Shown: in pieces, positions 1-39,765 of the stretch
Numbering within the stretch: the stretch's first letter is position 1
How the letters are laid out: the number at the start of each line of letters is the position of its first letter
Assembly: GCA_016217665.1 (NCBI GenBank)
Contig: JACRHF010000073.1
Coordinates: forward strand, 1 to 39,765
Length of the DNA: 39,765 nt
DNA from: Nitrospirota bacterium
GTDB taxonomy: Bacteria > Nitrospirota > 9FT-COMBO-42-15 > HDB-SIOI813
Direction: 5' to 3'
Position numbers and translations under genes: made by a program
The notes under the pieces: generated by a model
The model's input: the letters and a program-made list of their open reading frames with translations, nothing else
What the model was told of the DNA's origin: nothing
Databases searched by the model: none

Positions 1-26
1 GGTGAAAAAAGTGGTCTTTGATTTTT

Positions 27-63
27 GTTTCACAAACCGTACTAAAAGGACGTTTTGTGAAAC
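27..63. repeat. Inverted repeat GTTTCACAAA...TTTGTGAAAC; stem extends to 14 bp with one mismatch, 9-nt loop
   Basis: Read directly: 27-36 is the exact reverse complement of 54-63; 38-40 pairs with 50-52. Confidence 0.85.
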
Positions 64-125
64 GAACAAATTATAGCTTATAACCCTTGAAAATTCTATA
101 TGTGATGGACAAAAATAGTTCATGT

Positions 126-314
126 TCACGCATTATTGAGGTTTAAGCAATATGATTTTCTATTACGCTGGATGTCCGTATTATGGATGGTCCGATATAC
201 AAGGCCGTCATCGGGTGTGAAATTGGGAGCATACAGCCCATGCCGATTGAGGCAGACCTCAAGATTATCTATGTGCATGATCCGATAGATCGGCGTGGGA
301 GTCGGAACAAGCAT
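126..314 (-). pseudogene. Truncated DarT-like (DUF4433) DNA ADP-ribosyltransferase toxin, N-terminal fragment only
   Basis: N-terminus PTPTPIYRIMHIDNLEVCLNRHGLYAPNFTPDDGLVYRTIHNTDIQRNR resembles the DarT/DUF4433 N-terminus; the frame diverges and stops after about 47 aa. Confidence 0.72.
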
Positions 315-430
315 CAGGTAGTTTCCCCTCGCACATCGATTTTCCCTGTTACTGCCGCCGAGATAAGGGCGGTGCGGTATTCTCGGAGCAGGTCAAAGGA
401 GTTCCTCACCTTTATAATAAGTGCATCCAT
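314..430 (-). pseudogene. HsdS C-terminal tail fragment (second, diverged copy)
   Basis: Minus-strand reading MDALIIKVRNSFDLLREYRTALISAAVTGKIDVRGETT*; LREYRTALISAAVTGKIDVR is identical to the C-terminus of the intact HsdS at 2125-3429. Confidence 0.8.
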
Positions 431-464
431 CCGTGATTTCTTTCTGTCAGGCAAACCATAATGA

Positions 465-959
465 TTATGCAAACCGCACCCCAAGTGTCCTTAACATTTC
501 AAAAGTGTCGATAAATTGCACATTGAATGTTTGGCAAACATTCGGAATTGGAATCTTTCTCCTTATATTAGGATCTAATAATTCATGGGTTACGAGGATG
601 CAACTTTTCACTTTGGCGTAAGCTACCAACCAGCCATCGGCGATAGTGGCAAAATTAGACTTGGCTGCGTCCGAAAACTGGCTCTGGCCATTCACCCAAA
701 TCATGATCTCACTGAAAGATTGGAAAATATCGGTTTCATCAGTTGAGGCAAATGCATGACCGAAATGGGCCTTTACCCATTCCGATAGAACATCATTTCC
801 TCGCTCCAGTTCCTGCTTGACGCGGTCAATACTCTGTACCCGCCCATTTTCAGCATGGGCAACCAAGCTGTCCCAGAATTTGGGAGCAAGGTCGAATGCA
901 TAGTAACGTCGCGCCGCTTGGATAAACACATTTGCATCAAGAATAAATACATCGGGCAT
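465..959 (-). CDS. DUF4411 family protein (PIN-like)
   Basis: MPDVFILDANVFIQAARRYYAFDLAPKFWDSL...: DANVFI start and DUF4411-like organisation; TAATG coupling with the upstream ImmA gene. Confidence 0.75.
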   Translation of the reverse strand: MPDVFILDANVFIQAARRYYAFDLAPKFWDSLVAHAENGRVQSIDRVKQELERGNDVLSEWVKAHFGHAFASTDETDIFQSFSEIMIWVNGQSQFSDAAKSNFATIADGWLVAYAKVKSCILVTHELLDPNIRRKIPIPNVCQTFNVQFIDTFEMLRTLGVRFA

Positions 960-2128
960 TACTGAGGTCTCCCGATCCTTAAAGAGGCCGCGTATCGATC
1001 GAAAGTCTTTCCGTACAGTCCCGTCAACTGGTAGGCTTCGGAATAAAGCAGGTTGCCTTCACCGGCTGCCCGAACCACGGCAGAGGCGAATCGCCGCCCT
1101 ACTCGCAAATTCTGACTAGCGAAAAAGTCCCCTCCTTTTGGTCGGCGGGCGGCTGCGCGGCGTTCGTCTTGTTGATAACCACGATAGAAATCCAGGAACA
1201 TATTTTTTTGAATCAAGCCAATGTCCAGTGTCCTGCGTGCGGCCACCAGCACACTTACTTTGAATTGGCGGGCGATTGTCTGAAAACAATTCGGATCGTC
1301 TTGAATAGAAGGCCAGACCTCGCGCAACCTGCGTTCCGGAACGAGAAACTCTGCCGCCACCCGATTGCACACTTGTTCTATCGGATCATCTGCCGGCTGC
1401 ATTTCACGCAGGTCAAAAGCGGCGCTACTGCCCAAAAACACATGGGCCAGTTCATGAGCGAGTGTGAACATCTGCGCGGCCTTGCCGTCAGAACCATTGA
1501 CAAACACGAGAGGTGCGTACTCGTCCACAAGAACAAAACCGCGAAATTCGCCAGGATCAAGCTTACGGTGAGTATTATTATCGACGATCCCATTGAATAC
1601 AACCAGAATTCCGGCATCTTCTATGGCCTCACGGAGCGCGCGTAATGCGCCTGTCCAAGTCGGCTGTTGGGCCGCCCATTCCTCATCAAAGCGTAACAAT
1701 CGCCGCAGCCGGTTTACTATAGCTGTGGGTTGCTCTTCAGGTTGTGCAGACCGTACGTAAGGCAGTGGTTCCTGACCTTGGTCTATCAGGAATTCGCGCA
1801 TCCAAGACTGCCGCCGCTGCATCATCTGAACAGTATCAAGAAGATTGGGACTTGGCCTGTCCGGGGTCCCACCACCAAGCGTTCGGAAGTGAGGAATTGG
1901 CAAGCGTTCCTCTGGCGGTTCAGGAAGGAAGAAAAACCCAAGCGGTGTCAGAGTGGATTTTGCCAGGGATTCTAATTGTCGAAACGTGGGCTGACTTTCG
2001 CCAGTAACCCACTGTTGTATTTTCGGAAATTTTTTCTGCAGATCATCGGGGGTCAGTCCGGCACGGTTTACCGCCCAGCGCAAAACACCTTCCCTAACGG
2101 CTACTCTGCTAATGGCCACTCTGCTCAT
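959..2128 (-). CDS. XRE-type HTH / ImmA-IrrE family metallopeptidase
   Basis: N-terminal HTH-like segment plus zincin motif HELAHVFLG (HExxH). Confidence 0.88.
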   Translation of the reverse strand: MSRVAISRVAVREGVLRWAVNRAGLTPDDLQKKFPKIQQWVTGESQPTFRQLESLAKSTLTPLGFFFLPEPPEERLPIPHFRTLGGGTPDRPSPNLLDTVQMMQRRQSWMREFLIDQGQEPLPYVRSAQPEEQPTAIVNRLRRLLRFDEEWAAQQPTWTGALRALREAIEDAGILVVFNGIVDNNTHRKLDPGEFRGFVLVDEYAPLVFVNGSDGKAAQMFTLAHELAHVFLGSSAAFDLREMQPADDPIEQVCNRVAAEFLVPERRLREVWPSIQDDPNCFQTIARQFKVSVLVAARRTLDIGLIQKNMFLDFYRGYQQDERRAAARRPKGGDFFASQNLRVGRRFASAVVRAAGEGNLLYSEAYQLTGLYGKTFDRYAASLRIGRPQ

Positions 2129-3429
2129 GCGGCTATCTCTTTCCGCACGTCTATCTTTCCAGTCACTGCCGCTGAAATAAGAGCTGTGCGGTATTCGCGG
2201 AGTTTATCAATGGACTGTTCAATTCGCTGTTGGAGTACCATGTATTTTCCAGTTTCTCTCTCGATGGCATTTACAATATTACGCTGTTCGAGGAGCGGCG
2301 GACAAGGTAAGCGTATTTCAAAAAACTCCTCTGGATATAAACGTAGCCGCGATGTCCACACACCTTTTGAGTGGCGGATAACTTCAGAAACAAATCGACT
2401 GGTACGAAAAAGGTAATCATAGAATAGAGGCTCATAGTCACTGGTTCTAAGCCTATACACGTTATATGAGGGACTAACTATTCCCGGTTCGAAGGCAATG
2501 CCCACCGCACCCATCCAAGCCCACATTGTGTTTATCACTAAATCTCTCGATTCACATCTCTTGTAGCCTTCCAAAGATTCAGCCAAAAACATAGTTACAT
2601 TTTTCTCAGATCTTCGCGTTACACCGGTTATGTGGGAAACCGTAAGGAGTTCCTCCTCCCCCGACGTAGAGCGCTCATTTATTTCTTTAAATAAGACCTT
2701 AGCCTTATTAATTCTCCAGTGTTCCGGTATGTCCCCCAGCCACTCAACACCGGAGTCTTTCATTTTTACATTCGGGTCAAGGCCCTTAGTAACGGCGTGG
2801 CTGACAAGGGCAGTGCGCTTTTCCTGCAAAAGCTCAATCTGTTTTTGTTTCTTTTCTATGAGAGCATCAATCCGCGCTGACTCACGGTCGAGAAAGGCCA
2901 CGATGGCGCGTTGCTCTAATAGGGGAGGAAGCACAACGCGTAAGTTGACAAAATCGGTGGCATTGATAGCTGGATAACTCACACCAACAGAACGTGCAAC
3001 AACGGAATCCACGAAATACGGAGCGCGCAGGGCATAAGAGGCGAACGAACTGTCTAAACCCTTTTTGGGGCGGATAACCGCAAAACCGGTGGATATGGTC
3101 AAGTTGACTTCGGGCTCAGCAATCGGAGCGATTGCCCGCAGATAGGTGCGAACGGTGGAGATAATCACATCGCCATTACGAACTTGCCGCCTGGCTCTCG
3201 AAGGCGCATTTTCGAATCGCATCGGTTCCTTTTTTTGAATTCCAGATATGGAGTCCACGCTACTAATGTCAACATACAGCATCTCGAAATCGGGGTCGGT
3301 GTTTTCGCTTAAAACATCGTCATTGTAGGAAGACACATATTTCAGACGACGTGTCTCCCAATGTTCAGGTATCTCACCCATCCACTTGATGCCAGAGTCC
3401 TTGTATCTCGGATATGCTCGCCAATTCAC
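2125..3429 (-). CDS. hsdS: Type I restriction-modification specificity subunit S
   Basis: Two target-recognition repeats (KDSGIKWMGEIPEHW / KDSGVEWLGDIPEHW) and conserved coiled-coil regions (LLEQRAIVAFLDRESARIDALI...). Confidence 0.93.
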   Translation of the reverse strand: MNWRAYPRYKDSGIKWMGEIPEHWETRRLKYVSSYNDDVLSENTDPDFEMLYVDISSVDSISGIQKKEPMRFENAPSRARRQVRNGDVIISTVRTYLRAIAPIAEPEVNLTISTGFAVIRPKKGLDSSFASYALRAPYFVDSVVARSVGVSYPAINATDFVNLRVVLPPLLEQRAIVAFLDRESARIDALIEKKQKQIELLQEKRTALVSHAVTKGLDPNVKMKDSGVEWLGDIPEHWRINKAKVLFKEINERSTSGEEELLTVSHITGVTRRSEKNVTMFLAESLEGYKRCESRDLVINTMWAWMGAVGIAFEPGIVSPSYNVYRLRTSDYEPLFYDYLFRTSRFVSEVIRHSKGVWTSRLRLYPEEFFEIRLPCPPLLEQRNIVNAIERETGKYMVLQQRIEQSIDKLREYRTALISAAVTGKIDVRKEIAA

Positions 3430-3471
3430 CCTATAACCTCAGTCAACATCACGTCGGTTTAGTATCATCGG

Positions 3472-3972
3472 TTATGCACAAAGGGTATAAGCAAATAAAC
3501 TAATAAATAGTAATAACCACCCACATGTAAAAAATTGGGGCACTCTAAGCATAAGAGAATGAGTCCGCCACTTGCCGAGTCGAGTTAGGAGGTACCAGTC
3601 CTGTATTAACGTTTGTTCATTAATGGTTTTTTCAAATAATGTGAGCACTCGTTCCCCATCTATCCTTAAGGTATCCTCCGTGCGTTCTGCTTGCTTAGCA
3701 CGGTAGTACTGGTACAACTGCTCCCGTTTCTGTATGAGGCCCCAGATCAATGATACAAAAAATCCAATGAAAGGGATTGCAAATGTTATTATAAGCGTAA
3801 AAAGATTTTTCTCTTTAAATGCATCACTATTAATAATAGTAGCAAGGGCGGCTATAAGAACACCATTTGTTACTATGAAGTAGTTAAATGCCTGGCGGGC
3901 CATATTATCCATGTGGCGATGCATTTCTACCGCCATTTTCCATTGTTCTAACAGCAAATCATTTTTGTCCAT
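3472..3972 (-). CDS. Small membrane protein with about three TM segments, RipA/SLATT-like organisation
   Basis: Hydrophobic segments FIVTNGVLIAALATII, LIITFAIPFIGFFVSLIWGLI, FFTCGWLLLFISLFAYTL; located between hsdM and hsdS. Confidence 0.6.
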   Translation of the reverse strand: MDKNDLLLEQWKMAVEMHRHMDNMARQAFNYFIVTNGVLIAALATIINSDAFKEKNLFTLIITFAIPFIGFFVSLIWGLIQKREQLYQYYRAKQAERTEDTLRIDGERVLTLFEKTINEQTLIQDWYLLTRLGKWRTHSLMLRVPQFFTCGWLLLFISLFAYTLCA

Positions 3973-3976
3973 TAGA

Positions 3977-4129
3977 TTACTTCCTTAAGACTAGAAAATC
4001 TGCATTACCCCAATCTTTGTAGCTTGCCACACCAATAATGATAGCCGTCCTTGTGTTTTTTCATTGTCTCGACACCGTAGAGACAATCTCAATCCCATAA
4101 TGGATTGACTTTATCGGTTTCCTGCTCAT
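3977..4129 (-). other. Short reading frame with one internal TGA, start overlapping the hsdM stop (ATGA)
   Basis: MSRKPIKSIHYGIEIVSTVSRQ*KNTRTAIIIGVASYKDWGNADFLVLRK* read from the minus strand. Confidence 0.4.
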
Positions 4130-5205
4130 TCTGTCACCTTCGAAAGCATCTCGGCAATTTTCTTCTCGATCTGCTTAAGGTCAGCTTCTATCTGCCCAAG
4201 CGGGCGAGGCGGGGTGTATTTGTAAAAATAGCGGTTAAAGTTTACCTCATAGCCAATCTTCGTCTTCGACTCATCCATCCAGGCATCCGGCACATGGGGG
4301 AGGACCTCCCGCTTTATGTACTCGCCCACATCCTCTTTCAGAGGCACGTTTTCATAATCCCGGAGTTCAGGATCGGGTTCTGGTTTGCCATTTGAGTCAG
4401 TGCAAATGTCTGCCGTCTCATCGCGCCCTGAAAGGGCCGTAAGAATTGCCTTGAAAAGCACGGCAGGAACTTTAACGCCGGATTCCTTAAAAGCTTCCTT
4501 CAACATTTTCACAAACTCCTCGCGATTCTTCACCACTCCCTTTACCGCAACCCCCTCGAGTGCGGAGATGATTGCATTTTGAAGTCCCATCCCTTCGGCT
4601 ATTTCAGCCTGTGCGGCCTTCGTATCTTTGCGCTTTCTGCTTGTGGCAAGATTGGAAAAAGCCGTAGCCTCTTTCAACCGGGCAAGGCCTTCGTTGTTCT
4701 CGGCAAAGTTCAACCTTAAGGGACGTTCAACCGTGATGCGCCGGTAACCGAGATCGGAGTAGTCGAAGATGCGGACATGTTCATTTTCCTTGAACTCTCC
4801 ATACAGACGGTCTGCCTTATCGAGTTTGGCGATGTGTTCTCCAAAACCGAAATGCTCGATAATTTTCCGGGCCTGGGTAGAAAAGCCCTTGATGTAGTGG
4901 GTCAGGTTCGAAGCGATGTTGTTAGGGTCGCCCTTGAGCTTCTCAAGAGTGATGAAACGGCTGGTGTTGTAGAAGGGAACTCCTGAGACCCGACACAGGA
5001 TTGGCTCGATATTTTTTAACTTACCCCCCTGGAGGCTCTTCAACCTTCCGAGCACCTTTTCTTTAGTCGGTTCCAGCACACAGTCAAGCCGCCTGAGGAC
5101 GGTCATGGGCAGCATAACGTCTTTATATTGGTTGGGGCGGTAGGGTCCGCGCAACAGGTCCGCCACAGACCATATAAAGCTGACCTTCTCATTAAAGTTA
5201 TCCAC
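4126..5205 (-). pseudogene. hsdM: Type I R-M modification subunit with in-frame loss of the central methyltransferase domain
   Basis: N-terminal FIWSVADLLRGPYRPNQYKDVMLPMTVLRRLDCVLEPTKEKVL...HIAKLDKADRLY joined directly to C-terminal GEFKENEHVRIFDYSDLGYRRITVERPLRLNF; no SAM motif I or NPPF/NPPY motif in the 359 aa. Confidence 0.88.
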
Positions 5206-5384
5206 TCTTCTTACCCCTGATATTATAAAGGTCTTACGCTCCCCCTCACTGTTGCGGGTATTCTACCTGAGTCCCCCTGTAGAATCAATCAGTGATACGT
5301 CATGTCACATTATTAGATTTTTCTGTCAAGAGAGATTTTGTATGTAGGGGATAGAAGGAGTTGTACAACGTGCGTTTGGTAAAT

Positions 5385-6752
5385 TCAATTGCGAAAAAGA
5401 AGCTCTTCAACTATGGCGAGGTTTCGTTCCACGGCCCCTCTGTTCCTTACAATGATCTGGTAGCCCTTCTCGCCCATCTCCCTCTGCCGCCCGGTGTCAG
5501 GGACAAGCCCTTTCAGTGCCCTTGAAAGTTCCTCTCCGCCTTTAACCCGTATTCCGGCCCCGCATCTCAGGATCTCCTCTGTGATCTCACGGAAATTGAA
5601 CATGTGCTCTCCGAATATCACGGGCTTTCTGTAGTAGAGCGCCTCAAGGGGGTTCTGCCCGCCGTGCGGGATGAAGCTGCCGCCGATGATCACGACAGTG
5701 GCCATGCTGTAGAGGGTGGCAAGCTCGCCGATGGTGTCAACCATGATGACAGGAGGTGAATGGTGAACGGTAGATGCTGACTGGTTTTGTTGTGCGAGTT
5801 GGGTCCTTCTTATGGTTTCAAAACCAGAGGCCCTGACCAGGCTCTCAATCTCCCCTGTCCTCTCTATGTGCCTCGGGGCTATGATAAGCCTGATTTTTCC
5901 ACCCGAAAGGCCTCGATCAAATCCCCCCTGCCCCCCCTTTTCTAAAGGGGGGAAAACCCTTTCGTTCCGGCATTTATTATACGCTTCGAGGATGATCTCA
6001 TCCTCACCCCTGTGGGTGCTCCCGGCGATGATGACCCTGTCACCCTCCTCTATCCCGAACAACTCCCTCTTCTCTGTCAAGACCTGTTTATCGATATCAA
6101 TAAACCCCTGGTCGTATTTCATATTCCCTGTAACCTGAATGGCCTTCTCCGGCGCTCCTATGGCCCTGATCCTCTGGGCATCTTCTTCGCTCTGCATGCA
6201 GAAGAGGTCTACATAGGCAAGGACCTTCTTCATCAAAGGCCGGATGCGGCTGTAGCCTCTGAAGGTATGGGGGGAGATCCTCCCGTTGATAATAAGGGTC
6301 CTGGCCCCTGAGAGCTTGACCTGGCGCAGGAAGTTCGGCCATAGCTCTGTCTCAACAGAGATGAAGAGATCGGGCCTGATCCTCTGTAAAAATCTCCTGA
6401 CTGACCAGGGGAGGTCAAAAGGGAAGTAGACGATCTGGTCAACCTCAGGAAGCCGCTTGCAGGCCACCTCCCGGCCGGTCGGGGTAACGGTGGAGAGGAC
6501 AAGCCTCGTCTCCGGATGTCTTTTTTTAAGCTCTTTGATAAACGGAATGGCAGCGACCACCTCGCCAACTGAGACAGCGTGAATATGTATACCCCCCTTT
6601 TTCAAAGGGGGGATGGGGGGATTGGGCAATCCTATTCCAAGCTTTTCGAAAAACCCCTTCCGGTGCTTCTCCTTTGTGAGGACCTTATAGATCCAGAAAG
6701 GGGATGCAAGGATCAAGAGGGCTAAGAGTAAAAAATTGTAGAGAAGATACAT
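5385..6752 (-). CDS. waaA: 3-deoxy-D-manno-octulosonic-acid transferase, with two repeat-derived insertions
   Basis: HAVSVGEVVAAIPFIKEL, TVTPTGREVA, PFDLPWSVRRFL, GGSFIPHGGQNPLEAL motifs. Confidence 0.93.
   Translation of the reverse strand: MYLLYNFLLLALLILASPFWIYKVLTKEKHRKGFFEKLGIGLPNPPIPPLKKGGIHIHAVSVGEVVAAIPFIKELKKRHPETRLVLSTVTPTGREVACKRLPEVDQIVYFPFDLPWSVRRFLQRIRPDLFISVETELWPNFLRQVKLSGARTLIINGRISPHTFRGYSRIRPLMKKVLAYVDLFCMQSEEDAQRIRAIGAPEKAIQVTGNMKYDQGFIDIDKQVLTEKRELFGIEEGDRVIIAGSTHRGEDEIILEAYNKCRNERVFPPLEKGGQGGFDRGLSGGKIRLIIAPRHIERTGEIESLVRASGFETIRRTQLAQQNQSASTVHHSPPVIMVDTIGELATLYSMATVVIIGGSFIPHGGQNPLEALYYRKPVIFGEHMFNFREITEEILRCGAGIRVKGGEELSRALKGLVPDTGRQREMGEKGYQIIVRNRGAVERNLAIVEELLFRN
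5915..5960. repeat. Dispersed GC-rich palindromic repeat (CCCCCCTTTTCTAAAGGGGGG type), inside waaA
   Basis: gatcaaatcccccctgcccccccttttctaaaggggggaaaa. Confidence 0.85.
6589..6632. repeat. Dispersed palindromic repeat, second copy inside waaA
   Basis: accccccttttt caaaggggggatggggggattggg. Confidence 0.85.
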
Positions 6753-6768
6753 GGAATCCTTACAAAAT

Positions 6769-6790
6769 GGCGGGACAAAGATGTCCCGCC
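6769..6790. repeat. Perfect 9-bp-arm hairpin GGCGGGACA-aaga-TGTCCCGCC
   Basis: Exact inverted repeat read from sequence. Confidence 0.9.
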
Positions 6791-6826
6791 TATCGTTTCC
6801 CTGGATTGGCCACCCACTGCACCTGC

Positions 6827-7519
6827 CTATTGTTCCTTGCGACCGTTGAAGTAATCGTCTGCCCTTTTCGTTATTTCATTCAGTCTCTGCTCGAGCTCAA
6901 GCCTCTTTTCTTCTAATTGGTCCTCTGTCAAATCCCTCCGGACATAAACAGGGTCTCCAAATATCACGGCCACCCGGCTGAAGGGCCATGGGATCATAAA
7001 CCGGTCCCAGCTCTTCAGGAAGACCGCCCTTTCTGCGCCATAGGTAATCGGCAGGATGGGGACGCCGGTGAGCATTGCAAGATGGATCACCCCTTCCTGA
7101 ACCTTCAATGCCGGTCCCCGTGAGCCATCTGCAATAATGGCGGCAGAGTTTCCCTTTTTAACAATCCTTATAAGCCCCCGGAAGGCCCGGGTCCCTCCTT
7201 TGAAGGAAGACCCCCGGATGACACTTAAACCGGATAGCCTCAGGATGTTCGCAATGATCTCACCGTCACTGCTGGGGCTCACAAGACAATGGATCCTCCC
7301 CTGCCCGCGATAGAAGTACGGCCAGTAAAAGAGTCTTCCATGCCATAGGGCATAAATAGGCGGTATCCCCTGAGCAAAGAGAGACTGTTCAATCTCTCCC
7401 CCCTTGAGCCGTTTTCTGTAAGTCATGCCGAGGAGGAATATCGTGGCCATGCCTACGGGTGGGAGGATATATTTGTAGGTGAAATTTTTTATCAGCGTCA
7501 TCCGAAAATCCCCGATCAA
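6827..7519 (-). CDS. Lysophospholipid acyltransferase family protein (DUF374)
   Basis: ALWHGRLFYWPYFYRGQGRIHCLVSPSSDGEIIANIL, ADGSRGPALKVQEGVIHLA. Confidence 0.85.
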   Translation of the reverse strand: MIGDFRMTLIKNFTYKYILPPVGMATIFLLGMTYRKRLKGGEIEQSLFAQGIPPIYALWHGRLFYWPYFYRGQGRIHCLVSPSSDGEIIANILRLSGLSVIRGSSFKGGTRAFRGLIRIVKKGNSAAIIADGSRGPALKVQEGVIHLAMLTGVPILPITYGAERAVFLKSWDRFMIPWPFSRVAVIFGDPVYVRRDLTEDQLEEKRLELEQRLNEITKRADDYFNGRKEQ

Positions 7520-7552
7520 ATCCCCCCTTCCCCCCTTTTTCTAAAGGGGGGG
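7514..7552. repeat. Dispersed palindromic repeat between rdgB and the DUF374 gene
   Basis: gatcaaatccccccttcccccctttttctaaagggggg. Confidence 0.85.
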
Positions 7553-8173
7553 AAGCGATAGTCGGGGATCAAGGCTTTCCAGCAGACGGCAAAGCTTACT
7601 GAGGGCGCGGGCGCGATGGCTTATCCTGTTCTTGACTTCGCTGCCTAACTCCGCAAAGGTCTTCCCGTATTCCGGCGCGATAAACAGAGGGTCATAGCCA
7701 AACCCGGCCGTCCCCCGCTCTTCCATTGCAACCATACCGCGGCATTCCCCGTCCACAAGGCTCACCTCCCCGTCCGGGGTTGCGAGGGCCATCACGCAGA
7801 CAAACCTGGCTCCCCTCTTCTCAGGAGGGATGTCACGGAGCAGTTCCAGGAGCTTTTTGATATTGGCGGAATCAGAGGCCCCTTCCCCTGCAAACCGGGC
7901 AGAATAGACACCGGGCGCCCCGCCAAGCGCCTCCACCTCAAGACCAGAGTCATCCGCAACGGCAATCTGGCCGGTAAGCTGTGCAACGGTCAATGCCTTT
8001 TCCCTGGCATTCTCTGAGAATGTGGCCCCGTCTTCTACGATCTCAGGGACCTGGGGATAATCCCTGAGAGAGCGTATCTCAATACCGCCCCTGATCTCCT
8101 GTCCTTTCAGGAGAGATCTGATCTCCTCTATCTTGCCCTGATTCCTGGTGGCAAGAACTATTTTTTTCAGCAT
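7541..8173 (-). CDS. rdgB: XTP/dITP diphosphatase
   Basis: KIVLATRNQGKIEEIRSLL; VADDSGLEVEALGGAPGVYSARFAG; GFGYDPLFIAPEYGKTFAEL. Confidence 0.95.
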   Translation of the reverse strand: MLKKIVLATRNQGKIEEIRSLLKGQEIRGGIEIRSLRDYPQVPEIVEDGATFSENAREKALTVAQLTGQIAVADDSGLEVEALGGAPGVYSARFAGEGASDSANIKKLLELLRDIPPEKRGARFVCVMALATPDGEVSLVDGECRGMVAMEERGTAGFGYDPLFIAPEYGKTFAELGSEVKNRISHRARALSKLCRLLESLDPRLSLPPL

Positions 8174-8223
8174 AAGAGGGTTCCAGGGTTCGAGGGGTCA
8201 AGGGGTCAAGTGTTGAACCCTCT

Positions 8224-8946
8224 CTATATTTCCCCTACCAGTTTCCTCTGTATATCAACGATCTCTTCTATCCCATGCCTGGCCAGCGTAATCAGCCCTT
8301 CCATCTGTGCCTTGGAGAATGGCGATCCTTCGGCAGTGCCCTGGATCTCTACAAACCTCCCCTTTCCGGTCATCACAATATTCATATCCACCTCTGCCGT
8401 AGAATCCTCTGCATAGTTTAAATCGATCACGGGTTCTTCATTCACAATCCCGACGCTGACGGCGGCAAGGTAATCCCTGACAGGAATCTCAGCAATCATC
8501 CCGTTCTTGAGCGCAAACTTCATGGCATCTGCCAGCGCAATAAAAGAGCCTGTAATGGATGCCGTCCGCGTCCCGCCGTCCGCCTGTATGACATCGCAGT
8601 CTATCCAGACCGTCCTTTCACCCAACAGCTCCAGGTCCACAACCGAGCGGAGCGCCCTGCCAATGAGACGCTGGATCTCATGCGTCCTGCCGCCGATCTT
8701 TCCCCTTGCCGACTCCCTGACGATCCTTGAATGGGCAGACCGGGGGAGCATGGCATACTCCGCAGTAACCCACCCCTTATTCTTATCCTTAAGATGGGGG
8801 GGGACCTTTTCCTCTATCGTGGCCGTACAGATGACCTTGGTATCTCCCACCTCGATTAAGACCGACCCCTCTGCATACTTGATGTAGTTCCTGTGTATCT
8901 TTACATGCCTTAACTCATCATTCTTTCTTCCATCGCTTCTTGTCAT
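8224..8946 (-). CDS. rph: Ribonuclease PH
   Basis: [56 protein letters not shown]. Confidence 0.97.
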
Positions 8947-8950
8947 CTCT

Positions 8951-9775
8951 TCACCCCAAATCTATCCTTTCTACTGTTGATATCTTCTCCCCAAGAAATC
9001 TGCTCCCCTGTTCTTCAAAACGGAGGGGAACGTCTGTCACAAAAAATCTTCTTGCGGCGGCCACTGCCGGCAGATTCCCCTCTCTCTCCGGCGCAATCAG
9101 ACCGAGCTGTGTCAGCATCGCTTTCACCTCTAAGGCCGTCTCCTCTGCCGAGTCTATCAGCGTCACCCCGCTCCCCATGACCTGCTGTATTGTCTTTTTT
9201 AACAAAGGGTAATGGGTGCATCCCAACACCAGCGTGTCTATCCCCTCCTTTTTTAAGGGGGTCAGGTACCTCTCGACAATAGACAGGGTAATGTCGTCCT
9301 GGATCCATCCCTCTTCTACCAACGGGACAAACAGGGGGCAGGCCTGGCCTATCGTATCAATGTCTGCACGGATGGCCTTGATCTCCCTGGTATAGGCGCT
9401 GCTTCTGACCGTCGTTTCCGTTCCTATGATCCCCACCTTCCCATTCTTCGTCACCTTCACAGCAGCCCGCGCCCCTGCCTCTATCACCCCGACGAGGGGG
9501 AGGGAAAATTCTTTCCGCAGGGCAGAAAGACTGACTGCGGAGGCCGTATTGCAGGCGACCACTAAAAGTTTTATGTTGAACTGTAAGAGGAACCGGGTGT
9601 TCTGGATCGAATATTTGGTGACCGTCTCCTCAGACTTTGTCCCATACGGGAGATGTGCCGTATCCCCGAGGTATAAGGTGTCCTCCCCCGGCAAGATCCT
9701 GATGATCTCTTTGAGGACCGTGAGCCCGCCAATGCCGGAGTCAAATATGCCGATAGGCCTTTTAGCATTCGTCAT
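8951..9775 (-). CDS. murI: Glutamate racemase
   Basis: [40 protein letters not shown]. Confidence 0.97.
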
Positions 9776-9849
9776 AGAGAAGCTAATGCTATGCTAAATA
9801 GGAAGATGAGTCAACCCCTCCCTTCAGAGTGTGTCATTTATTTATCTTC

Positions 9850-9879
9850 TTGACTTACTTGATGAGGGTATGCTAATAT
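9850..9879 (+). promoter_or_regulatory. Candidate sigma70 promoter of the csp gene (TTGACT, 18 nt, TAATAT)
   Basis: TTGACT at 9850-9855, TAATAT at 9874-9879. Confidence 0.55.
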
Positions 9880-9916
9880 TTTTTTTAGAATTTTGGAAGT
9901 TTTTGATTTTTTAAAG

Positions 9917-9950
9917 GCCACAAAGACTTTTCGACTTTGTGGCTTTTTTT
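9917..9950 (+). terminator. Intrinsic terminator-like hairpin in the csp leader
   Basis: GCCACAAAG-acttttcga-CTTTGTGGC followed by T7. Confidence 0.8.
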
Positions 9951-10002
9951 ATTTGTTGAGACCTTCTGAGATTCGAGTTTACAGAAAAGGAGGTAACAGG
10001 AA

Positions 10003-10203
10003 ATGGCTAATGGAACAGTAAAGTGGTTTAATGATTCAAAAGGCTTTGGCTTTATTACAAGCGAAGACGGTAGTGATGTATTTGTCCATCATACTTCCAT
10101 CCAGGGCGAAGGCTTTAAGAGCCTTGCCGAGGGTGACTCAGTAAAATTTGATACTGAAGCGGGACCGAAAGGCCCCAAGGCAATCAATGTAACAAAGCTG
10201 TAA
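10003..10203 (+). CDS. Cold-shock protein (CspA family)
   Basis: [43 protein letters not shown] upstream. Confidence 0.97.
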
Positions 10204-10212
10204 TTGAATGAT

Positions 10213-10250
10213 AAAAGCCCCCCCTTGCTTCTACACGCGGGGGGCTTTTT
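10213..10250 (+). terminator. Rho-independent terminator after the csp gene
   Basis: AAAAGCCCCCC...GGGGGGCTTTTT. Confidence 0.92.
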
Positions 10251-10294
10251 GCTTTTTGAGGTAAAAGAAGTTCGTTACAAAGGAGAAAATAAAA

Positions 10295-10822
10295 ATGGAT
10301 AATGTTATGAGTGAAATTACAATGAGGGAGAAGAAAAGAATCGTACTGGTTGCACACGACAACATGAAGAAGGAATTGCTTGAATGGGCGCTATTCAATA
10401 AAGACAGTCTCTCAAAGCACGAGTTATTCGCAACAGGCAGTACCGGAAAGATAATGGTAAGGGCATTAGAACTGCCCGTTAATTGCTTTAAAAGTGGTCC
10501 TCTCGGTGGTGACCAGCAGATCGGTGCGAAAATAGCAGAAGGCGACATTGATATGGTGATTTTTTTCTGGGACCCTCTTGAACCGCATCCTCATGATGTT
10601 GACGTCAAAGCACTGCTCAGGATCGCCGCTGTTTACAACATTCCTATTGCCTGTAACAGGGCATCTGCTGATTTCATTATTTCATCACCTCTTATGAGCG
10701 ATGTATACGAACGAATCGTTGTTGACTATGAGATTACACAAAGCACAAGGAATGCCATGTTTGCACAGGATGATGAATTACAGAATGATAAACAGCCCGC
10801 TGACACCCTGCAACAGGAATAA
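10295..10822 (+). CDS. mgsA: Methylglyoxal synthase
   Basis: VAHDNMKKELLEWA; FATGSTGKIM; SGPLGGDQQIGAKIAEGDIDMVIFFWDPLEPHPHDVDVKALLR. Confidence 0.95.
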   Translation: MDNVMSEITMREKKRIVLVAHDNMKKELLEWALFNKDSLSKHELFATGSTGKIMVRALELPVNCFKSGPLGGDQQIGAKIAEGDIDMVIFFWDPLEPHPHDVDVKALLRIAAVYNIPIACNRASADFIISSPLMSDVYERIVVDYEITQSTRNAMFAQDDELQNDKQPADTLQQE

Positions 10823-10927
10823 CCCTCCCGTCACGTTTCCAACTCTTCCAACCTCAGCTTGCATAGACCTTGCGCTTATCCCTTTTTACTCGTAATATGT
10901 CATAAAGGATGAAAACAGGAACGAATC

Positions 10928-12802
10928 ATGGCTGCTGATAAGAAAAACCCGATAGCAGGTATTACCGGTACATATTGGAGGTTGATTGCGGTTTTTTTTA
11001 TCCTTGCAGTATTATTATATGTATGGAATGGCTTTTTCAGCACCGGCGCCCCTGAGAAATATACGATAAATTACAGTCAATTCATGGTGCAATTGAACAA
11101 CGGCAACATCAAATCCGTTTCAATAAAAAAGCTACTGGTAATCGGTGAATTAACTAACGAGGTGAGCATACAATCCCAGGGAGAAAAGAAACCCGCACAA
11201 GTGAAATACTTCCAGACCTTTCTGCCCCCTTTCCAGGGGGAAGGACTCCTTTCTCAACTGAGGGAAAAGAATGTGCTTATCACCATCGAGCCGGATGATC
11301 AAGGATTTTTATGGACGATTCTGGTCGGGATACTGCCATGGGCGCTGATCATCGGTGTCTGGGTCTTCATCATGAGGAGAAGTCAGCAGATTCAGGGTGG
11401 TCCGGGAGGGCTCTTTACGTTCGGAGCAAGCAAGGCCAAACTGTATGATACTAAAAAACAGAATGTGACCTTTAAAGACGTTGCGGGGATGAACAATGTA
11501 AAAATGGAACTGAGAGAGACGATAGAGTTTCTGAAAGACCCCTCCAGATTCGCAAAGATCGGCGCTAAAGTACCAAAGGGAGTGCTTCTGGTCGGACCTC
11601 CGGGAACAGGCAAGACCCTTCTTGCGCGAGCAACAGCAGGAGAGGCTTCGGTTCCTTTTTATAGCATCAGCGCTTCTGAATTCATTGAGATGTTTGTTGG
11701 AGTCGGCGCCTCACGCGTCAGGGATATGTTCAAAAAGGCAAAGGAGTCCCAGCCAAGCATTATTTTCATAGATGAGATTGATGCTGTAGGCCGCACACGC
11801 GGTACAGGGCTTGGAGGCGGCCATGATGAAAGGGAACAGACACTGAACCAGCTTTTGAGTGAAATGGACGGATTTGATCCCCATGAAGAAGTGATAGTCA
11901 TTGCCGCAACAAACAGGCCTGATGTGCTGGATCCCGCCCTTTTGAGGCCGGGAAGGTTCGACAGGCATATTGTGATAGACAGGCCGGGCTGGAAGGAACG
12001 GAAGGCGATCATTGAAATCCATGTCAGAGGTAAGGTGATGGCGGATGATGTCAACTTCGAGATTCTGGCGAGGGGGACTCCGGGTATGACCGGCGCAGAC
12101 CTTGAGAATCTTACGAACGAAGCCGCACTCGTCGCCCTGCGAAAGGGCAAAGAGAAAATAGATATGCAGGACTTTGAGGAGGCTAAGGACATCATCCTTA
12201 TGGGAGCGGCAAAAGAAGAGACCATAAGCGATACGGAAAAAAGGATAACAGCGTATCATGAGGCAGGACATGCCCTGACCGCATGGGAACTGCCGGGAAC
12301 AGACCCTATATACAAGGTCAGTATCATCCCGCGCGGCATGGCGATGGGTGCAACGCAGCTCCTTCCCGAGGAAGACAGACATTATTATCCCCGAACTTAC
12401 CTCATGAACAGATTGAGTGTATCCCTCGCCGGAAGGGTCGCAGAAAAGATAGTTTTTAACGACATCAGCAGCGGCGCACAGAACGACCTGAAGGAAGCAA
12501 CTTCGCTGGCCGAGAAGATGGTGGCGCAGTGGGGAATGAGCGACAGGGTCGGCCCGATAAATCTCGGCCGTGGAGAAGAACATCCGTTCCTGGGCAGGGA
12601 GCTATCTCTACCAAAACGCTATAGCGAGGAGATGGCCTGGCTCATGGACCAGGAGATTCAGAAACTGATCATTGATGCGGAATCAAAAGCGACTGAAATA
12701 TTGACCGGAAAAAGACATGCCCTTGACGCCCTTGCAGAGGCCCTGATGAAGGAAGAGATGCTTGAAAGGGCCGATGTGGAGCGGATAATACAGGCATCCT
12801 GA
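10928..12802 (+). CDS. ftsH: ATP-dependent zinc metalloprotease FtsH
   Basis: [42 protein letters not shown]. Confidence 0.97.
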
Positions 12803-12880
12803 TCCTGATCTTTGCATCAGGGCTGTCATTTTTCCTGCACGACACTGATCTTCCCCCGATATTGCGAACACATTGAAGGG

Positions 12881-13993
12881 TTACCTTTGAATCAGGAAAT
12901 AGAGCTCCCCTCTCTCCTTCATCGAACCTGCCGCAATCCCGGACTCAGGCCCGCCGCCCCAGAATATGTCTACCCTGCCCGGCCCTTTGATGCCCCCCCC
13001 TTCATCCTGATTCAAGACAAACCTCTTGATCTCCCTCCAGCCTGTAATGGCACCGGAGGGGTCAACGACCGGGACTGTGGTCTTGATAAAAGACACCCCC
13101 CCTCTCGGGAACAGGGCCGGGTCTGTGGCAATCGAATGCCCTGGTGTCAGGGGAACCTGGAGACTCCCTTTCGCCTGACTGTTATCGATCTTAAAAAAGA
13201 TGTAGCGGGGATTTTTGTCCAGGATCGCATCCACCTGGTCCGGATGACTCCGGAGATACCTCTTGATCCCGGGAAGGCTCCCCTCCTCCGGCCTGATAGT
13301 CCCATGATCAATCAGAGACTTGCCAATGCTCACATAAGAATGACCATTATTGCCTGCGTAATGCACCCCCATCTTAGACCCATCCGGCAGTCTTATCATG
13401 CCGCTCCCCTGGATATGGAGAAAATAGGCCTCTACCGGGTCAGCAAGCCACGCAATCTCAAACCCCTTTTTCCCTAAGACCCCCTTCCCGTCAATCTCCT
13501 TTCGGGTATAGTAGGGTTGATCCTGTTTAAGATCATCAGGAGGGCGATAAAGGGGATAGCGGTATTCCTCTGTGGGGAAGAGACTCCCCTCGACCTCAGG
13601 GATGTAATAGCCGGTGAAGACCACGGTCCCTTTCCCATCCACACCGGACGCCTTGTACCATTCAAACAAGGTACCCATGATAAATTCCAGCATCTCCCTG
13701 GATTCCACGGTATCCATAATCCACAGGAGGGTCTTGTGCGTCCGGAGCACCTCTTCCACGCGGACGATCCTCCCACCATAGTTAAACCTTGTATCTGTAT
13801 CAAGCTGTTCCAGATACGAAAGATTGCTCTGGATCGCCTCCCGGAGGGACTTGCGGTCTATATCACCATACCCATGGGGAGGACTCACTGATGTGAGGGT
13901 ATAACTCCTTCCTGCAACAGGCGGGTTGGCCTGTGTAACAGCGCAACTCGTCGTCATTAAGATCAGGAATAATAAGACAGATAATCTGCGCAT
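12881..13993 (-). CDS. mltA: Membrane-bound lytic murein transglycosylase A (lipoprotein)
   Basis: Lipobox-like LMTTSC; FTGYYIPEVEGSL; HIQGSGMIRLPDGSKMGVHYAGNNGHSYVSIG. Confidence 0.92.
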   Translation of the reverse strand: MRRLSVLLFLILMTTSCAVTQANPPVAGRSYTLTSVSPPHGYGDIDRKSLREAIQSNLSYLEQLDTDTRFNYGGRIVRVEEVLRTHKTLLWIMDTVESREMLEFIMGTLFEWYKASGVDGKGTVVFTGYYIPEVEGSLFPTEEYRYPLYRPPDDLKQDQPYYTRKEIDGKGVLGKKGFEIAWLADPVEAYFLHIQGSGMIRLPDGSKMGVHYAGNNGHSYVSIGKSLIDHGTIRPEEGSLPGIKRYLRSHPDQVDAILDKNPRYIFFKIDNSQAKGSLQVPLTPGHSIATDPALFPRGGVSFIKTTVPVVDPSGAITGWREIKRFVLNQDEGGGIKGPGRVDIFWGGGPESGIAAGSMKERGELYFLIQR

Positions 13994-14007
13994 ACGGAAG
14001 ATGCCTC

Positions 14008-14844
14008 CTAAAATTCTGCCTTGAGCCAGACCCCAAGAGTCTGGTCACCTGCTGCAGGAACAATGGTTACTCTGGTGCGAGACCCCTGGTGATACCTGAC
14101 AATACTCTTTCCCACCAGAGTGCCTATGATGGCGCCTGCAAGGACATCGGAGGGGAAGTGGGCCCCCTGTTCAACCCGGGCAAGACCAACCAGCGTGGCG
14201 ATGCCATAGGAGGTCAGATCAACCCAGCGCTCATCATAATATTCTGCAATCACAGAGGCAAGGGAAAATGCCTGTGTGGTATGGCCCGAGGGGAACGAGT
14301 GGTCCCCCCCAAAGGGCCTGAAGTGATAGGCCTCGCCTGTTTCACCAGGGCGTCTCCGGCCCACGATGACCTTCATCGTGGTCGTAATGACCCCTGCGCC
14401 TACAAGGCTTGAGGCAAAGGCATCCATGGCGACCCTCCTGGCCCTGTCATTCTCAAACAGAGAACCTGCCGCATAAAAGACCCCCATGATCCCAAAGGAG
14501 GGATAAGAGCCAAAGGATTCAACAACCTTAGCCATATCATCTACAGACGCTGTCCTGTTCCTCTGGACCTCTTCATAAACCGGTTTATCCACCAGCATGA
14601 CGGCCCCGATTCCGGCCACAGCAAGTGAAAAATCCACCCACTCTGCCTCTCCCCAGCGTACGGGGGCAGTCAGCACCTGTCTGGCATCCAGGACGAGGCT
14701 GCGGGCATAGTCTCTGGAAAAGGCAGAGGGCGGCCCCTCGGCTATAACCATCGGGGGACTAATAACATGACACAGCAAAAGGGAAAGGAACATTATAAGA
14801 AATAGAAGGGGTGTCCTTATCTTTTGCACGGCCAAATCTAACAT
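14008..14844 (-). CDS. PAP2 family phosphatase
   Basis: GRRRPGE...SFPSGHTTQAFSLA...ARVEQGAHFPSDVLAGAIIG. Confidence 0.9.
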   Translation of the reverse strand: MLDLAVQKIRTPLLFLIMFLSLLLCHVISPPMVIAEGPPSAFSRDYARSLVLDARQVLTAPVRWGEAEWVDFSLAVAGIGAVMLVDKPVYEEVQRNRTASVDDMAKVVESFGSYPSFGIMGVFYAAGSLFENDRARRVAMDAFASSLVGAGVITTTMKVIVGRRRPGETGEAYHFRPFGGDHSFPSGHTTQAFSLASVIAEYYDERWVDLTSYGIATLVGLARVEQGAHFPSDVLAGAIIGTLVGKSIVRYHQGSRTRVTIVPAAGDQTLGVWLKAEF

Positions 14845-14906
14845 AAGTCATTACAAAAAAAAAGGAGTCATTGACACACAGACTCATTTTAAGTGAAACT
14901 TAGATC

Positions 14907-16283
14907 ATGTCTAAGGACACATCAGATTCGAGGAGCCTCTCTTATGCAATAAAGGACGGGGTCTATTTTTCGATCATGGGGGGGATTGGAGAGGGGTATA
15001 TCAGCCCCTTTGCCATCTACCTGAAGGCGACAAACTATCAGATAGGGCTCCTGGCATCTATCCCTCCCCTCTTAGGCGCCTTTGTCCAGTTCCTGTCTGT
15101 CAGTATCCTTAACCGTATCAAAGACCGGAGGGCTCTTATCATCACGGGTGTAATTGCCCAGGCCCTTACCTGGATCCCTATCCTCCTGCTTCCCCTCATC
15201 TTCAGACCCTATGCAGTACCTCTCCTCATCATCGGGATCACCGCATACTTCTGCTTTGGAAACCTCGCCACCCCACCCTGGAACAGCCTGATGGGTGACA
15301 TCGTACCTGAAAAAACCCGGAGCACCTATTTTGGGCACCGCAACCGGATAATGAGCATCTTTTCTCTTGGCGCACTGACTCTAGCGGGCCTGATCCTTCA
15401 TGCGACAGAAAAGACCGGCTGGCTCTGGATCGGGTTCTCTCTTCTCTTCACTATAGCCCTCATATCAAGACTCCTGTCCGCTTATTGTCTTTCCAGGATG
15501 GACAATCCTGCTTATGTTGTCCATGAGAAAGACAATTTCAGCCTATGGCAATTCTTTGCAGATTTCAGACACTCAAGCTTCGTGAAGTTCGTTGTTTATA
15601 CCGGTTTGATTCACCTTTCTGTGATGCTGGCGGGTCCCTTCTTCGCTGTCTACATGCTGAGAGACCTTCACTTCTCTTATCTCCAATTCATGTCGGTCTC
15701 TGCCATCGCCGTGTTGGTCCAATATTTTACACTCCACAACTGGGGGAAATTCGGAGACAAGTTTGGGAACAGGAAGGCGCTTGTCATCGCAGGATTTACC
15801 CTTCCTGTCGTACCGGTGCTCTGGCTGTTCTCCACAAATTTTTATTTTATCCTGGTGATTCAGATGTTAGCCGGTTTTGCCTGGGCAGGTTTTAGCTTAA
15901 GCATGGGGAATTTCATATACGACGCCATCCCCTCACCCCAGCGCGCAAAGTGCGTGGCTATATTCAATGTTGTGAATGCAATCGGAATATTTTCCGGGGC
16001 AGCAATAGGTGGCTGGCTAACAAGATATCTCCCTTTATCACTTTCTATATCTGAACTTACGGTTTCGATGGTTTCAAATCTTCAATGGCTCTTCCTGATC
16101 TCCGGCGTTCTGAGACTTTTTATGTCTCTCCTCTTTCTGCCGGCCATCAGGGAGATGCGGGAGGTAGAACCTCTGACTCTAAGGGATCTGATTTTCAGGG
16201 TCTCTTCCATACGGCCTTTCTCAGGCCTCCGGTTTGACCTCTTTACAGGGAACAACAAAGACAAAAAAGACTCTAAACCTTAA
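14907..16283 (+). CDS. MFS transporter
   Basis: About 12 hydrophobic segments; MFS-like topology. Confidence 0.82.
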   Translation: MSKDTSDSRSLSYAIKDGVYFSIMGGIGEGYISPFAIYLKATNYQIGLLASIPPLLGAFVQFLSVSILNRIKDRRALIITGVIAQALTWIPILLLPLIFRPYAVPLLIIGITAYFCFGNLATPPWNSLMGDIVPEKTRSTYFGHRNRIMSIFSLGALTLAGLILHATEKTGWLWIGFSLLFTIALISRLLSAYCLSRMDNPAYVVHEKDNFSLWQFFADFRHSSFVKFVVYTGLIHLSVMLAGPFFAVYMLRDLHFSYLQFMSVSAIAVLVQYFTLHNWGKFGDKFGNRKALVIAGFTLPVVPVLWLFSTNFYFILVIQMLAGFAWAGFSLSMGNFIYDAIPSPQRAKCVAIFNVVNAIGIFSGAAIGGWLTRYLPLSLSISELTVSMVSNLQWLFLISGVLRLFMSLLFLPAIREMREVEPLTLRDLIFRVSSIRPFSGLRFDLFTGNNKDKKDSKP

Positions 16284-16588
16284 ACCTTCCTGAGGACTAT
16301 TTTATCGCCAGGATATTCGACTAACACGGTATCATCCGATATCTTCTCTGTTTTTATGCTCCCCTCCACCCTGACTCTACCCCAATCCTGCTGATATCTG
16401 TCTGCAATCTTTTTAAGTGTCCTGTTGGCATTGTCCAGGATCTCGATCACTGAGTTAAGGGCATACTGCAACTCTGTGGTCGCAGACTTCCAATCCTTCT
16501 TTGCCATAAAATAGTTGAATTTTGCAAGGTGAAGGTCCATTGCGATCTTACAGGCCTGTGGGTCCCGCATCTTCGAATCATCTTCCAT
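16280..16588 (-). CDS. Hypothetical protein
   Basis: ORF; likely start MEDDSKMRDPQACKIAMD at 16588 rather than the upstream Met at 16654. Confidence 0.5.
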   Translation of the reverse strand: MEDDSKMRDPQACKIAMDLHLAKFNYFMAKKDWKSATTELQYALNSVIEILDNANRTLKKIADRYQQDWGRVRVEGSIKTEKISDDTVLVEYPGDKIVLRKV

Positions 16589-16856
16589 GGTGTTCTCCTC
16601 GTGGTTTATTGATGACCGACTTTTCTCTCTTATATAGCCATAAGTAAGTTGCAAAAACTATGCAACCAGAAAAAGAGTGGAGGGATGAGGGTGAAAGACC
16701 TCTCTAACCTATTTAGTTTTATGAGGAAAATCTCTAATTGAATGGTCTGCAGAAATATCAGGAGATATCAACAGATGTGGAATGTTATTGATTCATTATT
16801 ATACACATCGATAATTCGTAGCCTTTTTATACAGCAGAGAGCCCTTTGTAGATTCC

Positions 16857-18059
16857 CTACGTATCAGGTTGGACATTATCCGGGGAGGAGGTAACAGGCC
16901 TAATTTCGTCTTCATCAAAAAGATGCCGGCCAGGGACAAGGATAGAGTCTCCCGGGACAATCGTATATCTGCTACCCAACTTATTGATCTGCTTGATAAG
17001 CATTGCGGTTGTGTCATACCGTCTGGCAAGTTGATAAACAGTATCCCCACGTTTGACCTTATATTCCCGATACACAATCCTCTCTGCTGGCAGGAGCCTT
17101 CCGAAATTTTCCAGCAGGACACTCCCCGCACCCTCCGGCAGGGAGAGTGTATGGTACGGCTCTCCAAAGGGGATGATATGTCCCTTGATCCAGGGATTAA
17201 GTTCGCGCAGTGACGGGTAACTGATGTTGGCCATCTTGGCGATGGAATGGAGGTCCATACCCCCGGGGACCTCAATGAGGTCGTATTTGATGGCCGGCTC
17301 TTCCGGGAGGCTAAATCCAAAGACATCGGGATTTTTTGCTATAATCAGCGCTGCCATAAACTTGGGGACATAATTCCTGGTCTCCGCCTTAAGCGCCCTG
17401 CTCTGTCCCATCTCCCAGAATGTAGAAGCCCCTGTAGCCATAAGCGCCCGTCTCACCTTGCCGCTTCCTGCATTATAGGATGCCAGGGCGAGCGGCCATG
17501 TTCCAAATTCATTGTAGAGATCCTTGAGGTGCCTTGCGGCCGCCCGTGTAGACTTGATGGGATCTTTCCTCTCATCAACCCATTTATCAACCTTGAGTCC
17601 GTACATTGCCCCTGTAGAGGCCATAAACTGCCATAGGCCCAGGGCCCTTTTAGGAGATCTCGCATTGACATCAAACCCGCTCTCTATCAGAGGGAGCAGC
17701 GCAAGATCCTCAGGCAACCCCTCTTCCCGGAGGATCCCCTTTATATGATAAAGATAGGGACCGGATTGATCCAGCCATTGCTGAAAGGTATCCCGGCCTT
17801 CCGTAGCAAAGTATCCTACATAAGAGGCAACCTTTCTTGTGACGTAGACAGGGGTATTATTAAAATCCTCCGTATCGATTAGCTTCAGATTGGGCAGATT
17901 GGCAACAAAAGAGTCTTCAATGGCATTGAGGTAGGGATCGATGGGAATACTACCCTCTTGAGCCTGCACCAGACTGACCTTCAGCAAGGCAATAAGTATT
18001 ATGATAATAGCTCTTTTCACAACGGCGCCATTATAAGGAAGAACGGATTGCGATTGCAA
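16857..18059 (-). CDS. MltD-like lytic transglycosylase with C-terminal LysM
   Basis: LPEDLALLPLIESGFDVNARSPKRALGLWQFMASTG; LALASYNAGSGKVRRA; YKVKRGDTVYQLARRYDTT. Confidence 0.92.
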   Translation of the reverse strand: MQSQSVLPYNGAVVKRAIIIILIALLKVSLVQAQEGSIPIDPYLNAIEDSFVANLPNLKLIDTEDFNNTPVYVTRKVASYVGYFATEGRDTFQQWLDQSGPYLYHIKGILREEGLPEDLALLPLIESGFDVNARSPKRALGLWQFMASTGAMYGLKVDKWVDERKDPIKSTRAAARHLKDLYNEFGTWPLALASYNAGSGKVRRALMATGASTFWEMGQSRALKAETRNYVPKFMAALIIAKNPDVFGFSLPEEPAIKYDLIEVPGGMDLHSIAKMANISYPSLRELNPWIKGHIIPFGEPYHTLSLPEGAGSVLLENFGRLLPAERIVYREYKVKRGDTVYQLARRYDTTAMLIKQINKLGSRYTIVPGDSILVPGRHLFDEDEIRPVTSSPDNVQPDT

Positions 18060-18094
18060 GGAAAAATTTCCTGCCTTCCCCGGTGGTATAAAAA

Positions 18095-19075
18095 TTGCTA
18101 CCCTTGGAAGGCATGGGAATAGAGTGTGATAAATACTATTTTGATGTTGTATATGGGCCCACGTTCATTGACCGCAGGAAAAGGACCCCTACAAACAGGC
18201 TAAGGCGGTTTTTGAACAACTATTGGCTTATCCCGGTCTTCACACTCTGCTTAGAGCTCTTTGCAATCACCCTTCCGCCCACAGACTCCCCTATAAAAAA
18301 CCTCAAAGATAGAAACATCTATTTCCTCAAAGGCCCTGTTATTCTCTATAACCTGGCATCTACCGATTTCCCGTATGCGTTGATTGGACACTTTAAAGAG
18401 ATTACCCTTGTTAAAAAGTATAGCTTTAATATCGATCAGGTCCCTTCTGAGGATATTGCCAGGGCCCTGGAAAACAAGGAATCTGTTAGGAAGATCTACA
18501 GGCGGGTTATTGAATCCAGGAGTTACGCCAACACAGAGCTTGGCGGTATCATCACATTAGTGAATACCCCCGAAGGACCAGAACTTCACCTGCATGAAAT
18601 TCCCTCCCTCAACAAGGGCTTTTCAGAAAAGCTCCATGGCCTTGAAAACTCTTCTATAGAGGAATTTATCGCGTTTCTGCAAAAACAGGAGAGCCGGGAG
18701 ACGTTGGCCAGGGTGGGGATGGATGAGTATATCACGGACAACTTGGTGAACGTGCTTTTATCACAAAAACCGGATAAAGACCGCAAGCGGATCCTGGTTA
18801 AAGATTTCATCAAGACCTATGATATACACTCTGAGTGCAAATACATCCTCTCTCCTTACGATTTTAAATCCATCCTCGGCGCATCAAATATAGAGGGGAA
18901 ATATGTAGGACTATTCCACTTCCACAACAACTACATGGAGCCCCCTTCAGAGGTGGATATCGCCAATAGCTCTGCAGACAGACAGATCGTCATCACCCTG
19001 GGGGATAGGGGAATCGTCATTTATGACCTTATCAAAGGGAAGGATTTCATTTACAGGGGAGATCTGCTCTCCTGA
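18095..19075 (+). CDS. Uncharacterised protein with C-terminal JAMM/MPN+-like metalloprotease motif
   Basis: FHFHNNYMEPPSEVDIA matches HxHx7SxxD exactly; candidate upstream Glu in NTELGGIITLV. Confidence 0.65.
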   Translation: MLPLEGMGIECDKYYFDVVYGPTFIDRRKRTPTNRLRRFLNNYWLIPVFTLCLELFAITLPPTDSPIKNLKDRNIYFLKGPVILYNLASTDFPYALIGHFKEITLVKKYSFNIDQVPSEDIARALENKESVRKIYRRVIESRSYANTELGGIITLVNTPEGPELHLHEIPSLNKGFSEKLHGLENSSIEEFIAFLQKQESRETLARVGMDEYITDNLVNVLLSQKPDKDRKRILVKDFIKTYDIHSECKYILSPYDFKSILGASNIEGKYVGLFHFHNNYMEPPSEVDIANSSADRQIVITLGDRGIVIYDLIKGKDFIYRGDLLS

Positions 19076-19175
19076 CGGACTCTATCTTGTTTTTTTGTCC
19101 CACCAATTTTTCCCTCTGATTTTTCCCTCTTGCAAAAACTCTGTTAAGTAGAATATTATAAAAGACAGGAGCCTG

Positions 19176-20573
19176 TTGATTCTGAGAACCTATCATAGTG
19201 ACATATTCGCGATATTTGCAATGCCGAAGGTTAAGGGCCGGATAATAAAGGGGGCACTCCGCATTATAGGGGCATTCGCTGCCACCTTAGTGTTTCTCTC
19301 TGCCCCGGCATATAGTTCGGAGATAAAAGAGCACCTCCTCCCGAACGGCCTTAAGATCGTTACCTTAGAGAATCATAAATCCCCTGTTGTTACATTCCAG
19401 ATCTGGTATAAGGTGGGGTCGCGGAACGAGGTTACAGGGAAGACCGGGATATCCCACCTCCTCGAACATATGATGTTTAAAGGAACCCCCTCCCATGGAA
19501 AGGGGGAGTTTTCGAGGATCGTATCCATGAACGGGGGGAACGAGAATGCCTTTACAAGCCAGGATTACACCGCATACTTTGAGATTTTTTCAAGTGACCG
19601 CCTTAATATCTCTCTCGAGTTAGAGTCAGACCGCATGGTTAATCTCCTGATAGACCCCCAGGAATTCCTCTTAGAGCGGGATGTAGTGAAAGAAGAGCGG
19701 AGGCTCCGGACAGAAGATGACCCCACCTCCTCTTTAGTAGAGGAACTCTATGCCGCTGCCTTCAAGATACACCCCTATCATGCACCCATCATAGGATGGA
19801 TGAACGACCTGAGCAATCTTACCAGAGAGGACTTATACCGCCACTATAAGGAATACTACACGCCCAGCAATGCTACCATTGTCATCGTAGGCGATTTTGA
19901 TACAGAAGAGGTCGTTAAAAATATAGAAAAATACTTTGGCTCCATACCCGGGGGCAGCGCCCCTCCGGAGGTAAGGATGACAGAACCGGAGCAACAGGGA
20001 GAGAAGCGATTTTATTACAAGCGGGAGGCACAACTCCCCTATGTCATCTACGGATACCAGGCCCCTAATTATAAAGATAAGGATCATTATGCCCTGGATG
20101 TATTAAGCAATATCCTCTCTGAAGGCAAGAGCTCGAGGCTATATCAGAAGATCGTCTATGAAAAGGAGCTCGCCATAGCCGCAGGCGGTGGTTTTAACGC
20201 CATACAGACAGACCCGGAGCTCTTCTATTTCTACGCACAGCTCCGTCCTGAGAGGACCACAGCAGAAGCGGAGTCCGCCTTAAACTCAGAGATTGAGAAG
20301 ATAAAAAAGGAGCCTGTATCCGACAGCGAACTTCAGAAGGCAAAAAACCAGATAGAGGCCTCATTTATTATGGGACAGGATTCAAACTTCTACCAGGCAA
20401 TGCTTATCGGAAGGCTTGAGACGATCGGGGCAGGGGCCAGGTATTTAGAGACCTATATTGATGAAATCAGGAAGGTAACCGCAGAGGATATCATGCGGAT
20501 AGCGCAGAAGTACTTTACAGAGGATCACAGAACAGTGGGAATCCTGGTGCCCTTGTCTCCCAAAAACGAATAG
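19176..20573 (+). CDS. M16 family zinc peptidase (catalytic)
   Basis: HLLEHMMFKGT (HxxEH) plus signal-like N-terminus. Confidence 0.94.
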   Translation: MILRTYHSDIFAIFAMPKVKGRIIKGALRIIGAFAATLVFLSAPAYSSEIKEHLLPNGLKIVTLENHKSPVVTFQIWYKVGSRNEVTGKTGISHLLEHMMFKGTPSHGKGEFSRIVSMNGGNENAFTSQDYTAYFEIFSSDRLNISLELESDRMVNLLIDPQEFLLERDVVKEERRLRTEDDPTSSLVEELYAAAFKIHPYHAPIIGWMNDLSNLTREDLYRHYKEYYTPSNATIVIVGDFDTEEVVKNIEKYFGSIPGGSAPPEVRMTEPEQQGEKRFYYKREAQLPYVIYGYQAPNYKDKDHYALDVLSNILSEGKSSRLYQKIVYEKELAIAAGGGFNAIQTDPELFYFYAQLRPERTTAEAESALNSEIEKIKKEPVSDSELQKAKNQIEASFIMGQDSNFYQAMLIGRLETIGAGARYLETYIDEIRKVTAEDIMRIAQKYFTEDHRTVGILVPLSPKNE

Positions 20574-20581
20574 ACAGGAGT

Positions 20582-22021
20582 ATGAAAATAATCCCCCTTA
20601 TTCCCCCTTTAGAAAAGGGGGGGAGGGGGGATTTGATCGGAGAATTTCGGATGCAACGATGCTATATGACTTATAAACTCCTCCGAACAAGATTTGTATT
20701 GCTATTAGGACTTGTAATCTCTCTTCTCGCACTGACGTCACAAGAGATTCTCGCTTCCCCAAAGGCTGAGCCAAAGCGGGTTGTCCTCGATAACGGGATT
20801 ATACTCCTTATTACCGAGACCCACGCCCTCCCTATGGTAAATATCTCCGTGGCCGTCAAGACAGGGGCCATCTATGACCCCCCGGGGAAGGGAGGAGTTG
20901 CAAGTCTTACCGCCATTTTGCTTGACGAGGGAACAAAAACCAGGACTTCAAGACAAATCGCTGAAGAGATTGACTTTATCGGGGGGAGCCTTTCCACCTC
21001 CGGCGGCATGGACTACTCCTCTGCCTCATTGGTGGTCCTCAAAAAAGACATTGCAACAGGTCTGGCCCTCCTGTCTGATATCCTGATAAATCCTGTCTTC
21101 CCTGAAGAGGAGGTCGAGAGGAAGAAAAAGGAGACCCTGGCCGCTATCCTGGCAGAGAAGGATGATCCCGGCTCAGTGGCATCCAAGGCCTTTTATAAGG
21201 CCGTGTTTGGCAGCCACCCTTACGGCGCCCCTCCAGAAGGGAACGAAGAGACAATTCCTAAAATATCGCGGGAGGATCTCGTCAGTTTTTATCAAAAATA
21301 CTACACGCCTAATAATACGATCATCGCCGTAGTCGGCGACGTTGACCTTAAAGAGGCGGTCGCCCTGATAGAGGGACACTTTAAGTCCTGGGAAAAGAAA
21401 GAGGGTCAGTTTCCGGACATCTCTCCAGTTAAAAGACTGACAAAAAGGGATTCCATACTCATTGACAAAAACATCACGCAGGCCAATATTCTCTTAGGTC
21501 ACACCGGTATATCCAGGGATAACCCGGATTTTTACGCCGTCTATGTAATGAACTACATCCTCGGCGGTGGAGGCTTCTCGTCACGATTAACTAAGGAGAT
21601 CAGGGACAACAAAGGGCTGGCCTATGGAGTCTATAGCCGGTTCGACTTAAGTAAGCAACCCGGTGCCTTTGCCGTTTCGATTCAGACAAAGAATGAGACA
21701 GCCCGTGTCGCCATTGACAATATATTAACGGAGATAAAGAGGATCAGAGAAGAGCAGGTCGCTGATGAAGAGCTCAGGGAGGCAAAGGACTACCTTACAG
21801 GAAGTTTCCCGCTTAAACTTGATACGAATGCCAAGATCGCCAACTATGTTGTCTTCATGGAGTTCTACAACCTCGGGCTTGACTACTTCGACCAATACCT
21901 GAAACACATAGCGTCTGTAACAAAGGAGGATATCCTGCGGGTTGCGAAAAAGTATATTGACACGGAAAATTTTGTGACCGTGGCCGTAGCCCAGCAGGAG
22001 AAGGCAGGACTCAAGGAATGA
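20582..22021 (+). CDS. M16 family peptidase-like protein lacking HxxEH (non-catalytic partner)
   Basis: M16 fold sequence, but LTAILLDEGT replaces the zinc motif; true start may be downstream of the repeat-derived leader. Confidence 0.9.
   Translation: MKIIPLIPPLEKGGRGDLIGEFRMQRCYMTYKLLRTRFVLLLGLVISLLALTSQEILASPKAEPKRVVLDNGIILLITETHALPMVNISVAVKTGAIYDPPGKGGVASLTAILLDEGTKTRTSRQIAEEIDFIGGSLSTSGGMDYSSASLVVLKKDIATGLALLSDILINPVFPEEEVERKKKETLAAILAEKDDPGSVASKAFYKAVFGSHPYGAPPEGNEETIPKISREDLVSFYQKYYTPNNTIIAVVGDVDLKEAVALIEGHFKSWEKKEGQFPDISPVKRLTKRDSILIDKNITQANILLGHTGISRDNPDFYAVYVMNYILGGGGFSSRLTKEIRDNKGLAYGVYSRFDLSKQPGAFAVSIQTKNETARVAIDNILTEIKRIREEQVADEELREAKDYLTGSFPLKLDTNAKIANYVVFMEFYNLGLDYFDQYLKHIASVTKEDILRVAKKYIDTENFVTVAVAQQEKAGLKE
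20590..20646. repeat. Dispersed palindromic repeat at the M16 gene start
   Basis: aatcccccttattccccctttagaaaagggggggaggggggatttgatcggag. Confidence 0.85.
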
Positions 22022-22047
22022 CAGCCTCGTAAAAAGTATGGACAGCG

Positions 22048-22175
22048 GACGACTTCGTAAAAAGCTCCATATGCAAGGCGCGCAAATCCTGAGGAATGAG
22101 GCGTACTTTTTTAGGTACGCCGCAATGACGAAGGATGCAGCGCAACGCCGCAGATGGACTTTTTACGAAGCCGTC
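22048..22175. repeat. MITE-like element with TIRs GACGACTTCGTAAAAAGCTCCAT / ATGGACTTTTTACGAAGCCGTC
   Basis: Ends match as inverted repeats with one mismatch and one indel; a further end-like copy lies at 22024-22043. Confidence 0.8.
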
Positions 22176-22185
22176 AAGGAATAAC

Positions 22186-23037
22186 ATGACGGAAGAACCC
22201 CTTCTTATAGAAGGTTACCTGAGATTAAAAGAGATTATGGAGTCTATGGGCTCTGTCCTCGTGGCTTTTTCCGGAGGGGTGGACAGCACCCTCTTAGCCA
22301 GGGTGGCCTATGATACCCTCGGTGACCGGGCGGCGGCGGTGACGGCCACCTCTCCTACCTATCCAGCCTATGAGATAGAAGAGGCAAAGTCCATAGCCGC
22401 GGCCATAGGGATCCGGCACATCCTGGTAGAATCCAATGAGCTGGATATTGCAGAGTTTGCACAGAATGACAGCAGGCGCTGCTACCATTGCAAGAGAGAA
22501 CTCTTTGATAAACTAAAGAGTATCGCAGGAGAGATGCACATCGCCCATATCGCCTGCGGAACAACTACCGATGACCTGTCAGACTACCGGCCTGGGATGG
22601 ATGCCGCCCGCGAGCTTGGCGTCAGGAGTCCGCTCGTTGAGGCCGGGCTTTCCAAGGTAATGGTCCGTGAGATCAGCCGGATGCTCAGGCTGACAAACTG
22701 GGATAAGCCCTCCTTTGCCTGCCTCTCTTCAAGATTCCCCTATGGGACGGAGATTACAGAGGATCGATTAAGCCAGGTGGGGATGTGCGAGGCCTATCTC
22801 CGTCAGCTCGGCTTTAAACAATTTCGTGTCCGCTATCATGGAGAGGTCGCCCGAATAGAAGCAGACATGGAGGGGCTGGGGGTCTTTTTAGCGGATCCTG
22901 TCTTGAGACGAGAGATCGCAAAAAAATTTAAGGAGTTTGGATTTACTTATGTCACGCTGGACTTAGAAGGATATCGCACAGGCAGTATGAATGAGGTCAT
23001 TATAGACGGGGTTAGAAAATCCAGCCTATCGGGATAG
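22186..23037 (+). CDS. larE: ATP-dependent sacrificial sulfur transferase LarE-like
   Basis: VLVAFSGGVDSTLLARVAYD (PP-loop); RRCYHCKRELFDKL; start taken as ATG 22186 downstream of the repeat. Confidence 0.85.
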   Translation: MTEEPLLIEGYLRLKEIMESMGSVLVAFSGGVDSTLLARVAYDTLGDRAAAVTATSPTYPAYEIEEAKSIAAAIGIRHILVESNELDIAEFAQNDSRRCYHCKRELFDKLKSIAGEMHIAHIACGTTTDDLSDYRPGMDAARELGVRSPLVEAGLSKVMVREISRMLRLTNWDKPSFACLSSRFPYGTEITEDRLSQVGMCEAYLRQLGFKQFRVRYHGEVARIEADMEGLGVFLADPVLRREIAKKFKEFGFTYVTLDLEGYRTGSMNEVIIDGVRKSSLSG

Positions 23038-23120
23038 GCGGGACATTTTTCGCTTCGCTCGCAGTGCTTACATTTTTCGCTTCGCCCAATGCAAGTGCAA
23101 GCACTGCCTTGTCCCGCTAC
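23024..23120. repeat. Structured repeat bounded by GCGGGACA/TGTCCCGC with two TTTTTCGCTTCGC units
   Basis: Read directly; shares the GATAGGCGGGACAT block with 6781-6794 (reverse complement) and a TTTTTCGCTTCGCTCAATGCAAGCACTGCC-like block with about 36614-36645. Confidence 0.75.
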
Positions 23121-23122
23121 TT

Positions 23123-23815
23123 TTAGCGACCATTCAGCTTAGCCAGGAGTTGCGTGGCATCCTTTTTATACGTCGTCTCCGGATACTTACTGATAAGATT
23201 CTGCAAGACTTCAACAGCCCTGGTTGACTCACCCGAAGAACTGTATGCAATGCCGAGATGGTAAAATGCCTTTGGAACCACCTCTGTGTCTGCATATTCC
23301 GTCACTATATTATTGAACCTCTCAATCGCCGCCGGATAATCTTCTTTTCGCAGATAAAAATTGCCGATGTAGAACTCCCGTTCAGCCAGCTTCTCCCGGC
23401 ACATCCTGATCTTTTCCCTGACCTCATCCGCATATTCATTGCCCGGGTAATCCTTGAGAACTGTTTCAAAGGCGGCCAGGGCCTTTTGTGCCGGGTCTAT
23501 ATCTCTATCAATCGTCCTGATCAGCTTGAAATACGAAAGCCCGATTCTGTACTGGGCGTAAGAGGCCGAGGGATGCAGCGGGTGGAGCTCTAAGAACCTT
23601 CGATACTCCTGGGTTGCCCCGGTATAGTCCTTTTCCTTAAACAGCTTGTCGGCCTTTTCCAAAAGGGCCTCTGCGTCATAGAGCTCTTTAAGACTATCTG
23701 GAAGCGTGTCGCCGGAAAGGGTATCTGGCTTGTTTTTCCCTGCACAGCCGGTAAACAGCAACGGACATGTTAAAAGAATCAGTGCAAATATAAGACTGGT
23801 AATTTTCTGCATCAT
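23123..23815 (-). CDS. bamD: Outer membrane protein assembly factor BamD-like lipoprotein
   Basis: Lipobox LLFTGCAG; tetratricopeptide pattern LYDAEALLEKADKLFKEKDYTGATQEYRRFLELHPLHPSASYAQYRIGLSYFK. Confidence 0.88.
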   Translation of the reverse strand: MMQKITSLIFALILLTCPLLFTGCAGKNKPDTLSGDTLPDSLKELYDAEALLEKADKLFKEKDYTGATQEYRRFLELHPLHPSASYAQYRIGLSYFKLIRTIDRDIDPAQKALAAFETVLKDYPGNEYADEVREKIRMCREKLAEREFYIGNFYLRKEDYPAAIERFNNIVTEYADTEVVPKAFYHLGIAYSSSGESTRAVEVLQNLISKYPETTYKKDATQLLAKLNGR

Positions 23816-23851
23816 CCTATTGTTACCTTTTTTATCAGAATTCTGCTAAAA

Positions 23852-25033
23852 TTGCAAGAAGTTTCTATGCCAAGTACTTACATCAGGAATAATAAAAAAA
23901 ATCCCCCTCCTCTTTCCCCCTTTCATAAAGGGGGATCAAGGGGGATTAAGCATTGTTACATCGCCGGGACAGGCTCTTATCTCCCGGATGAGCGGATCAC
24001 AAATGAGGCGCTCGCGGGCACTACCGGTCTTACTCCGGCGGAGATTGTAAGGATGACCGGCATCAGGGAGCGCCGCAGGGCCAGGCCGGAAGAGGCGGCC
24101 TCAGATCTCGCGACTCCTGCCGCGGTATCTGCTTTACGTACGGCAGGAGTAGAGGCAAGAGACTTAGACCTGATTGTGCTGGCAACCACCTCGCCGGATA
24201 TGCACTCCCCGGCAACGGCCTGTCTTGTACAAAGGAATATCGGGGCCCAAAAGGCCGCGGCCTTTGACATCAATGCCTCCTGTTCCGGATTTCTCTATGC
24301 CCTGAATGTTGCTGAGATGTTTATCAGAAGTGGTCAGGCAGACACAGCGCTCGTCATCGCAGCAGAGGTCAAATCGAGGTTTGTTAATCCACGGGATAGA
24401 GAGACAGCCATCCTGTTTGGAGATGGGGCAGGGGCTGTGGTATTACAAAGTACAAATCCCCCTATTTCCCCACAGGCCCTTTCTTCCCCCCTTTACAAAA
24501 GGGGGGTTAGGGGGGATTGGGGGATTTGCGTGGCAGGGGGATTACATGGGCGAGAGGAAAAATCTTCAGGCAGGAATATCCTATGCACCAGACTCTACGC
24601 AGACGGAAATAACTGGAACTGGATCCATCTCCCTGCCGGCGGCTCCAGGATTCCGGCAAGCCCTGCAACGATCGCCGCTGATCTGCATACCATGAGGATG
24701 GACGGCAGCAAGGTCTACAAGGCCGCGATCAAGACCCTCGGCAGGATGGTCGGGGATATTGTCAAAGAGTGTGGCCTCAGGCTTGAGGATATTGACCACT
24801 TCATCTTTCATCAGGCCAACCTCCGGATCATTGAGCAGGTAATCAGGCGGACAGGCATCCCGAAGGAAAAGGTCCCCCTCTCCCTCCCTTCTTATGGCAA
24901 CACCTCATCCGCCTCTATACCCATTACATTGGACCAGACCGTTAGAAATGGCGGCATAAAAGAAGGGGACATCGTGGCATTGGCCTCCTTTGGCGGCGGA
25001 CTCACCTGGGGGGCCTCCATAATAAGGTGGTAG
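23852..25033 (+). CDS. Beta-ketoacyl-ACP synthase III (FabH-like) with repeat-derived N-terminus and internal insertion
   Basis: AFDINASCSGFLYAL; DHFIFHQANLRII; SYGNTSSASIP; insertion NPPISPQALSSPLYKRGVRGDWGI. Confidence 0.9.
   Translation: MQEVSMPSTYIRNNKKNPPPLSPFHKGGSRGIKHCYIAGTGSYLPDERITNEALAGTTGLTPAEIVRMTGIRERRRARPEEAASDLATPAAVSALRTAGVEARDLDLIVLATTSPDMHSPATACLVQRNIGAQKAAAFDINASCSGFLYALNVAEMFIRSGQADTALVIAAEVKSRFVNPRDRETAILFGDGAGAVVLQSTNPPISPQALSSPLYKRGVRGDWGICVAGGLHGREEKSSGRNILCTRLYADGNNWNWIHLPAGGSRIPASPATIAADLHTMRMDGSKVYKAAIKTLGRMVGDIVKECGLRLEDIDHFIFHQANLRIIEQVIRRTGIPKEKVPLSLPSYGNTSSASIPITLDQTVRNGGIKEGDIVALASFGGGLTWGASIIRW
23900..23950. repeat. Dispersed palindromic repeat at the FabH-like gene start
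   Basis: aatccccctcctctttccccctttcataaagggggatcaagggggatt. Confidence 0.85.
24455..24530. repeat. Dispersed palindromic repeat inside the FabH-like gene
   Basis: aaatccccctatttcc...cttcccccctttacaaaaggggggttaggggggattggggg. Confidence 0.85.
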
Positions 25034-25148
25034 GAAGAATTAAAAAACACAATGGATTGGCTGTATTTATGTATGGTATATTATGCTGAAAAGAACCCGC
25101 ATAAGCGGGTTTATCCGGAAGCCATATAATCATAAGGTGGGCATCATC

Positions 25149-25604
25149 ATGAAACCGGTGGTTCAGTTAGAGCTTACTGGCTGCGCTATCGTGAGCGTTG
25201 CCGCCATCGTCGGCCTTTCATACCCAAAGGCGAAATTGATCGCTAATTCTCTTGGCATCTTCGCCCAAGACAAGCATTTGTGGTCGGAGACCTCGCACGT
25301 CCGAAAACTTCTGGGACACTTCGGCATTAAAACAGGTTCTCGTGAAATTCCGTTTCGTTCGTGGGAAGCTCTACCGGACCTCGCCCTGTTGTCGATCAAG
25401 TGGCATCTTGAGAAGGGTCACCCCTATTGGCATTGGGTAGTGTTTGTTCGTGAAAACGGACAGTGCTATGTGCTGGATTCAAAGAAGAGCTTGCGCACCA
25501 ACCACAGAACAGACATTGGGCGAATGAAACCCAAGTGGTATATCCCAGTCATAGATACCCAACCACATCTTACCACGGACGCGCCAAAAGCGACGCGCCG
25601 GTGA
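25149..25604 (+). CDS. Small papain-fold / peptidase C39-like protein
   Basis: QLELTGCAIVSVAAIVG (Q..C), HWVVF, YVLDSK: C/H/D arrangement as in C39-like domains. Confidence 0.6.
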   Translation: MKPVVQLELTGCAIVSVAAIVGLSYPKAKLIANSLGIFAQDKHLWSETSHVRKLLGHFGIKTGSREIPFRSWEALPDLALLSIKWHLEKGHPYWHWVVFVRENGQCYVLDSKKSLRTNHRTDIGRMKPKWYIPVIDTQPHLTTDAPKATRR

Positions 25605-25610
25605 AAAGAT

Positions 25611-25778
25611 ATGAGAAAGATTAGATACAGCAAAGATGTTGATGCTCTTATTGTCGAGTTGTCAGACAAGCCAATTGACTACGCAGAAGAAGAGGGGCAG
25701 GTTATAGTTCACTTTTCACGCGAAGGAGAGCCTGTACTTATTGTGCCTTTTCGAGGCGTTCTGCTACCCAGACTTTGA
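25611..25778 (+). CDS. DUF2283 family small protein (putative antitoxin-like)
   Basis: MRKIRYSKDVDALIVELSDKPIDYAEEEGQVIVHFSREGEPVLIVPFRGVLLPRL*, 55 aa, absent from the supplied ORF track because it is short. Confidence 0.72.
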   Translation: MRKIRYSKDVDALIVELSDKPIDYAEEEGQVIVHFSREGEPVLIVPFRGVLLPRL

Positions 25779-25971
25779 TGATGGATTGTCGAGGCACGCC
25801 CAAACGTCTTGCTTCTTTATCCAATAAGTGAATCATCCACAAAGGAAAATCTACATTTACTCTTTTCTGTTCTTGCGCAGGTCTCCTTGCTTTTGATATA
25901 GCAAGGTATTTGGCAATATCCTCGCCTTCATCAAATTTCTTATCAAACTCACGTGCTTTCATATATATCAA
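25738..25971 (-). CDS. BrnA-type antitoxin
   Basis: VNVDFPLWMIHLLDKEARRLGVPRQSIIKVWVAERLEKAQ, ribbon-helix-helix-like. Confidence 0.75.
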   Translation of the reverse strand: MIYMKAREFDKKFDEGEDIAKYLAISKARRPAQEQKRVNVDFPLWMIHLLDKEARRLGVPRQSIIKVWVAERLEKAQ

Positions 25972-26137
25972 CCTCCTCTTTTCTGGATCGGCGTACTGAA
26001 ATAATCCTTATCTTTTCATTAAATATACCTGTAGTCAATAATAATTTTGATGCTAATCGGGATAGGGGGAATCTCTGCGGCCTCGCCCATCTCTGAGAGG
26101 AAATTGCGACTACCCTATAAGAAACACTTCCCATCAT
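25949..26137 (-). pseudogene. BrnT-like toxin remnant (C-terminal part)
   Basis: NEKIRIISVRRSRKEEVDIYE resembles the BrnT C-terminus (IRIISARRA...ExxxYE); no N-terminal half visible in any frame. Confidence 0.6.
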
Positions 26138-26186
26138 TAATCAGGAAATTGTAGTATCAGTTCTCCGTTGTTATAATGTCTCTGCC

Positions 26187-27416
26187 ATGTTGACCCGTGA
26201 AGTTTACAGGCTCTTTGCCGCAAGAATACTGAGAATGTTTGCCTATGGGTTTCTGTCCATTATCCTTGTCCTGTATTTAGCAGAGATAGGCCTCAGTGAA
26301 ATACGGATCGGCCTCCTGCTAACAGTCACGCTACTTGGGGATACCGTGATATCCCTTTTTATGACAACGACGGCCGACCGCATAGGAAGGCGCAGGATGC
26401 TCTTTGCTGGGGCCTGTCTGATGCTTTTTGCAGGAACCCTGTTCGTATTGACCCGGAACTTTTATCTCCTCCTAATAACGGCAATAATCGGCGTCATCAG
26501 TCCGAGCGGCTATGAAGTGGGGCCCTTCCTGTCTATTGAGCAGGCGGCTCTGTCTCAGCTTATCTCTGACAGACAACGGACACATTTTTTCGCATGGTAC
26601 AATCTGGCCGGGGCATGGGCTACTGCCCTTGGAACATTCTTTGGCGGTGTCCTTGCGCAGGGGCTTCAGCAGTTTAACCTCAGTGCTTTTCAAAGTTACC
26701 GGGTCATTATGCTCTGCTACGCTGTCGCAGGAGGGATGCTGGCGTTCCTGTTTACCCGCCTCCCCTCAACGATAGAAGCATCCAACACTAAGTCTTCATT
26801 ACGGTCATCCGGCGCAGCCGCCAACCTCTTTGGATTGCACCAGTCGCGCCGTGTTGTGTTCAAACTTGCCTCGATGTTCACAGTGGATGCATTCGCCGGC
26901 GGGTTTATCGTACAGAGTGTCGTGGCATACTGGTTTCATCTGCGCTTTGGAGTAGAGCCCGCCCTCCTGGGAACTATCTTCATGGCTGCAAACATCCTGG
27001 CAGGTCTTTCAGCGCTTGCCGCCGCCCGCGTCGCCTCGAGAATCGGGTTGATCAATACGATGGTTTTTACTCACCTCCCCTCGAATATCCTTTTGATATT
27101 CATACCGCTAATGCCGAACCTCTCTCTGGCCATCGTGCTTCTCTTATTGCGGTTTTGCATATCACAAATGGACGTCCCTACACGGCAGTCCTATACTATG
27201 GCCGTAGTCTCTCCGGATGAACGTTCTGCGGCCGCAGGAATTACCGGAATCGCACGAACAGTCGGTGCGGCTTTATCGCCGATGCTCGCTGTTCCGATGC
27301 TGGCAAAAACAGCATTCCTTGGATTCCCCTTCTTCATTGCCGGCGGCCTCAAGATTATTTATGACCTGACATTGTGGTATAATTTCCGGACACTCAAACC
27401 TCCGGAGGAGAGGTAA
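26187..27416 (+). CDS. MFS transporter
   Basis: TTADRIGRRRMLFAGACLM, about 12 TM segments. Confidence 0.88.
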   Translation: MLTREVYRLFAARILRMFAYGFLSIILVLYLAEIGLSEIRIGLLLTVTLLGDTVISLFMTTTADRIGRRRMLFAGACLMLFAGTLFVLTRNFYLLLITAIIGVISPSGYEVGPFLSIEQAALSQLISDRQRTHFFAWYNLAGAWATALGTFFGGVLAQGLQQFNLSAFQSYRVIMLCYAVAGGMLAFLFTRLPSTIEASNTKSSLRSSGAAANLFGLHQSRRVVFKLASMFTVDAFAGGFIVQSVVAYWFHLRFGVEPALLGTIFMAANILAGLSALAAARVASRIGLINTMVFTHLPSNILLIFIPLMPNLSLAIVLLLLRFCISQMDVPTRQSYTMAVVSPDERSAAAGITGIARTVGAALSPMLAVPMLAKTAFLGFPFFIAGGLKIIYDLTLWYNFRTLKPPEER

Positions 27417-27421
27417 AGGCA

Positions 27422-27832
27422 TTGAGCTATAAACTGATTGGTGATGATAAATGCTTTGTCTGCGGCCCGAACAATCCATTGGGGCTTAAAATACCCTTTG
27501 AGTTTGACAGGGCCGGGAAAAAGATACGGTGTGAGTTTACGCCGGGGCCGGAGTATCAGGGATTCCAGGGGATCACGCATGGGGGGGTCATTACAACCCT
27601 CCTCGATGAGGCGATGGTAAAGCTTGCCTTTGAATTAGGGATCGCCGCAGTTACGGCATGGATGGAGGTGCGTTTTCTCGCCCCGCTGATGACCGGGGAA
27701 AAGGCATACATCTCAGCAACAATCACGCGGGATGAGAAAAAACTCATCGAGGCAACTGCAGAGGCCTGCGCAAGTAATGGAAACGTCATTGCAAAGGCAA
27801 AAGGAAAACTTATCAGGCTAAATCCCCCTTAG
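27422..27832 (+). CDS. PaaI-like hotdog thioesterase (TTG start)
   Basis: CFVCGPNNPLGLKIPFEF...FQGITHGGVITTLLDEAMVKLA. Confidence 0.88.
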   Translation: MSYKLIGDDKCFVCGPNNPLGLKIPFEFDRAGKKIRCEFTPGPEYQGFQGITHGGVITTLLDEAMVKLAFELGIAAVTAWMEVRFLAPLMTGEKAYISATITRDEKKLIEATAEACASNGNVIAKAKGKLIRLNPP

Positions 27833-27872
27833 TCCTCTAATCCCCCTGTATCCCCCTTTAGGAAAGGGGGAA
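27825..27872. repeat. Dispersed palindromic repeat downstream of the thioesterase gene
   Basis: aatcccccttagtcctctaatccccctgtatccccctttaggaaagggggaat. Confidence 0.8.
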
Positions 27873-27969
27873 TAATTTATTTCCTATATCTTGTATCAAC
27901 CATTACCTGTCACCCATGACATGGTATTTTTTACTTTACATTTAATTTCATATATGGTACAAAAGTCTC

Positions 27970-30900
27970 ATGCGTCTGAGGAAGTTAGAGATCTTCGGAT
28001 TTAAAACCTTCCCGGAAAAGACCATCCTCAATTTCCAACCAGGGATCACCTGTATTGTAGGACCTAACGGCTGCGGTAAAAGCAATGTCGTGGATGCCAT
28101 CCTCTGGGTCATGGGGGAACAGAGCACAAAGACCCTCAGAGGTGAGCGTATGGAGGATGTCATCTTTTTCGGGAGCGAGACGAGAAAGACCCTCGGCCTG
28201 GCAGAGGTCACCCTTACCATTGGAGATATCAAAGGAGATCTCCCCTCTCAATATTCAGAGTATTCTGAAATCGAGATTACCCGAAGGCTCTTCCGCTCCG
28301 GAGAGAGCGAGTATCTCATCAACAAGGTACCCAGCAGGCTTAAAGATATCAAAGAGATCCTGATCGACGCAGGAATAGGGTTTAAGGGACACAGTGTGAT
28401 CGAGCAGGGCCGGATTGAAAAGATCCTCACCTCTACCCCTGAAGACCGCCGGGCCATTATCGAGGATACGGCCGGCATTATGAAATATAAGTTCAGGAAG
28501 ACAGAGGCCTTGAGAAAGTTAGAGGCCACACAGCACAATCTCCTGAGGGTGCGCGATATCATTTCAGAGGTGAAGAGACAGATCAACTCTCTGGACAGGC
28601 AGGTGAGGAAGGCCAGGGAGTACCAGGAACTTGCGGGACAGATAAAAGAACAGGATATTTCCCTCCACGCCCTTAAATATACCTCCTTAGACAGCACGTT
28701 AAAGGGTCTACTCCAGAGAGAAGAGACCCTCAAAGAAGAGGAGATGAGGGCACAATCAGACCTCCTGAGCATAGAGGCAAAGACAGAGGAGATAAGGACC
28801 TTAATTGTTGTCGCTGAGAAAGACCTTGGCCATCTGAGACAGGCGCTCTTTGACTTAGACCGGGAGATCAGCGGGAATGAGAACCAGTTAATCCTCATCG
28901 AAAATCAAACGGCCCACCATAGGGAAGAGGGGGTGCGCCTTATCACAGAGATATCAAAACTGAGAGAGGATCTGGCATCTTTGCGGACAACCGCAGAGTC
29001 TCTCACAATGGAAAAAGAGCTTATTGAGAAGACCCTGGTAGAAAGGGAGTCCTCTATCTTAGAGGAGGAGAGGCAGTATGAATCAGCAAGTATGGAATTT
29101 TCCAGCCTGCAGGAGAGATTGGAGAATGCCCGCGCCACTGTCTTCAGGACGGTCGGAAAGATAACCGAGTCTAAAAACAGACAGACCTCAACCCAGGCAA
29201 GGGTCTCAGAGCTTACAAGGGGTAAAGAGCGTCTTCTTACCGAGAAGGGGGACAGTTCCAGGCTGTTATCTGAGACCTTAACTCAGACCGCCTCAAAGGA
29301 AGAGGTAAAAACAGGGCTGAAGAACAGCTTAAATGAAAAGATACAGTGGATGACATCTCTGTCTGAGAGACTCTCCTCCATAGAGGGGCGTACCGGAGAA
29401 TTAATAGACAGCCTCATTAAGAAGAGAGAGGCCCTTCACCGCAGTGAGGCCCGGTATCATTCCCTTGAGGAGATGGAAAAAAACCTTGTTGGGTATCAGG
29501 AGGGGGTGAGGTCTATCCTCCTTTCAAAGGGGCAGGACAATCCTCCTTTCAAGGGGATTCATGGGATTGTCGCTGATTTTCTTGATGTGCAGTCCACCTT
29601 TTCGGGGACAGAATTAAATTCTGTCCCCAAGGGGATGGGGGGATTTTCTGCAGAAAAGATCATAGAGGCCGTGTTAGGGGAGCGTCTTCAAAATATCGTG
29701 GTAGATGATTTTACAGAGACCCGGAAGGCCATAGAATTCCTGAAATCCAATAGCGGCGGGAGATCTACATTCATTCCTCTAACCCCAAGGACAGGGGGAG
29801 ATCTACCGGCGCTCAGCGGACAAATACCTGGAGTGATAGGTCCTGCTATCTCCTTCATTGAGTATAAAGAAAGTTATAAGACCCTTGTAGAATATCTGTT
29901 CGCCAACATCATTGTGGTTGACACCCTTGAAACCGCCTTAACCTTGTGGGGAAAGGATGATCGTGGCTATACCTATGTCACCCTGGATGGCGAGATCGTG
30001 GAACCGGCCGGCCGTATTACAGGCGGGGCAACGAATGGAAAATCACAGGGGCTGATCCAGAAGAGAAAAGAGCTCCGTACCCTTCAGGGCGAGGTCTTAA
30101 AACTGAAACAAGAGGTGTCAGGGCTTGAAGAAGGGGAGGAGAGGCTCAAGAAAGAGCGGGAAATCCTTCAGGGCGAGACAGAAGGGCTTCATAACCACAT
30201 CCGCAATATAGAGATCTCTCTTGTCAATATAGAGAAGGACATAGCGATACTTAAAGACGGGGAAACAAGGCTGCAGTTACGGGCCGAGACCCTGTCGTTA
30301 GAAGAGAGGGAGATTGATCTTGAGATAGAGAGATTAGCTGGAGAACTCAACCGGTATGAGGCAGAACTCCAGGGGCTTGCCGCAGAACAGGGCGCAGGAG
30401 AACAGGAGATACAGGAATTAATTGAGGCACAGAAGACAGGGAGGGATCGGTGGGAAGACGCCCATAGGGGGATCACAGCAAAGAAATTAGAGCTCGCCAC
30501 CTATACGGAGAAAAGAGAGGCGTTATCCACGCGGCTTCGGGAGATCGAGGAACGCACCGGGGTAGCCCTGCAGACGATCAGCGAAAAAGAGGAGTCCCTG
30601 ATAAAAATCAACCAAAAAATAGAAAACCAGGCATTAGAAAAGACCAGAATTGAGTCCGCGATCAGTGAACTATGGCAGAAAAAAGAGGCCCTCGCAAGGG
30701 AGGCCACTGCAAAAGAGGAGGAACGGGCAGGAAGAGCAGAAGAGATACGGGTGCTGGAAGAGTCTGTCCGTGAGAGACGCAAGGTTATTGAAGGATTAAA
30801 AAATGACATAAATCAGGCAGAGATACAAAAAACAGAGATGCGGTTAGAGATGGGGCACCTCAAAGAGGGTGTCTATGCCGCATACCAGATATCTTTAGAA

Positions 30901-31629
30901 GAGGAGATTAAAACCTTAGACCTGCAGGGATTAGACATGGAAAAGTTATCCGTAAGCGTCACAGGCCTTAAAGAGAGGCTCCAACGCATGGGTCCGGTCA
31001 ACCTTGCCTCGATAGAAGAATACCAGGAGCTCAATCAGAGATATGAATTTCTGACCTCGCAGGAGACAGATCTCACCCAGGCATGTGAGACACTGCATAA
31101 GACCATTTCAAAGATAAATATGACGACGAAGGAGATGTTCTTAACTACATTCCATGTCATCAATGAGAAATTCCAACATCTCTTTCAATTATTCTTCCAG
31201 GGCGGAAATGCACGACTGACACTTACGGATGAAAACAATGTATTGGAATCAGGGATTGAGATCTTTGCACAGCCGCCAGGGAAAAAGGTCAGCCAATTGG
31301 CCCTGCTCTCGGGAGGAGAAAAGGCACTTACCGCCCTGTCACTGCTCTTTGCGACCTTTTTGGCCCGCCCCACCCCATTCTGTGTACTCGATGAGATTGA
31401 TGCCCCCCTTGATGAGGCAAATACAGACCGCTTTATCCGCAGCGTTAGAGACATGACGGGATTCTCGCAATTTGTCGTTGTGACCCATAACAAACGTACT
31501 ATGGAGGGGGCTGATACGCTTTATGGGGTTACAATGGCGGAGGCCGGGGTATCACGGATCGTTTCTGTAAATCTCTCCCGGAGGGAGTGGGTCGAAGAGG
31601 TTGGACTTGTTTCAGCGTCCGCTCTCTGA
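27970..31629 (+). CDS. smc: Chromosome segregation protein SMC
   Basis: GPNGCGKSNVVDAI; LSGGEKALTALSLLFA; FCVLDEIDAPLDEAN; long coiled coils. Confidence 0.97.
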   Translation: MRLRKLEIFGFKTFPEKTILNFQPGITCIVGPNGCGKSNVVDAILWVMGEQSTKTLRGERMEDVIFFGSETRKTLGLAEVTLTIGDIKGDLPSQYSEYSEIEITRRLFRSGESEYLINKVPSRLKDIKEILIDAGIGFKGHSVIEQGRIEKILTSTPEDRRAIIEDTAGIMKYKFRKTEALRKLEATQHNLLRVRDIISEVKRQINSLDRQVRKAREYQELAGQIKEQDISLHALKYTSLDSTLKGLLQREETLKEEEMRAQSDLLSIEAKTEEIRTLIVVAEKDLGHLRQALFDLDREISGNENQLILIENQTAHHREEGVRLITEISKLREDLASLRTTAESLTMEKELIEKTLVERESSILEEERQYESASMEFSSLQERLENARATVFRTVGKITESKNRQTSTQARVSELTRGKERLLTEKGDSSRLLSETLTQTASKEEVKTGLKNSLNEKIQWMTSLSERLSSIEGRTGELIDSLIKKREALHRSEARYHSLEEMEKNLVGYQEGVRSILLSKGQDNPPFKGIHGIVADFLDVQSTFSGTELNSVPKGMGGFSAEKIIEAVLGERLQNIVVDDFTETRKAIEFLKSNSGGRSTFIPLTPRTGGDLPALSGQIPGVIGPAISFIEYKESYKTLVEYLFANIIVVDTLETALTLWGKDDRGYTYVTLDGEIVEPAGRITGGATNGKSQGLIQKRKELRTLQGEVLKLKQEVSGLEEGEERLKKEREILQGETEGLHNHIRNIEISLVNIEKDIAILKDGETRLQLRAETLSLEEREIDLEIERLAGELNRYEAELQGLAAEQGAGEQEIQELIEAQKTGRDRWEDAHRGITAKKLELATYTEKREALSTRLREIEERTGVALQTISEKEESLIKINQKIENQALEKTRIESAISELWQKKEALAREATAKEEERAGRAEEIRVLEESVRERRKVIEGLKNDINQAEIQKTEMRLEMGHLKEGVYAAYQISLEEEIKTLDLQGLDMEKLSVSVTGLKERLQRMGPVNLASIEEYQELNQRYEFLTSQETDLTQACETLHKTISKINMTTKEMFLTTFHVINEKFQHLFQLFFQGGNARLTLTDENNVLESGIEIFAQPPGKKVSQLALLSGGEKALTALSLLFATFLARPTPFCVLDEIDAPLDEANTDRFIRSVRDMTGFSQFVVVTHNKRTMEGADTLYGVTMAEAGVSRIVSVNLSRREWVEEVGLVSASAL
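29604..29628. repeat. GGGGACAGAATT-A-AATTCTGTCCCC palindrome inside the smc hinge coding region
   Basis: 12-bp perfect arms around one base. Confidence 0.92.
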
Positions 31630-32703
31630 TGTAACGAATAACTGTGAGGCCAGGACAACACGATTCTTGCCCAGACTCTTGGCCATATACATGGCCTGAT
31701 CTGATAATTTCAATAACTCAATCTCATCTTTGGCATGGTCCGGATAACCGGCGACACCAAAGCTTGCAGTCACCCTGAGAGATAGCCCATCCTCTCTGAG
31801 GAATTGATACTTATTGATGTCTGATTTAATCCTCTCTGCTATTTTAAGGGCCATGTCTACAGGGGTATGCGGTAGAACAATCACAAACTCATCCCCCCCG
31901 TAACGGGCAATGATATCAACGTCTCTGAGGACATTGACCAATATGCTGGCAACTTCCACCAGGGTTTTACTGCCATAAAGATGACCATGCCGGTCATTAA
32001 CAAGTTTAAAAGAGTCTAAGTCCAAAAATATGATGGAAAACGTAGAGTTGTACCGCTTGCATCTCTTGATCTCAATATCCAGGGCCCTGTAGAGGTATCT
32101 CAGATTAAACAGCTTTGTTAGGTCATCCGTTATCGCTAAATTGGCCATCTTTTGATATAGATTCGACCTCTCTATAGCGATGGCTGCCTGATCAACCAGC
32201 TTCAGCAAAAGCTCCGTATCCTTGTTGGTAAAGGGTATCCCATCCTTTTTATTCAGGATCTCTAATACGCCAATGGTTTTCTTTTTGCTGGTTACAGGGA
32301 CACACAATACACTCCTGGGGATAATGCCTTTAGCGTTATTCTTAACATAATCTGAAAAGCGTTTATCGCTTAATACATCTTTGATGATAAGGGGTCTTCC
32401 CTTTTGAGCAACCCATCCCGCCATCCCCTCTCCCAACTTAACGCGCATCCCTTGCAGCCCCTCAGGCTGCTTTCCTTTTGTTACGGCAACATAGAGGTCA
32501 TTTCTCTCCTCATCGTAGAGCAGAAGGGACCAAGCATCCGACCGTACAAGCTTTTGGACATTCTCCATAATGATATCCAATACCTTGTCTAATTCGAGGG
32601 TAGAGGTCAGGGCCTTGCTGACATGGCCAAAGAAGGAAAGCTCCTTCCTCATCTGTATGATTGCAGCCTTAAGTTCCCTGTTTTCTTGTTTGAGGTCTCC
32701 CAT
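31612..32703 (-). CDS. GAF-GGDEF diguanylate cyclase
   Basis: GAF segment (LDIIMENVQKLVRSDAWSLLLYDEE) and RDVDIIARYGGDEFVIVLP with RxxD inhibitory site. Confidence 0.92.
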   Translation of the reverse strand: MGDLKQENRELKAAIIQMRKELSFFGHVSKALTSTLELDKVLDIIMENVQKLVRSDAWSLLLYDEERNDLYVAVTKGKQPEGLQGMRVKLGEGMAGWVAQKGRPLIIKDVLSDKRFSDYVKNNAKGIIPRSVLCVPVTSKKKTIGVLEILNKKDGIPFTNKDTELLLKLVDQAAIAIERSNLYQKMANLAITDDLTKLFNLRYLYRALDIEIKRCKRYNSTFSIIFLDLDSFKLVNDRHGHLYGSKTLVEVASILVNVLRDVDIIARYGGDEFVIVLPHTPVDMALKIAERIKSDINKYQFLREDGLSLRVTASFGVAGYPDHAKDEIELLKLSDQAMYMAKSLGKNRVVLASQLFVTSESGR

Positions 32704-32816
32704 GATGGCCCCGGATGAAGTCTCCTCTTACTGAGATGATAAATGAAGGATAATCAGATTGTCCCTTAAGTTAAGTGCAGACTCTTTATCGGAAAAAGGG
32801 GAAGGAGGTCTTAAGT

Positions 32817-35453
32817 CTAAGCCCCACAACATTTTTTGTACTTTTTCCCGCTGCCGCAGGGACAGGGGTCGTTTCTGCCGACCTTTTTTTCACTCTTCTG
32901 TACGGGCCTGGGTGCAGATGATTCACCGCGATTAAGACGTATGGACTGGGGCATGACGGGACGCCGCTGGGGGACGGCGTCCTCCTTGACCAGCTGGATC
33001 TTAAATAACCGTTCTACGGTATCTGATTTTATACGGGTTATCATGTCATTAAACATCTCAAAACCTTCCCGTTTATATTCAATCAAAGGGTCCTTTTGCC
33101 CATAACCTCTTAATCCTATACCCTCTTTCAGGTGGTCCATCGCAAGCAGGTGGTCCTTCCATTGGGTATCAACGACCTGAAGAAGGACAACCTTCTCGAT
33201 ACGTCTCATGACCTCTGAACCAAATTCCCCTTCTTTATCGCGATAGGCCTTGCGGACCTTCTCCAGCAGTACCTCTCTTAATCCTTCAAGCCCAATATTG
33301 GCAACGTCTATCTCCCCCTCATTGATCCCGACGGAAAACACCCGGGAGAACGCCTCCTGTAGACCGTTGATATTCCACTCTTCAGGATATATATCCTTAC
33401 TGCAATAGACGGCCAACATGTCATCCAGGAGGTCTTCTATCATATCAAACAGGATTTCAGTAAGCCTCTCCCCCTGGAGGATCTCCCTTCTCTGCCCATA
33501 GATCACCCCCCTTTGTTGATTCATGACATCATCAAACTCAAGGAGGTGCTTCCGGATATCGAAGTTATGGGTTTCCACCTTTTTCTGGGCATTTTCTATC
33601 GCCCTGCTTACCATCCGGTGCTCAATGGGGGTCCCTTCTTCCATGCCCAGCTTATCCATCAAATTGGCAATCCTCTCGGAACCGAAGATCCTCATCAGGT
33701 CATCTTCCAGAGATAAGTAGAAACGGGAAGACCCAGGGTCACCCTGACGTCCGGACCGGCCCCGAAGCTGGTTATCAATGCGTCTGGCCTCATGCCTTTC
33801 CGTACCAATGATATGAAGCCCTCCCAGCTTAATCACCTCTTCCTTCTCCCTCTCACACTGGGCCTTAAGCTCTTTGTGCCTCTTTTCCCTCTCTTCCTGA
33901 GGAAGGTCAGGTTGGGCATTAAACTCCTTTTTGGCAAGAAAATCGGGATTACCCCCAAGAAGTATGTCGGTCCCCCTCCCGGCCATATTGGTTGCGATAG
34001 TCGTCGCACCCTTCCTGCCGGCCTGGGCCACGATCTCTGCCTCAAGTTCATGATATTTTGCATTCAGGACCGTGTGCCTGACCCCTTTTTTCTTTAAGAG
34101 GGCGGAAAGCCTTTCAGACTTCTCGATAGAGACCGTCCCAACCAGGGCGGGTTGCCCTTCTTTGTTGCGTTCTGCGATCTCTTCCACGATGGCATTAAAT
34201 TTCTCCCGCTCACTCTTATAGACCACATCAGGATTGTCTTTCCGGATCATCGGCTTATTCGGCGGAATGACCAGCACTTCCAGGTTATAGATCTTATGAA
34301 ACTCCGCGGCCTCGGTATCTGCAGTTCCAGTCATTCCCGCCAGCTTATTATAGATCCTGAAGTAATTCTGAAACGTAATTGTAGCTAAGGTCTGGTTCTC
34401 CTTTGCAATCGTGACGTCCTCTTTTGCCTCTAATGCCTGATGAAGTCCATCGCTATAACGCCGGCCGGGCATAAGTCTGCCTGTAAACTCGTCTACGATG
34501 ATTACCTCTCCGTCTTTGACAACATAGTCTACGTCAAGTTTAAACAGTGTATGGGCCTTGAGCGCCTGTATCACATGGTGAACCATATCCATGTTAGACA
34601 GGTCATACAGATTGCCAAGTCCAAGAAGACGTTCTACCTTGGCATTGCCTTCTTCTGTCAATGATACCGTGCGCGTCTTTTCTTCAAGCGTATAATCCGC
34701 CCCTTCTTTAAGCTGGGGGATAATCCGGTTGATCTTATAATATTTATCTGTAGACTCCTCGGTAGGTCCTGATATGATCAGCGGAGTCCTGGCCTCGTCA
34801 ATCAATATACTGTCTACCTCATCAACGATGGCATAATTAAGCTCCCGCTGGACAAACATCGAGGAATCAAACTTCATATTATCCCTCAGATAATCAAAAC
34901 CAAACTCATTATTGGTGCCATAAACAACATCGCTGGCGTAAGCACGCTGACGTTCCTGGTCCGGCATATCATGCTGGATCAGGCCAACGGTCAGGCCGAG
35001 GAATTTATAGATCTCACCCATCCACTGGCTGTCGCGTTTCGCCAGGTAGTCATTGACAGTCACCACATGAACGCCTTGCCCCGGCAGGGCATTGAGATAG
35101 ACCGGCAGAGTGGCCACCAATGTCTTCCCCTCTCCGGTCTTCATCTCTGCAATCTTGCCTTCATGCAAGACCATTCCACCGATGAGCTGCGCATCAAAGT
35201 GTCTCATGCCCAGCACCCGTTTTGAGGTCTCACGCACCACGGCAAATGCCTCAGGGAGGGTGTCCTCTAAGGACTTGCCATTGGAAAGGGCCGCCCGGAA
35301 TTCTTCTGTCTTCTGCCGGAGCGCATTATCAGAGAGGGCAACGATAGAAGGCTCCAGGACATTGATACGGTCCACAATAATCTGAAACCGTTTTAATTCC
35401 CGCTCATTCTGAGTTCCGATTATTCTTTTGAAAAAATTACCAATCATAACCAA
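32817..35453 (-). CDS. secA: Preprotein translocase subunit SecA
   Basis: [33 protein letters not shown]-terminal [14 protein letters not shown]. Confidence 0.98.
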
Positions 35454-36123
35454 TTTTTATAACATTTTTAGACCTTTTATGCAAATCATACTCGATAGGA
35501 CAGATATGGCACAGGGGTTTCTTTTTACATAAGTCCTTACCAACCCGGACAATCAGGGCGTGATACTCGTTATAAAGGTTCTCATCCTTTGGAAGACTCT
35601 CCATAAACAGGGTCTGTACCTGGTGGTAATTTGCATCACCTTTTATATCTCCATGTCTTGAAAAGATGCGCTTTGTATAGGCATCTACCACAAAGATGGG
35701 GTATCCGGCCGCATAAAGGAGGATAGAATCTACAGTCTCAGGACCCAGGCCATTGATTTTAAGGAGCTTATCCCTCAATACCAGACCCTCTTCCTTTAGC
35801 ATGGCTTCCAGATTCCCCTCGTATTCATTAAAAAGGAAAGAGAGAAAATTTTTGAGACGCCTGGCCTTGATATTAAAATATCCGGAAGACCGGATAAGCT
35901 GAGCCAGTCTATCTATTGGGGTATCATAAAGGCCCTTCGGGGTAAAATGACCGGACGCCTTAAGAGAGTTTATAGCCTTTTCTACGTTTTTCCATGAGGT
36001 ATTCTGGGTCAGGATGGCCCCGATGATGACTTCAAATGGGGTCTCTCCAGGCCACCAGTGCTGGGGTCCAAACCGCTCGAAAAATGAATGGTATATCTTT
36101 AAGAGGTGCTTGCCTCTACCCAT
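35437..36123 (-). CDS. Endonuclease III-like HhH-GPD DNA glycosylase with Fe-S cluster
   Basis: [47 protein letters not shown]-like Cys cluster. Confidence 0.88.
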
Positions 36124-36425
36124 TTCAGATATTCTTCAGATCCTCCAATAACAGGGAGGGCGATGATCTCCGGTACCTTGTAACTATGGATCTTTTTAAC
36201 CTGTTCTACTATCTTATCAAGAAGAGGCCTCCTGCTCTTTGCGATCAGCAGAACCTCTGACTCCTGAGCTGTCTTCCCCTCCCAGAAAAAGAGGGATTTG
36301 ACTGACGGGACCATATTGACACAGGCGACAAGATGGTGATCAACAAGCGACGTTGCGATCTTCTCACCTTCCTCAGCAGAACTCGAGGTGATAAGCACAA
36401 CGATAAATTCCCTATCTCTGTCCAT
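36099..36425 (-). CDS. cutA: Divalent cation tolerance protein CutA
   Basis: ACVNMVPSVKSLFFWEGKTAQESEVLLIAKS; HSYKVPEIIALPV. Confidence 0.95.
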   Translation of the reverse strand: MDRDREFIVVLITSSSAEEGEKIATSLVDHHLVACVNMVPSVKSLFFWEGKTAQESEVLLIAKSRRPLLDKIVEQVKKIHSYKVPEIIALPVIGGSEEYLKWVEASTS

Positions 36426-36516
36426 TGGGTCTCTTTATTCTCCAGTAAGAATAGGTTATATTCTATACGGGCCTATGTGTCAAGGCAAATCCCCCTTAAT
36501 TCGGGACGTTTCCGTG

Positions 36517-36723
36517 GTGGGTGAGGCCATTGCCCCTTCGCTCCTGGCCTACGCAGTTGACCTATCTAAGGACTCGCAGGCGGGGAAGCCTTCCAGCCTC
36601 TAACGGGCTGGCTTTTTTCGCTTCGCTCAATGCAAGCACTGCCCTCTGTCTGCTCGCCCATTATTTAGAAGTCAGGTGCCCAACTGCTCCGGCAAGTCGC
36701 GAAGGGGCAATGGCCTCACCCAC
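36517..36723. repeat. MITE-like element with perfect 25-bp terminal inverted repeats
   Basis: 36517-36541 GTGGGTGAGGCCATTGCCCCTTCGC; 36699-36723 is the exact reverse complement. Confidence 0.95.
36591..36617 (+). terminator. Terminator-like hairpin within the TIR element
   Basis: CCAGCC-tctaac-GGGCTGGCTTTTTT. Confidence 0.6.
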
Positions 36724-36734
36724 GTTTCAGCAAA

Positions 36735-36790
36735 GTACTACCTTACTTCCCCTTTATTAAAGGGGGAAATAGGGGATTATTCCAGGAAGG
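36735..36790. repeat. Dispersed palindromic repeat upstream of the macro-domain gene
   Basis: cttcccctttattaaagggggaaataggggatt. Confidence 0.8.
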
Positions 36791-36800
36791 GGGGAGAATT

Positions 36801-37349
36801 ATGCAAGTAAAGATCAACAATTCCATCTTAGAATTAGTCCAGGGGGACATCACAAAGCAGGGTACCGAGGCCATCGTAAATGCGGCCAACTCGGGCCTCA
36901 GAGGCGGGGGCGGTGTGGATGGGGCCATTCATCGGGCCGGCGGCCCGCAGATTATGGAGGAGTGCTGGAAGATCGGGGGGTGCCCGACAGGCAGTGCCGT
37001 CATCACGACAGGGGGAAGATTACAGGCGCGGTATGTCATCCATACTGTAGGGCCTGTTTATCATGGCGGGAACAGAGGCGAGGCAGAACTCCTGGCAGGT
37101 GCCTACCGGAGCAGCCTTAAGCTTGCCTCAGAAAAGGGGATCAGGACCATCGCCTTTCCTTCGCTCAGCACAGGCGCCTATGGTTATCCTTTAGATGAGG
37201 CCGCAAGAATCGCAATAAAGACAGTCGTTGATTATTTAAAAGACCATCCTGAGATTGGCTTAGTGCGCTTTGTACTATTCAATGCGGATGCTTATGGGAC
37301 CTTTGAAACAACGCTGAGGGACACCCAATCCCCCTTAATCCCCCTTTAG
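36801..37349 (+). CDS. Macro-domain protein (ADP-ribose-binding / O-acetyl-ADP-ribose deacetylase-like)
   Basis: EAIVNAANSGLRGGGGVDGAIHRAGG; FPSLSTGAYGYPLDEAARIA. Confidence 0.95.
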   Translation: MQVKINNSILELVQGDITKQGTEAIVNAANSGLRGGGGVDGAIHRAGGPQIMEECWKIGGCPTGSAVITTGGRLQARYVIHTVGPVYHGGNRGEAELLAGAYRSSLKLASEKGIRTIAFPSLSTGAYGYPLDEAARIAIKTVVDYLKDHPEIGLVRFVLFNADAYGTFETTLRDTQSPLIPL

Positions 37350-37368
37350 TAAAGGGGGAAAAGAAACA
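37326..37368. repeat. Dispersed palindromic repeat at the 3' end of the macro-domain gene
   Basis: caatcccccttaatccccctttagtaaagggggaaaag. Confidence 0.8.
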
Positions 37369-37374
37369 ATTCCG

Positions 37375-38973
37375 TCATTTGTAGAAATATTTCGTGGTCA
37401 CGTACTGCTGGCCTATCGTCAGGACATTATTGACAAGCCAATAGAGGACCAGGCCTGATGGAAAGTTCAGGAAGAAGAAGGTAAACATCACCGGCATAAT
37501 GAGCATCAACTTTGCCTGTGTCGGATCAACGGTGGAAGGGGTCATCTTCTGCTGTATCAGCATGGAGATACCCATGATAATTGGCAATACATAGTATGGG
37601 TCTTTTATCGAAAGATCCGTTATCCATAAGATAAACGGGGTCTGCCTTAACTCTATCGTGTTTGCAAGGAGATTGTATAGCCCGATAAATACGGGTAATT
37701 GCAGTACCATTGGGAGACACCCGCCAAGGGGATTCACCTTGTGGGTCTTATATAATTCCATCATGGCTTTATTCAGTTCTGCCCTGTCATCCTTGTACTT
37801 CTTCTGGAGTTTTTGTATCTCCGGCTGGAGTCTTTGTATGTCCTTCATGGACTTAAAACTCTTAAAGGTAAGGGGAATAAAGGCCACCCGCACGAGCATG
37901 GTGAGGAATATGATGGCAACCCCATAATTATGGCTTAATCTGTAGAAGACCTGCAGGAGATAAAACAGGCCCTTGGCCATCCAACTGATGACAGACAGTT
38001 CCCAGACTATAAACCAGCCAAAGGAGATACTCTCGTCAAGTCCGACGCCAAGCGCCTTCAACCTCTTGTACTCCTTGGGCCCGGCATAGAGCATAAAAGC
38101 GGACTTCTGCCCCTCTGGGATCTCTATGGCCGCATGAACATCCTTCTCATGGTCCTTGCTGACAATGACCCTGTTCACTTTCCCCTGGGGTATCAGGGCT
38201 GATATAAAGTACTTGTCCTGAACGGCCGTCCACTTGATATCCCCTTCATACTGAAGCGGCCCTTTTATCTTTGCCACCTTATCCTTGATTAACTTTGTCC
38301 CAACCAGGGAGCTGGGCCCTACAAACCCTCCCATACTCGCCGCACCCCATTCCGAGATGCCGAAGTTTGAACCTGTAGAGACCGCGTAGTTCCCTCCAAG
38401 ATTGATCGGGGTTATCTCGATCTCTACTGTATAAGATTCGTTATGGAAGGTGAACGCCTTTCGTACCCCTTTGCCGCTATTGGGGTCTACCAGGGTAAAA
38501 ATGAGACTCCCCTTTGGATTTTCATGACTCAGACGGGCATCTCCCCCCTCAACGCTAAACAGTCCGCCCTGGAGCAGCTTGTTTAACTCCCCATCACTCA
38601 CCGAAACCGCCATAGGGTATGCCCCAATGATGATCTTGCCGGGATCGAAAAGGACGATATTATTCTGCTTCTTTAAATCTGCCCAGTATTGCTTTAATTC
38701 CCAGTGGCGGATCACAGCCCCCCTGTTCGAAAAGACCGCCTTATAAAGGTCAGTCTCCACAGTAACGGTCTTCTCCTCTGCAGCCACCGCACCTGAGACC
38801 TCTACGGTCTCTGCTGCCGGAGACGCTCCACCTTCCTCACTCTTCCGGGGAGAGGTCTCTGCAATCTGGTCTTTTGGCGGGGGAGGGGGAGGGGGAAAGA
38901 GAAAAGGATAGACGAATAGTACAAGCATGGACAACAGGATAGCGATTAATATTCTCTTTTCCATTCCTTCCAT
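37375..38973 (-). CDS. yidC: Membrane protein insertase YidC
   Basis: NYGVAIIFLTMLVRVAFIPLTFKSFKSMKDIQRLQPEIQKLQKKYKDD; NPLGGCLPMVLQLPVFIGLYN. Confidence 0.97.
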   Translation of the reverse strand: MEGMEKRILIAILLSMLVLFVYPFLFPPPPPPPKDQIAETSPRKSEEGGASPAAETVEVSGAVAAEEKTVTVETDLYKAVFSNRGAVIRHWELKQYWADLKKQNNIVLFDPGKIIIGAYPMAVSVSDGELNKLLQGGLFSVEGGDARLSHENPKGSLIFTLVDPNSGKGVRKAFTFHNESYTVEIEITPINLGGNYAVSTGSNFGISEWGAASMGGFVGPSSLVGTKLIKDKVAKIKGPLQYEGDIKWTAVQDKYFISALIPQGKVNRVIVSKDHEKDVHAAIEIPEGQKSAFMLYAGPKEYKRLKALGVGLDESISFGWFIVWELSVISWMAKGLFYLLQVFYRLSHNYGVAIIFLTMLVRVAFIPLTFKSFKSMKDIQRLQPEIQKLQKKYKDDRAELNKAMMELYKTHKVNPLGGCLPMVLQLPVFIGLYNLLANTIELRQTPFILWITDLSIKDPYYVLPIIMGISMLIQQKMTPSTVDPTQAKLMLIMPVMFTFFFLNFPSGLVLYWLVNNVLTIGQQYVTTKYFYK

Positions 38974-38982
38974 TTTCTGATT

Positions 38983-39204
38983 TTACCTTACAGGGTCATA
39001 ACCACCCGGGTGAAAGGGGTGGCATCTTAAAAGCCTTGCTCCCGTCTTGGATATCCCCTTGACAGGCCCGTGCTTCTCTACGGCCTCGATAGCATATTGA
39101 GAACAGGTGGGAAAAAACCTGCAGGACGGCGGCGTTAATATAGAAATGTATCTCTGATAGGCCCTTGCCAAAAAGATGAAAATCTTTGAGAGGCTCATTC
39201 TCAA
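38983..39204 (-). CDS. yidD: Membrane protein insertion efficiency factor YidD
   Basis: [31 protein letters not shown]...[13 protein letters not shown]. Confidence 0.97.
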
Positions 39205-39533
39205 TGCTCCATGTACTTTATTAAGGTTCCAAAGACCTCATTGGCCTCTTTAAAATTGACGCCTATCATCCCCCCGCGCGCAACAATAATCATGTCTACG
39301 CCCATACTCCTGGCATCCTCTCTGAGCCGCACAATCTCTCTGATGATCCTTTTGATCCTGTTGCGTTTCACAGCCCCGCCCAGTTTCCGGCTTACCGAAA
39401 TCCCGAAGCGGCTATATCCAAGGTTGTTTTTTATATAGTAGAGGACAAAATGGCGGTTGGCCCTTCTTCGCCCATTCCTGTAAATAAGCCGGTATTCCCA
39501 TCCCTTACGGATCTTATTTTTTGAATTACTCAC
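39201..39533 (-). CDS. rnpA: Ribonuclease P protein component
   Basis: [28 protein letters not shown]. Confidence 0.95.
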
Positions 39534-39628
39534 CTACCTACCATTGAAGGATACAGCACGTGCTGAGGCGGCCTTCGAAGTGTACGGCAGTAAGTCATTA
39601 ATACGAACGTAATAAATGGCTTTAGGGG

Positions 39629-39763
39629 TCACACTGCCAGTCTTGCGCGTCCTTTAGCCCTTCTCCTGCTCAAGATCCTTCTCCCATTCTTTGTCTTCAT
39701 CCTTCTTCTAAATCCGTGGGTCCTCTTCCTGCTGATATTATGCGGTCTATAGGTAATGGACAT
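39629..39763 (-). CDS. rpmH: 50S ribosomal protein L34
   Basis: [44 protein letters not shown] translated from the minus strand; upstream of rnpA as expected; not in the supplied ORF track. Confidence 0.97.
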
Positions 39764-39765
39764 AA

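Follow-up and report, generated by a model that had tools for sequence, protein, structure and literature searches.

The window analysed here (the whole 39,765-nucleotide stretch) harbors a gene whose product combines a motif resembling the zinc site of JAMM metallopeptidases with a hydrophobic segment near its N-terminus. To our knowledge, bacterial JAMM enzymes are almost entirely understood as intracellular proteases of ubiquitin-like (Ubl) or sulfur-carrier proteins, and the locus raises the question of whether this protein belongs to the JAB/MPN superfamily and, if so, on which side of the membrane and on what kind of substrate it would act. The ATG at 18113 was chosen as the start codon, a TTG at 18095 being also possible. 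Numbered from this ATG, the residues E148, H275, H277 and D288 of an earlier note on this DNA correspond to E142, H269, H271 and D282. The features of the gene are collected in Table 1.

Table 1. Coordinates (in the window) of the gene for the JAMM-like protein and of its features.
Feature	Position	Strand	Basis or remark
Gene for 320-aa JAMM-like protein, predicted membrane-anchored	18113..19075	+	Intact ORF; orthologues similar in length
Basic motif near the N-terminus, DRRKRTPTNRLRRFLNNYW (residues 20-38), predicted to be cytoplasmic	18170..18226	+	No variation at R21, R22, R31, R32, N35 and W38 among 18 sequences
Predicted transmembrane segment YWLIPVFTLCLELFAITLP, residues 37-55	18221..18277	+	Wimley-White octanol sum -10.3 kcal/mol
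Conserved FPxxxxGHxxE, residues 86-96, between anchor and catalytic domain	18368..18400	+	F86, P87, G92, H93 and E96 invariant
Putative catalytic Glu motif ELGG (E142)	18536..18547	+	[ST]ExGG invariant in 18 sequences; pairs with Prok-JAB ECCG after excision
SLN, residues 165-167, end of second core strand	18605..18613	+	S165 and N167 invariant; aligned near Prok-JAB MTN
Helical insertion, residues 168-240, separating core strands	18614..18832	+	Glu-to-His spacing; predicted all-helical
YILSPYDFKSILG, residues 244-256	18842..18880	+	Profile alignments and 2kcq alignment
Putative zinc-site motif HxHN-x6-S-x2-D, HFHNNYMEPPSEVD	18917..18958	+	H269, H271, S279, D282

The pattern H-x-H-x7-S-x-x-D was found once in the 11,138 annotated-ORF residues of the window against 0.0097 expected, and a protein composed like the one studied here would contain it by chance with a probability of ∼6e-4, conservation left aside. 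It had been described in the earlier note as a perfect JAMM signature. The motif does lie exactly at 18917-18958 and fits the relaxed pattern, but the wording was overstated, as the strict JAMM protease motif, EXnH(S/T)HX7SXXD (PMC300881), is not fitted: Phe or Val lies between the two His residues in all 18 aligned sequences, and the second His is followed by Asn instead of Pro, giving H-[FV]-H-N where the textbook form has H-[ST]-H-P. The zinc ligands, catalytic Glu and oxyanion Ser of AfJAMM-type proteases (PMC300881) are all matched by invariant residues, whereas the residue between the His ligands, the longer Glu-His spacing and the predicted anchor set the JAMM-like protein apart from them.

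Relatives were sought in the genomes of the phylum, and matches were obtained in the protein's own family and in three other families. The JAMM-like gene was present in 16 of 396 genomes spread over these four families, a distribution that is patchy yet recurrent. The resulting alignment (A3) comprised 18 sequences from the four families of the same phylum, with 28-70% identity to the window protein; the closest of them, L013 (70%), was the sole close relative in a single-protein scan of genome contigs, and a search of viral contigs for relatives gave none. The alignment contained 33 invariant positions, including E142, G144, G145, S165, N167, H269, H271, N272, P278, S279 and D282, and no broken active site was seen among its sequences. 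The broad MPN+ residue set of the JAB/MPN superfamily (Glu plus H-x-H-x7-S-x-x-D) is conserved in 18/18. Conservation of the H/H/S/D residues among orthologues, on which the earlier note had let its proposal depend, thus held without a loss, and the Glu it had placed about 125 residues upstream was found as the invariant E142, in an E-x-G-G context 127 residues from the first His. The FPxxxxGHxxE stretch lies outside the JAMM core and may constitute a second functional site.

The best profile match of the JAMM-like protein was Prok-JAB (PF14464), the bacterial JAMM family of Ubl and sulfur-carrier systems. The window protein scored 13.4 bits (E 0.07) against this model, below its curated cut-off of 25 bits; a desampylase match was also sub-threshold (E 0.17), and single-sequence scans assigned the window protein to no curated family at its cut-off. 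When all 18 members were scanned, Prok-JAB was the top Pfam family (7/18 matched, best E 0.0024), every other family being matched by one member at most, and the RadC model was absent from the Pfam matches of all 18. A profile search of the PDB returned a single match below E=10, the shorter (153 aa) MPN protein SRU_2040 of Salinibacter ruber (2kcq), which was weak (E 1.9) and in register over 45 residues at the motif. A comparison profile was made from 26 of the phylum's canonical Prok-JABs, and the profile-profile (hhalign) score was 34.2, as against a mean of 13.8 (sd 2.6, maximum 22.7) for 150 shuffles. Excision of residues 172-232 in silico gave a score of 36.5 with 80% probability over 117 columns, and the alignment now extended over the PSLN strand as far as the Glu motif; other excision boundaries gave probabilities of 64-65%. 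With residues 170-236 removed, E142-LGG was aligned with ECCG, PSLN lay beside MTN, Y-x-LSP was paired with Y-x-MDP, and HFHN...S..D with HSHP...S..D. These alignments show profile homology with JAB/MPN that extends past the motif. The two groups share, in the same order, E-x-x-G, a strand, N, Y-x-x-x-P, HxH and S-x-x-D; SLN appears equivalent to the Prok-JAB MTN, and YILSPYDFKSILG to the Y-x-MDP-x-EQ element that precedes the HxH strand. The JAMM-like protein differs from Prok-JAB in having H-[FV]-H-N in place of H-[ST]-H-P, a ∼70-residue helical insertion and a predicted membrane anchor, in scoring below the family cut-off, and in that Ubl/E1 neighbours were not recognised.

The Glu-to-His spacing was 127 in the window protein and 119-127 in the orthologues, compared to 54-55 in the 26 canonical Prok-JABs. 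This excess of about 65-73 residues confirmed the unusually long insertion that had been suspected earlier, and its helical nature is in agreement with structural modeling, in which the region was all-helical and showed the highest local confidence within the models. The AlphaFold input consisted of only two sequences, the window protein and L013, and the models were poor (mean pLDDT of 43 at full length and 56 for residues 101-320). In these low-confidence models, strands 142-152 and 155-164 were followed by the helical insertion, strand 263-271, helix 280-285 and three further strands, an order that would be compatible with MPN. A fold search with the weak models gave nothing at E<=0.001; the MPN structures 2kcq, 1r5x, 5ld9 and 1oi0 were within the first 35 fold matches (E 0.4-2, none significant), most of them with an rmsd below that of the other matches.

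The absence of any family at a curated threshold for the window protein, the low confidence of the models and the non-significant fold matches would be in keeping with a merely convergent motif in an unrelated membrane-anchored protein of another fold. Such convergence is very unlikely, as the profile score lay well over all 150 shuffles and the alignment took in Y-x-(L/M)-(S/D)-P, excision brought the Glu motif and PSLN into it in the right order, and the chance of the motif is low even before conservation is counted.

Topology was predicted from hydrophobicity and charge. On the octanol scale, each of the 18 proteins contained one anchor segment of -8.8 to -13.3 kcal/mol, whereas values downstream of the anchor in the same proteins were -4.2 to +2.2 kcal/mol and those of the 26 Prok-JAB controls -3.2 to +6.8 kcal/mol. 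The flanking Lys and Arg residues were mostly N-terminal of the hydrophobic segment in nearly all of the 18 rows; the one exception to this charge bias, L034, has its top Kyte-Doolittle window off the anchor. A single hydrophobic segment preceded by an excess of Lys/Arg predicts a cytoplasmic N-terminus and an external, that is periplasmic, catalytic domain held by one N-terminal helix. A literature search at the level of titles and abstracts, in which many matches appeared off-topic ('jamming'), found no precedent for a periplasmic or membrane JAMM.

JAB domains that act outside the producing cell are represented by those of polymorphic toxins, which have a divergent motif, with HxH in Tox-JAB-1. 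These are C-terminal modules accompanied by immunity genes, whereas the JAMM-like protein is encoded by a lone, lineage-conserved chromosomal gene and carries its anchor at the N-terminus. The N-terminus had earlier been likened to a toxin or secreted-effector style linker; this was not borne out, as it consists of an invariant basic motif and a predicted membrane anchor. The toxin/effector reading was rejected since the proteins are stand-alone, of ∼300-330 aa, with neighbours conserved within each lineage.

The genomic organization around the JAMM-like gene was compared using ORF starts and BLAST with the window genes, a few neighbours being also checked in Pfam. In family f1, a LysM-SLT transglycosylase gene stands divergent to the JAMM-like gene, behind which genes for two M16 peptidases (M16a and M16b) and a LarE-like gene usually follow. 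The divergent LysM-SLT gene and the M16 genes are the neighbours originally described in the window, where, in agreement with the earlier note, no RadC, sulfur-carrier or phage-tail context was recognised around the gene. In family f2, a short-chain dehydrogenase gene adjoins it at 3/4 loci, and in f25 and f31 it lies upstream of rplI at 5/6 loci examined, with bactofilin genes near in four. In five f1 relatives, as in the window, JAMM, M16a and M16b follow one another in the same direction, an arrangement that could suggest one functional unit, a proteolytic envelope operon. This explanation is weakened and highly improbable, as one f1 genome (G006) has the JAMM-like gene without an adjoining M16, another genome (G002) has M16a and M16b with no JAMM detectable beside them, and the neighbours in f2, f25 and f31 are typically the short-chain dehydrogenase or rplI.

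Other observations were made at these loci and elsewhere in the window. A small protein encoded beside LysM-SLT (window 16280-16654, minus strand) is kept in the f1 loci examined and had no Pfam match. Four f25 genomes carry, divergent to the JAMM-like gene, an ORF for a conserved, signal-peptide-like protein of ∼200 aa (L042:8456-9136; comparable ORFs occur in L043, L044 and L046), which gave no Pfam match where tested. An interspersed repeat, CGATCAAATCCCCCC...TTTTCTAAAGGGGG, is present in three copies in the window (5914-5952, 7513-7551 and 20603-20639); one copy lies within the N-terminus of the M16b ORF (IPPLEKGGRGD), so that M16b probably begins further downstream. At 465-5205 of the window, PIN-domain, ImmA/IrrE-like, HsdS-like and HsdM-like ORFs, called by eye from translations, stand in a row and look like a type I restriction-modification island.

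No E1/ThiF, ThiS/MoaD, ubiquitin-like or immunity gene was recognised at the loci examined, and MoaE was undetected in the protein's own genome (77% complete). The same genome encodes a separate, canonical Prok-JAB. In a rival reading, the catalytic domain would be cytoplasmic, through an opposite topology or a peripheral hydrophobic helix, and its substrate, as for the other JAMMs of bacteria, would be a Ubl or sulfur-carrier protein, here an unrecognised one. The anchors of the f25 and f31 proteins are modest on the Kyte-Doolittle scale (1.3-1.4), which favors a cytoplasmic domain; set against it are the strong octanol hydrophobicity in 18/18, the N-terminal position of most Lys/Arg residues, the missing Ubl-type neighbours and the canonical Prok-JAB already present elsewhere in the genome, and it is considered unlikely.

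Taken together, the JAMM-like protein is probably a divergent member of the JAB/MPN superfamily (JAMM, MPN+) with an intact active site, an N-terminal helix in the inner membrane and a periplasmic zinc-hydrolase domain acting on an envelope substrate. By analogy with AfJAMM (PMC300881), zinc would be coordinated by H269, H271 and D282, with E142 as the acid-base residue that activates water and S279 as the one stabilising the transition state or intermediate. The ∼70-residue helical insertion near the active site would probably serve as a lid or as a surface for binding a substrate or partner. Alternatively, a JAB fold might be put to a use other than proteolysis, either another cleavage, as in the nucleases proposed among RadC-clade and toxin JABs, or a binding or scaffold role. 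The divergence from Ubl-acting JAMMs, the HxHN motif, the absent Ubl partner and the nuclease activity proposed for divergent JAB clades (PMC3482391) are consistent with a non-peptidase role, which is nevertheless quite unlikely, as the invariance of the full E/H/H/S/D set argues for retained hydrolase chemistry and a nuclease role fits less well with a periplasmic site at the membrane.

For the periplasmic hydrolase that is favored here, a membrane-tethered zinc peptidase or amidase acting on an envelope protein would be the most likely activity, with peptidoglycan a less likely target and ubiquitin-like tails not expected; an envelope protein or peptide is proposed from the location only. 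The proteins probably represent a new branch of the JAB/MPN superfamily, sampled here in one phylum, for which a name may exist in other databases. It is tentatively suggested, at somewhat less than even confidence, that they form an undescribed class of JAMM metallopeptidases, anchored in the inner membrane with a periplasmic active site, a helical lid and a non-Ubl envelope substrate. Concrete sites for testing are available in the helical insertion and in two invariant elements, HxHN and GHxxE. If this proves true, a conserved, membrane-anchored and outward-facing chromosomal family would widen the substrates and locations of the JAMM fold, and JAMM chemistry would serve as an envelope protease.
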